Shown here: positions 1 through 64,000 of the stretch, in pieces
Layout: every line of letters starts with the position of its first letter
How positions within the stretch are numbered: position 1 is the stretch's first letter
Assembly (NCBI GenBank): GCA_007745835.1
Contig: CP036424.1
Coordinates: 1,387,001 to 1,451,000, forward strand
Reading direction: 5' to 3'
Length of the DNA: 64,000 nt
From: Planctomycetes bacterium MalM25
GTDB lineage: Bacteria > Planctomycetota > Planctomycetia > Pirellulales > Lacipirellulaceae
Made by a program: the position numbers and the translations under genes
Notes under the pieces: model-generated
Database searches by the model: none
Told to the model about the DNA's origin: nothing
Seen by the model: the letters and a program-made list of their open reading frames with translations, nothing else

Positions 1-2516
1 GTCGCGAGCGTGAGGCCGATCGTCGTGTCGACGCGGGTTGCGCGGAGCAGGCGGAACGGCTTCCACTCGCCCGCCGTGTCGCCGATTCTTAAGGACAATT
101 CGACGCCGCCGAGCGAGTCGGTCACCACCAGGGCGCCGCCCGCCCCTTCGACACGGGCCCAGCCGGTCACCTCGACCGTCTGCGAGGCGAGCAGGTCGAG
201 GTCGGGGGACTCGATCCGGGCGCCGACCGCGGCGCCGCGGAGCCGCAGCACCCGCTCGCCGTGGACCGCGTCGGGGTCGCCCGCCAGCTCGACGGTGGCG
301 TGCTCGCCGTCGGACGTGGGCCGGGTGTGCCGCCAGCCGTGGGTGCGGAGCTCGTCGATGTCCTCGAAGCTCCCGCCGAACAGCCGGTTGGGGCCGCGCG
401 GGCTGGCGGCCAGGAGCTGGGTCATGCGGAAGTGGTCGGTCAGCGTGCCGGGCAGCACCGCGAGCGGCGTGCTGTCGAGGATCGTGCCGGTTTGGGCGAT
501 CCGGCGGCGCTGGTTCTCCGCTTGGGAGATGAGGGCGAGCACGCCGTGGGCCGCGTCGTACGCGGCGGCGTGGTCGCGGCGTGAGGCAGCGAGCTGCGCC
601 TCGGCGAGGAGGCCGTCGGCGCGGCGGCGGCGCTCGGGGGTGAGCGCCTCGGACTGGGTGAGGCTGGTCGCCGCAATCGTGGCGAGGTTCTTGGCGGCCG
701 CCTGGGACGATTGGGCGGTGTAAGCGCGGAGCGATCGGACGACCCGCGGGTCGTTGCTCACGAGCAGGTCGCCCGGTTTGGCTCCGCCGGGCCGCCGGGC
801 GCCGGCGCCACCCGCTTCGCGGGCCGCCTCCCAGGTGTGCAGGCCGGCGGGGGTCATGCGGAGGACGCGGGCGGTGGTGCTGAGGCCGGGCAGGAGGAGG
901 GTCGGCGCGCCGGTGTCGGACGGATCGAGCAGCGAGTCGATCGCCGCCAGCCGCACGCCGCCCCGGTCGAGCAGCACGCCCGGGTCGGGGGTGAGGGGGT
1001 AGGTTGCGCGCGAGCCGACGAGCCACGGTTCGAGGAGCCGCAGCCGGCGGTTGATCGCCTCGACCCAGCCGGCGGCGGCGAGCGTGGCGTCGTCGGCGCC
1101 GTCGAGCCGCTGGGCGGACGTGAACAGCACACCGTTCGCGCCGCGGCGGATCGCTTGCTCGACACGCCGGGAGACGTCGCCCGGCGGCAGCCAAGTCGGC
1201 GCGACGCCGTCGCCCAGCAGGGCGTCGAGCTGGCCGGCGACGGCGTCGCCCACGTCGAGCGGCGCCACCGCCAGGAGGGGCGTGCCGGGCGGGACGCTCG
1301 CTTCCAGGTCGGTCGCTTCGGGCGGGGGCGAGATCCGGCTGGTCTCGGTCTGCAGCAGCAGGCCGTCGACGACCCGCGACCAGGCCGCCGCCCCCTGGCC
1401 GACGTGCGCCAGCACGGGGCGGGCCGCCGAGCCGCGCAGCTCGCGGACCGCTTCGATCTTGGCGAGCGCCGGGTCGAGGTCGCGCTCGGTGAGCGGGCCT
1501 TCGAGCACCCAGGCGAGCACGCGATCGGTCGACGGGTACGCCCTCGCTTCGGCCGGCGAGGTCGGCGGGGGGCAGAGCAGCCGCAGACGGTAGTGGGCCG
1601 CTTCGGCGAGGGCTTGGGGCGTGGGCGTTCGGTCGAGCCAGACCGTGTTCACGCCGCGCGACGCGAGCGATTGGAACGATTCGCCCCGCCAACGCCAGAT
1701 GCGCGGGAAGTAGAGCTCGTCGTCGACGCGGAAGCCGTCGCTGTGCAGGGTGACACGGGTGAGGCGCACGCGGCCGCCCGGCTTGCTGGCGGGCTGCTCG
1801 GGGTCGGCCGCTCTGGCGACCACGCCGACGGGGGTGCGTTGCAGGGGGGTGACCAGCGACTTCGCGCTGACCTCCCGGACCCAGGCGGGCGAGGGTCTGC
1901 CCGTGCCGGGGAGCACCAGGGCGAGCCGGCTGACGTAGGCGCCGCGTGGGTTGATCGGCTTGCCCCGGTTCGCCAGTCGCCAGACGCGGACCTCGCGCTG
2001 CAGCAGCTGCGGCGTGTTGGCGATCATCAGGTCGACCTCCCCCTGCTTGGCGGACGCGGCCGGCGCCGAGCGGATGCGGAGGCGGATCGGCTCTTCGCCC
2101 TCCTCGGCCGTGTTCGGCAGCACGATCTCGGCGGCGAGGAAGGCCCCCGGCACGGGGACGCGGCCCTCGAGCTGAAGCCGCAGCTCATCGATCACCGCGG
2201 CGGGGGGGATGATCCGCCAGGCCCAAGCGCTGGCGCCCGGGGGGGCGGCGTAGACCAGCCGTTCGGCGCCGGTCTCCTCGCCCGCCAGCTGGCCGGGGAC
2301 GCGGACCCGCTCTCGCTTGAGCTGCCGGGCTCCGCCCGAAGTGTCGATCTGCCAGGCGGGGGCGGGGTCGTCGTGGGTGTCGATCCAGGTGTCGGCCGCC
2401 GCGGGCGTGGCCAGCAGGATGGCCAGCAGCGGGGCTAGCTGAGAGATGCGGGGGGCCAGAACGCGCAGCACTGATCGCCAGGAGGGGCGTGCAGCGGGCT
2501 TGGGGCGGGGTGGCAT
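1..2516 (-). CDS. Large secreted protein of unknown function, C-terminus beyond window
   Basis: The frame is open from an ATG at 2516 down to the window edge, giving about 838 residues with no stop, so the C-terminus is missing. The N-terminus has a basic stretch and then a hydrophobic segment ending in ATPAAA-D, which reads as a signal peptide, so export is likely. The middle contains RGVNTVWLDRTPTP and VLAWVLEGPLT, which resemble strands of a TIM-barrel fold in glycoside-hydrolase-like proteins. The last part in the window (from FGGSFEDIDELRTHGW) looks like a beta-sandwich, carbohydrate-binding-like domain. I cannot name a family, and the hydrolase resemblance is inference. Strong antisense reading frames over this region are shadows of its codon bias. 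It is divergent from the small gene that starts at 2782. Confidence 0.7.
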   Translation of the reverse strand, partial: MPPRPKPAARPSWRSVLRVLAPRISQLAPLLAILLATPAAADTWIDTHDDPAPAWQIDTSGGARQLKRERVRVPGQLAGEETGAERLVYAAPPGASAWAWRIIPPAAVIDELRLQLEGRVPVPGAFLAAEIVLPNTAEEGEEPIRLRIRSAPAASAKQGEVDLMIANTPQLLQREVRVWRLANRGKPINPRGAYVSRLALVLPGTGRPSPAWVREVSAKSLVTPLQRTPVGVVARAADPEQPASKPGGRVRLTRVTLHSDGFRVDDELYFPRIWRWRGESFQSLASRGVNTVWLDRTPTPQALAEAAHYRLRLLCPPPTSPAEARAYPSTDRVLAWVLEGPLTERDLDPALAKIEAVRELRGSAARPVLAHVGQGAAAWSRVVDGLLLQTETSRISPPPEATDLEASVPPGTPLLAVAPLDVGDAVAGQLDALLGDGVAPTWLPPGDVSRRVEQAIRRGANGVLFTSAQRLDGADDATLAAAGWVEAINRRLRLLEPWLVGSRATYPLTPDPGVLLDRGGVRLAAIDSLLDPSDTGAPTLLLPGLSTTARVLRMTPAGLHTWEAAREAGGAGARRPGGAKPGDLLVSNDPRVVRSLRAYTAQSSQAAAKNLATIAATSLTQSEALTPERRRRADGLLAEAQLAASRRDHAAAYDAAHGVLALISQAENQRRRIAQTGTILDSTPLAVLPGTLTDHFRMTQLLAASPRGPNRLFGGSFEDIDELRTHGWRHTRPTSDGEHATVELAGDPDAVHGERVLRLRGAAVGARIESPDLDLLASQTVEVTGWARVEGAGGALVVTDSLGGVELSLRIGDTAGEWKPFRLLRATRVDTTIGLTLA

Positions 2517-2598
2517 GGGCGAAACGGGGGCGTATCGAGGCGCCTGAAAAGCGACACGTGGTGGGCCTCGTAGCAGGATTTTCGCCACGAAGCGAGAC

Positions 2599-2619
2599 GT
2601 GGTGTTGCCCGAACACCAC
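2599..2619. repeat. 8-bp-arm hairpin in divergent intergenic region
   Basis: GTGGTGTT (2599-2606) and AACACCAC (2612-2619) form perfect arms around a 5-nt loop. The hairpin lies between two divergent genes. It could be an operator or a leader hairpin; nothing decides this. Confidence 0.35.
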
Positions 2620-2655
2620 ACCCGCCCGGGCTGGGGACGAAATCGAGCCAACTGC

Positions 2656-2685
2656 TTGATCGACCCTAAGTGCTTTGCGTAGAAT
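2656..2685 (+). promoter_or_regulatory. Sigma70-like promoter candidate before the 2782 gene
   Basis: TTGATC (2656-2661) and TAGAAT (2680-2685) are separated by 18 nt, about 95 nt upstream of the ATG at 2782. Both hexamers are close to consensus. The call is made by eye only. Confidence 0.4.
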
Positions 2686-2781
2686 CGGTTGCGGCGGGTC
2701 ATGGGGTCCGCTGGAGGCCGTGCTGGCACGCGGGCTGCTTCCTTCCCGAGGCGTTCCCCCCTCATCTGGAGATCAGCTTCG

Positions 2782-3102
2782 ATGCCTGAGACGCAACCCT
2801 CCAACGCCGCCACTTCGCACGACTTGCCCGCCGATTTGGTCCAATTGGCCGCCGCGATCAACGAACTACCCGCAGAGCACGCTCAGGCGTTGGCCCCGCT
2901 GGTCGATCGGGTGGTCGAGAGCACCGGTCGCCGCCGAAGGATCCTGTCGTTGGTTCAAGACGCCCTCGGCCAGCTGCGACTCGACATGAAGTACCTGATG
3001 TTCGATCTCGAGGCGACCCGTCGCGAACGCGACGAGGCCCAGGGCCGCCTCGAAGGCTTTGATGGCTCCGACGACCTCGACATCGACCCGCTGGACGAAT
3101 AA
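2782..3102 (+). CDS. Small acidic coiled-coil protein of unknown function
   Basis: This 106-residue soluble protein has no signal peptide or membrane segment. The ATG at 2782 is preferred over an upstream in-frame start at 2689 because the conserved-looking body begins with MPETQPSN and a promoter-like element lies just upstream. Residues about 15-60 look helical, then a charged region (FDLEATRRERDEAQGRLEGF) looks like coiled coil, and the tail is acidic (DDLDIDPLDE). It sits about 130 nt before the kinase gene on the same strand and may be cotranscribed with it. I do not recognise a named family; an adaptor or regulator role is only a guess from size and helical content. Confidence 0.6.
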   Translation: MPETQPSNAATSHDLPADLVQLAAAINELPAEHAQALAPLVDRVVESTGRRRRILSLVQDALGQLRLDMKYLMFDLEATRRERDEAQGRLEGFDGSDDLDIDPLDE

Positions 3103-3233
3103 GCAAAGCCCCGTCGCCATCGGTTCGTCGTCTCTCCTGGGGGGCGGCAGGCCGGGGGCAGCCCAACCCTTGGAAGGACGCCCGGATTTGGGCCGGCGTC
3201 ACCCGTTCTCGCGGAGCCGCCGAAGCCGCCTCG

Positions 3234-4709
3234 ATGCAAACGCCGTCTACTGCCGAAGAACTGGCCCAGGCGGCCATCGATGTGGGCGTCGTGACCGACG
3301 CGCAGTTGCAGCCCGTGTGGGTCGAGCTCGGTTCGAGCAACGTCCCGCTCTCCGAGCTGTCGCAGACCCTTGTCCGCAAGGGCTTGCTCACCAACTACCA
3401 GCTCGACCGTCTGCAACGCGGCCTGAGAGACGGCTACGTCTACGACGACTACCACGTGCTTTACTGCGTCGGCTCGGGCACCTTCGCCCGCGTGTTCCGC
3501 GCCGCCCACAAGAAGACCGGTCAGATCCACGCGGTCAAAGTCCTCCGGGCGCGGCACAACAACACGCAGAAGGCGGAGTTCTTCCGCCGCGAGGGGGAGC
3601 TCGGCAAGAAGCTGAAGCACCCGAACATCGTGCCGATCCACGACGTCGTGTCGAAGGGTGGGGTCCATTACCTCGTGATGGACTTCATCGAGGGGCAGAA
3701 CCTCCGCGACCTGTACCGGGTGCGCAAGAAGTTCGAGTGGGAGAAGGCCACGGCCATCGCCAGCGACGTGCTCGCCGGCCTGCACTACGCCTTCCAGCAA
3801 GGGGTCACGCACCGTGACCTGAAGATGTCGAACGTGCTGGTCGCCTCGGACGGGCGGGCGCAGCTGATCGACTTCGGCCTCGCCGCGCTCGACGGCGTGG
3901 CGGGCGACGATTCGGGCGTCGATCGGACGGTCGAGTACGCCGCCCTCGAGAAGGCGACCAACGTCCGCAAGGACGACACCCGCAGCGACGTCTACTTCGC
4001 CGGCTACATGCTGCACCAGATGCTGACGGGCGTCTCGTGCCTGCCGGAGGGGCGCAACCGGGCGCAGCGGTTCACGCGGGACGTCTTCAAGGAGATCAAG
4101 CCGGTCCTCGAGCTGGCCCCGGAGACCCCCATGGCCCTCACCATGGTGCTCAGCCGCGCCTTGGAGATGGACCCCGAGAAGCGCTACCAGAACCCGGGCG
4201 ACATGCTCACGGAGCTGAAGCTCGCCGTCCGGCGGGCGAAGGGCGCCGAGTCGAACACCGCGACGCGTTCCACGGAGGATCTGGAGGGCGTCGGCCCCGA
4301 TGGCAAACCGCACCGGATCCTGGTCGTCGAATCGGACACGAAGCGGCAGGACGTGCTCCGCGAGCTCTTCAAGCGGAACGGCTACCGGGTGCTAGTGGCG
4401 ACCGACGGCGGGCGCGCCCTCTCTCGCTTCGTCAGCGACCCGACGGCGGCCGACATCGTGGTCTTCTGCGGCGCCACGCTCGGCGCCGACGCGGTCCGCG
4501 CCTTCAACCAGTTCGGCGAGGAGAAGGCGACCGGCGGCGTGCCCGCGGTCCTGCTGTTGGAAGAGGCCCAGGGCGAATGGGCCAGCGCCGCCAAGACCTC
4601 CGACCACCGCGGCGTGATCGTCATGCCGGTCAAACTCCGCCGGCTCCGCGAGGCGGTCCTCTCCGCCCTGAAAGCGGGCGCCGCCACGGCCGAAGCGGCT
4701 CGGCCTTAG
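3234..4709 (+). CDS. Ser/Thr protein kinase with C-terminal receiver-like domain
   Basis: This 491-residue protein has three parts. Residues 1-75 are a helical N-terminal region (LVRKGLLTNYQLDRLQRG) common in planctomycete kinases. A eukaryotic-type kinase domain follows (about 80-340) with a glycine loop GSGTFARVF, a catalytic lysine in HAVKVLR, the catalytic loop HRDLKMSN and DFG in LIDFGLAAL, so it should be active. The last 130 residues start RILVVESD and include GYRVLVATDGGRAL, matching a response-regulator receiver in pattern. The expected phospho-acceptor Asp strand instead reads ADIVVFCGATLG, so this looks like a pseudo-receiver, although the late lysine (VMPVKLRRL) is kept. There is no transmembrane segment. 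It lies about 30 nt upstream of holB. Confidence 0.9.
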   Translation: MQTPSTAEELAQAAIDVGVVTDAQLQPVWVELGSSNVPLSELSQTLVRKGLLTNYQLDRLQRGLRDGYVYDDYHVLYCVGSGTFARVFRAAHKKTGQIHAVKVLRARHNNTQKAEFFRREGELGKKLKHPNIVPIHDVVSKGGVHYLVMDFIEGQNLRDLYRVRKKFEWEKATAIASDVLAGLHYAFQQGVTHRDLKMSNVLVASDGRAQLIDFGLAALDGVAGDDSGVDRTVEYAALEKATNVRKDDTRSDVYFAGYMLHQMLTGVSCLPEGRNRAQRFTRDVFKEIKPVLELAPETPMALTMVLSRALEMDPEKRYQNPGDMLTELKLAVRRAKGAESNTATRSTEDLEGVGPDGKPHRILVVESDTKRQDVLRELFKRNGYRVLVATDGGRALSRFVSDPTAADIVVFCGATLGADAVRAFNQFGEEKATGGVPAVLLLEEAQGEWASAAKTSDHRGVIVMPVKLRRLREAVLSALKAGAATAEAARP

Positions 4710-4742
4710 CCACCACCAGCGGAGCGGAGCAGGGACGCACGC

Positions 4743-5720
4743 ATGCAACCGGTCATCGGACACGACCTGGCGAAAGAACGGCTACGCCGCACGCTGCGGC
4801 GTGGCAGGCTCGCGAGCACCTATCTGTTCGTTGGCCCCGAGGGCGTCGGCAAACGCCGCTTCGCCGAGCGCCTCGCCGCCGCGCTGCTGTGCCACCAACC
4901 GGGCGATGACCCGCTGGAGCCGTGCGGCGGCTGTGCGGCGTGCCAGCTCTCCGAAGCGGGCACGCACCCGGACCTGCTAAAAGTCGCCCGCCCCGAGGGG
5001 AAGACGACCCTGCCGGTCGACCTGTTCATCGGCCCGGCCGACAAGCGGAACCGGCAGGGGCTGTGCCACGACCTGGCGCTCAAGCCGCTGGTCTCCGACC
5101 GCCGCGTGGCGATCCTCGACGACGCCGACTTCTTCAGCGTCGAGACCGCCAACTGCCTGCTGAAGACGCTCGAGGAGCCGCCCCCGCGGTCGCTGCTGAT
5201 CCTGATCGGCACGAGCCTCGCCCGGCAGCTGGCGACGATCCGCTCGCGGTCACAGGTCGTCCGGTTCGGCCCGCTGGCGGACGAGGAACTGACCCGCGTC
5301 CTGACGGCCCCGCCCGTCGACTTCTCTCCGGCCGACGCCGAGCGTCTGGTCCCGTTGGCGCGGGGCAGCGTGTCGCGGGCGATCGAGCTGTCCGAGGGCT
5401 CGCTCGACTCGGCACGCGAGGCGTTGCTCGGCTGCCTCCAGTCCCCGCGGATCGACTCGACCCGGCTCGCCCGGGTGCTGGAAGAGGAGAGCAAGGCGGT
5501 CGCCACCGAGCCCCGCATCCGCCGCCGGGCGTTGGCGGAGCTGTTCGGCACGGCGATCACGCTCTACCACCGCCGCCTCGCCGAGCGGCTCGACGACCCG
5601 GACGAGACCGTCGCGGCGATCGACCTCTGGCTCGAAGCGGAAGAGGCCCTGGGCCGCAACGCGAACCAGTCGGCCCTCGTTCAGGCGCTCGCGGAGCGGC
5701 TGGCGCGGTTGGCCGCCTAG
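4743..5720 (+). CDS. holB: DNA polymerase III delta-prime subunit (clamp loader)
   Basis: This 325-residue AAA+ protein opens with a region typical of clamp-loader delta-prime subunits. It has a P-loop-like GPEGVGKRRFAERL, a cysteine cluster (CGGCAACQLSEAGTHPDL) matching the zinc-binding module of clamp-loader ATPases, the Walker B-like ILDDADFF, and NCLLKTLEEPPPRSLLILIG, which is the family signature. In the DnaX-delta-delta-prime complex it helps load the sliding clamp at primed DNA. The ATG at 4743 follows the kinase gene closely on the same strand. Length and motifs leave little doubt about the family. A DnaX assignment is less likely because the protein is short. Confidence 0.9.
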   Translation: MQPVIGHDLAKERLRRTLRRGRLASTYLFVGPEGVGKRRFAERLAAALLCHQPGDDPLEPCGGCAACQLSEAGTHPDLLKVARPEGKTTLPVDLFIGPADKRNRQGLCHDLALKPLVSDRRVAILDDADFFSVETANCLLKTLEEPPPRSLLILIGTSLARQLATIRSRSQVVRFGPLADEELTRVLTAPPVDFSPADAERLVPLARGSVSRAIELSEGSLDSAREALLGCLQSPRIDSTRLARVLEEESKAVATEPRIRRRALAELFGTAITLYHRRLAERLDDPDETVAAIDLWLEAEEALGRNANQSALVQALAERLARLAA

Positions 5721-5759
5721 CAACCACGCAAAGACGATACTTCCCGCCGCGGCTGCGTG

Positions 5760-5789
5760 TTGACCCTATTGGTCGATCCGGCATAGACT
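5760..5789 (+). promoter_or_regulatory. Sigma70-like promoter candidate upstream of hppA
   Basis: TTGACC (5760-5765) and TAGACT (5784-5789) are separated by 18 nt in the gap after holB, about 125 nt before the hppA start. The hexamers and spacing resemble the candidates at 2656 and 33523. Confidence 0.35.
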
Positions 5790-5915
5790 CCGCCCGTTAT
5801 CACCGGGCCCAAGGACGCAACCGGTTGGCGTGGCGTCGTTTGCGGCGGTTGATGAGGATACTTATCGTGCCTCGCCCGCGCGAGTCGTGCGGGCGCTTAC
5901 GGAGAAGGACGTCGT

Positions 5916-8855
5916 ATGCGTGGGCGGATCGGCGGAGTCGGGTCACCCGTTTGGATTTCTACGGCGCTTATCGCGCTGTTGCTGCTGTTCTCTGGTCCGG
6001 CCCTGGCGGCCGAGGCCGTTGACCCGGCCGTCGAGACGGCGCCGGTTGAGGAGGCCCCGACTGCGGAGTCCCCCGCCGCCCAGACCGCGGGCGACGGCGC
6101 CCAGACCAAGGCGCTCGTCTGCTGGGCGATCGCTTTCGGCGCGGCGTTCATCGCGTTGGTGCAGGCCAAGCGGTTCTACGACACGATGATCGCCGCCGAC
6201 CCCGGTTCGGAACGCAATCAAGAGATCGCCGGCTACGTGCGCGACGGCGCCAACGCCTATCTGCAACAGCAGTACCGGGTGGTCGCCGCCTTCTTCCTGG
6301 TGGTCGCCGCGCTGCTGGCCTGGGCCGCCTTCGGCCTGAAGGTGCAGAGCCAGTTCGTCCCCTTCGCGTTCCTCTCCGGCGGGTTCTTCAGCGGCCTGGC
6401 GGGCTGGTTCGGCATGAAGACCGCCACCGCCGCGAGCAACCGGACCGCGGCGGCCGCGGAGAAGTCGCTCAACCAAGGCCTGCAGGTCGCCTTCCGCAGC
6501 GGCGCCGTGATGGGGCTGACGGTCGTCGGCCTTGGCCTGATGGACATCACCCTCTGGTTCGCCTTCCTGTACTGGGTCTGGCCGGCGGCCGGCATGGAGC
6601 CGCTGTCGCTCAGTGAGATCACGGTCACGATGGTCTGCTTCGGCATGGGCGCCAGCGCTCAGGCGCTGTTCGCCCGCGTGGGCGGGGGCATCTTCACCAA
6701 GGCGGCCGACGTCGGCGCCGACCTCGTGGGCAAGGTCGAGCAGGGCATCCCCGAGGACGACCCCCGCAACCCGGCGACCATCGCGGACAACGTGGGCGAC
6801 AACGTGGGCGACGTCGCCGGCATGGGCGCCGACCTCTACGAGTCGTACGCCGGCTCGATCCTGGCCGCGTCGGCGCTCGGCGCCGCAGCGTTCGTCAACC
6901 CGGCCCTCGCGCCGGACGGCTGGACCGCCAGCCAGGCGCAGCTCTCGGCGATGCTGCTGCCGCTGGTCATCGCGGGTTTGGGCATCCTGCTGTCGATCTT
7001 CGGCATCTACCTCGTGAAGACCGGCGAGGACGCGAGCCAGAAGGCGCTGCTCCACGCCCTCGACCGGGGGATCAGCCGGGCGACCTACCTGGTGATCCTC
7101 GCCGCGATCGCGGCCGCCTACTTCCTGATGCCTTCGGCCGCCGGCACCTCGATCTTCGGCATCCCGGGCGTGGCGTTCAGCGTCGTGTTCGGCGCGGCGG
7201 CGGGCGTGATCATCGGCAAGTGGACCGAGTACGCCACGTCCGACGAGTACGCGCCAACGAAGCGGCTCGCCGATCAGGCGGTCACCGGCCCGGCGACGAT
7301 CATCATCGGCGGCGTGGCCGACGGCATGATGAGCGTGTGGGCGCCCGTCGTGGTCGTCTGCTTCGCGACGATGCTCTCGTTCGGCGCCGCCACCGGCTTC
7401 GACTTCGCGAACGTCGACCTCTTCTCGCTCGGCCTGTACGGCGTGGGCATCGCGGCGGTCGGCATGCTGAGCACCCTCGGCATCACCCTGGCGACCGACG
7501 CCTACGGCCCGATCGCCGACAACGCGGGCGGCAACGCCGAGATGTCGGAGATGCCCCCGATCGTCCGCGAGCGGACCGACGCGCTCGACAGCCTCGGCAA
7601 TACCACCGCGGCGACGGGCAAAGGTTTTGCGATTGGTTCGGCGGCGCTGACGGCGCTCGCGCTGCTGGCCGCGTATGTTGAGGGCGTGCGGGTCGGCTTC
7701 GATCGCTGGGCGCAGGACTTCGCGGCGACGACGGTTGCCGAGCAGGGCGACGAATTTAAAAATGGTGTCTATAAGTTGTCCGATCAGTTTGTCGTTTACA
7801 TTGAGAGTGATGACGCTCTTGTGACTCGCCCCTACATGATCATGCCAGCGCAACTGCAGACGCGACGGTGGTCAGCCTCGCAGCGTGAACTCACCGATGC
7901 CTTTGGGGGACTGGCCCAATCGCGACTAGACGCTTGGCGATCCCTGCCGGTTGGGTCACGCGTTGAAGAGGAGCCAACAGATGGCGCTGAGAAAGAGCGG
8001 CAAAGGCAGCAGTTCCTCAAGGAGTTGTGGGACGATGATTTTTCTGAAGGCCGAACAGAATCAGACCTAGCAAACAGTAGTGGTCCGGGCGAGTTCGCCG
8101 CTAGATTCCTGGCGAGTGCAGATGTCATAACAAAATCCATGGAAGCTGCGCCGCTGCTAATGGTGGCGGATGACGGACGAGGCGTCGCGTTCATTTCATC
8201 AATTTTGCTTCCGCCGGCTCACTTGAAGCCGCTCGCAGAGATGACCCTCCCCGACTTCAACATTTACTACGACGCCACGCTGATGAACCCGAAGGTGCTC
8301 ATCGGCATCTTCGCCGGGGCGATGGCGACCTTCGTGTTCTGCGCGATGACCATGAAGGCGGTCGGCCGCGCCGCGCAGGGCATGGTCGAGGAGGTCCGCC
8401 GGCAGTTCCGCGAGAAGCCGGGCATCATGGACGGCACCGAGAAGCCCGACTACAAGAGCCCGGTCGCCATCAGCACCGTGGCGGCTCAGGCGGAGATGAT
8501 CGGGCCCTCGCTGCTTGGCTTGCTGCTGCCGGTCGCCGTCGGCATGACGCTCGGCGTAGCGGGCGTGCTGGGCCTCTTGATGGGCACCCTCACATGCGGC
8601 TTCTGCGTGGCGGTCTTCATGTCCAACTCGGGCGGATCGTGGGACAACGCCAAGAAGTACATCGAGGCGGGCGCCCACGGCGGCAAGGGGACCGAGGCCC
8701 ACAAGGCGGCCGTCGTCGGCGACACGGTCGGCGACCCCTTCAAGGACACCAGCGGCCCGAGCCTGAACATCCTGATCAAGCTAATGAGCATGGTCAGCGT
8801 CGTGGTCGCCGGCCTCGTGGTCCGCTACAGCCTCGCCTCGCTGGGGTGGTTCTGA
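5916..8855 (+). CDS. hppA: Membrane-bound ion-pumping pyrophosphatase with large inserted loop
   Basis: This 979-residue integral membrane pyrophosphatase couples PPi hydrolysis to H+ or Na+ export. The ATG at 5916 has a strong ribosome site GGAGAAGGA 6 nt upstream, and a signal-like N-terminus is followed by a Pro/Glu/Ala linker. Family signatures include [11 protein letters not shown] (near residue 265), [28 protein letters not shown] and [15 protein letters not shown]. In [14 protein letters not shown] the Ala and Gly positions are those of K+-dependent enzymes; K+-independent ones have Lys and Thr there. The protein is longer than the usual 650-800 residues because of a segment at residues about 590-770 (DNA about 7700-8220). 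The middle of that segment is visibly richer in A+T and uses different codons from the rest. It falls in the TM12-TM13 connection, expected on the extracytoplasmic side. Pumped ion unknown. Confidence 0.93.
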
Positions 8856-8861
8856 GGAAAG

Positions 8862-8949
8862 ATGATAGAGGGCAGATGGCAGATGGCAGAGGATAGGGGG
8901 TATTTAGCGAACCTATCCCCTATCCCCTATCATCTGCCATCTATCCTCT
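8862..8949. repeat. Imperfect inverted repeat after hppA
   Basis: Repeats of GGCAGATGGCAGA and GGATAGGGG on the left are mirrored by CCCCTATCC and CATCTGCCATC on the right, with the centre near 8905. It follows the hppA stop by a few bases. It may act as a transcription end structure or belong to a dispersed intergenic repeat. No U-run follows it. Confidence 0.5.
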
Positions 8950-9037
8950 GAGCGAGCCCGCTTGCCAGCCGATAGGGGCTACAAGTACGATACGGATCTG
9001 TGAGCTGTAGGCCGTCCCAGGCCGTCTGGCTCGCTCC

Positions 9038-9125
9038 GGAGACGTGGCTGAGTGGTCGAAAGCGCCGGTTTGCTAAATCGGTGACGGGGTCCCCCCGTCC
9101 GCAGGTTCGAATCCTGTCGTCTCCG
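9038..9125 (+). tRNA. tRNA-Ser (anticodon GCU)
   Basis: The 88-nt cloverleaf has acceptor arms GGAGACG (9038-9044) and CGTCTCC (9118-9124) with discriminator G. The anticodon stem CCGGT/ATCGG encloses loop TTGCTAA with anticodon GCT at 9072-9074, reading AGC/AGU serine codons. A long variable arm (GACGGGG/CCCCGTC-like) is typical of class II tRNA-Ser, and the T-loop reads GGTTCGAATCC. CCA is not encoded. Confidence 0.95.
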
Positions 9126-9237
9126 CTTCCTTTCTGCGGCTCGACGTGGCTGACGCCACGATCTCGCTGCCGCCGGCGTTTTCTCGGCTCGCTTGAGACC
9201 TACTCAAGCCTCTTTGACGACTGACGGACCCGCTGTT

Positions 9238-9315
9238 CCCCGGGAGGGCGAAGCTCCTGCTGAGCCTGAAGTCGGCACCCGGCGCCGGCTCAGCAGGAGC
9301 TTCGCCCTCCCGGGG
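9238..9315. repeat. 29-bp perfect inverted repeat (REP-like palindrome)
   Basis: The left arm 9238-9266 and right arm 9287-9315 are exact reverse complements over 29 bp, with a 20-nt loop that holds GGCGCC. The arms contain GGGAGGGCGAAGCTCC. It lies between tRNA-Ser and ppc. The length and perfection point to a mobile REP/MITE-like element rather than a terminator, since no U-tract follows. Confidence 0.8.
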
Positions 9316-9419
9316 TTTCTGCGTCCCCCGAGCCTCCCTTCGCGCCTTTGCGTCTTTGCGTGAGACTCTACAGAGAGTTTGACAGGCGCTTTCTAAGCAC
9401 GCCCCCGGGATAGAGACAG

Positions 9420-12155
9420 ATGGCAACCGACCAGCGGCTCCGCCGCGAGATCGACGAACTCGGCCGCGCTTTTGGCGATACCGTCCGGCGGTTCGCGGGT
9501 GAGCGGGCGTTCGAGCTCGTTGAGCAGGTCCGCGGGCTGGCCCGTCAGTTCTGCGGCGGCGAGCTCGCCGCGGCGGACGAGATCGACACGCTGCTCCGCG
9601 GCCTGACCGCCGACGAGCTGCGGATCGTGATCCGCTCGTTCGGCACGTTCCTCGAGCTGGCGAACCTCGCCGAGGACCGGCAGCGGGTCCGCTCGCTGAT
9701 CGACCGCGAGCGCGAGCGGCACCCCGACCCGCGCAAGGAATCGATCCTCGACGCCGTCCGCACGCTCAAGCAGCAGGGCGTCGGCGACGACGCGATGCAG
9801 GCGCTCGTCGACCGAGTGCGGATCGAGCTGGTCTTCACCGCCCACCCTACCGAGGCGAAGCGGAAGAGCATCCGGGCGAAGCTCCGCACGCTACGCGAAC
9901 TGCTCGGCCAGATCGACGCCGCCACGCAGACGCCCCGCGAGGAGGAACGGCTCCGCGAGCTGGTGCGGGGCGAGATTGTCAAGCTCTGGCAGACCGACAT
10001 CATCCGCGCAGCGCGGCCGACCGTCCTGGAAGAGGTGCAGCGTGGCCTCTCGTTCAAGGGCGTCATCTGGGACACCGCGCCGCGCATCCTCGGCGAGCTG
10101 CGCGACGCGCTCGCCGAGGTTTACCCCAAGGTCACCCTCGCCGACCGCGGGCTACTCCGCTTCGGCTCGTGGATGGGCGGCGACCGCGACGGCCACCCCT
10201 ACGTCACGCCCGACATCACCGAGCAGACGCTGCACTGGCTCCGCTCGGCGGCGATCGAGCGGCACTGGGTCGAGTGCGACCGGCTCACGACCTCGCTGAG
10301 CGTCTCGGTGCGGCAGTCGCCCGCCTGCTCCGACCTGTTCGAGCCGATCGCCACGGCGTGCGCGAAGTGGCCCGAGCTGGTGAAGATCCTCGAACCGATC
10401 CCGCCGATGGAGGCGCCGCGGCGTTGGCTGCGGGTCATCGGCTGGCGGCTGGAGCAATCGGCCGACGCGTCGCCCGACGAGCCCGACTCGCCCGCCGCTT
10501 ACGGCGAGGCCGACGAGCTGACGGCCGACGTCGCCCTCGTCCGCGACGCCCTGCTCGCCGCAGGCGACGACGAGGTGGTCCGCGCCGAGGTGCAGCCCTG
10601 GCTCGACCAGATCGCCACGTTCGGCCTGCACATGGCCTGCCTCGACGTGCGGCAGCACTCGGGCATGTACGCCGACGTGATGCTCGAGCTGTGGCGGGCC
10701 ATCGGCACGGTCGCCCCCGACGAGGAGCTGACCGAGGAGCGACGCTGCCAGCTGCTGGTCGACACGCTCCCGATCGCTGCCAACATCGCCCCGGTCGGCC
10801 TCTCCGACACCGCGCAGGAGACGCTCCAGCTCTTCCGTGTCCTGCGGCGATCGGCCCGCCGGTACGGCGGCGACTGCCTCGGCGGGCACGTCATCTCGAT
10901 GACCACGCAAGCGAGCGACCTGCTCACGGTGTTATGGCTCTGGACCTGGAGCGAGCGGGTCGATGGCGGCCAGCCCGAGGACGCCTCGCTCCACCTGCCG
11001 GTGATCCCCCTCTTCGAGACGATCGACGACCTCGTCGCGGCGCCGCAGATCCTCGGCCGCGCCCTCGACACGCCCGCCTACCGCGAGCACGTCGCCAAGT
11101 GCGGCGACCGGCAGACGGTCATGATCGGCTACTCCGACAGCACGAAAGACGGCGGCTACCTCTCCGCCGCCTGGTCGCTGCAGAGCGCGCAGATCACGCT
11201 CCACGAGCTGGCGAAGAAGGAGGGGGTCGCCCTCACCTTCTTCCACGGCCGGGGCGGCTCGCTCGGCCGCGGCGGCGGGCCCGCCGCGCGGAGCATCCTC
11301 TCGCTCCCGCCGGAGACCTTCGCCGGCTCGCTCCGCCTCACCGAGCAGGGCGAGGTCCTCGCCGAGCGGTACGACGACCCGGCGATCGCGCACCGGCACC
11401 TGGAGCAGGTCGTGTGGGCGGTCCTGATCGCGGCGACGGCGCCGCCCCCCGACCCCACCAGCGCCTACCGCGACCAGATGCAGCGGATGGCGGACGCGTC
11501 GCTCGCGGCGTACCGCGAGCTGGTCACGCATGCCGACTTCACCAAGTTCTTCCGCCTCGCCACGCCGATCAGCCAGATCGAGAACCTGCCGATCGGCTCC
11601 CGCCCCGCGAAACGGAAGAAGGGGGACGCGATCGAGGACCTCCGCGCCATCCCGTGGGTCTTCTCCTGGACCCAGAGCCGCTGCCTCCTGCCGGCGTGGT
11701 ACGGGCTGGGCTCGGGGCTGTCGGCATTGATCGACGCCGGCGGCGCCGAAACGCTGCAAGCGATGTACACCGAGTGGCCCTTCTTCCGCGCGACGATCAA
11801 TAACGCCGAGCTCGCCCTCGCCAAGGCGAACCGCCCCGTCTTCGACCGCTACGCCCAGTTGGCGAACGAGCTGCCCGGCGCCGCGGAGATCATCCAACTG
11901 CTCGACGACGAGTTCGAACGCTCCTGCCAGACGCTGCTGGCGGTCACCGGCCGCGACGAGCTGCTCGACGGCACGTCGTGGCTCAAGGAATCGATCCAGG
12001 TCCGCAACCGCTACGTCGACCCGCTGAACCTGATCCAGCTGGAAGTGACCCGCCGCCTCCGCGAGTCGGGCGACGAGGGGCCCACCGAGGAGCTCCGCCA
12101 CCTCTCGCAGCTCTCCATCAAGAGCGTCGCCGCAGGGATGCGGACGACGGGGTAG
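9420..12155 (+). CDS. ppc: Phosphoenolpyruvate carboxylase
   Basis: This 911-residue cytoplasmic enzyme converts phosphoenolpyruvate and bicarbonate to oxaloacetate, replenishing the TCA cycle. Signatures include FTAHPTEAKRKSI with the catalytic histidine (near residue 142), GSWMGGDRDGHPYVTP, GYSDSTKDGGYLSA, FFHGRGGSLGRGGGP and the C-terminal VRNRYVDPLNLIQ. Length fits bacterial PEPC. It starts with ATG at 9420, after the palindrome. No adjacent gene shares its pathway, so it is probably a single-gene unit. All key residues are present. Confidence 0.95.
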   Translation: MATDQRLRREIDELGRAFGDTVRRFAGERAFELVEQVRGLARQFCGGELAAADEIDTLLRGLTADELRIVIRSFGTFLELANLAEDRQRVRSLIDRERERHPDPRKESILDAVRTLKQQGVGDDAMQALVDRVRIELVFTAHPTEAKRKSIRAKLRTLRELLGQIDAATQTPREEERLRELVRGEIVKLWQTDIIRAARPTVLEEVQRGLSFKGVIWDTAPRILGELRDALAEVYPKVTLADRGLLRFGSWMGGDRDGHPYVTPDITEQTLHWLRSAAIERHWVECDRLTTSLSVSVRQSPACSDLFEPIATACAKWPELVKILEPIPPMEAPRRWLRVIGWRLEQSADASPDEPDSPAAYGEADELTADVALVRDALLAAGDDEVVRAEVQPWLDQIATFGLHMACLDVRQHSGMYADVMLELWRAIGTVAPDEELTEERRCQLLVDTLPIAANIAPVGLSDTAQETLQLFRVLRRSARRYGGDCLGGHVISMTTQASDLLTVLWLWTWSERVDGGQPEDASLHLPVIPLFETIDDLVAAPQILGRALDTPAYREHVAKCGDRQTVMIGYSDSTKDGGYLSAAWSLQSAQITLHELAKKEGVALTFFHGRGGSLGRGGGPAARSILSLPPETFAGSLRLTEQGEVLAERYDDPAIAHRHLEQVVWAVLIAATAPPPDPTSAYRDQMQRMADASLAAYRELVTHADFTKFFRLATPISQIENLPIGSRPAKRKKGDAIEDLRAIPWVFSWTQSRCLLPAWYGLGSGLSALIDAGGAETLQAMYTEWPFFRATINNAELALAKANRPVFDRYAQLANELPGAAEIIQLLDDEFERSCQTLLAVTGRDELLDGTSWLKESIQVRNRYVDPLNLIQLEVTRRLRESGDEGPTEELRHLSQLSIKSVAAGMRTTG

Positions 12156-12186
12156 TACAGGTTTGTCGCTTGGTGGTGAGCGCGGA

Positions 12187-12230
12187 CGGAGAAGGGGATG
12201 GGGGGATGAATGGAGATGAGGGGGATGGCG
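12187..12230. repeat. Left arm of 44-bp imperfect inverted repeat
   Basis: This purine-rich 44-bp tract (12187-12230) matches the reverse complement of 12984-13026 with about six differences. The two arms bracket the low-GC gene at 12289-12783. G-rich GGGGATG tracts are common between planctomycete genes, so chance similarity is not excluded. Confidence 0.55.
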
Positions 12231-12288
12231 GTTTGGTGGGGCCGAACACTGCCCAGGACGACGCACCTGTGCAGGTTAGCGTCAAAAA

Positions 12289-12783
12289 TCACTTTCCATT
12301 ATCCGCCCAGTAAGCTGTCCCAGCGGGCATGTCCCACGAAGAAGGCAATGCGTCTGAAATACTGTTTGTCCACCTCTTGCCCACGTCGTAGTAGTCGATG
12401 TACTTCCGAGATGATTCAGGTGGTTCCTTAGTAATCAGTCTGACCCTGCGTGCTGTCAATTGATTTATTGACTCGCCACCAATGTTGTTCGACGAATCAA
12501 CAGCGAATATGCCTATCGAACCAAGCGGCGGATAAGGAGCGACGTAGCCATAGACTTCCAATATCCCATGGTCATCTGTAACTCCGTAGCAAACTTGAGG
12601 TTGCGGGTGGCCAACCTGATTCAAGATCGCTACGACTTTAGCCATCCGGACAGGTTTGCCCGATTCATCTTGAACCGTAACAGTCACTCGCACACGGACT
12701 GACCACCAGATCAAAAGTAGTGTGGCGAAGACGGCAAGACACGCCCAAAGGCTTATTCTTCGTCTGCTTAAAATACTAGGCAT
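12289..12783 (-). CDS. Low-GC membrane-anchored protein with regulatory-like beta domain
   Basis: From the ATG at 12783 this is 164 residues. An upstream in-frame start at 12954 would add a poorly structured leader and is less likely. Residues about 10-32 (SLWACLAVFATLLLIWW) form one membrane segment. Residues 33 onward (VRVTVTVQDESGKPVRMAKV) look like a carboxypeptidase-regulatory or transthyretin-like beta domain outside the membrane. I recognise no specific function. Its base composition is clearly more A+T-rich than ppc upstream and the gene downstream, and the gene lies between inverted repeat arms at 12187 and 12984. Together these suggest acquisition. It converges on ppc. Confidence 0.6.
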   Translation of the reverse strand: MPSILSRRRISLWACLAVFATLLLIWWSVRVRVTVTVQDESGKPVRMAKVVAILNQVGHPQPQVCYGVTDDHGILEVYGYVAPYPPLGSIGIFAVDSSNNIGGESINQLTARRVRLITKEPPESSRKYIDYYDVGKRWTNSISDALPSSWDMPAGTAYWADNGK

Positions 12784-12983
12784 CTTCCAGAGCTCTCCAT
12801 CTAAGAAGACAAGCGACACCGACCCGAATAACCTCACATAGGCAAGACCCACTCCCCTGATTCTAGACCGATCCCAGCATGCCTCGAAGTGAGTAAGGTG
12901 TGACTCTCCTTGTGTCTTGAACCGATCGACCGTCGGTCTGCTCCTTTCACGCACTCAGCCTGCGACATTTCGCCCCACCTGGT

Positions 12984-13026
12984 CGCCATCCCCCTGATCC
13001 CCAATCATCCCCACATCCCCCTTCCG
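12984..13026. repeat. Right arm of 44-bp imperfect inverted repeat
   Basis: This C-rich 43-bp tract is the partner of 12187-12230, at about 86 percent identity after reverse complementing, including identical 12-bp outer ends (AGGGGGATGGCG). The intervening DNA is about 750 bp. Confidence 0.55.
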
Positions 13027-13069
13027 AAAGTCGGCCCCAACGTAGGCCTCCCCAGCGAGAGAAATCCCC

Positions 13070-13711
13070 TTGGCGATTCTGTACGAAGCGGTCCTCGTGG
13101 CCGCGTGGTTGTTGGCCGTTTGTGGGCGGGGCGTGGTGACGCCACCGGAGGGCGGGGCCCTCAGCGCCGTCTTGCTGCTGGGGATCGGCTGGTGGCTCTG
13201 GTCGGAGATGGCCTCCCGCCGCGAGGTGGACCGCGGCCGGCGGCTGTCGCTCGGCCAGTGGTGGGGATTCGACGCGGCCGTGCGGCACGCGGCCACGCCG
13301 CTGGTGATCGGCGGCTGCCTGGCGGTGGTGGTGTGGGCCTCGATGCGGGCAAGCTTCGACGTGCGTCTAGGCGGCTACGGCGCCCTGCTCGTGCTGTTCA
13401 CCCTGATCGTGATGGCCGCGAAGCTCGTGGCGGAGACCTACCTGTTCGCCCAGATCGGCGGCGACGAGTCGCCCCGCCAGGCTTCGGCCCAGGCGCTGAC
13501 CGGGCCGCTCTCGAAGTGGGCCAAGCTGCGGTACGTCTTGGGCGTGTTCGGCGGGGTGATCCTGCCGTTGGGCGCGCAGATGCTCGCCGGCGGGGCGAAG
13601 AATATCCCCGCGGTCTCCGACGCGAGCGCCCCGGCGCTGGTGGCGACGATCGCACTGATCAGTCTGATCCCGGGCGAGATGATCGAGCGGTGGCTCTTCT
13701 TGCGGACGTGA
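13070..13711 (+). CDS. Multi-pass membrane protein, DmsC/NrfD-like anchor fragment
   Basis: This 213-residue protein is mostly hydrophobic with about six membrane segments. No ATG is available: the frame is closed by a stop at 13043 and the best start is TTG at 13070. The C-terminal half (KWAKLRYVLGVFGGVILPLG and then LIPGEMIERWLFLR) resembles the C-terminus of DmsC-type quinol-oxidising anchors, which usually have eight helices and about 280 residues. The protein therefore looks N-terminally short. No catalytic (DmsA) or iron-sulfur (DmsB) partner is nearby. It may be a degraded remnant or a stand-alone membrane protein. The family call is inference from the C-terminal pattern. Confidence 0.5.
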   Translation: MAILYEAVLVAAWLLAVCGRGVVTPPEGGALSAVLLLGIGWWLWSEMASRREVDRGRRLSLGQWWGFDAAVRHAATPLVIGGCLAVVVWASMRASFDVRLGGYGALLVLFTLIVMAAKLVAETYLFAQIGGDESPRQASAQALTGPLSKWAKLRYVLGVFGGVILPLGAQMLAGGAKNIPAVSDASAPALVATIALISLIPGEMIERWLFLRT

Positions 13712-13737
13712 TCCGCGGCTCGTTCATCGCTGCGTCA

Positions 13738-13872
13738 CGAAGTAACGACGAGGCAGCATCCTGTAGGAGGCGTCTCCGACGCCGATCACGTGCTGTCAGC
13801 ATGGAGCGGCTGGCAATCCGGAATCGGCGTCGGAGACGCCTCCCACAGGCATTGATTCTCGTCGCTTCTTCG
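13738..13872. repeat. Nested inverted repeat element
   Basis: Inner arms 13761-13786 and 13823-13848 match over 25 of 26 bp. Outer arms 13738-13752 and 13858-13872 match over 13 of 15. Each inner arm contains its own small palindrome (GGCGTC, 3-nt loop, GACGCC). The element fills most of the 338-bp gap between the DmsC-like gene and the GH57 gene. It looks like a dispersed REP/MITE-type element. Confidence 0.7.
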
Positions 13873-14049
13873 TTTCGTTGTCTTTTTACACGCTGTTGGG
13901 CGGGAATCCCCGCATCTCCGCCCGATTCCCGTACCAATTTAGCGTCGGGGCGTGCTTAGACAGGTAGGGGACGTCCTGCGCTGGTTCAGCGAACCTAGCG
14001 ACTGCCCCAGAGGACGATTCAGCGACTCTGACTTCTCTGAGATAAGACT

Positions 14050-17028
14050 ATGCGGAGCTTTGGAAGGCTCGCCCTATTGGCGGCGGTTGCCAGAGTGTTG
14101 GCCTGCGGCGAGGCCTCGGCCCAGACGCCGATGAACGTCGGCTTCCTCTGGCACATGCACCAGCCGATCTACATCCCGGGCGAGACGATCGGCCAGACCG
14201 ACGCGTCGGGGCGGTTCTCGTTCAGCATCACGGACGTCCACAACCAGCGGTTCGGCCCGTACACGTCGTGGCCGAAGAACGCGATCGACTCGGGTTCCAG
14301 CCTGCCGCACCTGGGGGCGCAGGTCTCGTTCTCGGGCTCCCTGATCGAGAACCTCAACAACCTCGAAGCGGCCGGCGTGAACGGCGGCATGTGGAACAAC
14401 TGGGACGCCTCGTACCGTGCGGCGGCGGAATCCAGCACCTCGCTCGGCAACCCGCGGATGGACTTGGTCGGCTTCGGCTATCACCACCCGCTCATGCCGC
14501 TGCTCGACGAGCGCGACATGCGGATGCAGATCAAGCTGCACAAGCACGTTCACGAGCAGACCTGGGGCCCGAACGTCCCCTACTCGAAAGGGATCTTCCC
14601 CGCGGAGACCGCCTTCAGCACGCGGATGATCCCGGCGCTGGTCGCCGAAGGGATCGAGTGGACGATGTTCGACAGCATCCATTTGGAACGCGCGGTGGAG
14701 AACTACCCGCACACCGACTCATCGAATCTCTACGCCCCCAACCGGGCGGACCAGATCAATCCGGCGTTGCCGGCCGATCAGTGGGTGCAGCTGAACAACC
14801 TGTGGGCGCCGAGCCGCGTCGCGGCGCCGTTCGCCTACCGGCCGCACACGGCGCAGCACATCGACCCGACGACCGGAGCCGCGACCAAGATCACCGCCGT
14901 CCCCGCCGCCCGGTACGAGGGGAACGAGGACGGCCGGGGCGGCTTCGGCGCGCTGCAGTACGAGTCGGTCATGGAGCAGTACCGGCAGTTCAACACCGAC
15001 CCGAATCACCCGATGTTCGTCCTCCTGCATCACGATGGTGACAACTTCGGCGGCGGGAGCGAGGGGTACTACCACGGCAACTTCAACAACATGGTCGACT
15101 GGGCGACGGGCAACTCGAACTACGACGTCACCACCGTGCAGGATTACCTCGACCGTTTCCCGGCCGATCCGAACGACTTGGTCCACATCGAGGCGGGCTC
15201 GTGGGCGGGCGCCGATAACGGCGACCCCGAGTTCAAGAAGTGGCTCGGCGACCCCAACCCCCCCGTCTCTGGAGAAGGGCCGGGCTGGAGCCCCGACCGC
15301 AACTCGTGGGCCGTGCTGACCGCCGCCAAGAACCACGTCTACACCGCGCACGACCTGCAGCTCGGCGGGCCGAACAACTTCCCGAGCATGCAGAACGTGA
15401 TGACCGGCGCCGGCTCGGCGAGCGAACGGGGTTGGCACTACCTGCTGCAGGCGCAGGCGTCGGACCACTGGTACTGGGATGGCACCGAGGTGTGGGACTC
15501 GAACGTGACCCGCGGCAGCAACCTGGCGATCGACGAGGTCGCCGCCGTGATCGCCGGCGCCGCCAGCGAGACGACCGCCCCCAGCGTCTTCCTCCCGCAA
15601 CGCGAGTCTTACAACCCGGGCGGGCAGGAGTTCGGCGTCGTGCAGCCGAGCGACTTCGAGGTCTGGACCTACGCGTACGACGTGAGCGGCCTGTCGGACG
15701 TGACCCTCAAGTACCGCGTCGATGCGGACGGCGTGAACCCGCTCGACTCGACGCAGAACGAGGTCTACGCCGACGGCTCGGAGGTGGGCCAGTGGGTCGA
15801 GATCGACATGGCGTCGAGCGACGTCGCCCCGCCGGCCGGCATCCTCGCTCCGCGCGAGCGGGCCCTGCGGTTCGGCGCGATGATCGAGGGGGTGACCGAC
15901 TCGCTGATCGATTACTATGTCGAAGCGACCGACGCCCTCGGCAACGTCGAGCGGACGGACATCCAGCACGTCTACGTCGGCTCCTCAAGCGTCACGCCGG
16001 GCGGCGACCGCGTCGTCCTCACGCCCGGCCCGGCCGAGGCGGGCGCCCTCGCCACGTTCACCTACGACCCGACCGGCGGACCGCTCGACGGCGCGGGGGG
16101 CGTCTTCGCGCACATCGGCTACAACGACTGGTCGACCGTCCTGCCCAGTGACACCGCGATGACCTGGGATGCCGAGGCCGAGCTCTGGTCCCTGTCGCTC
16201 ACTCTGGCCGACGACGCGAGCCAGCTCGATCTGGTCTTCAACAACGGATCGGGCGCGTGGGATAACAACGGGGGCGCCGACTGGCACTTCCAGGTGACCG
16301 GCGGGGTCGATCCGGCCGGCTTCGTCATGGACGGCGTGCTCGACGAGGGCGCCGTCGCCCTGGCGACCGAAGAGGGCAAGACGCTCTGGTACGCCCTCGA
16401 CGGCGACACGCTCTACCTCGCCACCGACGACGCCGGCGAGGGCGACGATGTCTTCATCTATCTGGCCGACGAGCCGGGCGACCCGCAAGACGCGAACTGG
16501 GGCAAGTCGGGTCAGGTCGCCGGCTGGGACGGCTTCGTCGCGGACGAGAACGACAACGATTACGAAGGCTGGTTCGACGCCTCGGGCGAAGCGGCCACGG
16601 GACCCAACGGGGGCGTGCTCGAAGCGACCATCGACTTGGGGAACCACTTCGGTGACACGCCCGAGGAGCTTTACCTGGCCGTAGCGCACTTCGCCACGGG
16701 CGATGGCGGATCGCTCCAGTGGCTGATGAACGAGATGACGGCCAACGGCTCGATCGAAGCGGACGAGTTCCTCCGCCTGGTGCTCGCGGAGAGCCTGCCG
16801 GGCGACTTCAACGGCGACGGCACGGTCGACGCCGGTGACTACACCTTGTGGCGAGACGGCGATCTCGCGGCGGACGCCGACGGCTCCGGCACGGTCGACG
16901 CCGCCGACTACCTCGTCTGGCGAAACAACTACGGCCGCACGGCAGCCACTTCGGTCGCGGTTCCCGAGCCGGGCGCCCTGTTCCTTGGAATGCTTGGCGT
17001 TGCGTGCGGCGTTGTGCGGCGACGCTGA
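14050..17028 (+). CDS. Secreted GH57-type glycoside hydrolase with dockerin-like and PEP-CTERM modules
   Basis: This 992-residue exported protein has a signal peptide (residues 1-25). The catalytic domain begins with FLWHMHQPIYIPGE, the HxHQP motif that opens GH57 enzymes (alpha-amylase, amylopullulanase, glucanotransferase). GIFPAETAFS near residue 180 fits the GH57 region that carries the nucleophile Glu. A middle domain (about 650-755) with GGVFAHIGYNDWS and AHIGYNDW-type aromatics resembles a starch-binding module. A dockerin-like pair follows (GDFNGDGTVDAGDYTLWRD and DADGSGTVDAADYLVWRNN), then VPEPGALFLGMLGVACG and RRR, a PEP-CTERM sorting tail. The likely role is extracellular alpha-glucan breakdown. 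Its stop lies one base from the stop of the convergent gene. Confidence 0.85.
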   Translation: MRSFGRLALLAAVARVLACGEASAQTPMNVGFLWHMHQPIYIPGETIGQTDASGRFSFSITDVHNQRFGPYTSWPKNAIDSGSSLPHLGAQVSFSGSLIENLNNLEAAGVNGGMWNNWDASYRAAAESSTSLGNPRMDLVGFGYHHPLMPLLDERDMRMQIKLHKHVHEQTWGPNVPYSKGIFPAETAFSTRMIPALVAEGIEWTMFDSIHLERAVENYPHTDSSNLYAPNRADQINPALPADQWVQLNNLWAPSRVAAPFAYRPHTAQHIDPTTGAATKITAVPAARYEGNEDGRGGFGALQYESVMEQYRQFNTDPNHPMFVLLHHDGDNFGGGSEGYYHGNFNNMVDWATGNSNYDVTTVQDYLDRFPADPNDLVHIEAGSWAGADNGDPEFKKWLGDPNPPVSGEGPGWSPDRNSWAVLTAAKNHVYTAHDLQLGGPNNFPSMQNVMTGAGSASERGWHYLLQAQASDHWYWDGTEVWDSNVTRGSNLAIDEVAAVIAGAASETTAPSVFLPQRESYNPGGQEFGVVQPSDFEVWTYAYDVSGLSDVTLKYRVDADGVNPLDSTQNEVYADGSEVGQWVEIDMASSDVAPPAGILAPRERALRFGAMIEGVTDSLIDYYVEATDALGNVERTDIQHVYVGSSSVTPGGDRVVLTPGPAEAGALATFTYDPTGGPLDGAGGVFAHIGYNDWSTVLPSDTAMTWDAEAELWSLSLTLADDASQLDLVFNNGSGAWDNNGGADWHFQVTGGVDPAGFVMDGVLDEGAVALATEEGKTLWYALDGDTLYLATDDAGEGDDVFIYLADEPGDPQDANWGKSGQVAGWDGFVADENDNDYEGWFDASGEAATGPNGGVLEATIDLGNHFGDTPEELYLAVAHFATGDGGSLQWLMNEMTANGSIEADEFLRLVLAESLPGDFNGDGTVDAGDYTLWRDGDLAADADGSGTVDAADYLVWRNNYGRTAATSVAVPEPGALFLGMLGVACGVVRRR

Positions 17029-17029
17029 T

Positions 17030-18328
17030 TCAACGTCGACGTGTGGCCCCGAGCAGGGCCACCCCGCCCGCCAGCATTAACGACGAGGGCTCGGGGATCG
17101 TCACGCCGTGGATCGTGCACCGATTGAATCGGCTGTTGCTGGTGTGCAGCACGGTTGAGCCGATGAACTGAGCGCAGCCCTGTCCGTTCTGGATGTCGAT
17201 CTCGTTCTTGCCGTCGTCGTCGGTCCCTTCGTTCAGTTCCCAGAAGGCGATCCCGTTGAAGACCACGTTGTTGCCTGAGAAGACGGCGTCGCTGCTGTCG
17301 TTCCCTTCGGAATCCCCCTTGTAGAAGATGGCTCCGAAGCCGTCGTCCAGGATGCCCCCCTCGCCGATCTGGATGCTCGAGTCGCTCATGTTCATGTTCG
17401 ACTCGCCGTTGACGCGGAAGATGGCGGTCACGCCGTCGGGGCCGTCGATGATCACGTCGGAGTTGTTGATCTCCCAATCGTCGCCGCCCCGGTTCACGTC
17501 GATGAAGACGAAACCGTCTCCGTTCGTGTCCTCGAACGCGAGGTCGGAGCTCGGGTTGGCGGAGTCGCCCTGAGCGAGCAGCTCGATCACGAACGGCGCC
17601 GTGCTGTCTTTGTAGCTCTCGTTCTCGATGTTCTGTGTCAGGCTCCCTTCGGACGAGGCGGCGTCGATGAACGTCTGCCAGGCGTTCAACTCGTCGAGCA
17701 GCGGTGACAGATCGATGCCCTTGGCCAGCCCGACTCCGTTGGTGCCTGCCGAGTTGCTGGGCAGCTCGCCGAGCGGGCTATTCTCACCGGCGCCGGCGTT
17801 GAAGTACGAGGCGTTCGAGACGCTCTGCACCGGGTTGTTGGGGTTCGCGGCGACGACACCGATGTCGTCGAGCGCCGGATCGTACACGCCAAGGTCCGCG
17901 AACAAGTCGGTGTTTGAAACGGAGAGGCGACCCGTGTTGCTCGTCAGAGCGATGTTCCCCGTGTAGCTGATCCCCTCGGCCGGAGCAACCGGCGTGTTGA
18001 AGATCGGGTGAACCAAGTGGGTCTCGTTCCCAGAGGGTTCCCAACGCTGATCGAAGACGCTGTTGATCGTTGGGAACGAAGCCCCGGTTGGGCTCGTGCC
18101 ACCCTGGGAGAGCACCTCGCGGTCGGCGCCGAACTCGCCGTTCTGCAAGTTGACAGCGTCCCCTTCGGACTGCTTCTTGAAACCGACGATCACGTACTTC
18201 TCGATCTCCGTGGTCGAGAGGCCGGTCGGCAAGATGGTGGCGGCGGAGCACTCGGACGCGGCCACGCCAAATGCGACCAGAAAGAGTGCGGTCTGCCAGC
18301 AAAGGCGACCCGCTTTGATTAGGGGCAT
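17030..18328 (-). CDS. Secreted PEP-CTERM protein of unknown function
   Basis: This 432-residue protein begins with a signal peptide (LFLVAFGVAASECSA) and ends in IPEPSSLMLAGGVALLG plus ATRRR, a PEP-CTERM tail for exosortase-type processing. The body is Asn/Asp/Ser/Gly-rich with no enzyme motif visible. The later half (SDVIIDGPDGVTAIFRVNG, SSIQIGEGGILDDGFGAIF) looks like a repetitive beta structure of the collagen-binding or choice-of-anchor type. It is likely a surface or matrix protein. It converges on the GH57 gene with a 1-nt gap. A perfect hairpin lies just upstream of its start. Confidence 0.7.
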   Translation of the reverse strand: MPLIKAGRLCWQTALFLVAFGVAASECSAATILPTGLSTTEIEKYVIVGFKKQSEGDAVNLQNGEFGADREVLSQGGTSPTGASFPTINSVFDQRWEPSGNETHLVHPIFNTPVAPAEGISYTGNIALTSNTGRLSVSNTDLFADLGVYDPALDDIGVVAANPNNPVQSVSNASYFNAGAGENSPLGELPSNSAGTNGVGLAKGIDLSPLLDELNAWQTFIDAASSEGSLTQNIENESYKDSTAPFVIELLAQGDSANPSSDLAFEDTNGDGFVFIDVNRGGDDWEINNSDVIIDGPDGVTAIFRVNGESNMNMSDSSIQIGEGGILDDGFGAIFYKGDSEGNDSSDAVFSGNNVVFNGIAFWELNEGTDDDGKNEIDIQNGQGCAQFIGSTVLHTSNSRFNRCTIHGVTIPEPSSLMLAGGVALLGATRRR

Positions 18329-18343
18329 TAGGCGGATTGGGTC

Positions 18344-18369
18344 GTGCAGGAGTGGTTGTACTCCTGCAC
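18344..18369 (-). promoter_or_regulatory. Perfect 10-bp hairpin in leader of the PEP-CTERM gene
   Basis: GTGCAGGAGT (18344-18353) and ACTCCTGCAC (18360-18369) pair perfectly around 6 nt, ending about 15 nt before the ATG at 18328. The position suits an operator or an mRNA leader hairpin. No Shine-Dalgarno sequence is visible between it and the start. Confidence 0.4.
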
Positions 18370-18500
18370 TCTAATACGGCTAACCGCCGAATGTGCGCTA
18401 TTTGCGAAGGAAACTGCGCAAAACGCAATCCTTGCTAGAGCCGCCTCTCAAGGCCGTGGGGCTGCCCTGTGCGGTGCGAGGGGCGCGTTGAGCCCTGCTC

Positions 18501-19694
18501 TCAGCGGTCCATCACCGGCGGCAACAGCCGCGGGAAGCTCGGCACGCCCGTCGACGGGACTCCAGTCGATGGGGTGGCGAGCGTTGGGGCCGGAGCCACC
18601 GGCGGCGCGGGGGTCACGAACGTCGGCGCCGCCGAGGCGACTTGCGCCGGCTGGTAGGGCGTCGCGGGCGCCGGGGTGGCCGGAGCGATCGGCGTGGTCC
18701 GGTACGGCGCCGCCGCCACAGGCGTCGGGGCCGCGGTGGGCAGACCCGGCGCGGGCGACGGCGCGAGGCTCGCGTAAGGCTCCGCGAGGGTCGGTTGCGG
18801 GCCTTCGTCGGCGAGCGTCGGGGCCTCGACCGCTTCGGGCGTGAGCCGGGCCAAGGCCTCCTGGGCGGGGGCGAGCGTCGGCTCGAGGTTCACCGCCTCG
18901 CGGAATTGAGCGACCGCCTCGTCCGTCTTACCGCCGCGAGTGAGCAGCTGCCCCAGATTGTAGTGCGCGGTCGCGGGGCCGTAGGCGGTCTTCAGGTGAA
19001 CGAGCGCCTCGTCCGCTTGGTCAAGTTCCACCAGCACGGTCGCGATGTTGTTGCGATAGAGCGGCTTGTCGGGCCGCATCATGATCGCCTGACGCAGCAC
19101 GGCGGCCGACGGCTGCAGCTTGCCCTGGCGGGCGAGGCAGAGGCCCAGGTCGTTCACGGCGGCGGCGCTGGTCGGGTCGGCGCCGATCGCCTGGCGGTAG
19201 GTCCGCTCCGCCTCGGCGAGTTTGCCGGCCCGATCGAGTTCGTGCCCCCGACGACGCAGCGCCTTCGTATCGACCGGCTGGGGCGCGCTCGTCTGGGGTG
19301 TCGGCACGGGCGCGGCGGCCGTGGGCGCGACGCTGGCGATCGGCGTCGTCGGCACGGCGACGTGCGGCGAGAAGCCGCCCCACGCCTCGATGCTGGGGGC
19401 CCGACTCGGGCCCGGCGGCATCACGGGGCGGGCGGGCGCTTGCGGGGCCTGCGGTGGCTGGTAGGCCATCACGGCGGGAACACCACCTCCCGGAGCGGCG
19501 ACAACCTGTGGCGCCTGGGGCTGGTCGTCCCGGAACCATTTGGTGAGCCACCGCATGCCGCCGGACGATTCCCCCGCAGCTTGGGAGGACTCGGCACGCG
19601 GCAGCGAGTGGAGCATCGACGCCGGAGCGGCGTCGGCGGCGATCGGCGCGAGGCCGAGCGTGGCGGCCAAGGCGGCCTGGCGGTAGGTGCGCAC
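18501..19694 (-). CDS. Exported TPR protein, possibly TadD-like
   Basis: This 397-residue protein starts at a GTG (19694) and has a signal-like N-terminus (AALAATLGLAPIAADA). After a Pro/Ala/Gln-rich linker, residues about 145-285 hold three to four TPR units (GHELDRAGKLAEAERTYRQA, LGLCLARQGKLQPSAAVLRQ, NLGQLLTRGGKTDEAVAQFR). The C-terminal 110 residues are again Pro/Ala/Thr-rich. TPR proteins of this shape accompany Tad pili as TadD assembly factors. The tad genes begin 2 kb away, but no lipobox is visible here, so the TadD link is inference. It is followed on the same strand by the small exported gene at 19773-20312, which lies upstream in transcription order. Confidence 0.7.
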   Translation of the reverse strand: MRTYRQAALAATLGLAPIAADAAPASMLHSLPRAESSQAAGESSGGMRWLTKWFRDDQPQAPQVVAAPGGGVPAVMAYQPPQAPQAPARPVMPPGPSRAPSIEAWGGFSPHVAVPTTPIASVAPTAAAPVPTPQTSAPQPVDTKALRRRGHELDRAGKLAEAERTYRQAIGADPTSAAAVNDLGLCLARQGKLQPSAAVLRQAIMMRPDKPLYRNNIATVLVELDQADEALVHLKTAYGPATAHYNLGQLLTRGGKTDEAVAQFREAVNLEPTLAPAQEALARLTPEAVEAPTLADEGPQPTLAEPYASLAPSPAPGLPTAAPTPVAAAPYRTTPIAPATPAPATPYQPAQVASAAPTFVTPAPPVAPAPTLATPSTGVPSTGVPSFPRLLPPVMDR

Positions 19695-19772
19695 TGGAAA
19701 TCCCCCCCGGGAGCGTCGCCGGCCATGCGAGTGGGTCGGGCCGACGACGCCGTTGTGCGATGGCGTGATGGT

Positions 19773-20312
19773 TTACTCGGCTGGAATCGCCGGGCCCGAA
19801 CTGGCGGGCAGCGTCGGCGTCGGCATGTTCTCGCGGAACTGAGTGTTCACGAAGTCGACGGTCACCGCGGGGCGGCCGTCCGACAGGATGTGCGTCGGCT
19901 GCGCCGTGCCGCCGAAGCCCTCGTTCACCACCTGGGCGGCGAACGTGTTCGCGGTCTCTATCCGCTGCTGCGTGATGTCGTTGCTCAGCGCCCGTTCGAT
20001 GAACAGCTGGCGCTGCTCGGGCGGCGTTTGCGTGAGGATGTACTGCACGCGGAGCTCGCCCGAGCGGGTGAGTTTCGTACAGTCCTCGTTGAAGTGGTGG
20101 GTGCCCAGCAGGTTCTGCCGGCGCCAGCCGTTGCGGATCATGATCTCGAACGGCGCGGCCGCGTTGCGGCGGTCCTGCTGCACGTACTGAGCGGGCCAGA
20201 GGTTGTTCTCCTCACGGCGCTCTTCGAGGTAGCAGTACAGTCCGTCGAGCCAAAAGGCCTGGGCGGGGGCCGCCGCTGCGAGGGCGAGGGCCGCCATGAG
20301 GGTCCGCTTCAT
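19773..20312 (-). CDS. Small exported protein of unknown function
   Basis: This 179-residue protein has a clean signal peptide (MKRTLMAALALAAAAPAQA-F). The mature part has two cysteines (LYCYLEER and EDCTKLTRSG), many Arg/Gln/Asn residues and no recognised motif. Planctomycetes often carry such proteins near Tad loci, but this is only context. It lies about 80 nt upstream of the TPR gene on the same strand, so the two probably form a short operon. The ATG at 20312 is the natural start. I cannot suggest a function beyond envelope location. Confidence 0.6.
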   Translation of the reverse strand: MKRTLMAALALAAAAPAQAFWLDGLYCYLEERREENNLWPAQYVQQDRRNAAAPFEIMIRNGWRRQNLLGTHHFNEDCTKLTRSGELRVQYILTQTPPEQRQLFIERALSNDITQQRIETANTFAAQVVNEGFGGTAQPTHILSDGRPAVTVDFVNTQFRENMPTPTLPASSGPAIPAE

Positions 20313-20547
20313 CGTTCGCTCCGTCCCTGGAACACACGTCGGGCAGGGGAGAAGATTCCCCTGCGTAGGGATATCGACGCGTACGACCGGCGGCTGCGGA
20401 GCTTCGCGAACGACCCGATCGCCCTGTGCAGCTTGCCCAGCTTCGCCCGGTGCTAGCGGGTGACCGATCGTGGATTGGCGCCCGCTGGCGGCTTATGATG
20501 CGTCCGTGCTGGCGCCCGCCGGTTCTCGCTACGACCCGGGGACTCTC

Positions 20548-21567
20548 ATGATCCGATTGCGTTCGCTGCTGCTGATCGCCCTGACGGCGTCGCTCGCCCG
20601 AGCCCAATCGGACCCCGGACTGTTCGATCAGGTGATCGACACCCCGCCCGCTACCGAACCGGCGGAAGTCACGACCTCCAACACGCAGCTGAACGTCTAC
20701 GCGGGCGCCCGGTTGCCTTGGAGATTCACGGCGGGTCGAGAAGACGGTTCGAGCGAGAACCTCGAGATCAACCTGCTCGGTGGGCAGGCGACCATGAACC
20801 CGCGCGCCTATGCGGGCGTCACCTTCAACGTGTACGAAGGCCAAATCGGCGGCGCGGTCGCCTGGGAGGGAAGCACCTACAACATCCTGGGCGGCACGGT
20901 CCTGAGCCAGTTCAACGCGGAGGAGGGGAGCACGGTCAACATCTCGGGCGGAGAGGTCACGCCCGACTTCCGCGCGGTAGGAGGCACGGTGAACATCTCG
21001 GGAGGCGAGGTCGGCCGTCTGTTCAACACCTTCTCGGGCAGCGTGGTGAACATCACGGGAGGCTCCGTTGGCCATTCATTCCAAGCGTACCGGGGCGGGC
21101 GTGTGCGCATCGCCGGCGGCGAGGTCGGCTCCAACTTCCAAGCCCGTTCGGGCAGCTTGGTCACCATGACCGGCGGCTCCCTCGGCCCCGGTCTGACGAT
21201 CGGTGGCAGCGATGCCGTGGTGACCGTGAGCGGCGGATCGTTGAGCGACAACGCGGTGGTCTACCCTAACGCGGAGCTGCACCTCATCGGCGATGAGTTC
21301 CGGCTCGACGGTGTCCTGATGCCGGGCCTGCAAGAGCCCGGCGACAGCGTGCTGGTGACCGACAGGCAACGCCGGGTGCTCACGGGGGAGTTGACCGACG
21401 GAAACGGGGTCCGGTTTGTGCTCGACGATGTCTTCCAAACCGGCCGGCCCTGGTTTCATCCCCGCGCGATCGTCCGGCTGACCGTCGGTCTGCCCGTGCC
21501 CGAACCGAGCGCGGCGTGGCTGCTAGCGGTCGGGCTGCTGCCCCTCGCCGTGCGCCGGCGTCACTGA
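20548..21567 (+). CDS. PEP-CTERM protein with 20-residue beta-solenoid repeats
   Basis: From the ATG at 20548 this is 339 residues; an upstream start at 20470 would precede the signal peptide (LRSLLLIALTASLARA). Residues about 95-235 contain seven or so repeats of roughly 20 residues around the core VNISGGEVG..F.A..G, a pattern expected for a right-handed beta-solenoid as in autotransporter-like or pectate-lyase-like surface proteins. The protein ends VPEPSAAWLLAVGLLPL plus AVRRRH, a PEP-CTERM tail. Its stop overlaps the stop of tadC by 7 bp in convergent orientation. It is likely a surface or matrix protein; no enzymatic motif is visible. Confidence 0.75.
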   Translation: MIRLRSLLLIALTASLARAQSDPGLFDQVIDTPPATEPAEVTTSNTQLNVYAGARLPWRFTAGREDGSSENLEINLLGGQATMNPRAYAGVTFNVYEGQIGGAVAWEGSTYNILGGTVLSQFNAEEGSTVNISGGEVTPDFRAVGGTVNISGGEVGRLFNTFSGSVVNITGGSVGHSFQAYRGGRVRIAGGEVGSNFQARSGSLVTMTGGSLGPGLTIGGSDAVVTVSGGSLSDNAVVYPNAELHLIGDEFRLDGVLMPGLQEPGDSVLVTDRQRRVLTGELTDGNGVRFVLDDVFQTGRPWFHPRAIVRLTVGLPVPEPSAAWLLAVGLLPLAVRRRH

Positions 21568-22526
21568 CCGGCCATCGCCGGGAACATCTCGTTGATCATC
21601 GTGATGGCGGCCGGGCCGACCAGCACCACGAAGATCGCTGGGAAGATGAAAATGACCAGCGGGAAGATCAGCTTCACCGCGGTCTTGGCCGCCTTCTCCT
21701 CGGCCATCTGGCTGCGGCGGGTCCGCATCGAGTCGCTTTGCACTCGGAGCGCTTGAGCGACGCTCGAGCCGAACTTGTCGGCCTGGATGAGGATCGCCGC
21801 GAGGGCCTTGAGGTCGTCGACGCCGGTGCGGGCGCCCAGCTCGGAGAGCACGTCGTTACGCGGGGATCCCATCTGCAGCTGCAGGTTGCACAGGGCGAAC
21901 TCCTCGGCGAGGACGCCGTAGGTCCCTTTCATCTCTTCGGCGACCTTGCGCATCGCCTGGTCGAGACCGAGGCCCGCTTCGACGCAGACGACCATCAGGT
22001 CGAGCGCGTCGGGCAAGCCGTAGAAGATGTTGTCCTGGCGGGACTTCTTCATGAACCAGATCGCCACGTCCGGCAGGAAGAACATCACTCCCGCCACGGC
22101 GACGGTGATGATCATAGCGTCCTGCGTGAGCCCCTTCGTAAAGTACGCGCCGCCTCCGCCGGCTAGGAAGCCGATGATCAGGCAGAGGAACTTGGCGCCC
22201 AGGAAGATGCTGATCGCGCTCTCGTTGCGGAAGCCGGCGTGCTGCAGGCGTTCCTTGAGCTTGCCGGTCTCTTCCTCGGTCTTCGGCTGCAGCGGCGCCG
22301 CCAGGGCGGGGGTGGCCTGCTGAATCAGCTTGGCCATCTTATCGTTTTGTTTCTTCACGAGGGCGTCGCCCGGACCGGCGCCCCGGATCCCGTCGAGACG
22401 CTCCTCGGCCCGTTGGCTGCCGTTGCCGCCGAAGAACTCCAGCGCGAACCACATCGCCGCCACGACCCCGCCGAAAACGGCGAGTTTGACCATCAGCGCG
22501 GTGGAGATCAGTGCGGCGAGGATCAT
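21561..22526 (-). CDS. tadC: Tad pilus inner-membrane platform protein TadC (T2SSF family)
   Basis: This is 321 residues from the ATG at 22526; a TTG at 22574 would extend it without adding recognisable sequence. It has an N-terminal membrane helix (ILAALISTALMVKLAVFGG), a pair of helices near residue 120-165, then a type II secretion F domain with LPDALDLMVVCVEAGLGLDQAM and two C-terminal membrane helices (LIFPLVIFIFPAIFVVLVG). Together with TadB it forms the platform on which the TadA ATPase drives Flp pilus assembly. It follows tadB by about 60 nt and is the last gene of the tadA-tadB-tadC run. Confidence 0.88.
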   Translation of the reverse strand: MILAALISTALMVKLAVFGGVVAAMWFALEFFGGNGSQRAEERLDGIRGAGPGDALVKKQNDKMAKLIQQATPALAAPLQPKTEEETGKLKERLQHAGFRNESAISIFLGAKFLCLIIGFLAGGGGAYFTKGLTQDAMIITVAVAGVMFFLPDVAIWFMKKSRQDNIFYGLPDALDLMVVCVEAGLGLDQAMRKVAEEMKGTYGVLAEEFALCNLQLQMGSPRNDVLSELGARTGVDDLKALAAILIQADKFGSSVAQALRVQSDSMRTRRSQMAEEKAAKTAVKLIFPLVIFIFPAIFVVLVGPAAITMINEMFPAMAGQ

Positions 22527-22584
22527 GGGAGTAGCGAGTTGCGAGGGTTGATTGGGTAGAAGCCGGTACGGCAAACGCGGTCCG

Positions 22585-23556
22585 CTAGATCCGGATGTTG
22601 ATGATCTTCTGAATCACCACGGCGCCCAGCAGCTGCATGACGATGCCGCCGATCAGCATCTTCTTGCCCAGGTCGTCGGTGAACAGCAGCATCAGGTAGT
22701 CGGGGTTCATCCGGTACACCGCGGCGAACAGCACCGGGGGGAGCGCCAGCAGCACGATGCCGGACAAGCGGCCTTCGCCCGTGAGCGCCTGGACCTGTCC
22801 CCAGATCTTGAAACGCTCGCGGATGAGGCGACCGATCTTGTCGAGGATCTCCGCCAGGTCGCCGCCCGTCTGCCGCTGCAGGATGACGGCGGTCGCGAAG
22901 AACTTGAGGTCGAGGTTCGGCACCCGCTCGCAGAGGTTGTCCAAGGCCTCTTCGATCGCCATGCCGAGGTTCTGCTCCTCGAACGTGCGGGCGAACTCTT
23001 GGCTAATGGGGGGCGACATCTCGGCGCCCACCAGGTTCATCCCGGCGCCCAGCGAGTGGCCGGCCCGCAGCGCGCGGGCGACCAGTTCGAGCGCCTCAGG
23101 CAGCTGGGCCGCGAATTGCTTCATGCGGCGTTTCCGCTTCATGATGAGCCACGCGAAGGGCAGCAGCACGAAGGCGATCGCACAGATCGGGGCGAACTTG
23201 GCCGGGAGGCCCAGCAGCGTCGGCCCGAAGAAACCGACCATCGCCGCGGCGGCGCAAGCCAGCAGGAATTGGCTGACCGTGAACGACACGTCCGCCTGAG
23301 CGAACAGACGCTCCAGGTTCAGGTGGTTGGCGATCGCCTGCTCGATCGATCCGGCGCCCTTGTTCCAAGACTCGGCGAGCAGGTCGTTGTCGGTCGGGTT
23401 CTTATCGCCGTCTCGCCCTTTCGACTTGCCCGAAGTGAGCGCGCTGAGGCGATCCTCGACCTCGGCCTCCTTGTCGCCGCCCCACAGCATGGCGACCGCC
23501 ATCACCAGGCCGGTGACGCCGCCGAAGACCAGGAGCGTGATGATCAGGGGGGACAT
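22585..23556 (-). CDS. tadB: Tad pilus inner-membrane platform protein TadB (T2SSF family)
   Basis: This 323-residue protein has an N-terminal membrane helix (LIITLLVFGGVTGLVMAVAM), a double helix at about 90-135, and a T2SSF domain with LPEALELVARALRAGHSLG, VGAEMSPPISQEFARTFEE and FFATAVILQRQTGGDLAEIL, the hallmark TadB pattern. C-terminal helices follow (GIVLLALPPVLFAAVY, IGGIVMQLLGAVVI). It partners with TadC as the pilus assembly platform. The ATG at 23556 is clear. A 127-nt spacer rich in hairpins separates it from tadA upstream. Confidence 0.9.
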   Translation of the reverse strand: MSPLIITLLVFGGVTGLVMAVAMLWGGDKEAEVEDRLSALTSGKSKGRDGDKNPTDNDLLAESWNKGAGSIEQAIANHLNLERLFAQADVSFTVSQFLLACAAAAMVGFFGPTLLGLPAKFAPICAIAFVLLPFAWLIMKRKRRMKQFAAQLPEALELVARALRAGHSLGAGMNLVGAEMSPPISQEFARTFEEQNLGMAIEEALDNLCERVPNLDLKFFATAVILQRQTGGDLAEILDKIGRLIRERFKIWGQVQALTGEGRLSGIVLLALPPVLFAAVYRMNPDYLMLLFTDDLGKKMLIGGIVMQLLGAVVIQKIINIRI

Positions 23557-23587
23557 GGGAACTACTTAGTGAGTGGTCGATCGTGTC

Positions 23588-23671
23588 CCCTCCCCCTTCG
23601 GGGGAGGGCTAGGGCGGGGGTGAAGCGGGTACCCGGGGCGCCCCCACCCCCGATCCTCTCACGCAGGGAGA
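23588..23671. repeat. Cluster of three GC-rich hairpins between tadA and tadB
   Basis: CCCTCCCCC (23588-23596) pairs with GGGGGAGGG (23600-23608) around TTC. CGGGGGTG near 23615 pairs with CACCCCCG near 23645. CCTCTC near 23656 pairs with GAGAGG after it. The cluster fills the spacer within the pilus operon and looks like a dispersed intergenic repeat. It could attenuate transcription from tadA into tadB. Confidence 0.5.
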
Positions 23672-23683
23672 GGAAATCTTGTC

Positions 23684-25009
23684 TCAGTCCTGCATCATGA
23701 CGCGCTCGCGGAACGTGCTCGCGGGCAGGCGGATGCCCGCCGACTCCAAGCGGTCCATGAACGAGGGACGGATTCCGGTCGAGATGAAACGCCCGATCGC
23801 TTTGCCGTTCTGATCGACGCCGGTCTTCTCGAACCGGAAGATGTCCTGCATCACGATCGTGTCTTGCTCCATGCCCAACACCTCGGTGATGTGGGTGGTC
23901 TTTCGCGGCCCACCCTGCAGGCGGTTGGCCTGGACGATGATGTCGATGGCGCTGGCGATCTGAGTCCGCATCGCCTTCATGGGCATCTCGAAGCCCGCCA
24001 TCATGATCATCGTCTCGACGCGCGCGATCGCGTCGCGAGGCGTGTTGGCGTGGCAGGTGGTGAGCGAGCCGTCGTGGCCCGTGTTCATCGCCTGCAGCAT
24101 GTCGAGCGTCTCGGCGCCGCGGCACTCACCAATGATGATCCGGTCGGGACGCATACGCAGCGAGTTCTTCACCAGGTCGGTCGCGCTGATGCGGCCCTTG
24201 CCCTCGATGTTCGGCGGGCGGGTCTCCAGCCGGACGACGTGGTCCTGCTGCAGCTGGAGCTCGGCCGCGTCCTCGATCGTGACGATGCGGTCCTCGTTGC
24301 TGATGAAGCTCGACAGCGTGTTCAAGAGAGTCGTCTTACCCGAGCCCGTACCGCCCGAGATCAGGATGTTCAGCTTCGCCTTCATGGCCGCTTCGAGCAG
24401 CATGACCATCTCGGGCGTGAGCGATTTGTAGTTGAGCAGGTCCTCGAGCTTCAGCGGGTTGGAGCCGAAGCGCCGGATCGTGACCGACGGCCCGTCGAGG
24501 GCCAGCGGCGGGATGATCGCGTTGACACGCGAGCCGTCCTCGAGGCGGGCGTCGACCATCGGGCAGACCTCGTCGACCCGGCGGCCGACGCGCGACACGA
24601 TGCGGTCGATGATCTGCATCAGGTGCTTGTTGTCGCGGAACGTGCACTGCGACTTCACGAGCTTGCCGCTCTTTTCAACGAACACGTCCTTCGGCCCGTT
24701 GACCATGATTTCGCTGATCGATGGGTCCTTCAGCAGCATCTCCATCGGGCCGAGGCCGAAGGTCTCATCCAGGACCTCGTCGACCAGGCGGTCGCGCTCG
24801 TTCCGGTTGAGCAGCGTCTCCTCGGTGTCGCACAGGTGCTCGACGACTAGGCGGATCTCCCGGCGCAGAACCTCTCCCTCCAGCTCGCCGATGCGCGATA
24901 AGTCGAGCTTATCGACCAGCTTCGAGTGGATGCGGCGTTTCAGGTTCTCGAACTCGGCCTCTTTGTCCTGCGAGGCGGCGGACGAGGTGGGGGTGCTGAG
25001 CTTCGTCAT
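23684..25009 (-). CDS. tadA: Tad pilus assembly ATPase TadA/CpaF
   Basis: This is 441 residues from the ATG at 25009; a longer frame to 25096 lacks family-like sequence. The N-terminal helical domain (EFENLKRRIHSKLVDKLDL) and PMEMLLKDPSISEIMVNGP are typical of CpaF. The ATPase core has Walker A SGGTGSGKTTLLNTL, an Asp box VTIEDAAELQL, Walker B region RPDRIIIGECRGAETLDML and the His box TGHDGSLTTCHANTPRDA. It powers Flp pilus extension (and possibly retraction) at the inner membrane with TadB and TadC. It heads the minus-strand tad run and is divergent from the rest of the pilus genes at 27.8-33.4 kb. Confidence 0.95.
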   Translation of the reverse strand: MTKLSTPTSSAASQDKEAEFENLKRRIHSKLVDKLDLSRIGELEGEVLRREIRLVVEHLCDTEETLLNRNERDRLVDEVLDETFGLGPMEMLLKDPSISEIMVNGPKDVFVEKSGKLVKSQCTFRDNKHLMQIIDRIVSRVGRRVDEVCPMVDARLEDGSRVNAIIPPLALDGPSVTIRRFGSNPLKLEDLLNYKSLTPEMVMLLEAAMKAKLNILISGGTGSGKTTLLNTLSSFISNEDRIVTIEDAAELQLQQDHVVRLETRPPNIEGKGRISATDLVKNSLRMRPDRIIIGECRGAETLDMLQAMNTGHDGSLTTCHANTPRDAIARVETMIMMAGFEMPMKAMRTQIASAIDIIVQANRLQGGPRKTTHITEVLGMEQDTIVMQDIFRFEKTGVDQNGKAIGRFISTGIRPSFMDRLESAGIRLPASTFRERVMMQD

Positions 25010-25234
25010 GTCGGTCAGTCGAGCGTGTGAGCGGGGTGTCCCAGCGGCGCCCGCGCAATGCGGGCCCGCGAAAAGGTAGCTCACGCCACGGCGCACAAAC
25101 GGGTGACTACTAGCAGGGGGCCGGTTTTAGCCGGGCCAGCCGGCAGGATTCCTACAGACGGAACTCGATCGGCCCATAACCGTGGCGTGGCATGTCGATA
25201 GGCAGAACGCGTGATGACCCGCACCCCGCGGACC
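25010..25234. other. Intergenic region upstream of tadA
   Basis: This 225-bp region lies between the tadA start and the DUF362 gene stop. It should hold the tadA promoter, but I see no convincing hexamer pair or palindrome. Confidence 0.3.
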
Positions 25235-26257
25235 TCACGTCACCAACTCGCCGCCCTGCGCCCGCAGCTTCTGCAGGAAGGGCTGGTCGATCACGTGGAA
25301 CGGATCGACCAGCGGGCGCCACGCTTCCCCGCGTTGGTCGATGCGGTTCTCGGCGATCGGGCCCAGTCGACGGGAGGCGAGCGCCAGGTAGCCGATCCGC
25401 TCCGGCACGAGGCCCATGATCCGAGCCACGGTCGCGTCGAGCGCCGGGAGGCTCGTGCCGACGGCAACCAGGCCCATGTGCTTCGCGCTGCCGAGGATCG
25501 GGCCGTCTCCCTCCATGCAGTCGATCCCGTCGACGATGCCGATCACGCGGGGGAGCGTCTGGTTGATGTCAGCGACCGTTTGCGGGATGCCGTTGTGATG
25601 AAGCACGTTCTTCGGCCAGCCGTACTTGATGCCCGGGATCACGCCGTACAGGTTCTTCATTGCCGCGGTGACGCCGACCCAGTGGTGGGTCTTCATCTTC
25701 GGCATGCTGACGACCAGATCGGCCGACACGACGCTCTCCGGCAGGTACAGGCCGCGGAGTTTGCTGTGCCGCCCCCGGTTGCGGCGCCACGCGACGCGTT
25801 GGTAGTTGAGGTCGGCGAAGCCGAGTCCGCCGTCGTCGAGCGCCTCGCCGACGCCCGACTCGATCAACGCGACCTCGGTGTCGCGGACGTGGCCGGGCCC
25901 CTCGCCGACGGTCACCTCGGCGCCCCAGGTCCGGAAGACCTCGGCCGCCGCGACGACCATCGCCGGGTGGGTGGTCATGTGCGGGATGGCGCGGGAGGGC
26001 TCGACCAGGTTCGGCTTGAGCAGCACCCGCTTGCCGGCGAGTGCGGGGCCATCGAGGCCGCAATCCGAGAGGCCGTCGCGGATCGTCGCGACGAGCGAGC
26101 CGTCGTACCGCTGGTTCTTCGCCACGAAGACCGACGCCCGCGAGCCAGGCCACGCCTTCGCGGCGGAAGCGGTCAGCAGGCCGGCGGCGGCCAGCCCGCC
26201 CGCGGCGAGCACGCTCCGGCGGCTGATCGCTTCGTTGGGTTGCGTCTTCGGGTTCAT
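25235..26257 (-). CDS. DUF362-domain protein with Tat signal
   Basis: This is 340 residues from the ATG at 26257. The N-terminus SRRSVLAAGGLAAAGLLTASA has the twin-arginine pattern for folded export. The body matches DUF362: KRVLLKPNLVEPSRAIPHMT, TVGEGPGHVRDTEVALIESG, DLVVSMPKMKTHHWVGVTAA, MKNLYGVIPGIKYGWPKN and VDGIDCMEGDGPILGSAKHM. DUF362 proteins often accompany iron-sulfur or redox functions, but no catalytic role is established. Its ATG overlaps the stop of the upstream gene by 4 nt, so the two are translationally coupled. The Cys-poor sequence here lacks the ferredoxin domain found in some relatives. Confidence 0.85.
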   Translation of the reverse strand: MNPKTQPNEAISRRSVLAAGGLAAAGLLTASAAKAWPGSRASVFVAKNQRYDGSLVATIRDGLSDCGLDGPALAGKRVLLKPNLVEPSRAIPHMTTHPAMVVAAAEVFRTWGAEVTVGEGPGHVRDTEVALIESGVGEALDDGGLGFADLNYQRVAWRRNRGRHSKLRGLYLPESVVSADLVVSMPKMKTHHWVGVTAAMKNLYGVIPGIKYGWPKNVLHHNGIPQTVADINQTLPRVIGIVDGIDCMEGDGPILGSAKHMGLVAVGTSLPALDATVARIMGLVPERIGYLALASRRLGPIAENRIDQRGEAWRPLVDPFHVIDQPFLQKLRAQGGELVT

Positions 26258-27111
26258 GCTCGCAGCTCCTGCCCCGCCAGGGCGTAAAGCGCGGTCTTGT
26301 GGAGAGATGCCGACTTCTCCACTCGTGCCCAAGCTCGATCGAAATCCCGGCGCAGCGGCTCGTCGATGCGGCCGTGGGTGGCCAAGCCCCTCACGGCCCA
26401 AGCGAGCGACGCGACGCCGGTCGGTTCCTCAATGGCACGTCGGAGGTAATCGAGCGTGGCGTCGAGCCGCGGGTGCTCGATCTCTTCTCCGGCCAACGCC
26501 CAAGCGGCGACGCCGCTCGAGTGGACGTGCTGCAGCAGCTCCTGGCCGAAGACGGTCGTGTTGCCGTAGTTGGCTCCGCCCGAGGGCATCAATCGATCGA
26601 CGAGCAACCGGACCGCTTCACCGCGGCGGGGGTGGCTGGCGTGTCCACAGGCGCGGAGGGCGACCGAGTAGAAGGCGGTTGGCTCCAGCCACGAGTGCGT
26701 CGCGGGCGCCCACGACCAGCCTTCGATCGTGGTGTCGTGACCGAAGATCGGGTCGCGCGGGATCGTGGTCGGCTCCTGTCCGAGCGCCCAAGCAGCGGCG
26801 CGGGCGATTCGCTCGGCGTAGCGTTCGGCGTCGACTCCCTGCCAGGCGAGCATCGCGAGGGCGGTCGGCCACGCCGGATCGTCCTCGCTGGCGGTCACGC
26901 CGACCGAGCCGGCGCGGGTCTGGCGATCGACGAGCCACTCGGCGGCGAGCTCGGCTTCCTTGTCCCGCCCGGCCCGCGATAGTGCGATGGCGGCGTTGGC
27001 GATCGGCTCGCTGGCGGCCTCGCCGTCGGGGTGGTAGCCGCCGACCGGCGCAGCGGCGAGCCGATCGATCGCGGCGGCGAGCGTGTCGGTGGCAGGCGAC
27101 GTGGCGGGCAT
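26254..27111 (-). CDS. Squalene-cyclase-fold (alpha/alpha toroid) protein
   Basis: This is a 285-residue soluble protein. Repeating helical units with W-L and A-L-A patterns (ELAAEWLVDRQTRAGSVGV, PAWPTALAMLAWQGVD, HSSGVAAWALAGEE, GVASLAWAVRGLATHGR) fit the alpha/alpha toroid of prenyltransferase/squalene oxidase repeat proteins. The DXDD motif of true cyclases is not visible, so it is probably not a terpene cyclase. It is the first gene of a two-gene unit with the DUF362 gene (4-nt overlap). The pair is inserted between the two halves of the Tad pilus locus. Function unknown; the fold call is inference from repeats. Confidence 0.65.
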   Translation of the reverse strand: MPATSPATDTLAAAIDRLAAAPVGGYHPDGEAASEPIANAAIALSRAGRDKEAELAAEWLVDRQTRAGSVGVTASEDDPAWPTALAMLAWQGVDAERYAERIARAAAWALGQEPTTIPRDPIFGHDTTIEGWSWAPATHSWLEPTAFYSVALRACGHASHPRRGEAVRLLVDRLMPSGGANYGNTTVFGQELLQHVHSSGVAAWALAGEEIEHPRLDATLDYLRRAIEEPTGVASLAWAVRGLATHGRIDEPLRRDFDRAWARVEKSASLHKTALYALAGQELRA

Positions 27112-27461
27112 GGCCGGCTGAATGCGAGGGGGAGGGGGGAGTTACCGCCGCAAGTCTCACCCGCCGCCAACCCCGCCGCGGCCTGACCGGCCTTAGAAGG
27201 AGAGAGAAGGGGAGGGCGTCCCGCCGACTCGGCCAAACAACGGGGCTGAGACGGCCCCGCAAAAAAAACTCAAGTCTTGTTTGACCCGGCCGGAACGTGA
27301 CATAGGTTTCCAGTGAACCCGGAGGGAGGCCGACAGCGGCGACCCACCGGACCTCCTCCCAAGACTTATCCCACCTTGCTCACACCTGAGCCAACCAGCC
27401 CGCTCGGCGAAGCGTTCGCCGCCCGCGGGAAAGCTGAACCAAGAGTCCGTCGCGTACTTGT
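27112..27461. other. Long leader region upstream of the flp riboswitch
   Basis: This 350-bp non-coding stretch contains a TTGACC (27281-27286) followed after 16 nt by TAGGTT (27303-27308), a weak promoter candidate for the flp transcript. It would give a leader of about 480 nt that contains the riboswitch. The A-run at 27261-27268 follows GGGGC/GCCCC, but with A rather than T it is not a plus-strand terminator. Confidence 0.3.
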
Positions 27462-27543
27462 CCATTGAGAAAGGCAAACCCGTCGCGAGGCGGGGAACGC
27501 AAAGCCTAGGGCCCCGACGTTGGGGTGGCCGGGCTGCCGATGG
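27462..27543 (+). promoter_or_regulatory. Cyclic-di-GMP-I (GEMM-I) riboswitch upstream of flp
   Basis: The conserved core is present in order. P1 strand CCATTG (27462-27467) pairs with CGATGG (27538-27543). AAAGGCAAACC follows. P2 CCCGTC/GGCGGG is closed by the GNRA tetraloop GCGA (27485-27488). Then comes AACGCAAAGCC, then P3 with CCCC-GACGTT-GGGG, and the closing GGCTGCCGATGG. These match the GEMM-I consensus including the tetraloop that docks on its receptor. It lies about 250 nt upstream of the Flp pilin start, so c-di-GMP probably controls pilin expression. No clear intrinsic terminator follows, so the mechanism (on or off, transcription or translation) cannot be read. Confidence 0.85.
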
Positions 27544-27791
27544 AAAGCCCGCATCGCTTGCCCCGCAAGCGGTTCGGGCGGAACGGAAGCGCCTCTCCGG
27601 GCAGACGCAAAAGAGTTCGTAACTATCCGATCGCAGCGCGACGCCTGGCGGGCTCGCCTGCGGGGGTGAAAACCCCTGCGGGAGTTGTGCGGCGATCAAT
27701 TATCGGGGGTTCCGAAGCCCCCGCCACTAGCAGGGCGAATCCCGATCACCCCATTCCCGGGACACGCCCGTAAAACCGGAGAGGAAGCGCT

Positions 27792-27974
27792 ATGAAGAAG
27801 TTTGCTAAGAAGGTCCAACAGTTCCTCGTCTCGGAAGACGGCCCCACGGCTGTTGAGTACGCGGTCATGCTGGCGTTGATCGTGATCGTCTGTCTGACGG
27901 CGATCCAGTCGGTCGGCACCAACGCCGCGGCTACGTTCACCGGTGTCGCCGGCCAGCTCGGCGGCGGCAGCTGA
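27792..27974 (+). CDS. flp: Flp-family type IVb pilin
   Basis: This 60-residue prepilin has a short basic leader (MKKFAKKVQQFLVSEDG) and then the processing site G followed by PTAVEYAVMLALIVIVC, the Flp pattern with Glu at +5 and Tyr at +6 of the mature protein. The hydrophobic segment and Gly/Ser tail are typical of major pilins of Tad pili. It would be cleaved by the peptidase encoded next (28262) and polymerised by TadA/B/C. It lies downstream of a c-di-GMP-I riboswitch and is followed by a strong terminator, so much of the transcript may be monocistronic. Confidence 0.95.
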   Translation: MKKFAKKVQQFLVSEDGPTAVEYAVMLALIVIVCLTAIQSVGTNAAATFTGVAGQLGGGS

Positions 27975-28023
27975 TCTCACAGCCGTGTTGGCCGAGCCCT
28001 GCTAGGTTTGGCTAAACATCTCG

Positions 28024-28065
28024 GGCCCGGTCGGTCCTCCTCGTGGGGGCCGGCCGGGCTTTTTT
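28024..28065 (+). terminator. Rho-independent terminator after flp
   Basis: Stem GCCCGGTCGG (28025-28034) pairs with CCGGCCGGGC (28050-28059), with one G-U pair, followed by a run of T from 28060. It lies 50 nt after the flp stop. Confidence 0.85.
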
Positions 28066-28261
28066 CGTCCCCTGGGTACGGGCTGAGCCGGCCGTGCCGG
28101 TTGTGCGGTTTGGCGAGGCGGAGCGAGATGGCGGAACCCCGCCCCACCCACGCCGCGCGCCGGTGAGAGCGGGCTACGGTTGCCGGAACGCCACCCACAC
28201 GGGGTGGTTTGCCACACCGAAAACCGACCGATCGCCACCCCAGCCACGCGGGCCCACGACC

Positions 28262-28834
28262 ATGGACTTCACCCAACTGACCGACGCCTTGCTGACGAAC
28301 TGGCCCGTTTGGGTCGTCACCGTGACGCTCGTCGTCGCGGCGGTGATCGACGGCCTTCAACTGAAGGTGCCCAACTGGATCACCTTCCCGATGATCATCA
28401 GCGGGTGGGTCTACAGCTACACGCTGAGCAGCTACCCGGGCTGGGAGGGCCTCTCTTACAGCCTGATCGGCACCGTGGTCGGCCTCGCCCTGCTGCTGCC
28501 CGCTTACGCGATCGGCGGCATGGGAGCCGGCGACGTGAAGCTGATGGCGGGCATCGGCGCCTGGGTCTGGGGCACTGTCACCGCTTACTCGTTCGCCCTC
28601 TCGGCGATCATCGGCGGCGTGCTGGCGGTGCTGATGGTGTTCAGCAAGAACCGCTGGGAGAAGCACCACGGTCAGTTCTGGCTGATCCTCAACGAGATCC
28701 TCACGGTCAAAGACCCGGACCAGCTGGCCGCCATCGCCAAGGAGCGCAAGCCCCGCATGATGTTGCTGCCGTACGGCATCCCCATCGCCATGGGCACGAT
28801 CGCGTACTTCGCGTGGAACGGCATGCTGGTCTGA
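28262..28834 (+). CDS. cpaA: Prepilin peptidase, A24 family (CpaA/TadV)
   Basis: This is 190 residues from the ATG at 28262; longer in-frame starts are in non-conserved leader. It has about six membrane helices. The two catalytic aspartates of the GxGD aspartyl protease family are visible in VIDGLQLKVPNWITFPMI and GGMGAGDVKLMAGIGAW. It cleaves the leader of Flp (27792) and possibly the pseudopilins. It carries no N-methyltransferase domain, as expected for the short TadV/CpaA type. It follows the flp terminator by about 200 nt. Confidence 0.92.
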   Translation: MDFTQLTDALLTNWPVWVVTVTLVVAAVIDGLQLKVPNWITFPMIISGWVYSYTLSSYPGWEGLSYSLIGTVVGLALLLPAYAIGGMGAGDVKLMAGIGAWVWGTVTAYSFALSAIIGGVLAVLMVFSKNRWEKHHGQFWLILNEILTVKDPDQLAAIAKERKPRMMLLPYGIPIAMGTIAYFAWNGMLV

Positions 28835-29059
28835 GTGAGTCAACCAAACGAAAGACCGACGGGCCCTCGGTCAGGGGGCAGCGTCGGCCAGCGGGGTTGC
28901 TGGTTCCCGAAAACCGGCGCTGACCGCCTACGACTGCTTGTAATTCCTGGACCGGATAGACCGGTTGTGCCGAAGTAACCGACGAAGCCCGTTTCACAGC
29001 GGGCGACCGGGATGTGGCTGCGTGCCAATGACCGGTCAATCGTGGGGGGGAAACCACAA

Positions 29060-30106
29060 ATGCGACCCAAATCTTTAATCCTGCTAGCACTCGCGCTCGG
29101 CTGCGGCCTGGCGGCGTCGATCGGCATCAGCCGGGTCATGGACGCCAACGCCAACCGCACGGTCGATGTTGAGATGACGCCCATCTACGTGGCGGTGCAC
29201 AACATCAACCTCGGTGACCCGATCGGCGCGAGCATGGTCACTCTCGAAGAATGGCCGAAGGACAAGGCGCCGCAGGGCTGCCTGACCACGCTGGAGGACC
29301 TCGAAGGACGCCGCCCCCGAGCGACGATCTTCGCCGGCACGCCGATCCTGGAGGCCCAGCTGTTGGCCCAGGGCGAGACGGCCGACCCGGTGGCTAACAT
29401 CCCGGACGGATTCCGTTTGTCGACGATCTCGGTGAACGCGGAGAAGTCGGCCGCCGGCCTCCTGAGCCCGGGAGACCGGGTCGATGTGCAGCTCTTTATG
29501 GCCGCCAACGCCCGTGCCGGCGTCGCCGTGGCGACGACCCGCGTCATCCTTCAGAACATCCGCGTCTTCGCGATCGAGCAGGCCGTGCAGCGCTCCGCCG
29601 AGAGCGACGAGGGCAAGATCATCCCGAAGACGGTCTCGCTCTTGGTCACACCCGAGCAGGCCAGCCGGATCGACCTCGCCCAGAACCTTGGCGAGCTGAG
29701 TCTGATCCCGCGCAACCCGAACGACGAGACCGCCTCGCAGATGGTCGAGGTCACCCTGCAGGACCTGCTTGGCACCCGCTCGGAGAGCAACGACCGCAAG
29801 ACCGAACAGAATCGTGACCGGACGGCCGACTCTGGTCCGGGCATGATCGATAGCATGATCGGCTTGCTGTCGAAGGCCGCCAAGGAGCGTCCGCCGTTCG
29901 AGATGACCATCGTGCGGGCCGAGGAGGTCGACACCATGCGGTTCGACCGCCGGACCGGCAAGCCGCTCGAGGAAGCGTACGAAAACTACCAACCGACGCA
30001 GGCGGCGCCCGCGTCGACCGGCGTCCGTCGCACCGAAGACGGGCGTCTCGACTTCACACCGAAGACCGACAACAGCAGCTTCCCGATCGACTTCGAGGAA
30101 GAGTGA
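29060..30106 (+). CDS. cpaB: Tad pilus assembly protein CpaB/RcpC (SAF domain)
   Basis: This is 348 residues from the ATG at 29060. An N-terminal membrane anchor or signal (LILLALALGCGLAASIGISRV) is followed by a SAF domain (YVAVHNINLGDPIGASMVTL, ILEAQLLAQGE) and the RcpC/CpaB domain (RLSTISVNAEKSAAGLLSPG, DRVDVQLFM, RVILQNIRVFAIEQ, KTVSLLVTPEQASRIDLAQN). CpaB is a periplasmic protein thought to work with the secretin next door. The C-terminal 80 residues are charged and low in complexity. It lies in the plus-strand pilus run between the peptidase and cpaC. Confidence 0.9.
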   Translation: MRPKSLILLALALGCGLAASIGISRVMDANANRTVDVEMTPIYVAVHNINLGDPIGASMVTLEEWPKDKAPQGCLTTLEDLEGRRPRATIFAGTPILEAQLLAQGETADPVANIPDGFRLSTISVNAEKSAAGLLSPGDRVDVQLFMAANARAGVAVATTRVILQNIRVFAIEQAVQRSAESDEGKIIPKTVSLLVTPEQASRIDLAQNLGELSLIPRNPNDETASQMVEVTLQDLLGTRSESNDRKTEQNRDRTADSGPGMIDSMIGLLSKAAKERPPFEMTIVRAEEVDTMRFDRRTGKPLEEAYENYQPTQAAPASTGVRRTEDGRLDFTPKTDNSSFPIDFEEE

Positions 30107-30274
30107 GTTCGAGAGAGACGCTGAACCAGAGGAAGAGATAGCGCCACCGGGCGCCGAGCATGCCAGGGACGGCCGGCTCGCGAAGCAACCATCCAAGGGG
30201 GATGGCCTGTGCTCCCAGGAGCTCGGGTCGAGGCGCCGCCCACAAGCGGCGCCGCAAATCAGGAAAGTACAAGG

Positions 30275-32086
30275 ATGTACGATCTCAACGCCCAACGTGC
30301 CGCCACCCGTCTGCGCGGCCTGTCTTCGCTCGCCCTGCTGGCCGCGTTCTGCGCCGCGCCAGCCGCCGAGACTTTCGCCCAAGGCCTGCCCAGCGGGTCG
30401 GTCGTGCGGAAGATCAACGGCGCGAGCGACAAGCTCGAGATCACGACCAACACGAGTCGGATCCTCACGCTCGACAAGAAGATCCCCAAGGTCCAGGTCA
30501 ACAACCCCGAGCTGCTGGCGGTGACGCCCCTCTCGGCGACCGAGATCCAGGTCTCCGCGAAGAAGGCGGGCGTCACGCAGGTCAACCTGTGGGACGAGGA
30601 CGGCGACATCCACACGGTCGATGTCTTCATCTACGGCGACGTCCGCGAGCTGGAGAACGCCCTCGCCACGCAGTTCCCCAACTCGTCGGTCCGCGTCTAC
30701 CGCTACAGCCAGAGCCTGGTGCTCACCGGCTTCATCGATCGGCCCGACTACGTCGACCCGATCCGCCAGCTCGCCGAGGACTACGCCCCCAAGGTGATCA
30801 ACAACATCGCCGTGGGCGGCGTCCAGCAGGTGCTGCTGCGGGTGAAGATCTACGAGGTGTCCCGGACCAAGCTCCGCAAGCTAGGCGTCGATGTCGCAGC
30901 GATCGGCGAGGGGGGCTACTTCGGCACGAGCGTCTCGGGGCTGATCAACAACATCGGCACCGAGGGCAACCCGGCGGGCATCGTGCAGCGGGTGGGCGCC
31001 ACCAAGCTGATCACCGACACGGCGGGGCAGACCGTTGAGTTCATGGTGACCGACGGCGCCGACGCCTTTGTTGGGTACCTCGACGCGTTGCAACAGAAGA
31101 ACGTCGCGAAGATCCTCGCGGAGCCGAACATCGTCGCCGTGAGCGGCCGCCCGGCTCAGTTCAACGAGGGGGGCGAGATCCCGATCATCGTGCCGCAGTC
31201 GCTGGGCAACGTGTCGGTCGAGTACAAGCCGTTCGGCACGCAGGTCGATTTCCTGCCGATCGTGCTGGGCAACGGCAAGATCCGCCTGGAGGTCCGCCCC
31301 CGCGTGAGCGACCTCGACTTCGGCAACGCCGTCACGATCAACAACACCCAGATCCCCGCGCTGACCGTGCGTCAGGTCGACACCGCGGTGGAGATGAACG
31401 CGGGCCAGACGTTCGCGATTGCCGGCCTCATCCAGCAGCGGACCAACACAACCAACGCGGGTGTTCCCCTGCTGGCGGACATCCCAATCCTGGGCGTACC
31501 ATTCCGGCGTTCGCAGGACGAGAGCGAAGAGATCGAGCTGCTGATCCTCGTGACGCCCGAGTTCGTTGACGCGATGGACCCGCACGAGGTGCCGCCCTGC
31601 GGCCCCGGCATGGGGACCGTCGCGCCGAGCGACGCCGAGCTTTACTGCGACGGCAAGGTCGAGGTGCCCAACGTGTGTGGCCCGTGCGTGAACGGCGGCT
31701 GCGGCAGCTGCCCGCAGTGCGTCGCCGGCGGCTTCCCGGGACCGCCCCGACACTTCGTGAACGGCGCCGGCTCCGGGGCCTACAGCGGTGGTGGCGTTCC
31801 GATGCCCGCCCCGATGCCGACGCCGGCCGGTGTGCCGATGCAGGAGGTCGTCCCGACCCCGGCCGATATCACGCCGATCGAGGCGCCGACCGGCGAGGCC
31901 TCCGCGACCGACGGTGGCCTGCTGGGCCCCTCGCTCGGCCAGGCCCCTAAGCCACAGGCGCCGTCGCCGCACTACCGGGCGTCGAACCCGCAGGGTTTCG
32001 TCCGGCAGGCCGCCCGGCCCTACCGCCCGCGGCCGACCGCCGAGGGGTCGGGTCTGATCGGTCCGGTCGGTTATGACGACGAGTGA
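30275..32086 (+). CDS. cpaC: Tad pilus secretin CpaC/RcpA with cysteine-rich tail
   Basis: This is 603 residues from the ATG at 30275 with a signal peptide (LALLAAFCAAPAAETFAQG). The N-terminal pilus-secretin domain (LTLDKKIPKVQVNNPELLAV) and a BON-like segment (ALATQFPNSSVRVYRYSQSL) come first. The secretin core follows (VLLRVKIYEVSRTKLRKLGV, AKILAEPNIVAVSGRPAQFN, EGGEIPIIVPQ, VDFLPIVLGNGKIRLEVRP, NAGQTFAIAGLIQQRT, LLADIPILGVPFRRSQDES, IELLILVTPEFVDAM). It forms the outer-membrane pore of the pilus. The C-terminal 130 residues are unusual: a cluster of about eight cysteines (VCGPCVNGGCGSCPQC) and Pro-rich stretches not expected in standard secretins. Confidence 0.92.
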   Translation: MYDLNAQRAATRLRGLSSLALLAAFCAAPAAETFAQGLPSGSVVRKINGASDKLEITTNTSRILTLDKKIPKVQVNNPELLAVTPLSATEIQVSAKKAGVTQVNLWDEDGDIHTVDVFIYGDVRELENALATQFPNSSVRVYRYSQSLVLTGFIDRPDYVDPIRQLAEDYAPKVINNIAVGGVQQVLLRVKIYEVSRTKLRKLGVDVAAIGEGGYFGTSVSGLINNIGTEGNPAGIVQRVGATKLITDTAGQTVEFMVTDGADAFVGYLDALQQKNVAKILAEPNIVAVSGRPAQFNEGGEIPIIVPQSLGNVSVEYKPFGTQVDFLPIVLGNGKIRLEVRPRVSDLDFGNAVTINNTQIPALTVRQVDTAVEMNAGQTFAIAGLIQQRTNTTNAGVPLLADIPILGVPFRRSQDESEEIELLILVTPEFVDAMDPHEVPPCGPGMGTVAPSDAELYCDGKVEVPNVCGPCVNGGCGSCPQCVAGGFPGPPRHFVNGAGSGAYSGGGVPMPAPMPTPAGVPMQEVVPTPADITPIEAPTGEASATDGGLLGPSLGQAPKPQAPSPHYRASNPQGFVRQAARPYRPRPTAEGSGLIGPVGYDDE

Positions 32087-32201
32087 CCTATCGAGCCGAG
32101 TTTCGACGCCGCGCCTCCTCTGATGAGCTAGCTTCTAGTGTCCCCACACCGCGCGCGGTGCGCCGGGATTGCTAGCCGAGTCCGTTCTTGATCCGCCGCT
32201 C

Positions 32202-33425
32202 ATGTCGAACGTCATGCGAATCGCGATCGTCGATCCCAACGACGGGGATCGTGACGCGTTAAAAGCGACGCTCATGGGGCTCGACACCGTCTGGCTCGAG
32301 GCGGAGTGCTCGCGCTACGCGTTCTTCAACGACGTCCTCGAGCAGACCAGCCCGGACGTGGCGTTCGTCGCGATGGACGACGACCCCGAGCAGGCGATCG
32401 CCCTGGTCGAGGAGATCACTCAGAAGAAACCGGACATCGCGGTCCTGGTCGCCAGCAGCTCGAACGACGGCTCGATGATCCTCCGCACGATGCGGGCGGG
32501 CGCCAAGGAGTTCCTCACCCAACCCCTCCGCCCCGACGACCTCGCGACCGCCATGCAGCGGATCGCGAAGGCGCGGTTCGGCGTTGAGGGGTCCGCGGGC
32601 AGCTCGTGCCGCGTGATCACCGTCGGCGGTTGCACGGGCGGCGTGGGCACGACCAGCCTGGCGATCAACCTCGGCTGCGAGCTCGCCGCCAACCCGGACA
32701 ACTCGGTGGTGGTCGTCGACCTCGACCTGCCGCTCGGCGACGCCGACGTCTACCTCGACACGATCCCCGAGTACACGCTCACGGACGTCTCGCAGAACAT
32801 CGGCCGGCTCGACTTCACGCTGCTGAAACGCTCGTTGACGAAGCACAGTTCGGGCGTCTATCTGTTGCCCAGGCCCGTGCAGCTGGAAGACGCGAAGCTG
32901 ATCTCGACCGACGACTTGCAACGCGTCATCAGCCTGCTGCGGGCGACCTTCACGCACCTGATCATCGACACCTCGAAGGCGTTCAACGACCTCGACCTGT
33001 TGGCGATGGACGTCGCCAACGACGTCCTCATGGTCACCCAGCTCGACCTGCCCTGCCTGCGGAACGTCGTCCGGTTGATGATGTCCTTCGAGCAGCACGG
33101 TTCGCTTCGCGAGAAGGTCAAGATCGTGGTCAACCGCGTCGGCCAGGGAGGGTCGTCGATCAGTGTGAAGAAGGCCGAATCGACGCTCGGGCAGGAGGTC
33201 TTCTGGCAGCTGCCCAACGACTACAAGACGATGATCGAGGTCCGCAACAACGGCGTGCCCCTCCTGGAGCAGGCGCCCAAGGCGCAGCTCACGCAATCGA
33301 TGTCGCAGATGGCCCGCGAACTGACCGGCGCCGGCCCCGTCGCCGACGAGACCGGCAAGACCACACGCAGCTTCTTCGGCCTGTTCGGCAAAAAGGACGC
33401 CGAAGAAGCCCCCGCCGAGGGGTGA
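32202..33425 (+). CDS. cpaE: CpaE/TadZ-like pilus localisation protein
   Basis: This is 407 residues from the ATG at 32202; a TTG at 32169 is less likely. An N-terminal receiver-like domain (RIAIVDPNDGDRDALKATL, ALVEEITQKKPDIAVLVAS) precedes a ParA/MinD-type domain (VITVGGCTGGVGTTSLAINL, VVVVDLDLPLGDADVYLD, HLIIDTSKAFNDLDLLAM). In the P-loop, GGVGTT replaces the usual K-GG-x-GK-T, so both signature lysines are missing, as reported for atypical TadZ proteins. It is thought to position the pilus machinery at the pole. It closes the plus-strand pilus run. Confidence 0.88.
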   Translation: MSNVMRIAIVDPNDGDRDALKATLMGLDTVWLEAECSRYAFFNDVLEQTSPDVAFVAMDDDPEQAIALVEEITQKKPDIAVLVASSSNDGSMILRTMRAGAKEFLTQPLRPDDLATAMQRIAKARFGVEGSAGSSCRVITVGGCTGGVGTTSLAINLGCELAANPDNSVVVVDLDLPLGDADVYLDTIPEYTLTDVSQNIGRLDFTLLKRSLTKHSSGVYLLPRPVQLEDAKLISTDDLQRVISLLRATFTHLIIDTSKAFNDLDLLAMDVANDVLMVTQLDLPCLRNVVRLMMSFEQHGSLREKVKIVVNRVGQGGSSISVKKAESTLGQEVFWQLPNDYKTMIEVRNNGVPLLEQAPKAQLTQSMSQMARELTGAGPVADETGKTTRSFFGLFGKKDAEEAPAEG

Positions 33426-33522
33426 GCCTCGCTCTTGAAGGTCAGGCGGTTCGGAGTGCGTCTGAACACTCTCCTAGCTGCCCAGCAGTCTTCGGGTGAG
33501 GGAGCTAGCAGCCCCCAATCGC

Positions 33523-33551
33523 TTGAGGACCTCCGCCACGCCGGGTAGATT
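33523..33551 (+). promoter_or_regulatory. Sigma70-like promoter candidate before the lipase gene
   Basis: TTGAGG (33523-33528) and TAGATT (33546-33551) are separated by 17 nt and lie 45 nt before the GTG start at 33596. Confidence 0.4.
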
Positions 33552-33595
33552 CGCGGGTTCGCTTACGAACCTCCCGCGACCCGAGGCGCCCCGCC

Positions 33596-34561
33596 GTGGC
33601 CCTGCCGCAGCCGAAAGAGACCGAAGAGCTTGCCGTTGGCGAGCGCCTCCAGGCGATCACCCGCCTCGAGGGGCGGACCGTCTCGCAGCTGACCTTCCTC
33701 GAGAAGTCGCTCCTCTTCGCCGAGCTGTCGCGGGCGAGCTACTTCCCGCGCACCATCGCGGGCGATTTGGCCGAGCAGATCGGCTTGCCCGAGACCCGCT
33801 TCTACGACCGGGACGGCGCCCAGGCGTACGTGTTCGGTGGCGAGGAGGACGCGATCGTCTGCTGCCGCGGCACCGAGCCGAACGAGTGGAACGACGTCCG
33901 CGCCGACCTCGACGCGGTGACCGACGTCGCCGAGACGGTCGGCCGGGTCCACCGCGGATTCAAGCGCGAGGTCGACGACCTCTGGCCCCGGCTCGAGCAG
34001 GCGCTCGTGAGCAACGAGCGCATCCTCTGGTTCGCCGGCCACTCGCTCGGCGGGGCGATGACGGCCATCTGCGCCGGGCGGTGCTACCTGTCGCACATCC
34101 CGTCGGCGCCCGAGGCGGTCTTCACGTACGGCTCGCCCCGCGTGGGCAACAAGCGGTACGTGAACCACGTGAAGCTGGCGTACTACCGGTGGGTGAACAA
34201 CAACGACATCGTGCCCCGTGTCCCCCCCCGCTGGCTTGGCTACCGCCACGCCGGCACCGAACTCTACCTGAACCGGCGGGGCCGGATCAGTAACGTGGGC
34301 GGGCTGTCGCGGATGCACGACCGCTGGTGGGGCTTCGTCCGCGGACTGAGCCGCTGGCGGGTCGACCAATTCAGCGACCACCTGATGGAGGAGTATCTCA
34401 CCCACATCGAACGGGCCGTGCTCCAAGAGCAAGCGGGCAAGCGGCCACCGGCGTTGGAGAAGGCGCTCGGGCGGGTCGGCTGCCCCTCGGTCGCCCCGGC
34501 AACGCCCCCGGCGCCGCATCTCGCGACTAGGCAAGAACGAGAGAAGGTCCAGGCCGGCTGA
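33596..34561 (+). CDS. Class 3 lipase-family alpha/beta hydrolase
   Basis: This is 321 residues from a GTG start at 33596. The nucleophile elbow ILWFAGHSLGGAMTAICAG carries the catalytic serine, and AYVFGGEEDAIVCCRGTEPN gives the oxyanion region. AVFTYGSPRVGNKRYVNHV and WVNNNDIVPRVPP (catalytic Asp) are class 3 lipase hallmarks, with a likely catalytic His further on (FSDHLMEEYLTHI). No signal peptide is evident, so it may act in the cytoplasm. The substrate is likely an acylglycerol or other ester. A promoter candidate lies upstream and no operon partner is apparent. Confidence 0.85.
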   Translation: MALPQPKETEELAVGERLQAITRLEGRTVSQLTFLEKSLLFAELSRASYFPRTIAGDLAEQIGLPETRFYDRDGAQAYVFGGEEDAIVCCRGTEPNEWNDVRADLDAVTDVAETVGRVHRGFKREVDDLWPRLEQALVSNERILWFAGHSLGGAMTAICAGRCYLSHIPSAPEAVFTYGSPRVGNKRYVNHVKLAYYRWVNNNDIVPRVPPRWLGYRHAGTELYLNRRGRISNVGGLSRMHDRWWGFVRGLSRWRVDQFSDHLMEEYLTHIERAVLQEQAGKRPPALEKALGRVGCPSVAPATPPAPHLATRQEREKVQAG

Positions 34562-34750
34562 CACAACAGCCTCCCTTGGCTGTCCACTTCGCCAGTCGTT
34601 CGTCGGAAACCTCGCTTTTTCCCCGGAGTCTCGGAGGAGTCGCGACGTAGTCTACTGGCCCGCGGACTATCGTGGGGACCTCACGCGTTTCTCCCGAAGA
34701 AAGCGTCCGTGAGCACGCAGGTTTGCAAGACTCTCCTCTAGGAAAAAGGC

Positions 34751-36172
34751 ATGTTGAAGGGACAGAAGGACTTCTTGCGTTACTTGACCGCACTGCCTGT
34801 TTCTGTGCTCGCGCTGATCGCTTTCTCTGACCAAGCGGTGGCCGAACGCCCCAACGTGCTGCTGATTGTCTCCGACGATCAGGGATGGTCCGACGTTGGC
34901 TTCAACGGCTGTCGCGAGATCCCCACGCCCCATCTGGACCGCTTGGCGGCGTCCGGAGTGGTCCTCGAAGCGGGCTATGTCTCGCACCCCTATTGCAGCC
35001 CCAGCCGCGCCGGGCTGCTCACGGGGCGGTACCAGCAGAGGTATGGCCACGAGTGCAACCCGGGCATTCTTGAGGAGACCTTCGACACGGGATTGCCCCT
35101 TTCGGAGAAGCTGCTGTCCAACGTGTTGCAGGATTATGGGTACCGCACCGGCGCCGTAGGTAAGTGGCACCTGGGCGATGCGGCGCCGTTCCAGCCCAAC
35201 GAACGCGGCTTCGACGAGTGGTTCGGCTTCTCGGGCGGCAACTTGAGCTACTGGGGCGACCTCGGGAACAAGCCGGCGGAGCACGGCGTGGTCCGCAACG
35301 GGAAGCCGGTGCCGGAGTCGGAGCTGACGCACCTGACCGACGACTTCTCGGACGAAGCGGTCCGGTTCCTGCAAGAGGGAGACGAACGCCCCTTCTTCCT
35401 GTACCTGGCCTACAACGCGCCGCATTCACCCGACCACGCCACCCACGAGCACCTGAAGCGGACTGAGCACATCGAATACGGAGGCCGCGCCGTCTACGGC
35501 GCCATGGTCGCCGCGATGGACGCCGGCATCGGCCGGGTGCTCGACGCCCTCAAGCAGCGTGGGGAGTTGGATAACACGCTCATCTTCTTCCTGAGCGACA
35601 ACGGCGGGCGCAAGGAGCACGCGACCAACTACCCGTACCGAGGCCATAAGGGGATGCTCTTCGAGGGGGGCATCCGTGTGCCGTTCTGTGTCGCTTGGCC
35701 GCAAGGGATCGAAGGAGCCCGTCGGTACGGCGAGGCCGTTTCGGCGATCGACATCTTCCCGAGCATCCTGGCCGCGACGGGATGCGATCAGCCGGACTTG
35801 GCGCTCGACGGGGTCAATCTGCTCCCCTACCTGCGAGGCGAGGTGGCCGGGGCGCCGCATGAGGACCTCTACTGGCGGTACGCGTGCGGCGAGGACACCT
35901 ACGGTTACGCGGTTCGTTCGGCTGACCTGAAGCTGGTCTACAGCGTCTACAAGGAGCGGCACCTTCTGTTCGACCTAGCGGCGGACCCCTGGGAGCAGAA
36001 CAACTTGTTCGACTCCCGAAAGCAAGACGCGGAGCGACTCCTCACTAAGTACGAGCAGTGGCGCAACAGCGTGATCGACCCACTGTGGCTCGATCCGCAC
36101 GGACCGAACGTGAAGAAGGAAGAGGCCCGCCGCGAAGCCAAAATCCAGGCCGCTTCTCAAGGCGAGCGCTAA
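34751..36172 (+). CDS. Secreted sulfatase (arylsulfatase family)
   Basis: This 473-residue protein has a signal peptide (LPVSVLALIAFSDQAVAE). RPNVLLIVSDDQGWSDVGF carries the metal-binding Asp pair. HPYCSPSRAGLLTGRYQQR holds the C-x-P-S-R site, where Cys becomes formylglycine. GKWHLGD and later LIFFLSDNGGRKEHATN complete the type I sulfatase pattern. It would remove sulfate from polysaccharides. A purine-rich ribosome site AGGAAAAAGG precedes the ATG. No formylglycine-generating enzyme lies in the window, so maturation must come from elsewhere. The full family length is present. Confidence 0.93.
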   Translation: MLKGQKDFLRYLTALPVSVLALIAFSDQAVAERPNVLLIVSDDQGWSDVGFNGCREIPTPHLDRLAASGVVLEAGYVSHPYCSPSRAGLLTGRYQQRYGHECNPGILEETFDTGLPLSEKLLSNVLQDYGYRTGAVGKWHLGDAAPFQPNERGFDEWFGFSGGNLSYWGDLGNKPAEHGVVRNGKPVPESELTHLTDDFSDEAVRFLQEGDERPFFLYLAYNAPHSPDHATHEHLKRTEHIEYGGRAVYGAMVAAMDAGIGRVLDALKQRGELDNTLIFFLSDNGGRKEHATNYPYRGHKGMLFEGGIRVPFCVAWPQGIEGARRYGEAVSAIDIFPSILAATGCDQPDLALDGVNLLPYLRGEVAGAPHEDLYWRYACGEDTYGYAVRSADLKLVYSVYKERHLLFDLAADPWEQNNLFDSRKQDAERLLTKYEQWRNSVIDPLWLDPHGPNVKKEEARREAKIQAASQGER

Positions 36173-36184
36173 GACGGCAGAGGG

Positions 36185-36541
36185 TTATCCCCCCGCGGCC
36201 TTCGCCCGGTAGCCCATTGCGACGAGGTGTTCGACCACCTTATCGCGGTGGTCGCCCTGCAGGATCAGTTCGTCGTTGGTCACGCCGCCGCCCGCGCCGA
36301 GGGTTGTACGCAGCTCCTTGAGCAACGTCTTTTGCGCCGCCGATCCCCCTTCGATGCCGGAAACGACCGTGTTCCATTTCCCGCGGCGGCGCTCGCGGCG
36401 GACCCGGGGGCTTTGCTCGTTTAGGGGAACGCCGCTCTTACTAGGCGCCGGTTGGGGCGGGCACTGACAGTCCGTTTCCTCACGATCGCAGCGGTCGCAG
36501 GTCACGGGGCGTTCTAATGGCGTGCCGTCGAAGAGTCCCAT
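36185..36541 (-). CDS. yciH: SUI1/YciH-family translation factor homologue with cysteine cluster
   Basis: The C-terminal 75 residues of this 118-residue protein match the eIF1/SUI1 fold: KWNTVVSGIEGGSAAQKTLL, TTLGAGGGVTNDELILQGDH and VVEHLVAMGYRAKAAGG. The family is universal in archaea and eukaryotes and patchy in bacteria (YciH), where it is thought to affect start-codon fidelity. The N-terminus carries TCDRCDREETDCQC, four cysteines that could bind zinc, which E. coli YciH lacks. It converges on the sulfatase gene with a 12-nt gap. Confidence 0.9.
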   Translation of the reverse strand: MGLFDGTPLERPVTCDRCDREETDCQCPPQPAPSKSGVPLNEQSPRVRRERRRGKWNTVVSGIEGGSAAQKTLLKELRTTLGAGGGVTNDELILQGDHRDKVVEHLVAMGYRAKAAGG

Positions 36542-36565
36542 ACGGGCGAGTCTACCCGCTCGCGT

Positions 36566-37543
36566 TCATCGCCGCACGGCGGGCTCGCCGCGGAAGGCGC
36601 GGGGGATGACGGGCCAATCGGATGTGAGGAAGTACGCGTAGGTCCCTTCGGGGAACTCGGGGGTCACGCCGCGCCGGCCGTTGCACTCATCGAGGTCGCC
36701 GTGCCCCGCGACGTACTCGTAGTCCTGCACAAAGGCGCCGTCGTGCGGCCCGCTCGGCTCGCGACCGCCGGGGCGATCCCCCGCCTTGAGACGGTAGCTC
36801 GTTCTGAGTTCGACGATCTCCGATTTGGGATCGGTTGGGTCGGTGTAGCCGAATTGGGCGTAGATCGGGAACCCGTCGGCCGCCCAGCCGACGAGCGCCG
36901 AGTGCTTGTCCGGGGCGTTCTCGAGGCGTTCTATAAGGCCGGTCGGCAAGCCGTGGTAGTGGTACTTACCGGTCGGCTGGACGTGGGCGTGGTTCTCGTC
37001 GAGGCCCAGCGGCACGGCGCCGCCGAGCGGTTCGTAGGTCCAGCCGCTGCGGGGATGTCCCTGCCAGAACTCGCCCGCGCCGGGCTCGAACGCGACGCCG
37101 TTGACCGCGATGCCGAACACGTGGATCGGCCGCCCCCGACGAGGGATGAGTGGTGTGACGTGGTCCGCTTCTTGTGGGTCGAGTGGCAGTTCGAGATCGT
37201 ACCGTTGGGCGCGGATCGAGTTCGGGTTGCCCCGGTTCGGGAACCGGCCCACCGCGTGCTGCGGGATCGCGTTGGAGTGGACGTGCCGGTGGCCGTGCTG
37301 ATGGTCGATCTGCGGAGTGATCTCCGCGCTGATCTCTACGGTGGGCTCGCCCGGGGCCTGTTCGGTCGCCGGCACGAGGCGCAGCGGCCGGGCTGCTTCG
37401 GCCGTGTGTTGTCGATGAAACCGCCCTTGGGCGAGCATGGCGACCGCCATGGCGAGCACCGCCGAGATCGACGCGACATACATCCAGGGACGCGGTGGAC
37501 GGGAATCCATTCGAAGGCTCGTGGTAGGTGGCTGAGGGGACAT
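36566..37543 (-). CDS. Membrane-anchored YHYH-domain protein
   Basis: This is 325 residues from the ATG at 37543; a GTG at 37597 and an ATG at 37510 are alternatives. It has one N-terminal membrane helix (YVASISAVLAMAVAMLAQG), then a His-rich linker (QIDHQHGHRHVHSNAIPQH). The YHYH domain includes PTGKYHYHGLPTGL, SALVGWAADGFPIYAQFGY and CNGRRGVTPEFPEGTYAYFL, the typical ending. YHYH proteins are extracytoplasmic and of unknown function, and the histidines suggest metal binding. It lies upstream of the SUI1 gene in the same orientation with a 24-nt gap. Confidence 0.85.
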   Translation of the reverse strand: MSPQPPTTSLRMDSRPPRPWMYVASISAVLAMAVAMLAQGRFHRQHTAEAARPLRLVPATEQAPGEPTVEISAEITPQIDHQHGHRHVHSNAIPQHAVGRFPNRGNPNSIRAQRYDLELPLDPQEADHVTPLIPRRGRPIHVFGIAVNGVAFEPGAGEFWQGHPRSGWTYEPLGGAVPLGLDENHAHVQPTGKYHYHGLPTGLIERLENAPDKHSALVGWAADGFPIYAQFGYTDPTDPKSEIVELRTSYRLKAGDRPGGREPSGPHDGAFVQDYEYVAGHGDLDECNGRRGVTPEFPEGTYAYFLTSDWPVIPRAFRGEPAVRR

Positions 37544-37602
37544 GAACTCAACCCCATCCGTGCCGGGCGGCGCCGAAGAATCCCGCAGACGGAACACCGT
37601 CG

Positions 37603-39477
37603 TTATTTACTCGCCGGCAGGAAGACCACCGCTTCCCTCTGAGGAAGCGTGATGCGGGTGCCTCCTTTGATCGGATCGACACGGACCCGGTGCGGTTCTC
37701 CCGAGGCGGTGAACACCTCGCGTAGCTTGACGCCCGCGCCGAGCTCCAGCTCGGTCGCCCATGGGCCGTCGCCCCGGTTTACGGCGACGTAAACGGAGCC
37801 CTCCGAGTCGCGCCGCCGAAAGACGAGGCCTCCCGCCGCGTCGTCGGTGCGCAAGACCTCGAAACCGCCACGCTGCAACGGCGGGAAGTAGTGCCGTAGC
37901 ATGACGATACCCCGATAGAAGGAGTGCAGGCCGTGGTCGAAGGTGACCACGTCGTGCCGATCGACGCGGCCGTCGGGGCCCGCGGTTTCTGGGGCGTACT
38001 CGAGGTCGGGCCAGATCATCGGCTTGCGGTCGTCCGGGTCGTCGGCGCCCCACATACCGGCTTCGGAGCCGTAGTAGATCATCGGAGCGCCCACACAGGT
38101 CGCTTGCAGCACCGCGACGATCCGCTGCAGCCGTTGCTCGCGTTGGTTCGGCTTCCGCAGGCGGTAGTGCCGGTCGCCGCGCGCGGAACCGCGCCGGCCG
38201 TCGTAATCGAACGTCTTGGGATCCTCGTAGGGCAACCGGCGGGTCGCGTTCACCACCATCGAGGCGACACGCTCCGTGTCGTGCGAGTCGATCAGGTTCA
38301 ACAACGCGTGCCGCTGGTTCTCCGGGTAGGCGAGCATCCGGTCGATGAGCACCCGCGCAAACTCGCTCGCCCGCAGGGCGCCGTCGATGACGAAGCCCTT
38401 TACCGGCCGGGAGAACCCGTGGTAGTTCATCGTGGCCGAGAAACCGCCCGAAGCGAGGAACGCCGCCGAGTCGTTCCAGTCTTCGGCGACGGTGTAAGCC
38501 TCCGGGTTCAGCTCGCGCACCAACGCGTTCCACTCGTTCCAGAACCCGACGGGCACCTCGGTCGCCACGTCGAGACGCCAGCCATCGACGCCGTCCGCCG
38601 GGTCGCCGTCGCCGTTGGGGTCCATCCACCGGCGGGTGATCGCGTGGACGTACTGCTTGGGTCCTTCGGCCAGGTCGTCACCGGCGGCGTTGTCGGCGAA
38701 GATCGGCAGGGTGACCGCCCCCCACCAGCCTTCGTAGCGGAAATCGTCGTGGCGCGTGTCCGGCTTGTCGAACGAACGGACGACGTACCAATCGTGGTAG
38801 CGTGAGTCTTTCTGATGCTCCGTCAGATCACGGAACGCGAAGAAGCCACGCCCCGTGTGGTTGAACACCCCGTCGATGACGACGCGGATCCCGCGGCGGT
38901 GGCACTCCTCGATGAGCTGGAGGAAGAGCTTGTCGGCTTCGGTCCACGACCAAGTAGTCGGGTCTTCGGTCTCCCCTTCGACCTTGGCGAGATCGCCCGC
39001 CGGGTCGGGGCCGAAATGGGGGTCGATGTGGTGGAACGACGAGCCGTCGTACTTGTGCAGCGAGGCGGCGTGGAAAAGCGGGTTGAAGTAGATCGCGTCG
39101 ATCCCCAACCGCTCCAAGTAGTCGAGCCGATCGATCACGCCCTGCAGGTCGCCCCCGTATCGCCGGTCGTAAACGCCGTTGCCATAGAAGTCGTCGCCCA
39201 GGCGGCGTTCCCACTCGGAACGCTCGTACCAGGCGGAGGTCCAGGGACGGACGCTCCAGTTCTCGGGGACTCGCTTGGGGAACTCGAGCGAGTCACGCGT
39301 CGGGTCGTTGCCCGTGTCGCCGTTGGCGAAGCGTTCGGGGAAGACTTGGTACCAGACGGCCTCAGCGGCCCAATCGGGGACGCTCGCCATGTCCGAAGCC
39401 AGGGCCGGCAGGGCACAGGCCAGCGCAAGCCCGATCGCCTGGCCGCTACGCAATACTCCCTGGTGATTCCCACCCAT
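37603..39477 (-). CDS. Secreted GH13 alpha-amylase/neopullulanase-type enzyme
   Basis: This is 624 residues from the ATG at 39477, with a signal peptide (GLALACALPALASDM). Conserved GH13 regions are seen in order: GIRVVIDGVFNHTG (region I), DGWRLDVATEV with the nucleophile Asp (II), AYTVAEDWNDS with the acid Glu (III) and LIDSHDTERVAS (IV). VWYQVFPERFANGD at the start and a C-terminal beta domain fit cyclomaltodextrinase/neopullulanase relatives. It should cut alpha-1,4 (and some alpha-1,6) glucans outside the cytoplasm. The full catalytic triad is present. It is divergent from the ComM-like gene. Confidence 0.92.
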   Translation of the reverse strand: MGGNHQGVLRSGQAIGLALACALPALASDMASVPDWAAEAVWYQVFPERFANGDTGNDPTRDSLEFPKRVPENWSVRPWTSAWYERSEWERRLGDDFYGNGVYDRRYGGDLQGVIDRLDYLERLGIDAIYFNPLFHAASLHKYDGSSFHHIDPHFGPDPAGDLAKVEGETEDPTTWSWTEADKLFLQLIEECHRRGIRVVIDGVFNHTGRGFFAFRDLTEHQKDSRYHDWYVVRSFDKPDTRHDDFRYEGWWGAVTLPIFADNAAGDDLAEGPKQYVHAITRRWMDPNGDGDPADGVDGWRLDVATEVPVGFWNEWNALVRELNPEAYTVAEDWNDSAAFLASGGFSATMNYHGFSRPVKGFVIDGALRASEFARVLIDRMLAYPENQRHALLNLIDSHDTERVASMVVNATRRLPYEDPKTFDYDGRRGSARGDRHYRLRKPNQREQRLQRIVAVLQATCVGAPMIYYGSEAGMWGADDPDDRKPMIWPDLEYAPETAGPDGRVDRHDVVTFDHGLHSFYRGIVMLRHYFPPLQRGGFEVLRTDDAAGGLVFRRRDSEGSVYVAVNRGDGPWATELELGAGVKLREVFTASGEPHRVRVDPIKGGTRITLPQREAVVFLPASK

Positions 39478-39560
39478 GGGCCGCCTCTCCGTTCCAAGAA
39501 AAGTTGCCGAATCCGACAACTACAGCGTTGCATGCAGGCGGACGGCTGATTAGATATACG

Positions 39561-39572
39561 TGTGAACACGTG
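39561..39572. promoter_or_regulatory. Small palindrome between amylase and comM-like genes
   Basis: CGTGTGAACACG, with 5-bp arms around GA (near 39559-39572), precedes the 39597 start and is followed by a second GAACAC about 15 nt on. It is a possible operator for either divergent gene. Confidence 0.3.
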
Positions 39573-39596
39573 TCCATGCGAACACAGGTCGTCACC

Positions 39597-41180
39597 ATGC
39601 TTGCCAAGCTTAGGACTTATAGCTTACTGGGGATCGACGCGGTCCCCGTCGAAGCCGAAGTGGACGTTTCGCCCGGCGCCATGCCGAAGACGCTGCTGGT
39701 CGGCCTCCCCGAGGCGGCCGTCCGCGAGGCGACGCACCGCAGCGAGCGGGCGATTGTGAACAGCGGCTTCATCCGCCCCCGCGACCTGATCGTCATCAAT
39801 CTGGCCCCCGCCGAGCTGCCGAAGCAGGCCGCCTCGTTCGACCTGCCGATCGCCCTGGGGGTGTTGGCCGGGTCGGGGCAGTTGAGCTCGGGACCCAAGA
39901 CGAAGGGCGAGTCCGACCTCGACGCCGCCAGCGAGCGCTTCCGCCGCTACGCCGTGGTGGGCGAGCTGGCGCTCGACGGTGCGACGCGACCCGTTAAGGG
40001 GGCGTTGTCGATGGCGATGGCCGCCGCCGCCCAGCCGGGCGTGGAGGGGCTGGTCCTGCCGCGTGAGAACGCCCGCGAGGCGGCGGTCGTTGAGGGGATC
40101 GACGTGATCGCTGTCGACAGCCTGGCGCAGGCGGCCGCCTTCTTCACCGGGCAGATCGACCTCGATCCGCAGCCTTGCTTGGTCTCGGACTTGGTGGCCG
40201 ACGGGGCGCGGTACGAGATCGACTTCGCCGATGTCCGCGGCCAAGAGATGGCCAAGCGCGCGATGACCATCGCCGCCGCGGGGGGGCACAACCTGCTGAT
40301 GGTCGGTCCGCCCGGCAGCGGCAAGACGATGCTCGCGAAGCGGGCGCCCACGATCCTTCCCGGGCTCTCCTGCGATGAGTCGGTCGAGACGACCCGGGTC
40401 TACAGCGCGATGGGCCGTCTCGCGGCGGGCGAGAGCCTGCTCGCACGCCGCCCCTTCCGGTCGCCCCACCACACGATCAGCAACGCGGGGCTTGTGGGGG
40501 GCGGTTCGACCCCGGCGCCGGGCGAGATCAGCCTCGCCCATCACGGCATCCTGTTCCTGGACGAACTGGCCGAGTTCAACCGCCAAACGCTCGAGGTGCT
40601 CCGCCAGCCGTTGGAGGACGGTGAGGTCACCATCAGCCGCGCCCTGGCGACGACGACCTTCCCCGCCGATTTTATGCTGATCGCCTCGCTCAACCCGTGC
40701 CCGTGCGGTTTCCGCAACGATCCGCGGCGTGAGTGTCATTGTGGCGTGAACCAGGTCGAGCGGTACATGGCGAAGATCAGCGGGCCGCTGCTCGATCGGA
40801 TCGACCTTCAGATCGAGGTCCCCGCGGTCGCTTACGACGAACTCCGCAGCCCTCGACCCGGCACCGACAGCCAATCGATGCGTCAACGCGTCACCGAGGC
40901 GAGGCAGAGGCAGGCGGAGCGGCTGGACGGGGGCGTTCGGGGACGGCTCAACGCGCAGCTCAGCTCGCGACAAGTGCGGGCCAACTGCCGCCTCGACGAG
41001 GCGGGCGCGGGGCTGCTCAAGCAGAGCGTCGAGCAGCTCGGTCTCTCCGCCCGGGCCCACGACAAGGTGCTTCGCGTCGCGCGGACGATCGCCGACCTCG
41101 CGGGAGAGGCCGACATCCGCCCTGAGCACGTGAGCGAAGCGGTCAACTACCGCTTGCTCGATCGCAAGCTCTGGGCGTGA
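39597..41180 (+). CDS. comM: ComM/YifB-type AAA+ Mg-chelatase-like ATPase
   Basis: This is 527 residues from the ATG at 39597, where family members also begin (MLAKLRTYSLLGIDA); an upstream GTG/ATG extension is not conserved-looking. The N-terminal Lon-protease-like fold (PVEAEVDVSPGAMPKTLLVG, NLAPAELPKQAASFDLPIAL) is followed by the AAA+ core. This has Walker A GPPGSGKTMLAKRAP, RRPFRSPHHTISNAGLVGGG, Walker B GILFLDELAEF and a zinc-like cysteine cluster (NPCPCGFRNDPRRECHCG). ComM is a helicase that promotes branch migration during natural transformation. The name is by family; transformation here is inferred only. Confidence 0.93.
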   Translation: MLAKLRTYSLLGIDAVPVEAEVDVSPGAMPKTLLVGLPEAAVREATHRSERAIVNSGFIRPRDLIVINLAPAELPKQAASFDLPIALGVLAGSGQLSSGPKTKGESDLDAASERFRRYAVVGELALDGATRPVKGALSMAMAAAAQPGVEGLVLPRENAREAAVVEGIDVIAVDSLAQAAAFFTGQIDLDPQPCLVSDLVADGARYEIDFADVRGQEMAKRAMTIAAAGGHNLLMVGPPGSGKTMLAKRAPTILPGLSCDESVETTRVYSAMGRLAAGESLLARRPFRSPHHTISNAGLVGGGSTPAPGEISLAHHGILFLDELAEFNRQTLEVLRQPLEDGEVTISRALATTTFPADFMLIASLNPCPCGFRNDPRRECHCGVNQVERYMAKISGPLLDRIDLQIEVPAVAYDELRSPRPGTDSQSMRQRVTEARQRQAERLDGGVRGRLNAQLSSRQVRANCRLDEAGAGLLKQSVEQLGLSARAHDKVLRVARTIADLAGEADIRPEHVSEAVNYRLLDRKLWA

Positions 41181-41187
41181 AGGGGGG

Positions 41188-42495
41188 TCACGCTGCCGAG
41201 TCGTCCGCCGGATCGGTGTCGGAGGCTCCCGGCTTGGGGCCTCCGGAGAAGGCGAACGCGAAGAGGATCGCGGTCCCCAGCGTGGTCGCCACCGGGATCA
41301 TCCAGTAGGGAGTCCAGTCGTAAGGTGGCGGGCTCACCCCCGCGGGCGTGAGGAACGTGGCTTGCGACCAGCCGGTCATCCCCGAACCGATCACGTGCCC
41401 CAGTCCGACCGTCGCGAGGGCGTGGAAGCCCTGGGCCACGCCACGGTTCGCCGGGTCGGTGAGCCGATCGACGTACATCTGCCCGGCCAGATAGACAAAT
41501 ACGTAAGCCGGCCCGTGCACCAAGATCGCGCTGTAAATCATCGCGGCCGACAGCCCGGTCGGCTCGCCCACCGAGCTCATCGCCAGCAAGAGGTAGCGGA
41601 ACGACCAGCAGAGCACGCCCACCAAGAAGAGCGTCTTCAACCGCCAGCGGCGGTGGAGCCACGGCATCGCGGCGAGGCACGCGACTTCCGTAAGTTGGCC
41701 GAGCGTCAGCGTCGCCGCCGCGCCCTCGTAGCCGCGTTGGTTCAGGTAGACGTTGTTCAGGTCGTACGCCTGAGATCCGGTCGCCGCCAGCAGCGACACC
41801 AGCAGGAACATCGCCAGCACCGGGTCGCGGAGCAATGCCCAGCCGCTCCCCTTGCCGGGCACCGGAACTCGTTGGGGCTCGGTGCGGGGCAGGGTCAGGC
41901 TGTAGAGGGCCATCGCTAGGTGCGAGCCGATGGCGATGGTCATCGGGGTGCGGGTCGGCTCGATGTTCTCGCCGAACCACCACCGGCAGATCACTCCAAC
42001 GAACACCCCCGCCGCGATCCAGGCGACGGTGCCGTAGAGGCGGACCACCGGGAACTCACGGTCGCGATCGGATAGTTTGCTGAAAGCGATCGTGTTGGTG
42101 AGCGAGACGCTCGGGCAGAAAGCCTGGAAATACAGGATCAGGCAAAGAAAGAACGTGGTTTGTGAGCCCGCGTGGTACATCCCCGTCAGGGCCAACGCCG
42201 CAGCCAGGTTGAGCAACGCGACCAGTTTCTCGGCGGAGAAGAAGCGGTCGGCGATCCAGCCCATGAGGGTTGGCGCCACGAGGCTTCCGAACGCGGCCGC
42301 CATGCCGCTGTAGCCGATGAAGCCGGCCGAGAAGAGGGCCTCGCCCTCCTGCTCGGTGTTGGCGGCGATGAACGTCTTGACGGTGACGAACCAGAGCCCG
42401 AGCGGCCAGTACTGCAGGAGCATCATGACCGACAGCCGGGCCAACATGGCTCCCGACGACCGCGGTGTCGCGTCGGTCGGGGGGGGGGTGGGCAT
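41188..42495 (-). CDS. MFS transporter, nucleoside:H+ symporter (NupG-like)
   Basis: This 435-residue protein has twelve predicted membrane segments. The opening RLSVMMLLQYWPLGLWFVTV and the ADRFFSAEKLVALLNLAAAL loop match the nucleoside:proton symporter group of MFS, as does the AMIYSAILVHGPAYVFVYL region. It would import nucleosides using the proton gradient. The ATG at 42495 is clear. It converges on comM with a 7-nt gap. No nucleoside-metabolism gene adjoins it. Confidence 0.85.
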   Translation of the reverse strand: MPTPPPTDATPRSSGAMLARLSVMMLLQYWPLGLWFVTVKTFIAANTEQEGEALFSAGFIGYSGMAAAFGSLVAPTLMGWIADRFFSAEKLVALLNLAAALALTGMYHAGSQTTFFLCLILYFQAFCPSVSLTNTIAFSKLSDRDREFPVVRLYGTVAWIAAGVFVGVICRWWFGENIEPTRTPMTIAIGSHLAMALYSLTLPRTEPQRVPVPGKGSGWALLRDPVLAMFLLVSLLAATGSQAYDLNNVYLNQRGYEGAAATLTLGQLTEVACLAAMPWLHRRWRLKTLFLVGVLCWSFRYLLLAMSSVGEPTGLSAAMIYSAILVHGPAYVFVYLAGQMYVDRLTDPANRGVAQGFHALATVGLGHVIGSGMTGWSQATFLTPAGVSPPPYDWTPYWMIPVATTLGTAILFAFAFSGGPKPGASDTDPADDSAA

Positions 42496-42580
42496 GTCGG
42501 GGTCGGGCGGTCGGACGGGGTGGGCAAGGAGAGCTTAGCGCGACTCCCGTGCCCCCGCAACGCCCCCGCCGCGGGTTCTT

Positions 42581-42646
42581 AGCGCAGCAAAGCGGCCGAC
42601 CCCGGAGTTGGGATCGGCCGCTTGTCGAGCGAGCGGTTGCTGCGCT
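42581..42646 (-). terminator. Compound palindrome, likely terminator of the EF-hand gene
   Basis: Outer arms AGCGCAGCAA (42581-42590) and TTGCTGCGCT (42637-42646) enclose inner arms AGCGGCCGA (42591-42599) and TCGGCCGCT (42614-42622). On the minus strand the structure follows the EF-hand stop by about 30 nt. No long U-run is present. Confidence 0.5.
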
Positions 42647-42676
42647 AGGTGAGGCGGGCCAACAAGAGATGGGGCT

Positions 42677-43288
42677 TCAATTCTTGGCCCGGCGTCCTCC
42701 GCCCTGCATTCGAGCTTGCATCCGCTCGACCATCTTGGCTTGCTCGGCTTGGTCGATCTTCCCATCGCCGTTGCCATCGACGCGGTCCCAGTTCTGGAGC
42801 ATCCGCTCGGGCGCCTCCGACTTGGAGATGGCTCCGTCGCCGTCGGCGTCGGCCCGCTTGAGCATCGCCTCTGGGTTCCTGCCTTGCTTCCCCTTCCCCT
42901 GGCCTGGGCCGGCTTTTGCGCCCTTTTCACGAGCCCCCGCCTGCTTGCCCTGGCGCCGTTCGCCGCGGGGTCCGCGGGCTTGGTCCCCACCGCCGGCACG
43001 CCCCAACTCGCGGCGTGTGACGACGCCGTCTCCGTCGGTGTCGAGCTTCGCGAGGTTCGCCGAGGCTTGCGCGATCTCCGAGGCGGACAGGTCGCCATCG
43101 CGGTCTTGGTCGATCGCGCCGAGAAGGGGTCCACCCCCGCGTGGCCCACCCCCACGCGGTCCACCTCGCTCGCCAGCGTTGGCGCCGCGTCGGCCGCGTT
43201 GACCCTCGCCCGGCTTGGCGGAGGCGGTCTCCGCCAGCACCAGGCTCAAGGCGACCGTCAGAATCAGGATCGGAGTGAGGTGTCTCAT
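42677..43288 (-). CDS. Exported EF-hand calcium-binding protein
   Basis: This 203-residue protein has a signal peptide (TPILILTVALSLVLAETASA-K). Four EF-hand-like loops are visible: DQDRDGDLSASE, DTDGDGVVTRRE, DADGDGAISKSE and DGNGDGKIDQAE. Gly/Arg-rich and Lys/Gln-rich linkers separate the pairs. It probably binds calcium in the cell envelope. Such proteins are common in planctomycetes and have no defined pathway. Confidence 0.88.
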   Translation of the reverse strand: MRHLTPILILTVALSLVLAETASAKPGEGQRGRRGANAGERGGPRGGGPRGGGPLLGAIDQDRDGDLSASEIAQASANLAKLDTDGDGVVTRRELGRAGGGDQARGPRGERRQGKQAGAREKGAKAGPGQGKGKQGRNPEAMLKRADADGDGAISKSEAPERMLQNWDRVDGNGDGKIDQAEQAKMVERMQARMQGGGRRAKN

Positions 43289-43654
43289 ACTCGTCGCTCG
43301 CTAGGGGGTTGGTTTGGAACGGCGTCGATAGCCGATAGGGCAGAGAAGCGTCGGGACGCGATGCCGCGACGCCTTGTGCCTGCAAACAAATCAACCCCGT
43401 GCCCCAACACAGGTTCCGGGCCAATTCGGGGTCCATCCCAATAAGCAGATGAGACGTGCCCTGAGGCAGTAAGACAGCAAGCCAACTCGGTATCGAGCTA
43501 GAGCGTTTGGCTGCGTCGAGGGCGAAATCGCCCGTGGGCACCTGCGATGGCCAAACAAAAAGGTGGAGGCTAGCGAAACCGAACCGCTGAACTCCTGGCT
43601 GCCGCGCCGTCGTTGTGCCCGTCTGCCATCTGAGGGAAAGGCAGGGGGAAGGTG
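43289..43654. other. Intergenic region with one structured segment
   Basis: This 366-bp region lies upstream of the EF-hand gene and downstream of the phosphoesterase gene, both on the minus strand. GTTTGGC near 43506 can pair with GCCAAAC near 43551, enclosing GGGCGA/TCGCCC (43521-43534). A leader RNA structure is possible but unproven. I see no gene. Confidence 0.3.
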
Positions 43655-45565
43655 CTAGGGATCGGTGCGGTAGAACCGGGCGAAGTTGGCGTTGGTGCTT
43701 CGGTAGTCCGGTGTGCCCCGCCAGATGACTTCGCTCTCGGCGCCGTTGGGGTCGTCGACGTCGATCTGGATGGCGGACAGCTGGAAGCTCTCCCAGTCCG
43801 CCGACCCCCGACTGCCGAGGCGGTTGTTGGGCACGTTGATGTCGAGTTCGTACCCGCCCTGGATCAAGCGGCCCATGGCTTTGGCGCCCTCGATCGGACG
43901 ATTGCGCCAGCCGGCGTCGACTTGGAGTTCGGCGGGCTCGGCGCTGCCCGGGGCCGGCACGACCAGGACCGACGTGCCGCGGCGCAAGCGTGGGTCGGCG
44001 AGTCGCAGCGACTCGGGCCTGCCGTCGAGGACGAGCGTGATCTTGTCTCCATCGACGACCCGCTCGTCCGTCACCCGGACGCGGATGTTGAGGCGGTCCT
44101 CGGCGTGGGCGGTGGCGATCGAGAAGGCGGCGTCGTTGGGGCCCTTCCACTCCTGACTCGCGCCGGCGAGCAGCGGGGTGTCTCCCGTCTCGTACGATCG
44201 CTCGGGCCACGGTCCGAAGGGCTTGCCGGCGATCGGCGGGCAGGCGTGGCGGCGATCGATGACGATCGGCACGGTCCGCTCCGCCCGGAGCGGCGCCCCG
44301 CCCGACGAGTCGGTCGCGGTCACGCTCGCCGTGAAAGTCGCTCGCCGCAAGCGATCGAAGCCGACCTTCTCGTCGAATCGAACAAGCACGTTCTGAGTCG
44401 CCTCGCCGGTGGGCCCCACCGCGAGCGAAATCGCTTCGGGGTCAACGGTCAGTCCGCGGAGCGGCAGGCCGTCGATCTCGCCGGTCACTTCGACCTTGGC
44501 GCCGAGTTCGTTGATCAGGCGTACCCCGATCTCGCCCTCGACGAAGCCCGACTCATCGTCGACCAGGATCGGCTGCACCTCCAGGGTGACGCGGCGGAGG
44601 AACTCTCGGAAACGCCGGGCGGACGCCTCGGTCACCACGTCGTGCGGGAGGATGCCGTCGAGCCGCAGGTTCACGATTTGTGGTCCGTCCGCTTCCATCG
44701 TGAGCCACGTGATGTGATCGAACTCGCCGTACTCGTTCCCGCGGAGCCGAGAACCGCCCCCCGTGGTGGCGAGCGAGTAGTAGTCGCGGCCGTTGCGTCG
44801 GTACTGGACGTAGTTATGAACGTGCCCCGCGAAGACTGTGTGCGGACGATCGATCAGCATCTTCTCGACCCGTTTCCAGCGTGTGCGGTCCTCGCCACCG
44901 GACGCCAGCTGCCGTTCGGCGTAGGTCCAGAGTGGCTTGTGGAGGAACACGAGGGTCCAGCGGGCGTCGGCGTGACTGGCGAGGTCTCGCTCGATGAACC
45001 CGAGTTGCTCCTCGCTGATTTCCTGGACGGGGTCTTCGCTGTTCAAACAGAGGAAATGAACCCCTCGGTAGTCGAACGAGTACCACTCGCGGCCGAAGCG
45101 CTCACGCCAGATCGTGTGCATCGTGGGGTTGGTGATGTCGTGGTTGCCCGCCACGAAGAAGAACCGCATCTGCATCGCGTCGATGAAGCCGAGGAACTCC
45201 TCCCACTGGCTGGCGATCTGCGCCCGGTCCTCGGTGTAGCCCTCGATCAGGTCGCCGACCGAGACGACGAACTCCGGCCGCAAGAGATTCAGCTTACGCA
45301 CCGCGTCCATCCACACGCCGGGCCGATGCCCCCCCGTGCGGTCGGTCAGGATGGCGATCTGGAAGCGGTCCGGGTCGTTGAGGATGGGCTTATCCGACCA
45401 GGGGCGAGGGCCTTCGATCGGTGGCAGCACAATGGCCCCGGGAGGGGCGGCCTGTTGGTCGGCCGCTTCGGGCGCGGGCGTGTGGCCCTCGTGCGCTGGG
45501 GCATGAAAAGCTAGAGATCCCAGGGCGAGGACGACCAGGGTCGGCAGAGCGAGTTGGCGGATCAT
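43655..45565 (-). CDS. Secreted calcineurin-like phosphoesterase with C-terminal CBM9-like domain
   Basis: This 636-residue protein has a signal peptide (ALPTLVVLALGSLAFHAPAH). The metallophosphoesterase core shows ILTDRTGG, VVSVGDLIEGY, FVAGNHDITNP, LVFLHKPLW and TVFAGHVHNY, covering the metal-ligand motifs, although the first motif lacks the usual D-x-H (it reads D-R-T). The last 200 residues (EWKGPNDAAFSIATAHAEDR, LNIRVRVTDERVVDGD) resemble a CBM9-like sugar-binding domain. It likely acts on extracellular phosphoesters attached to or near glycans. A second phosphoesterase gene lies directly upstream in transcription order. Confidence 0.85.
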   Translation of the reverse strand: MIRQLALPTLVVLALGSLAFHAPAHEGHTPAPEAADQQAAPPGAIVLPPIEGPRPWSDKPILNDPDRFQIAILTDRTGGHRPGVWMDAVRKLNLLRPEFVVSVGDLIEGYTEDRAQIASQWEEFLGFIDAMQMRFFFVAGNHDITNPTMHTIWRERFGREWYSFDYRGVHFLCLNSEDPVQEISEEQLGFIERDLASHADARWTLVFLHKPLWTYAERQLASGGEDRTRWKRVEKMLIDRPHTVFAGHVHNYVQYRRNGRDYYSLATTGGGSRLRGNEYGEFDHITWLTMEADGPQIVNLRLDGILPHDVVTEASARRFREFLRRVTLEVQPILVDDESGFVEGEIGVRLINELGAKVEVTGEIDGLPLRGLTVDPEAISLAVGPTGEATQNVLVRFDEKVGFDRLRRATFTASVTATDSSGGAPLRAERTVPIVIDRRHACPPIAGKPFGPWPERSYETGDTPLLAGASQEWKGPNDAAFSIATAHAEDRLNIRVRVTDERVVDGDKITLVLDGRPESLRLADPRLRRGTSVLVVPAPGSAEPAELQVDAGWRNRPIEGAKAMGRLIQGGYELDINVPNNRLGSRGSADWESFQLSAIQIDVDDPNGAESEVIWRGTPDYRSTNANFARFYRTDP

Positions 45566-45590
45566 GGTGCGGGTACTATCGGTGTGATTG

Positions 45591-47483
45591 TTATCGGCGG
45601 CTCGTCGTGCGACTCCAAACGGAGCCTATCACAATTAGGAGGGCGACCACGCCGCCGGCCGGTTCCGGGATCGCTCGGCTGGAGGGGGCTTGGCGGGTGG
45701 CTCCGTAGGCGTTGCGCCAGTCCTCGTAGTCGCCGGCATCGACGAAGCCATCGCCATCGCCGTCGGCGGAAGACCAAGCGGGGACGTTCGTCCCCGTACG
45801 ATCCCGCCAGAGCGAGTAGTCGGCGGCGTCGACCCGGCCGTCGTCGTTATAGTCGCCCGGTAGCCGGGGCGAGATGGTGAAGTCGAACGCGTTCGCCGCG
45901 TCGGTCTTCTCCAGATCGTGGAACGGGGAGTAGGTTCGCACGCGGACGGTGCGGCCGTCGTCGAGGAACTCGAGGACCCGGAGCCAGCCGTTGCCTCCGA
46001 AGGTCTCGAACTGGGTGTTGAAGAGCATCTGGTGGACCGTCTGGCCGCGATCTCCCTCGCTGGCGAGGTAGGCCGTTCCGTCGCCACCGACGTGGCCGCT
46101 TAGCACCATCTCAAAGGCGCCGTTGGGACGGACGAGTTCGTTCCAGAGATCTTCCCCGTCGTGCGTGTCGCCTGCCGTGGGGTAGCTGTGTGGATTGCCC
46201 CCTTGGTTGTTGTCGGGGTCGCTATCTAGGTTGCGTTCCCAGTCGTATCGCGTCTCGTCGTGGTGCATGTAGGCGTGCGTAAGGAGCACCGCGGTGTGGT
46301 CGGCGTATTGGGCCGGTCGGAGCGCCCGGTTGGCCCAATCGACGGCGTCCTGACGCGGCCCCCACTCGGTCGTCACGACGAGCATCTCGCGGCCGTCCGG
46401 CGCAACGAACTCATGCAACGAGTTGTCGAGCTCGCCCGGCGTCATCACGCTGCGCAGCGTGCCGTCCCGCTGGGGGTCGACCAGCGGGTTGTCGTCCTGG
46501 GCGAAGTAGTCGTTGTACTGCGTCGAACGGTCTTGGGCGTTGGTGGCGCCGTAGTCGTGATTGCCCGGCGCGATGGCGTAGGGCACAACGCCGTCGAGCA
46601 GGCTCATCGCCGCCTTGGCGTTCTGCCATTGCTGGTCTCCCGACTGGTCGCCGCTGGTTGGATCGACCTGAGAGTTTTGGTTGACCACGTCCCCCTCATG
46701 CAGCACGAACTGCACGCCGAAGGGGTCGCGATGATCGACCACCCATTGCGTCATCTGCCGCAAGATCGCGGTGTCGGTCGAGCTCTTCGCGTAGGCCTGC
46801 GTGTCGGGCAGGACGACCATCGACCACGCCGCGTCGGGTGAAGGCGTGAACGGCCTCTGCGGGACCGTGACCACCACGCCCGGGGAAGCGCGGTCTTGCT
46901 GGCCCTGCGGACCGAACTCGAAGCGAGCGCCGTAGAGGCCCACCATCGAGGTCTTCCAAGCCGAACCCGAGTCGTTCGCCGCCGAGGAGAGGCTCCCCGG
47001 CAAGAGGGCGATGCTCGCCCCGTCCGGGCTGTCGCGTGGCCAATCGCCCGTGTCGTCGTAGTTGATCTGATCGACCAGCACGCCCGAGGCGTTCCTGAGG
47101 GCGATCGTCTCGTTGCTGGGCGATGGGGAGTTGGCAAAAGTCGGGTAGTCGGCGACCTCGAGGCGAGGCGTTTGGCCGGTGGCGTTCCACTGGGCGTCGA
47201 AGAGCTCCGCGTCCGCGGTGACGACCAACGCCGCGCCGGGCTGCAAGAGGGTGCTGGCGAGTGGCGCCGATGCCTGCCCGTCCTGCACGTCCTCGATGCG
47301 CCAGCCGGCTAAGTCGACCGCGTGTGTCCCGGCGTTGTATAGCTCGACCCACTCACGCGATGTGTCGCTGCCGTCGGGGTTGTACATGATCTCGGAGATA
47401 ACGACGCGGTCCTCACCCATGCCGTCCGTGGTGCAGAACGCATAGAGCAATGTAAGCAGAGTGCATGCTGATCGTAGAGCCAC
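45591..47483 (-). CDS. Lamin-tail, metallophosphoesterase, dockerin and PEP-CTERM exoprotein
   Basis: This is 630 residues from a GTG at 47483 with a short signal peptide. The N-terminal lamin-tail domain (VVISEIMYNPDGSDTSREWV, ELYNAGTHAVDLAGW) is followed by a phosphoesterase domain (VVLPDTQAYAKSSTDT, FVLHEGDVVNQN, YAIAPGNHDYG, TAVLLTHAYMHHDETR, MVLSGHVGGDG). A dockerin-like pair comes next (GDYNDDGRVDAADYSLWRD, DGDGDGFVDAGDYEDWRN), then IPEPAGGVVALLIVIG plus RTTSRR, a PEP-CTERM tail. It is an extracellular phosphoesterase. It lies 25 nt upstream of the second phosphoesterase gene, so they are likely cotranscribed. Confidence 0.88.
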   Translation of the reverse strand: MALRSACTLLTLLYAFCTTDGMGEDRVVISEIMYNPDGSDTSREWVELYNAGTHAVDLAGWRIEDVQDGQASAPLASTLLQPGAALVVTADAELFDAQWNATGQTPRLEVADYPTFANSPSPSNETIALRNASGVLVDQINYDDTGDWPRDSPDGASIALLPGSLSSAANDSGSAWKTSMVGLYGARFEFGPQGQQDRASPGVVVTVPQRPFTPSPDAAWSMVVLPDTQAYAKSSTDTAILRQMTQWVVDHRDPFGVQFVLHEGDVVNQNSQVDPTSGDQSGDQQWQNAKAAMSLLDGVVPYAIAPGNHDYGATNAQDRSTQYNDYFAQDDNPLVDPQRDGTLRSVMTPGELDNSLHEFVAPDGREMLVVTTEWGPRQDAVDWANRALRPAQYADHTAVLLTHAYMHHDETRYDWERNLDSDPDNNQGGNPHSYPTAGDTHDGEDLWNELVRPNGAFEMVLSGHVGGDGTAYLASEGDRGQTVHQMLFNTQFETFGGNGWLRVLEFLDDGRTVRVRTYSPFHDLEKTDAANAFDFTISPRLPGDYNDDGRVDAADYSLWRDRTGTNVPAWSSADGDGDGFVDAGDYEDWRNAYGATRQAPSSRAIPEPAGGVVALLIVIGSVWSRTTSRR

Positions 47484-47594
47484 ACGAAGCCTTGTGGTAA
47501 ATCACCTTTCACTTGATGTCACGCTCGGATAAAACACCGTGATTGAGCCTGGGATGCCCCCTCGACCTACATGGAACCCCGGAAAGATTTAGTG

Positions 47595-48044
47595 ATGCCC
47601 GCACAACGCCTTGGAACGTTATTGCCGCCCCACCTTAGGTTCGCTTGGACGGTATTATTATTGACTGGTTGCGGAGGAGGCAGTGAGCACGAGGTCGACT
47701 TGAACCCCGTCCATGGAACCATTGTGAGGGAGGGGGAGGGGTTGGCCGGAGCGAGCGTATCGCTCTATGCGCTGCCGCCGGAGTCGCTGGTCCCGGGGGT
47801 GCCTATACCGCATGCGATCACAAATGAGTCAGGGGAGTACTCCATACGAAGTTTTGAGCCCGAAGACGGGGCGCCAGCCGGAGAGTATGCCGTCACGGTC
47901 GAGCTGCTTGAAGTTAGTGATAACGGAGGGCCTCTAGAGGAACGTGACACCTTGAAGGGGGCCTTCAGCAATCCGGCAAAACCCGCCGCCGTAGTTGTCG
48001 TTGAATCGGGATCAAATCAGCTCGATCCAATCGCCGTTGATTAA
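47595..48044 (+). CDS. Small lipoprotein with carboxypeptidase-regulatory-like domain
   Basis: This is 149 residues from the ATG at 47595, which has GGAAAG about 9 nt upstream; an ATG at 47571 is possible. The lipobox LLLTGC gives lipoprotein processing. The mature part (VHGTIVREGEGLAGASVSLY, ESGEYSIRSFEPEDGAPAGE) is the transthyretin-like regulatory domain found in many planctomycete lipoproteins. These often sit beside DUF1559 genes, as here, where the DUF1559 gene converges on it with a 28-nt gap. Function unknown. Confidence 0.8.
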   Translation: MPAQRLGTLLPPHLRFAWTVLLLTGCGGGSEHEVDLNPVHGTIVREGEGLAGASVSLYALPPESLVPGVPIPHAITNESGEYSIRSFEPEDGAPAGEYAVTVELLEVSDNGGPLEERDTLKGAFSNPAKPAAVVVVESGSNQLDPIAVD

Positions 48045-48072
48045 TCACTCGCAGCGGCGAAGCCGCGGGGCA

Positions 48073-49170
48073 TCAACCGCGGTCACGAGGGTCTGATATC
48101 GGCCCCGGCCCCGTCGTCGCGATATCTCCACTCGCGCGAGAATGCATGTTAACGAAGGCTTCGGGGTCGATGCCTTGCTGAAGAAACTGCACTGAGCCGT
48201 CGCCCATGCCGAAGACGGCGCCGCCGACGTGGAAACTGTATATCTCCTCGAGGTTGTTGCAGTTGAACATTGAGGTCCCGCATGTGTGGTGCACCCAGAA
48301 CTCATTCGTACGGTCCGCCCAATTCGCACCGTGGCTATTGGGCCGATTGGCACGCGAAGGATCCGGGACGCCCCCTTCCATGAACACCTCCTGACGACCC
48401 GCAATCTCGAACCACATAAATGTCTTAGAGAGGCCGTCGGTTACATAGCGAATCCGTGAGGCGACCTGGCGGTCATCTTGGCCTGGCGAGTGATCGATGA
48501 CGCCGTCGTTGACGTAGTTGAAAACCCCGTTGTTGTTGTGGTCGAGCACAACGCGGTGGGCGAGCACGCTGAGGTAATCGTCCCTGCGGCTGATCAAGCC
48601 TGCCTGGATAAACCGCCCCACGTCGGCGGCGCCCTCGGACACCCTGGCGGAAACGGCGTAATCGCAGACGGGGGAGCCAGGGTCACGGTTGGGAGTTGAA
48701 GGGCAAACGAAGAAGCCTAATGGATTATCGTTGACGGTCCTGTGGTTGAAATGGGGGTCACGGCGAGCCGCTTGCCCTGAACCAGCGAAGTCCCAGTCCA
48801 GCCCGAAGTGGTACTGATCGGCGACCGCGGTCTCTTCCAGGTATGGGAGGAGGAAGGGGATGGTTCCGTGTTCGACTTCTTCGGGCACCACCGCGGTCAC
48901 TGCGCCATCGGTGAGCACCTCCCCTGGCGACGCCCCAATGGGCGAGTAGAAGTAGTAGGCGGGAGGGAATTCGCCCTTGACGTCGTGGTAGCCGAGAGTT
49001 GCCAGGCAGATCTGTTTCATCTGAGACACACACTGCGTGCGTCGCGCGGACTCACGAGCCGCTTGCACGGCGGGCAGCAGGAGCGCCACCAGGATCCCGA
49101 TGATCGCGATCACCACGAGGAGCTCGACGAGCGTAAAGCCCCGTTGAGAGTTTCTGCCACTGAGCATCAT
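48073..49170 (-). CDS. DUF1559 protein with type IV prepilin-like N-terminus
   Basis: This is 365 residues from the ATG at 49170 (ATG at 49167 also fits). The N-terminus [20 protein letters not shown] is a class III prepilin cleavage and methylation signal (after the Gly). [17 protein letters not shown] starts the DUF1559 domain, which closes with [21 protein letters not shown]1559 proteins are abundant pseudopilin-like surface proteins specific to Planctomycetes and relatives; their function is unknown. It is paired with the convergent lipoprotein gene. Confidence 0.92.
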
Positions 49171-49255
49171 GCTTTGGTCCTCTCCGCTTGAGTCATTGGA
49201 AAAGCCGAGCCCCATCAACGCATGGGGCTCGGCGTTAGGAGACACTCGGTGCTTG

Positions 49256-51796
49256 CTAGACGCGACGACGACGCCCCGCCGCCATGGCCACCCCAGCCAA
49301 AGCGAGCAGGGCGGCGGTCGGTTCGGGCACGGCGAGCGTCGCAGGCACGGCGAGCGTGGCGCCGTAGTTGGCGGCCCAGACCTCGTAGTCGCCCTCGGTC
49401 ACGCCGAACAGGCCATCGCCGTTCCAGCTGAGCGACGCCTCGTTGCCGGCGCCGAGGTTGTCACGCCACACCGTGTAGTCGGCGGCGTCGACCACCCCGT
49501 CGGCGTTGAAGTCGCCCTTCAGCTGCTGCTGAGTCGTGGGCGTCGGGGCGTTATCGAAATCGATGTACGCGAACATGAAGCCCGTGTCCTGGAAGTCCGC
49601 GAACAGTTCGGTCTGGCTGTCTGAGATGTGGTCGATTCCACGGATCAGGAAGTCGGAGCCGTCCGTCTCGTACGCCATCGAGTTATCACGGTTCTCCATG
49701 CCCTCGGCGTCGCCGGTGCTGACCAGGAGCAGCATGCCCTCTTCGGGCGATTTGTTGCTGTCGGTGAAGCTCAGGCGGTACTGCGCGAAGCCGAAGCCAT
49801 CATCTTCCTTCGTGAGCGTCCACTCGGTCCCCAGCCCCGGGCTCGAGGAGAGGACCGTGCCGTCGGCGGCGACCCTGCCGGCCGTCAGGTTGTCGGCGTC
49901 GTAGGGCAGGAAGACCCAGCTGGTCGCGTCGGGTTCGGTTCGAAGGTCGACGTCGGTGTCGTAAGTGTTATCGAACAGCCGAACTTCCCAGCCAGAACCG
50001 TCCGCCTTGGGCTCTGCGGAGGCGAAGTTGTCATCGTTGCCGTAGGGGCTGGCGATAAGGACGCCGTCCGTCAGGGCGTCCACGCCGGGCAGGTCGATGT
50101 CGAGCTTGGCGGTCTCGTAGGGGTCACCGAATGAACCTTCAATGTCGGAGCCGATCCCCATGCGGAAACCGGAGTCATTCCCGAAGAAGGCCGCGGCGTA
50201 ATCGATGTTGTGCTCGTCGCTGCCGGGCACGTTGTCGGCCGCCGCCGTCACGACCCCCCACTCTTGATCGAACGCGGTGGTCATTGCGACACCGTACTCC
50301 TGGGCGCCTCCTGCCGCCGTGTTGTCGCGGAAACCCTCCCGGATAGTCGTCAGCAGCAGGCCGTCTCGGACGGTGAGGTACGCTCCATCGACCGCCACCG
50401 CGACATCGCCCCGGTTGGCGAATTGATCGACGCGGACATCCGAAGTCTTCTCGGTCCCACCACCGGCAACGAAAGCGGCCGTGGCGCCGGGGTCATTGTT
50501 GTTGTCGATCGACAGCGAGGTCATTGTGGTGTTCCAGCCAACAACACGGCTTCGGTTGAAGTTGGTGAGGGTCTCGGCCGCCGGGATCGATCCGGGCGCC
50601 GTGGCGCCACCCGAGTTTGGGATGAAGACGAAGTTGAAGAACGAGTCGGCTCCGTCGGCGGCCTGTCCGGCGCCGTCCAGAACGGCGGCCTCCCCTTCGC
50701 CGGCGTAGAGGGCGTCGGCCTCGAGGTCCTGCGTGAGGATCGTCCAGCCCGAGGCGTCGGCCTCGTAGGTCATCAGGTTGTCCGGGTTGCGTCCGCCCGG
50801 GTCTTCGGTCGATCCGATGGGAGTCACCAGCAGCGTGCCGTCGGCGGGGGTGAAGCCGTTGATCTCGAGTCGGAACTGGCCGGGCGCGACGAGGTTGTTG
50901 CTGGTGACCGTGAAGTCGGCGCCGCTGTGCACCATGGGCACGCCGACCTGCTCACCCTCGACCATCGTGTTGCCGTGCGTGGCGACGCGGGCGAGGGTGA
51001 CTCCCGGCGTGCCGACCGGCACGAAGACGAACGAGTAGGGCGTGTCGAAGGCGTCCGCCTCACCGCCGGTGCTCGGATCGAGCGAGGGATCGAACTCAAA
51101 GTAGCCGTCGTTATCGACCGAGCGGACGATGTAGCCGTCGCCGTCGAGGCTCGGAGCGACCGTCTGGTACCGACCGACGTTCGACGCCGACGAGGCGACC
51201 AGCACCCCCTGGCGGTTGGCGTCGGTGACGCCCGGGATGGTCACTTTGCTGACGCCGGGCTGGCCGAGGAAGTTGGTTTGGACGTTGGAGCCGAGCGAGA
51301 TCCCGCCGCTGGCGACCAGCGTGTCGAGCGAACCGAAGGTCGCGTCGTTGTTGACGGTTGAACTGTAGAGCGAGCCGCCCAACCAGCCCTCCGAGAAGGG
51401 GAAGTAGGCCGCCGAGAGATTCACATCGATCGGCATACCCGCGTCGATCGGGAAGGCGGGGCCGCCCTTCGCCGCCGAGAGCGCCAGCCCGCCAGGCAGG
51501 TTGCGAGTGTTGCCGGAGTTCGGACTGCTATCGCGGACCGTCGAGCCCGTGGCGTACAAGCCGTCACGATCGAGTTCGGAGACCGCCCCGATCAGAACCC
51601 CGTTCGCGGCGTCGTCAGCGGCGCCCGCGCCGATCTGTACCGGGTACTCTCCCGTGACTTCGCCCGCGGCGAGGTTGAAGCCCGCGGTGCCGCCGAGCTT
51701 GGTCGGGACGCCGGCCTGAGAGACTTCGATCGTGGCGTGCTCCACGCCGTGCGCCGCTGACGCGAGCGCCAGACATACCGGTATCGCAAAACGCAT
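49256..51796 (-). CDS. Large dockerin-like PEP-CTERM exoprotein of unknown function
   Basis: This 846-residue protein has a signal peptide ([15 protein letters not shown]). The long beta-rich middle repeats blocks of about 100-130 residues with shared phrases, such as [44 protein letters not shown] and [14 protein letters not shown]. This suggests tandem beta domains that arose by duplication. It ends with a dockerin-like pair ([38 protein letters not shown]) and [17 protein letters not shown] plus AGRRRRV, a PEP-CTERM tail. No catalytic motif is visible, and it is probably structural or adhesive. Confidence 0.8.
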
Positions 51797-52436
51797 CGGG
51801 CTTCTCCATCCAAAGGTGGTTAACTTGCGGCGGCGCCGCGGTGGGTTGGCTCAGCAGCAACGGTCGTCGCTGAGGTGAGGGCCGAGATCGTAACGCCGAA
51901 CTCGTGTCGTACGGTGAGCCTTTGATGAAGAGTTGGTGAACCGACCAAGTTTGTCTCAGAGCGCATCGGGAGACGCGGAAAGCGATGTGAGACCGGCGAA
52001 GAGATCGCATGTGTGACCTCTGAAGACGCGCGCCAGATACAAGCAAAACTCTCCACTCCCGGGATGCATAAAAGCTTCACGCCGTTGATCAGATCATCAG
52101 CCAAACCGACGATTCAGTTTGCTGTCGGGGTTGAGGCGATGCACCTGATGCTTATGATCACGTCGGCGTAGTGACCCACGTCGCCTTGCTGTTGATCAAC
52201 CGAATCGAGACGCCCCCTGATCGAGAGGGAGCAGGCAGCGCTGCAAGATCGAGCGGCCCGACGTGTGGCTTAGTAGAAGGTTGCTCGACGGGCCAGCACT
52301 GGTCGGTCTTGTTGGCCTGCATCCGGCGCTAACTGAACGATTTCTAGGGAAGAGCAATCCCAAGCACGTCGCAGGACGCCGCGGGCTGGAGGCGAGCACC
52401 TCGGAGACGTTGGCGCCCTCGATGACACCAGCCAGT
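51797..52436. other. Gene-poor region, likely eroded DNA next to an integrase remnant
   Basis: This roughly 640-bp stretch has lower GC than its flanks and no reading frame with convincing coding character. It begins at the promoter side of the 51796 gene and runs to the tandem repeat and integrase fragment. It probably holds the exoprotein promoter near 51800-52000 and remnants of a mobile element beyond that. Confidence 0.4.
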
Positions 52437-52470
52437 TAGTCAGCGCAGACCTCTAGTCAGCGCAGACCTC
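52437..52470. repeat. Tandem 17-bp direct repeat
   Basis: TAGTCAGCGCAGACCTC occurs twice head to tail at 52437-52453 and 52454-52470, right at the 3' end of the integrase fragment. It may mark a slippage or excision scar. Confidence 0.7.
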
Positions 52471-52644
52471 GTGATAGCGCTGAAAGGGATTGGGGCAATT
52501 GTGGCGGCCTAAGTAGACCTGCTTGCCCCTGACAGTGACGACGGCTTGGCCCGTCGCCTTGTGCAGCCGATAGGCTGGCACACGAGCGGTAGATGGCACT
52601 TCAGTGATCCCCGGAACCCAGTCGTCGCTACTGGGGCTGGGCAT
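52453..52644 (-). pseudogene. Truncated tyrosine-integrase N-terminal fragment
   Basis: The 63-residue frame reads VPAYRLHKATGQAVVTVRGK and VYLGRHNCPN, which matches the opening of planctomycete site-specific integrases (PxYRLHKxSGQAVVTxxGxxxYLG). It then stops after FQRYHEVCAD. The catalytic domain with R-H-R-Y residues is absent. It lies 68 nt downstream of the 3' end of tRNA-Ala on the same strand, the classic position for an integrase of an element inserted in a tRNA gene. It is a remnant rather than a working gene. Confidence 0.65.
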
Positions 52645-52711
52645 CCTAAGGCGGCTCTGCTGAATGTCAGCAGGTAACGCAAGTGCCGTTCGCCGTTAGG
52701 CTTGCGAGAAG

Positions 52712-52784
52712 TGGAGGATAGCGGGCTCGAACCGCTGACCTTCTGGCTGCCAGCCAGACGCTCTCCCAACTGAGCTAATCCCCC
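52712..52784 (-). tRNA. tRNA-Ala (anticodon GGC)
   Basis: This 73-nt cloverleaf on the minus strand starts GGGGGATTAGCTCAG. The acceptor pair GGGGGAT/ATCCTCC has one G-U, the anticodon stem TCTGG/CCAGA encloses CTGGCAG (anticodon GGC, plus-strand 52749-52751), the T-arm reads GGTTCGAGCCC and the discriminator is A. CCA is not encoded. Confidence 0.95.
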
Positions 52785-52934
52785 GGAGATGGGTTCTCCC
52801 CGGATTGTGGGCAGCGGTTGAGCCGCCCCGCCCCGTGGAGCACCATATACTTGCTTTTGGTTGGCGGTCTGTCAACGGCTCCCTCGGCCGGGGGAGAAGG
52901 ATTCTCGGCCCCACCCCCGGTGAGATTCCGCACG

Positions 52935-53987
52935 ATGCGTCTTTCGCTCGCCAGCGCCCTGCGTATCGGCTGTGGCGCCCTGCTGATCGGCTGGCTGCTT
53001 TGGCAGGCGGCGGGCAGCGACACCCTTGGGCAACTCCGCACGACCCCGCCCGACCTGGGGTGGCTGGCGCTGGCGTGGCTCGGCGTGATGGGCGCCCTGA
53101 CCCTTTCGATTATGCGCTGGCGTTCGGTCGTTCTGGCGGCCGGGATCGACCTCTCCGTGGTCGAGGCCCTGCGCCTGGGGGCGTTGGGCTACGCCTGCAA
53201 CTTCGTGGCGCTGGGCAGCGTCGGGGGCGACGTGGTCAAAGCGACCCTGCTCGCGAAGCCCCGCCCCGGGCAGCGCACCGCCGCGGTGACCACGATCTTC
53301 GTGGACCGGCTGTTCGGTCTGCTCGGCTTCTTGAGCTACGCGTCGCTCGCGGTCTTGCTGACCGGCGTCGCCGCGGTCGAGGAGCCATCGCCGTTGAGGC
53401 TGTTGAGCCGATCGACCCTCGTGGCCGCAGCGTTGGCTTGGGCTTCGTTCGCTGTCGCCATGGCGCCGGGGCGCTTGGTTGAGCGGTTCGCCGGAACGCT
53501 GAGCGGGGCGCCGGGAATTGGCGGGGTGGCCGAGCGGGCGGCCGAGATCGCCGCGACCTATCACGATCGCCGAGGGCGATTGTTCGCGGCGTTGGCGTTC
53601 GGCTTGTCGATGAACGGGACGTTCATCTTATCGTTCTTCGCCGCGGCGAAGTCGCTGCCGCTGTTGACGCCCGGCCTGGCGGATCACTTCCTGGCGGTGC
53701 CGCTCACGGCGATCAGCGGCACGCTGCCGATCTCGCCCAACGGGCTGGGCACGATGGAGGCGACCGCCGAGTACCTGTACCGCGCCCTCTCGCCCGAGTC
53801 GCCCGTCGGCGCCGGCACGCTCGCTTCGCTCTGCCACCGACTGGCGATGGTGCTCGCGGGGGTCTGTGCTGCGGTCTCCTACTACGCGAGCGGGGGCCGC
53901 CGCCTGGACGAGGAGATCGCCGAAGCGGCCAGCGCCAACAACACCACGGCGCCCGAGGAGGGCTCGGGCACGGCCGAAGCGTCCTGA
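52935..53987 (+). CDS. Flippase-like membrane protein (LPG synthase TM-region family, UPF0104)
   Basis: This is 350 residues from the ATG at 52935; an upstream GTG/ATG at 52818 lacks conserved character. About eight membrane helices are present. NFVALGSVGGDVVKATLLAK and LPISPNGLGTMEATAEYLYR are hallmarks of the lysylphosphatidylglycerol synthetase TM-region/flippase-like domain family. The soluble synthetase domain of MprF is absent, as in most members. Its role is probably lipid or polyprenol-linked substrate flipping. The C-terminal 35 codons overlap the convergent sugar dehydrogenase gene by 106 bp. Confidence 0.85.
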   Translation: MRLSLASALRIGCGALLIGWLLWQAAGSDTLGQLRTTPPDLGWLALAWLGVMGALTLSIMRWRSVVLAAGIDLSVVEALRLGALGYACNFVALGSVGGDVVKATLLAKPRPGQRTAAVTTIFVDRLFGLLGFLSYASLAVLLTGVAAVEEPSPLRLLSRSTLVAAALAWASFAVAMAPGRLVERFAGTLSGAPGIGGVAERAAEIAATYHDRRGRLFAALAFGLSMNGTFILSFFAAAKSLPLLTPGLADHFLAVPLTAISGTLPISPNGLGTMEATAEYLYRALSPESPVGAGTLASLCHRLAMVLAGVCAAVSYYASGGRRLDEEIAEAASANNTTAPEEGSGTAEAS

Positions 53988-55375
53988 GCCGCGACCGCGT
54001 CTCGCCAGATCGTGTAGTCGGCCGCGTTGACCACGCCGTCGGCGTTGCCGTCGGCTCCCGAGGGGGAACTCACGCCGTACTCCTCGCGCCAAAGGGCGTA
54101 GTCATCGCCGTCGACCTCACCATCACCGTTGAAGTCGCCGGCCCGTAGGGCGTCGGTAACGATGCGGTGGATGTCCCCCTCACGATCGAGGATGTAGAGG
54201 TTGCCATAAGCGTCCTCGGCGAACGAAGTCGGAGTGCCGATTGCGCCGAACGGATTGAGCAAGCTGTCCAGGTTCTGCACCGTACCGTCTGGATCAGCGG
54301 GGTTGAACGACCAGAGCTGCGAAGGGAATGAATCGCCGAAGAAGTAACGGCCCTGGACCTCCGGGTCGGGGCCGCGGTAGACGTACCCGCCGACGGTTGA
54401 GTTGCCCCCGAACAGGCCGGACCCATTCGAGAGGTAGTCGTACTCGGGCCCGACGTAGTTGGGCGGGATCGGGCCCCCGACCCCGCCGCTAGGAGTTTGG
54501 ATATCGCCCTCGCGAAGCCGCCAACCAAAGTTGGCGATCTCGTCTCGATCGGCACGTAGCAAGTCGATCTCTTCGCGAGCGCCCTGGCCGACATCGCCGA
54601 TCCACAGATCCCCGGTCTCGCGGTCGAAGCTTGCTCGCCACGGGTTGCGGAGTCCGTACGCGAAGATCTCGTCGAGCGTGTTCGCGTTGTTGTCGCCCAC
54701 CAGCGGGTTGTTTCCGGGAACGGTGTAGTTCTCGGTGGCGTCGCTCGGGAAGTCGTCGCCACTCGGGTCAACGCGGAGGATCTTGCCTAGCCTGGTGTTG
54801 AGTTGCTGGGCCCGGTTGTTCGGGTCGTTGCCCGATCCGCCGTCCCCGGTGTTGATGTAGAGCAGGCCGTTCACCGGGCTGAAGCCGATCCAACCCCCGT
54901 TGTGATTGCTGAAATCCTGATCGAACTCGAGGACAGAACGCCCCGAGCCGATGCTGGTCGCGCTGTCGGTCAGGGGATTCGCCACTTGGTAGCGCTCGAT
55001 GCGCGTCCGGTCTCGTCCCGGGCCCGGGTCACGCGTGTAGTTGACGTAGAAGTAACCGTTGGTTGTGTAGCCGGGATCGAACGCTAGACCGAGCAAGCCC
55101 TGTTCGTTGCCGGCGTCGTCGACCAGCCCTTGGATGTCCAGGAATGGGGTGCTGTTGAAAATGCCCGTTTCGAGGTTGAGGACTTGGATGAGCCCGCGTT
55201 GGTCAAGGACGAAGAGTTCGTCCGGTCGGCCCGGCGCTGCGGTGGCGAAGACGGCGCTAGCGCCATTGCCTGCCCCTGGCAGGTTGCCGACACGGGTCGT
55301 TCCGGTCACCTCGGCTAGGCACCAAGCCGGGCCGGCCAGCAAGCCGATCAGTAGAGCAATGCGCGCATAGGTCAT
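53882..55375 (-). CDS. PQQ-dependent sugar dehydrogenase-like exoprotein with dockerin-like and PEP-CTERM modules
   Basis: This is 497 residues from the ATG at 55375 with a signal peptide (IALLIGLLAGPAWCLAEV). The beta-propeller matches soluble glucose/sorbosone dehydrogenases: NEQGLLGLAFDPGYTTNGYF, NHNGGWIGFSPVNGLLYINT, GDGGSGNDPNNRAQ, LGKILRVDP, EIFAYGLRNPWRASFDRETG and DLWIGDVGQGAREEIDLL. Heme or cytochrome motifs are absent. A dockerin-like pair (GDFNGDGEVDGDDYALWREE, GNADGVVNAADYTIWRD) and VPEPSSGAVVLLALAAS plus RRR end the protein. The PEP-CTERM tail is encoded within the overlap with the flippase gene. Confidence 0.87.
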   Translation of the reverse strand: MTYARIALLIGLLAGPAWCLAEVTGTTRVGNLPGAGNGASAVFATAAPGRPDELFVLDQRGLIQVLNLETGIFNSTPFLDIQGLVDDAGNEQGLLGLAFDPGYTTNGYFYVNYTRDPGPGRDRTRIERYQVANPLTDSATSIGSGRSVLEFDQDFSNHNGGWIGFSPVNGLLYINTGDGGSGNDPNNRAQQLNTRLGKILRVDPSGDDFPSDATENYTVPGNNPLVGDNNANTLDEIFAYGLRNPWRASFDRETGDLWIGDVGQGAREEIDLLRADRDEIANFGWRLREGDIQTPSGGVGGPIPPNYVGPEYDYLSNGSGLFGGNSTVGGYVYRGPDPEVQGRYFFGDSFPSQLWSFNPADPDGTVQNLDSLLNPFGAIGTPTSFAEDAYGNLYILDREGDIHRIVTDALRAGDFNGDGEVDGDDYALWREEYGVSSPSGADGNADGVVNAADYTIWRDAVAAQDASAVPEPSSGAVVLLALAASAISSSRRRPPLA

Positions 55376-55488
55376 GAAGAGTCGCCTCGTGTTCCTGGGG
55401 GCGGCGAGACGATCGACACGCCGAGCCGCAGCGATCAAACTAAGTGCCCCGCTCAACGCTTGTCAAACTTTGCCGCTGCCCGAGGCCG

Positions 55489-56166
55489 ATGGCTCAAGAC
55501 CCCACGCAAATCATCCGACTGATCCAGCAGCTGATGCGGGCGACCCGCGGGCGGCTGGGCGTGCGGGGGCTGATCGGCCTGGTGATCGCGGTCGTGCTGT
55601 ACGCCGCGGTGATCCAGCCCCTGGCGGAGAAGCACTGGGGGCTCACGCTGCCGACACTCGGCGGGGACCCGCCGGTCGCTAACGCCCCCGCCGACCCGCC
55701 ACCGAGACGCCCCCAGACTCCCCCGCAGCAGGAGCGTCCCGCGGCGCCCTCCGTCGCCGACGCGGGCGACCTGACCGACGTGCTGACCGAGGAGGGACGC
55801 GGTTCGTACCGTTCGGCGGGCGGGCTCCGCTACACACGCGGCAGCCAGCACGGCACGCGCCTGGCGCACTTGCTCGCGCACACCCGCGACGATCCCGACC
55901 GCGTCGGCCAGCACGGCGTGTTCGATGACGACGACCCGGCGACCGTCGTCCGCCTCGTTGACGAGGCCTACGCTCAAGCCCTCTCGGGGCGCAACACGCG
56001 CACCCAGCGTGAAGACGATCGCACGGTGTACACCGTCGATCTCGGCCGCCGCATCGGTTACATCGGGGGCCAGTCGGGCAACCGCCGTAACAAGCCGCGC
56101 GCGGAGCACCTGAAGCTGGTTGTCGAAGGAGACCGCTTCATCACCGCTTTCCCGTTCCGCCCGTAG
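55489..56166 (+). CDS. Single-pass membrane protein with globular C-terminal domain of unknown function
   Basis: This is 225 residues from the ATG at 55489. One N-terminal membrane helix (GLIGLVIAVVLYAAVIQPLA) is followed by a Pro-rich linker and a globular domain (about 100-225). That domain reads HGTRLAHLLAHTRDDPDRVG, HGVFD, TVYTVDLGRRIGYIGGQSGN, AEHLKLVVEGDRFITAFPF. The ordering of histidines, the lysine in HLKLVV and the terminal ITAFPF resembles BECR-fold nucleases (EndoU/colicin type). I cannot confirm this, so it is only a hint. The next gene encodes a zinc ribbon and follows by 11 nt. Confidence 0.55.
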   Translation: MAQDPTQIIRLIQQLMRATRGRLGVRGLIGLVIAVVLYAAVIQPLAEKHWGLTLPTLGGDPPVANAPADPPPRRPQTPPQQERPAAPSVADAGDLTDVLTEEGRGSYRSAGGLRYTRGSQHGTRLAHLLAHTRDDPDRVGQHGVFDDDDPATVVRLVDEAYAQALSGRNTRTQREDDRTVYTVDLGRRIGYIGGQSGNRRNKPRAEHLKLVVEGDRFITAFPFRP

Positions 56167-56177
56167 GAGGTCCGACG

Positions 56178-56480
56178 ATGCTCAGCCTGGGAACCTGCCG
56201 CCTCTGCCAGGCGGGCCCGCTCGGCCTCCGCCGGTGCGGCGTCTGCCGACGCGTGGTAGTGCTGTGCGACGAGTGCGACGCGGCGTGGCCGACCTCGGAG
56301 ACGTCGGGTCGTCCGACCTACGCGACCAAAGACGACATGCCGTGCCCGTGCTGCCGTGGGTCGCTGCTCGGTAAGGGTTCTCACTGGGCGAGCCGTGACG
56401 AGCTCGCCGCCATCGATTGGCCGATCGACCACGACGCGCTAGAGGAAGGATCGGATCGCGAGCCATCAGCGCATGACTGA
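56178..56480 (+). CDS. Small zinc-ribbon protein
   Basis: This 100-residue protein has at least four CxxC-like pairs: TCRLCQ, RCGVCR, LCDECD and PCPCCR. They would bind one or two zinc ions. There is no signal peptide. The ATG at 56178 lies 11 nt after the membrane-protein gene and suggests cotranscription. Its stop touches the stop of the convergent gene (TGATCA, no gap). No pathway is known. Confidence 0.7.
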   Translation: MLSLGTCRLCQAGPLGLRRCGVCRRVVVLCDECDAAWPTSETSGRPTYATKDDMPCPCCRGSLLGKGSHWASRDELAAIDWPIDHDALEEGSDREPSAHD

Positions 56481-57971
56481 TCAGCGCTCGGCGCGACTCC
56501 GCCACCAAGACTCGGCGGCGTCATATTCCACGGTGTGCCCTTCGCCGAACTCCTCACGCGCCTCGGCGAGCGCCACGGCCCAGGCGTCGATAGCCTTCTG
56601 GCTCACGCGCCCGCCCTTCGCGTCCTCGACGAACCAGGGCGCCGACAGCGCCAGCTCGTAACGGTCGGACGCTTCCGCAACGGCCGCGATGGCGAGCCAG
56701 CCGGGCGCGTCGAACGTCACCTCGGGCAGCTTGCCCCCCGCGGCGGCGTACTCGGCCAAGCGGACGCTGTGAGCGACCTCGCCGTTCTTGATGATCTCGA
56801 GGTACTCGATCCGTGAGCGGGTTGAGAGGTTCAGGCCAACCGAGAGCGTTCGCTTGCCGTTGGCGTCGAGAAAGAAGGTCTGCCCGGGCGGCAGACCGGC
56901 CGCGTAAGGGCGGAGCAGAGGGCCGTTGGTGACGACCAACACGAGCTCCTCCGCCGCCTGCCACCAGGCCTCCGAGGAGTCGTCTCCCTCGGTGAGCGCG
57001 TAGACGCGGCTGGCGCCGATCGGCGTGGTGTTGAGACCCGAACCGGTCAGCGCCACCGCCGGCAGCCGTACGCCGGATTCAATGAGCGACTCGTACAACG
57101 CGCGACGCCACCGCCCCGGGCCCTGCTCGCCAGGGTAGAGCCGTTTATCGCGGGGGCGCTCCGGGTGATCGCTCGACCAGTTGTCCAGCACGACGACCGC
57201 GTCGATCACCTCGTGAGCGACCCAGAGGGGCAGCTCGCGGCTTGTGATCGAAGCGACCGTGCGCCAACCTTTTTCGCGTGCCGTGCGTAGGAAAGAGACG
57301 GTCCCCTCGTTGGGGTCCGATAACGCATCCACCGCGCGCGTCCGATCGGGATCGATCAACCAGACGACGCCCCGCGGGTCGTCCCACAGCGCGGTGGCGC
57401 CAAGCGGCGGCTTGTCTCGCTTTCGGCGTTCGGCCAGCGGCGGAGGCGTCCACGCCTCGCCATCCCAGGCGGCGACCACTTTGGGCGTGTACGCGAGGCT
57501 CTCCGCGCGGCGTAGCAGCGGGTAGTCGCCTTCGGGCCGGCAGCTCGCTAGGTCGGCGGCCAGCCAGCCCTCTTCGGCCAGGTTCGCGGCGCGGGTCATC
57601 GCGACCGGTTTGGAATCTTCCGCGTGGCGGACGATCTCAAAGTGCCCCGACTGCGTACGGTACTCCGGCCCCGCGTCGAGGCGGAACCGGTACGCGCCGC
57701 GGCGCAGGCCGAGGACCGCCGGACCGTCGAGGTAGACATGGTCGGCCAGCGGCGCCGCGCCCCAGGGGGTGACTCCTCGCGCGGGGCGGACGGGGCGGCC
57801 TCGCGGGTCCTGCAGGTGCAGCCGGGCGGCGATCGGCCGCTCGTCGGCGTCGGTGACGGTCAGCTCAAGCTGTCCGTCCGGCCGCCGGGCCCATGCCGGC
57901 GCGGCGGCCGCCGCCAGGAGGCAGAGCCCGATCAACCGGCGCCAGCGACACGTTTTCCCCAACCGTTCCAT
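56481..57971 (-). CDS. Exported protein related to CehA/McbA metallohydrolases, degenerate active site
   Basis: This is 496 residues with a signal peptide (LIGLCLLAAAAAPAWA). The body matches the CehA/McbA (PHP-fold) arrangement common in planctomycetes: an Ig-like N-terminal domain (LELTVTDADERPIAARLHLQ), then EEGWLAADLASCRPEGDYPL, LRRAESLAYTPKVVAAW and further alpha/beta segments. In typical members the second segment reads GWxxGDLHxH. Here the histidines are replaced (ADLASCR), so metal binding by that motif is lost and the protein is probably not a working hydrolase. The family call is by pattern and not by search. Confidence 0.6.
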   Translation of the reverse strand: MERLGKTCRWRRLIGLCLLAAAAAPAWARRPDGQLELTVTDADERPIAARLHLQDPRGRPVRPARGVTPWGAAPLADHVYLDGPAVLGLRRGAYRFRLDAGPEYRTQSGHFEIVRHAEDSKPVAMTRAANLAEEGWLAADLASCRPEGDYPLLRRAESLAYTPKVVAAWDGEAWTPPPLAERRKRDKPPLGATALWDDPRGVVWLIDPDRTRAVDALSDPNEGTVSFLRTAREKGWRTVASITSRELPLWVAHEVIDAVVVLDNWSSDHPERPRDKRLYPGEQGPGRWRRALYESLIESGVRLPAVALTGSGLNTTPIGASRVYALTEGDDSSEAWWQAAEELVLVVTNGPLLRPYAAGLPPGQTFFLDANGKRTLSVGLNLSTRSRIEYLEIIKNGEVAHSVRLAEYAAAGGKLPEVTFDAPGWLAIAAVAEASDRYELALSAPWFVEDAKGGRVSQKAIDAWAVALAEAREEFGEGHTVEYDAAESWWRSRAER

Positions 57972-58091
57972 AAACCAACCCTAGCACACCGAGGAACCTC
58001 CGGCTGAACCCGCGGGACGGCTCCCTTCGAGCCCCCGGGCCGCTAGAATGCGGCGATCGCGGCGGCAGGCTCACGACCAACAATGGTTTGC

Positions 58092-59072
58092 ATGGCAGAC
58101 GACTACTACAACGTGCTCGGCGTCTCGCGTGGGGCGAGTAAGGAAGAGATCCGCAAGGCGTACCGGGAGCTGGCGCGCAAGCACCACCCCGATGTGAACC
58201 CGGACAACCCGGCCGCCAAGGAGAAGTTCCAGCAGGTCCAGCAGGCCTTCGAGGTCCTGAACGACTCGAAGAAACGCGAGCAGTACGATCGCTTTGGCCC
58301 CGGCTTCGAGTCGATGGGGGGCGGCGGCGGACCCGGAGCGGGGGGCTTCCCGGGCGGGGGTGGTTTCCCCGGTGGAGGAGCGAACGTCGATTTCGACCTC
58401 AACGACCTCTTCGGTGGCGGCGCCGGCCCTGGCGCCGCGGGGGGGGGCTTCGCGGACCTCTTCAAACAGTTCGGCGGTGGCGCCGCCGGAGGACGTCGCG
58501 CAGGCCGACGACCCAGCCCGCCCCAACGGGGGGACGACGTTGAGCACGAGATCACGGTCCCCTTCGCCACCGCCATCACCGGCGGCGAGGCGGCGATCAG
58601 CCTCAGCCGGTCGGACGGCAAGCAAGACACCCTCACCGTGAAGATCCCCGCCGGCATCGAAGAGGGAAAAAAAATCCGCCTCCGCGGGCAGGGCAACCCC
58701 TCGCCATCCGGCGGCGAGTCGGGCGATCTCTTGCTGACGGTGAACGTCGCAGCGCACCCGGTCTTCCGCCGCAGCGGCCGCCGACTGGAGGTCACGGCGC
58801 CGATCACCCTGGCCGAGGCGGCCGAGGGGGCGAAGATCGACCTCCCCACCCCGAAGGGGGTGATTACGCTGACCATCCCGCCGGGGGCGTCGAGTGGATT
58901 GCGGCTACGCGTAAAGGGGCACGGGGTCGATCCGAACGGCGAAAACCCGGGCGATTTGTACGCCGAGATCGAGATCGTGCTGCCGGACGACCTGAGCGAG
59001 GAGGATCGCGGCTTGCTAGCGGAGGTCTCGCGGAAGTACAACCAAACGCCTCGTGACGAGTTGCGTTGGTGA
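58092..59072 (+). CDS. DnaJ-family co-chaperone, CbpA type
   Basis: This is 326 residues from the ATG at 58092; an ATG at 58083 adds only three residues. The J-domain ([20 protein letters not shown] with HPD in KHHPDVNPD) is followed by a Gly/Phe-rich stretch (residues about 75-145). A C-terminal substrate-binding domain comes next ([60 protein letters not shown]). The cysteine-rich zinc finger of full DnaJ is absent. It stimulates DnaK ATPase. It begins the cluster that leads to rnpA. Confidence 0.92.
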
Positions 59073-59097
59073 CCCTCGTGAGCGGAGTCTTGCGGCG

Positions 59098-59466
59098 ATG
59101 ACGATCGAGATGGCTCTCCAACAGACGACCGGATGGCTCGCCACCGCCCCAGGGGCGTGGCTGCTGGCGCAGGCGGAAGGCTCGCCGATGCTCGACGCGC
59201 CGACACGGGCGGTCTTGCTCATGGCCCTGCTCGCCTTTGTGATCCTTGGGCTGGGGCTTATCGCCGGCGCGATGATCGGCGGCCGCTGGGTCCGCCGTCT
59301 TGGCGGTGAGGACCTCACCAAGCCGATGCCCCTCCGCCGACGGGGCGAACCCCAGCCGGCGGGGACACGGACCACCTTGTCCGCGCCCGTAGTTGGACCC
59401 AACTGGAACCGGCAGGGCGATACGGCGTCCGTCGATACGCCGGGCGCCGAGACGCAGGTCGGTTGA
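59098..59466 (+). CDS. Small single-pass membrane protein upstream of rnpA
   Basis: This is 122 residues from the ATG at 59098 with one membrane helix (AVLLMALLAFVILGLGLIAG) and a charged tail. No family recognised. Its TGA stop directly precedes the GTG of rnpA, so the two are probably translationally coupled. Confidence 0.6.
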   Translation: MTIEMALQQTTGWLATAPGAWLLAQAEGSPMLDAPTRAVLLMALLAFVILGLGLIAGAMIGGRWVRRLGGEDLTKPMPLRRRGEPQPAGTRTTLSAPVVGPNWNRQGDTASVDTPGAETQVG

Positions 59467-59853
59467 GTGCCCCAAGACCCCCCCCACACCTTTCCCAAGA
59501 GTTGCCGCTTGCTCACGGGCAAGCAGTTCGATGCGGTCTTCGCCGCGCGGGTTAGCGTTGGCGATGGGGTGCTTGTCGTCCACGCCCGCCCGAACGGCCT
59601 GGGCGCCCCGCGGCTTGGCATGGCGGTCTCCCGAAAGGTCGGGAACGCCGTCCGCCGCAACCGTTGGAAGCGGCTCCTGCGTGAGGCGTTCCGCGCCGCT
59701 CAGCACGACCTGCCCCCGCTCGATCTGGTCTGCTTGCCACGCCTGCGCGGCGAGCCGACGCTGGCGGCGGTCAGCGTCTCGCTTACCACGCTCGCCAAAC
59801 GGGCCGAGAAGAAGGCCGCCCGCAAGGCGTCGGGCGGGGAGCGGCGAACGTGA
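59467..59853 (+). CDS. rnpA: Ribonuclease P protein component
   Basis: This 128-residue basic protein starts at GTG 59467 immediately after the upstream stop. The signature [20 protein letters not shown] is the conserved RNR motif that binds the P RNA, and [20 protein letters not shown] is the usual N-terminal part. It acts with the M1 RNA in tRNA 5' maturation. The GTGA overlap with yidD (4 nt) shows coupling. The rpmH gene, usually next to rnpA, is not seen upstream here. Confidence 0.93.
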
Positions 59854-60101
59854 GCCGTATCGCGCTGTTCCTATCAGCGGCGGGGCGCGACCTGCTCTCG
59901 CTGGCGTTGCTGGCGCCGATTCGCGGGTACCAGCTCTTTATCAGCCCCTGCCTGCCCCGCGCCTGCCGCTTCCAGCCGACTTGCAGCCAGTACGCCGTGC
60001 TAGCTATCCGGCGGCACGGCCCTCTCCGCGGCGCTTGGAAGTCGGCTAGGCGGATTGCGCGGTGCCATCCTTGGAGCGAAGGGGGCTGGGACCCGCCGTA
60101 A
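59850..60101 (+). CDS. yidD: Membrane protein insertion efficiency factor YidD
   Basis: This 83-residue protein starts at GTG 59850, overlapping rnpA by 4 nt. The family pattern is present: [50 protein letters not shown]. It is an amphipathic membrane-associated factor that helps YidC. Cysteines are conserved. It is located in the usual rnpA neighbourhood. Confidence 0.95.
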
Positions 60102-60240
60102 CGCGGGGCTCCGCCCAACCGCTTGCGGCGCCGGACGGCTTTCAAGAGACGTCTTGCCCGGCTCGGCTGAAGCTCCTACTCTCCGCCGCCGCGCGAGCTC
60201 CCGGACGAGCCGCGCTCTGCCTGCGCGAGGGAACGCCCCC

Positions 60241-61971
60241 ATGAGGCCACGCTGTCACCAATCCGTGCCGAGCCTGCTGACGCTGCTCGGTTGCGTCTGC
60301 CTATCCGCCGGATGCGCTTCGACGATGCTCTTCCGCGGCGAGACGGCCGAGGAGGCGCTGGAGAAGGCGACCGAAGTTGACGGCGGCACGCCGCTGATCG
60401 CGGACATCGCCTACCCCTGGGGCCTCGACTACGTGAAGGTCGAGGCGATCGGCCTGGTGATGAATCTCGATGGGACGGGCGAAGACCCGCCTTCGAGTCC
60501 CCAGCGCGCCGCGTTGCTCGACGAGATGAGCCGCCGGCGTGTCGAGAAGCCCAACGCGATCCTTCGCAATCCCGATACGGCCCTGGTCCTGCTCCGCGGC
60601 TACCTGCCGCCCGGCGTGCAGAAGGGCGACAAGTTCGACATCGAAGTCCGCACCCCTTCGCGGAGCCAGGCGACGAGCCTGCGGGGCGGCATGGTGCTGC
60701 CGGCGCGGATGACCGAGCTGGCGGTCCTGGGCCAACAGATCCGTGCGGGCAGCGTGCTCGCCATGGGCGAGGGGGCCATCTTGGTCGATCCCTCCGCTGG
60801 CGAAGACGACACCGCCGCAACCCGCGGCCGCATCCTCGGCGGGGGCGTGTCCAAGATGGACCGCAACCTCGGCCTGCGTATCGGCGACGACCATCAGTCG
60901 GCCCAGATGGCCATCCTGGTCGCCAAGGCGATCAGCGATCGCTTCCAGACCTACGACGAGGGACGCAAGGCGGGCGTCGCCGAGGCGAAGACCGACGAGT
61001 TCGTCGAGCTGCAGCTTCACCCGCGTTACAAGGACAACATCGGCCGCTTCGTGCGGGTCGTCCGCAGCCTGCCGATCCGCGAGTCCAACGCCGAAGAGCA
61101 AGAGCGGCTCGTGCTGCTCGAAGGCCAGTTGCTCGACCCGCTCACCTCCGCGAGGGCCGCTTTGCGGCTCGAGGCGATCGGCGGCGACCTGGCTTCCGAA
61201 CGCCTGATGGCCGGCCTCCAGTCGGACGACGCCGAGGTCCGCTTCTACGCGGCCGAGTCGCTCGCCTACCTCGATCGGACCGAAGCGGTAGGGCCCCTCG
61301 CCGAGGCGGCCCGCGACGAGCCCGCGTTCAGGGCGCACGCCCTGACCGCGCTCAGCGCGATGGACGACGTCGTCGCGTACGACGCGCTGCGTTCGCTGCT
61401 GGGAAGCCAGAGCGCCGAGACCCGCTACGGCGCCTTCCGCGCCCTGTGGGCCATGAACCCCTCGGACCCGATGATCCGCGGCGAGAAGATGCGTGGTGGC
61501 TTCAGCTACCACGTGCTCGACGCCGGCGGCGATACGATGGTGCACGTCACCCGCAGCGGCCGCCCCGAGCTGGTCCTCTTCGGCGGTGAGCAGGCGTTCG
61601 AACTCCCGATGGTGCTCGACGCGGGCGCCGACATCCTGATCAACGGTCTCGAAGGCGACGAGGTGACGGTCAGCCACTTCCGCTCGAGCAAGCCGACGAT
61701 CAAGCGGACGGTCACCACCTCGGTTGACGAAGTGATCCGCGCGATTGTTGAGGTGGGTGGAGACTACCCCGACGTGGTGCAGGCCCTGCAGCAAGCGAAG
61801 CGGGAGGGCTCGCTCAAGAGTCGCTTCCAAGTCGATGCGATCCCCCGTTCGGGTCGCGAGTACGACCCCGATGAGGACGAATTCGCCGACGACACCGAAG
61901 CGGCCGAGGAAGAGGACGCCGCCTACCGCGTCGGCACGCCCTTGCCGGACCTGTTCTCCAACAAGAAGTAA
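60241..61971 (+). CDS. Lipoprotein with FlgI-like (flagellar P-ring) domain and HEAT-like repeats
   Basis: This is 576 residues from the ATG at 60241. A lipobox (CVCLSAGC) gives lipoprotein processing. Residues about 50-260 match the FlgI family: LDYVKVEAIGLVMNLDGTGE, VLLRGYLPPGVQKGDKFDIE, TSLRGGMVLPARMTELAVLG and a QAT-like flank. Residues about 290-420 carry HEAT/PBS-lyase-like helical repeats (RFYAAESLAYLDRTEAVGP, FRAHALTALSAMDDVVAYDA, ETRYGAFRALWAM). The C-terminus is acidic. True P-ring proteins are around 365 residues and lack the repeats, so a different envelope role is likely. No flagellar genes are nearby. Confidence 0.75.
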   Translation: MRPRCHQSVPSLLTLLGCVCLSAGCASTMLFRGETAEEALEKATEVDGGTPLIADIAYPWGLDYVKVEAIGLVMNLDGTGEDPPSSPQRAALLDEMSRRRVEKPNAILRNPDTALVLLRGYLPPGVQKGDKFDIEVRTPSRSQATSLRGGMVLPARMTELAVLGQQIRAGSVLAMGEGAILVDPSAGEDDTAATRGRILGGGVSKMDRNLGLRIGDDHQSAQMAILVAKAISDRFQTYDEGRKAGVAEAKTDEFVELQLHPRYKDNIGRFVRVVRSLPIRESNAEEQERLVLLEGQLLDPLTSARAALRLEAIGGDLASERLMAGLQSDDAEVRFYAAESLAYLDRTEAVGPLAEAARDEPAFRAHALTALSAMDDVVAYDALRSLLGSQSAETRYGAFRALWAMNPSDPMIRGEKMRGGFSYHVLDAGGDTMVHVTRSGRPELVLFGGEQAFELPMVLDAGADILINGLEGDEVTVSHFRSSKPTIKRTVTTSVDEVIRAIVEVGGDYPDVVQALQQAKREGSLKSRFQVDAIPRSGREYDPDEDEFADDTEAAEEEDAAYRVGTPLPDLFSNKK

Positions 61972-62047
61972 AGCCGATTCCGGAATCCGCTGAACGCTCT
62001 AGCGATTCAATCCGCATTCCGAATACCGCAATCAGAATCCCCTCCCG

Positions 62048-64000
62048 ATGCTCAAGTCGCTCCAGCTCGACGGCTTCAAGAGCTTCGCGGAGAAGACGCG
62101 GCTCGAGTTCCCCGAAGGGGTGACCGTCGTCGTCGGCCCGAACGGATCGGGCAAGTCGAACGTCGTTGACGGCGTGAAGTGGGTGCTCGGATCGCAGAGC
62201 CCCCGCAGCCTGCGTGGCAAGGAGATGACCGACGTCATCTTCAACGGCTCCGAGTCACGCGGACCGGCGCCCTCGGCGGAGGTGACGCTCGCCTTCGACA
62301 ACACGCCCCCCGAGGATGGCGGCCGGCGCCTCTTTGATTTCGACGAGCCCGAGATCCGGCTCACCCGGCGCGTCGGCCGCAGCGGCGAGGGCGAGTACTT
62401 CGTCAACGGGCACGCCTGCCGGCTCAAGGACTTCCGCGAGCTGCTCGCCGGAACGGGGGTCGGCGCCGACTCGTATAGCATCATCGAGCAGGGCCGCGTT
62501 GACGCCGCCCTGCGGGCTTCGCCCCTCGAACGCCGGTTGCTCTTAGAGGAGGCGGCCGGCATCAGCCGCTTCCGGCTGAAGAAACGCGAAGCGGCGCGTC
62601 GCCTGGATCGGGTCGAGCAGAACCTGCTGCGGCTCTCGGACATCGTGGACGAGGTCGAGGGCCGCCTCCGTCGGGTCCGCTCCCAGGCGGGCAAGGCGCA
62701 GCGCTACCGCGAGGCGTCGCGGCGGCTCAAAGAGGCCCGCACCGAGCTGGCCGCCAGCGAGTGGCGTCACTGCCGTGCCGAGCAGCAACGACTCGACGTT
62801 GAGCACGCCGATCTGAGCGAGCGGCTCGCGGCGGACCAGGCCGCGATCAAGCAACAAGAGGGCAAGCTCGCCGAGCTGGCGGAGACGTCCGTGGCGGGCG
62901 AGGCGGACGAGCAAGCTCTGCAGCAAGCACGACAACGCGTATCGCGATGTGAGCGGCGCGGAGCGCTTCAGCGGGTCGATCTGGAAAAAGCTCAGTCGGG
63001 GTTGCGCGCCGCGCGCGAAGCGTTGCTGGCTGCGCGTTGGGAACTCGCCGGGGCGGGCCCCGACGAGGAGACGCTCCGCGCGCTCGACGCCGCCGAAGCG
63101 ACCGACGCCGAGTACCGATCGAAGGTCGTCCAGGCCGAACAGCAAGCGGCCGACGCCCACGCACGTGCGCGGCAGATCGCTGAGCGGCACGGAGCCGTCC
63201 GCGCGCGTAGCGAACGGCGTGCCACACTCAAGCAGCGGGCCGACGCGCTCGGGGCGAGTGTCGCTCAGCGGCTGGCGAGCCTGACCGCTGCGATTGAAGA
63301 GATGGCTGCCGAGCAAGCCGAATCCGCCCGCCTCGCCGCGTTGGCGGGCGAGGAACTGGTCGGGGCCACCAGCGAGCGCGACGCCGCGGCCGACGCCCTG
63401 CTGCGGATCGACAACTCGGTCGCCGCGGCGCAGCGTGAGCTCACGGAGCTTCGTCGGCAGCTGGCCGAACTCCAGAACGACGCCGCGACGCAACGCGAGG
63501 CGCTCGTCGGCCTCAAGCACCGGCTCGAATCGATCCTGGAGGAGGAGCGTCGGCTCGAACGCTTGAACGAGGACGTGCAACGGCTGGTCGCCGAGGCGGC
63601 CGCGAGCGAGGCGCTGCCCCTTGGGGTTCACGGTCTGGTCGCCGATCTGATCCACGTCGAGGGAGACTTCGTGCCGATGGTCGAGGCCGCCCTCGCGGCC
63701 CGGGCTGAGCACGTGGTGATCGACTCGCGTGCCGCGTTGCTCGACGCTTTGCTCCGTTCGCGTGCCGCGGGGCAGTCGCTCACCACCCGGGCTGGGTTCC
63801 AGAGCCTCGACACGGCCATCCCCGCGAACGCGATCGATCAGATCGACCTATCCAACGAGCCGGGCGTGCTCGGGCGGGCGACCGACTTCATCGAGGTCGA
63901 GCCGCGCTACGCGACGCTCGTCCGGCGGCTTTTCGGGCGAACCTGGTTTGTCGAGTCGCTCGCGGTGGCGACTCGATTGAACGACTCGATTGGCGTCGGC
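62048..64000 (+). CDS. smc: Chromosome segregation protein SMC, C-terminal part beyond window
   Basis: The frame is open from the ATG at 62048 to the window end, giving 651 codons. The N-terminal ATPase head has LKSLQLDGFKSFAEKTRLEF, Walker A VVGPNGSGKSNVVDGVKWVL, GTGVGADSYSIIEQGRVDAA and LLEEAAGISRFRLKKREA. A long coiled coil follows (about 170-510) and then the hinge begins (ALPLGVHGLVADLIHVEG, PMVEAALAARAEHVVIDS). SMC dimers organise and segregate the chromosome. The second coiled coil and the C-terminal signature head lie outside the window. Confidence 0.95.
   Translation, partial: MLKSLQLDGFKSFAEKTRLEFPEGVTVVVGPNGSGKSNVVDGVKWVLGSQSPRSLRGKEMTDVIFNGSESRGPAPSAEVTLAFDNTPPEDGGRRLFDFDEPEIRLTRRVGRSGEGEYFVNGHACRLKDFRELLAGTGVGADSYSIIEQGRVDAALRASPLERRLLLEEAAGISRFRLKKREAARRLDRVEQNLLRLSDIVDEVEGRLRRVRSQAGKAQRYREASRRLKEARTELAASEWRHCRAEQQRLDVEHADLSERLAADQAAIKQQEGKLAELAETSVAGEADEQALQQARQRVSRCERRGALQRVDLEKAQSGLRAAREALLAARWELAGAGPDEETLRALDAAEATDAEYRSKVVQAEQQAADAHARARQIAERHGAVRARSERRATLKQRADALGASVAQRLASLTAAIEEMAAEQAESARLAALAGEELVGATSERDAAADALLRIDNSVAAAQRELTELRRQLAELQNDAATQREALVGLKHRLESILEEERRLERLNEDVQRLVAEAAASEALPLGVHGLVADLIHVEGDFVPMVEAALAARAEHVVIDSRAALLDALLRSRAAGQSLTTRAGFQSLDTAIPANAIDQIDLSNEPGVLGRATDFIEVEPRYATLVRRLFGRTWFVESLAVATRLNDSIGVG

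Follow-up and report, generated by a model that had tools for sequence, protein, structure and literature searches.

Mobile insertion cassettes (MICs) and MITEs are built of two inverted ends that bracket either a passenger gene or no gene. They encode no transposase and are presumed to be moved in trans. The element described here lies next to ppc in the window, which is the whole 64-kb stretch of DNA that was analysed, and it likewise has two inverted ends, a passenger gene and no transposase inside. It shares with MITEs the terminal inverted repeats and the copies dispersed through the genome. It differs from both classes in that its ends are iterated short words (GGGGAT), in that its relatives have no target-site duplication and interiors that differ completely between copies, and in that a single enzyme has been linked to the ends, GxxExxY, a PD-(D/E)XK protein of about 130 amino acids.

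Other described repeats share some of these properties. REPINs are dispersed and persistent inverted doublets with a spacer, maintained by the gene of a cognate protein (PMC3116915), and RAYT genes are flanked by the repeats (PMC3733652). The GGGGAT elements are also dispersed, persistent inverted pairs with a candidate cognate gene; however, the consensus of 33 GGGGAT arms contains no GTAG tag, the pairs enclose whole genes, and the candidate enzyme is predicted to be Cas4-like rather than a HUH tyrosine transposase. A parallel with regard to the enzyme is offered by the hupL MITEs of Thiomargarita, for which derivation from an insertion sequence with a PD-(D/E)XK_2 nuclease has been proposed (PMC4853749), so that MITE-like elements are linked to a PD-(D/E)XK protein in both cases. 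In contrast to the GGGGAT family, that nuclease is of the YhgA type, the MITEs have 19-bp inverted and 10-bp direct repeats with no iterated words, and no coevolution test was found in their description. Iterated words are known from the TAACTGA heptamers of Beggiatoaceae, Cyanobacteria and Bacteroidetes, which are intergenic, also occur inside essential operons, are patchily distributed and have no known mechanism (PMC4679880). The GGGGAT arms resemble them as patchy, intergenic and operon-internal iterated words, but the heptamers are described as direct repeats of one word only near start codons, not inverted pairs around genes.

The cassette next to ppc

The preliminary description of this DNA proposed inverted arms at 12187-12230 and 12984-13026 around a single low-GC gene adjacent to ppc. 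The arms are real and lie within a few bases of the best alignment, 12194-12242 against 12972-13020 (49 nt, 84% complementary, 729 nt apart). This pair is the top inverted repeat with arms less than 2 kb apart in a self-comparison of the window (53.6 bits, E 3e-7), the runner-up, in a GC-rich stretch, scoring 41 bits, and conservation of the right arm extends outward to about 13032. The low GC and the neighbourhood were likewise borne out: GC is 0.530 over 12187-13026 and 0.495 over the cargo ORF counted from its likely ATG, compared with 0.674 for the window, 0.711 for ppc and 0.709 for the next ORF, and the cargo ORF is the sole long ORF between the arms (Table 1).

Table 1. Features of the cassette and its neighbours (positions in the window)
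Feature	Position	Strand	Remarks
ppc (phosphoenolpyruvate carboxylase), left neighbour	9420..12155	+	Pfam PEPcase, E 4.8e-279
Left arm	12187..12242	+	iterated GGGGAT/GGAGAT words; G-rich strand inward; R1 match (E<=0.01)
Cargo ORF	12289..12954	-	221 codons if read from GTG; the more likely start, an ATG at 12783, gives 164 aa
Right arm	12972..13032	-	inverted copy of left arm; R1 55.2 bits
Right-neighbour ORF	13070..13711	+	conserved in part immediately downstream of ppc in three cassette-free congeners

The cargo had been described as a membrane-anchored beta-domain protein. Its structure model, of low confidence (pLDDT 57), has an N-terminal helix followed by strands, and the sequence has a weak match to Big_1 (E 0.015, under the Pfam cut-off); both are compatible with a predicted N-terminal membrane helix and beta strands, which is a fit and not a proof. 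A search of the order's 295 other genomes yielded no convincing homologue of the protein; the three other matches (E 0.007-0.01) each cover at most 77 residues. Among 72,556 plasmid records, tblastn matched none.

Downstream of ppc, all three congeners (G001, G002 and G003) have no detectable arms and no such gene, and a homologue of the right-neighbour ORF follows ppc within 280-345 bp; the empty sites that the preliminary description had suggested looking for are thus present. The alternative it had raised, that the gene is conserved at this locus in relatives, does not hold, and the cargo was rejected as a conserved ppc neighbour because it is present in its own genome only. Judged by the congeners, the window cassette is a lineage-specific insertion.

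The GGGGAT arm family

Each arm is an iteration of a short word, GGGGAT. A BLAST search with the 840-bp stretch returned 20 further matches elsewhere in its own genome (G000), nearly all of them within the arms, and the stretch and each arm match copies all over the 4.72-Mb genome. A sequence-only arm model, R1, was built from 33 arms (set A1, 34 arms less L018); the window arms belong to the training set, and the family had been found by BLAST before R1 was made. The consensus has eight columns that are invariant across the 33 arms. At E<=0.01, R1 has 46 matches in the genome of the window, while the congeners G001, G002 and G003 have 60, 62 and 2, respectively; beyond the genus there are 22 in G013 (same family), 22 in G034 (another family) and one in G027, with none in the remaining 32 of 39 genomes. 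At E<=1e-4, nine of 296 genomes of the order are R1-positive.

The arms are arranged in a directional manner. Strong arms that neighbour each other within 1.5 kb form 50 pairs, and in 48 of these the two arms are opposed so that their G-rich strands read towards the interior; the two exceptions are one back-to-back pair between adjacent elements and one tandem pair. The element of the window conforms to the family, with two inverted R1 arms, the G-rich strand inward, and a cassette-free site in congeners. From fetched loci, 70 arm-pair elements were assembled, of which 54 measure 129-303 bp and hold no evident gene. The other 16, all above 380 bp, span 405-1112 bp. Fourteen of these 16 hold an ORF of at least 70 aa, so copies with other cargo, another expectation of the preliminary description, do exist and are of several unrelated kinds: the contents include DUF4082 (presumably PEP-CTERM-like), DMP19, DUF695-RraB, Rce1-like protease, HEAT-like and GxxExxY proteins as well as orphans, all mutually unrelated. 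Interior GC is 0.48-0.57 in the cargo-bearing cassettes first measured, compared with 0.62-0.68 for their loci. Many of the gene-less elements of about 256-285 bp (L023, L015 and L032, for example) have a small central hairpin, such as GGCAGTCGCTACGCGACTGCC, whose sequence varies and whose position is similar.

The longest ORFs of the long pairs include no transposase of the families searched. Target-site duplications, which the preliminary description had proposed as a check and which are expected of MITEs, were found in none of 52 elements, the mean longest direct repeat being 3.71 versus 3.80 in shuffled sequence; this comparison and the left-right matching used the pairs whose arms both reach 15 bits, which removed 18 of the 70. 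No excision or transposition product of the cassettes was seen. Within an element, the duplex energy between the left arm and the right is slightly better than for shuffled arms (fraction 0.014 and 0.012), and left-right similarity within an element has a z of 3.05. Within-element matching is only slightly above shuffled, which argues against an RNA hairpin as the main function of the arms, although this role is weighed again below. The mobile or non-autonomous cassette with cargo that had been proposed is supported by the dispersed arms, the varied contents and the empty site, from which we infer movement itself.

Persistent sites with changing contents

Many elements occupy orthologous sites in different species, and one recurs at its orthologous position in G013, which belongs to another genus. 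Over 15 orthologous-site comparisons, mean identity is 0.78-0.79 in the flanks, 0.73-0.74 in the arms and 0.43 in the interiors (shuffled, 0.36). Since random left-arm pairs have an identity of 0.63, the higher value at orthologous sites indicates that many sites are old and inherited, not freshly inserted. At one site shared by G001 and G002, DMP19 (143 aa) in one genome faces DUF695-RraB (252 aa) in the other, with both arms and their inner extensions alignable. A second G001/G002 site has a 112-aa ORF versus an Rce1-like gene (188 aa), and the last codons of the Rce1-like gene appear to remain in G002. The right flank at the DUF4082 cassette site of G000 differs from that of G001 and G002, which limits the comparison of exchanged cargo to these two genomes. 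As far as the alignments tell, sites persist between species and their contents are replaced.

One operon-internal site lies in what we take, from the flanking protein sequences, to be an ATP synthase gene pair. The left flanks of four docking sites in G001 and G002 (L104, L175, L146 and L179) adjoin another repeat, GGCGAGCCGGCCACGTNAGTGGTCGGTG, and at one of them the inverted half of this repeat is found beyond the opposite end, which gives the impression of an element placed at the centre of a palindrome.

GxxExxY genes and their flanking arms

GxxExxY is the only repeated cargo in GGGGAT arms, with one such pair per genome. In G000, G001 and G002 the pair lies between two genes that we take, from their sequences, to be rpoB and rpoC, and in G034 a GxxExxY gene at a different locus is surrounded by GGGGAT arms. 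The gene of G000 (G000:C1:4448785-4449174) scores 141.5 bits with TIGR04256, for which the cut-off is 35. The rpoB-rpoC gap is 78-134 bp and has no GxxExxY in five other genomes (G003, G005, G007, G009 and G015). At the same position in G013, a stretch of about 990 bp (L136) contains the remnant of a GGGGAT arm and an ORF for a small membrane protein, as well as a frame resembling four-helix-bundle (23S intervening-sequence) proteins beside iterated TTTGCAAT words.

GxxExxY genes were present in 48 of the 59 genomes examined, with one to fourteen per genome, and inverted flanking repeats are a general property of their loci. An inverted repeat of at least 30 bits was found in the 200-bp flanks of 23 of 30 first loci, compared with none of 60 shifted controls. 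Over all 90 loci, a set that leaves out L198 and L214, 72 have an inverted repeat of at least 30 bits and 81 one of at least 26 bits; the other nine have none of at least 26 bits. The repeats are made of iterated short words, with an autocorrelation peak at lags of 8-10. The words seen include CACRGAG, CGCAAAG, CGCCAAG, CACGAAT, CGCAGAT and CACGACG, and GGGGAT fits the same plan. A further copy in G000 (L217, G000:C1:2740982-2741326) has an in-frame stop, as do several copies elsewhere, and these stops suggest turnover of the genes.

The CGCCAAG family was followed with its own arm model, R2 (set A2, from which two of 20 arms were dropped), in seven genomes chosen for carrying GxxExxY of the CGCCAAG clade and in G003. 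The seven genomes have 38, 64, 43, 58, 89, 21 and 19 matches, and G003, a genome without GxxExxY, has none. Fifteen CGCCAAG stretches were fetched; six contain a single ORF of 104-312 aa between paired arms, and others contain short pairs. On this sample the CGCCAAG family repeats the GGGGAT pattern, single genes included.

Correspondence between arm word and GxxExxY phylogeny

Arm similarity is correlated with protein identity (Mantel rho 0.384 for 3114 different-genome pairs; permutation maximum 0.135), and the correlation persists for pairs of less than 60% identity (rho 0.246; permutation maximum 0.148). The test used the 81 loci with an inverted repeat of at least 26 bits. In a tree, the four GGGGAT-armed GxxExxY proteins, one of them from another family, form one exclusive clade with a support of 0.999, and the other clades largely share words of their own. 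A protein search of 296 genomes placed the closest GxxExxY proteins (at least 61% identity) in G000, G002, G001, G106 and G034, all of them arm-positive; G106, which was found after the correlation test and had previously been unseen, has GGGGAT arms.

The same word accompanies related proteins in other phyla. GGGGAT/GGAGAT words lie on both sides of the GxxExxY gene in two MAGs, one from the Nitrospinae (69% identity) and one alphaproteobacterial (58%), a Nitrospinota MAG (58%) has GGAGAA/GGGGAA words, and in another MAG (58%; L336) there are GGAGAT words with a downstream array in the same orientation, not inverted. Where identity is 42-57%, in relatives from Pirellulales, Verrucomicrobia and Bacteroidota, the words are different or absent. 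G083, a congener of G034 and G106, carries a relative at 53% and is absent from the listed R1 matches. Some arms occur without a close protein: G013 has 22 arm matches (E<=0.01), and G003, G042 and G057 have two each, with no close GxxExxY, which for G013 means at E<=1e-30. Taken together, these comparisons show that the arm word tracks the phylogeny of GxxExxY, both inside the order and beyond it in other phyla. Part of the correlation could reflect the physical linkage of arms and gene, and to that extent GxxExxY might be mere cargo.

The GxxExxY protein

The candidate driver is a protein of about 130 aa that matches PDDEXK_3 with an E of 3e-41. D70, E80, K82, Q94 and Y98 are invariant in all six aligned proteins of the GGGGAT clade and its relatives; they comprise the catalytic D and ExK of PD-(D/E)XK nucleases and a QxxxY pattern. 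The structure model (pLDDT 91, pTM 0.85) has its best match in 4ic1 (Foldseek E 4.7e-5, Z 10.1, rmsd 3.7, 102 aligned), an entry titled SSO0001 that we take to be a Cas4. The closeness of the model to a Cas4 protein suggests that GxxExxY is probably a small Cas4-like nuclease. No solved structure related to GxxExxY by sequence was found. A limited literature search yielded no text tying the family (TIGR04256/PDDEXK_3) to repeats or mobility; two papers mention GxxExxY by name, neither of them dealing with repeats, the texts found describe no role for it, and the matches listed for the arm motif look unrelated by title.

Proposed mechanism and alternative explanations

The reading favoured here, which is reasonably probable, is that the window cassette is a non-autonomous element whose GGGGAT arms are recognition sites of the cognate GxxExxY nuclease encoded between rpoB and rpoC. 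GxxExxY would bind and cut at the arms, with each clade recognising its own word in inverted arrays, and double-strand-break repair or transposition would then copy a cassette into a new site or swap its contents. The orphan gene of the window may have been captured by copying or exchange between arms. Elements lacking the nuclease, including that of the window, would be non-autonomous, and the arms of G013 and G003, which have no close nuclease, would be remnants. Since there are no target duplications and contents are replaced at fixed sites, repair-based exchange fits better than cut-and-paste transposition, and the lineage-specific cassette at ppc shows that new sites are gained as well.

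The alternatives differ in what is thought to move or maintain the arms. That a conventional transposase (DDE, HUH/RAYT-like or serine) has escaped notice and moves the arm elements, with GxxExxY as one cargo among others, is rather unlikely, although it would account for the many unrelated genes carried by arm pairs and for the arms of G013 and G003 that have no close GxxExxY, and the linkage of arms and gene makes part of the correlation expected. Against it stand the lack of any match to the transposase families searched among the longest ORFs of long pairs, the change of word with GxxExxY clade across about 90 loci and across phyla, and the recurrence of GxxExxY, alone among the cargoes and once per genome, in GGGGAT arms. 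Selection on the arms as host RNA or DNA elements, such as intergenic hairpins or protein sites in operons, with drifting interiors and cargo acquired by chance, would explain why arms are better conserved than interiors at the 15 orthologous sites, why some sites are operon-internal (rpoB-rpoC, for example), and why left and right arms pair slightly better than shuffled ones; the TAACTGA heptamers in Beggiatoaceae operons have been read as regulatory (PMC4679880). This explanation is nevertheless distinctly improbable given the patchy distribution (nine of 296 genomes), the empty ppc site in congeners and the whole unrelated genes at the same docking site of sister species, and it leaves the correlation with nuclease phylogeny unexplained. 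The preliminary description had itself raised the possibility of a general G-rich intergenic tract, complementary by chance. The arms are indeed G-rich and other G-rich repeats exist, but the eight invariant columns and the directional pairing make this exceedingly improbable, and the orientation count led to its rejection.

A broader proposal can be made, although only tentatively and at somewhat less than an even chance: the cassettes may constitute an undescribed mobile class in which a Cas4-like GxxExxY reads clade-specific inverted word arrays and single-gene contents are exchanged among genome-wide sets of fixed docking sites, with several populations side by side in each genome and nuclease-plus-arms units passing between phyla. 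Such a class would exchange cassettes with minimal means, needing neither a transposase nor an integrase. The tie between GxxExxY phylogeny and flanking words provides a concrete and testable function for a widespread protein; if true, it would explain the origin of many low-GC orphan genes that stand singly in the intergenic regions and operons of planctomycetes, and it may also be relevant to further iterated-word repeats that lack an explanation, TAACTGA among them.

Other repeats in the window

Three further repeats were observed in the window. The inverted repeat 252-294/1223-1262 lies in a GC-rich, coding-looking stretch. An inverted repeat at 8867-8949, just after an ORF ending at 8855, has 36-nt arms (83%) that are 11 nt apart and consists of iterated GGCAGAT/CTATCCC words; it looks like a further word-type element. 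At 13756-13849 there is a palindromic repeat of about 90 bp with the core GGAGGCGTCTCCGACGCCGAT, which has dozens of copies in G001, G002 and G007.
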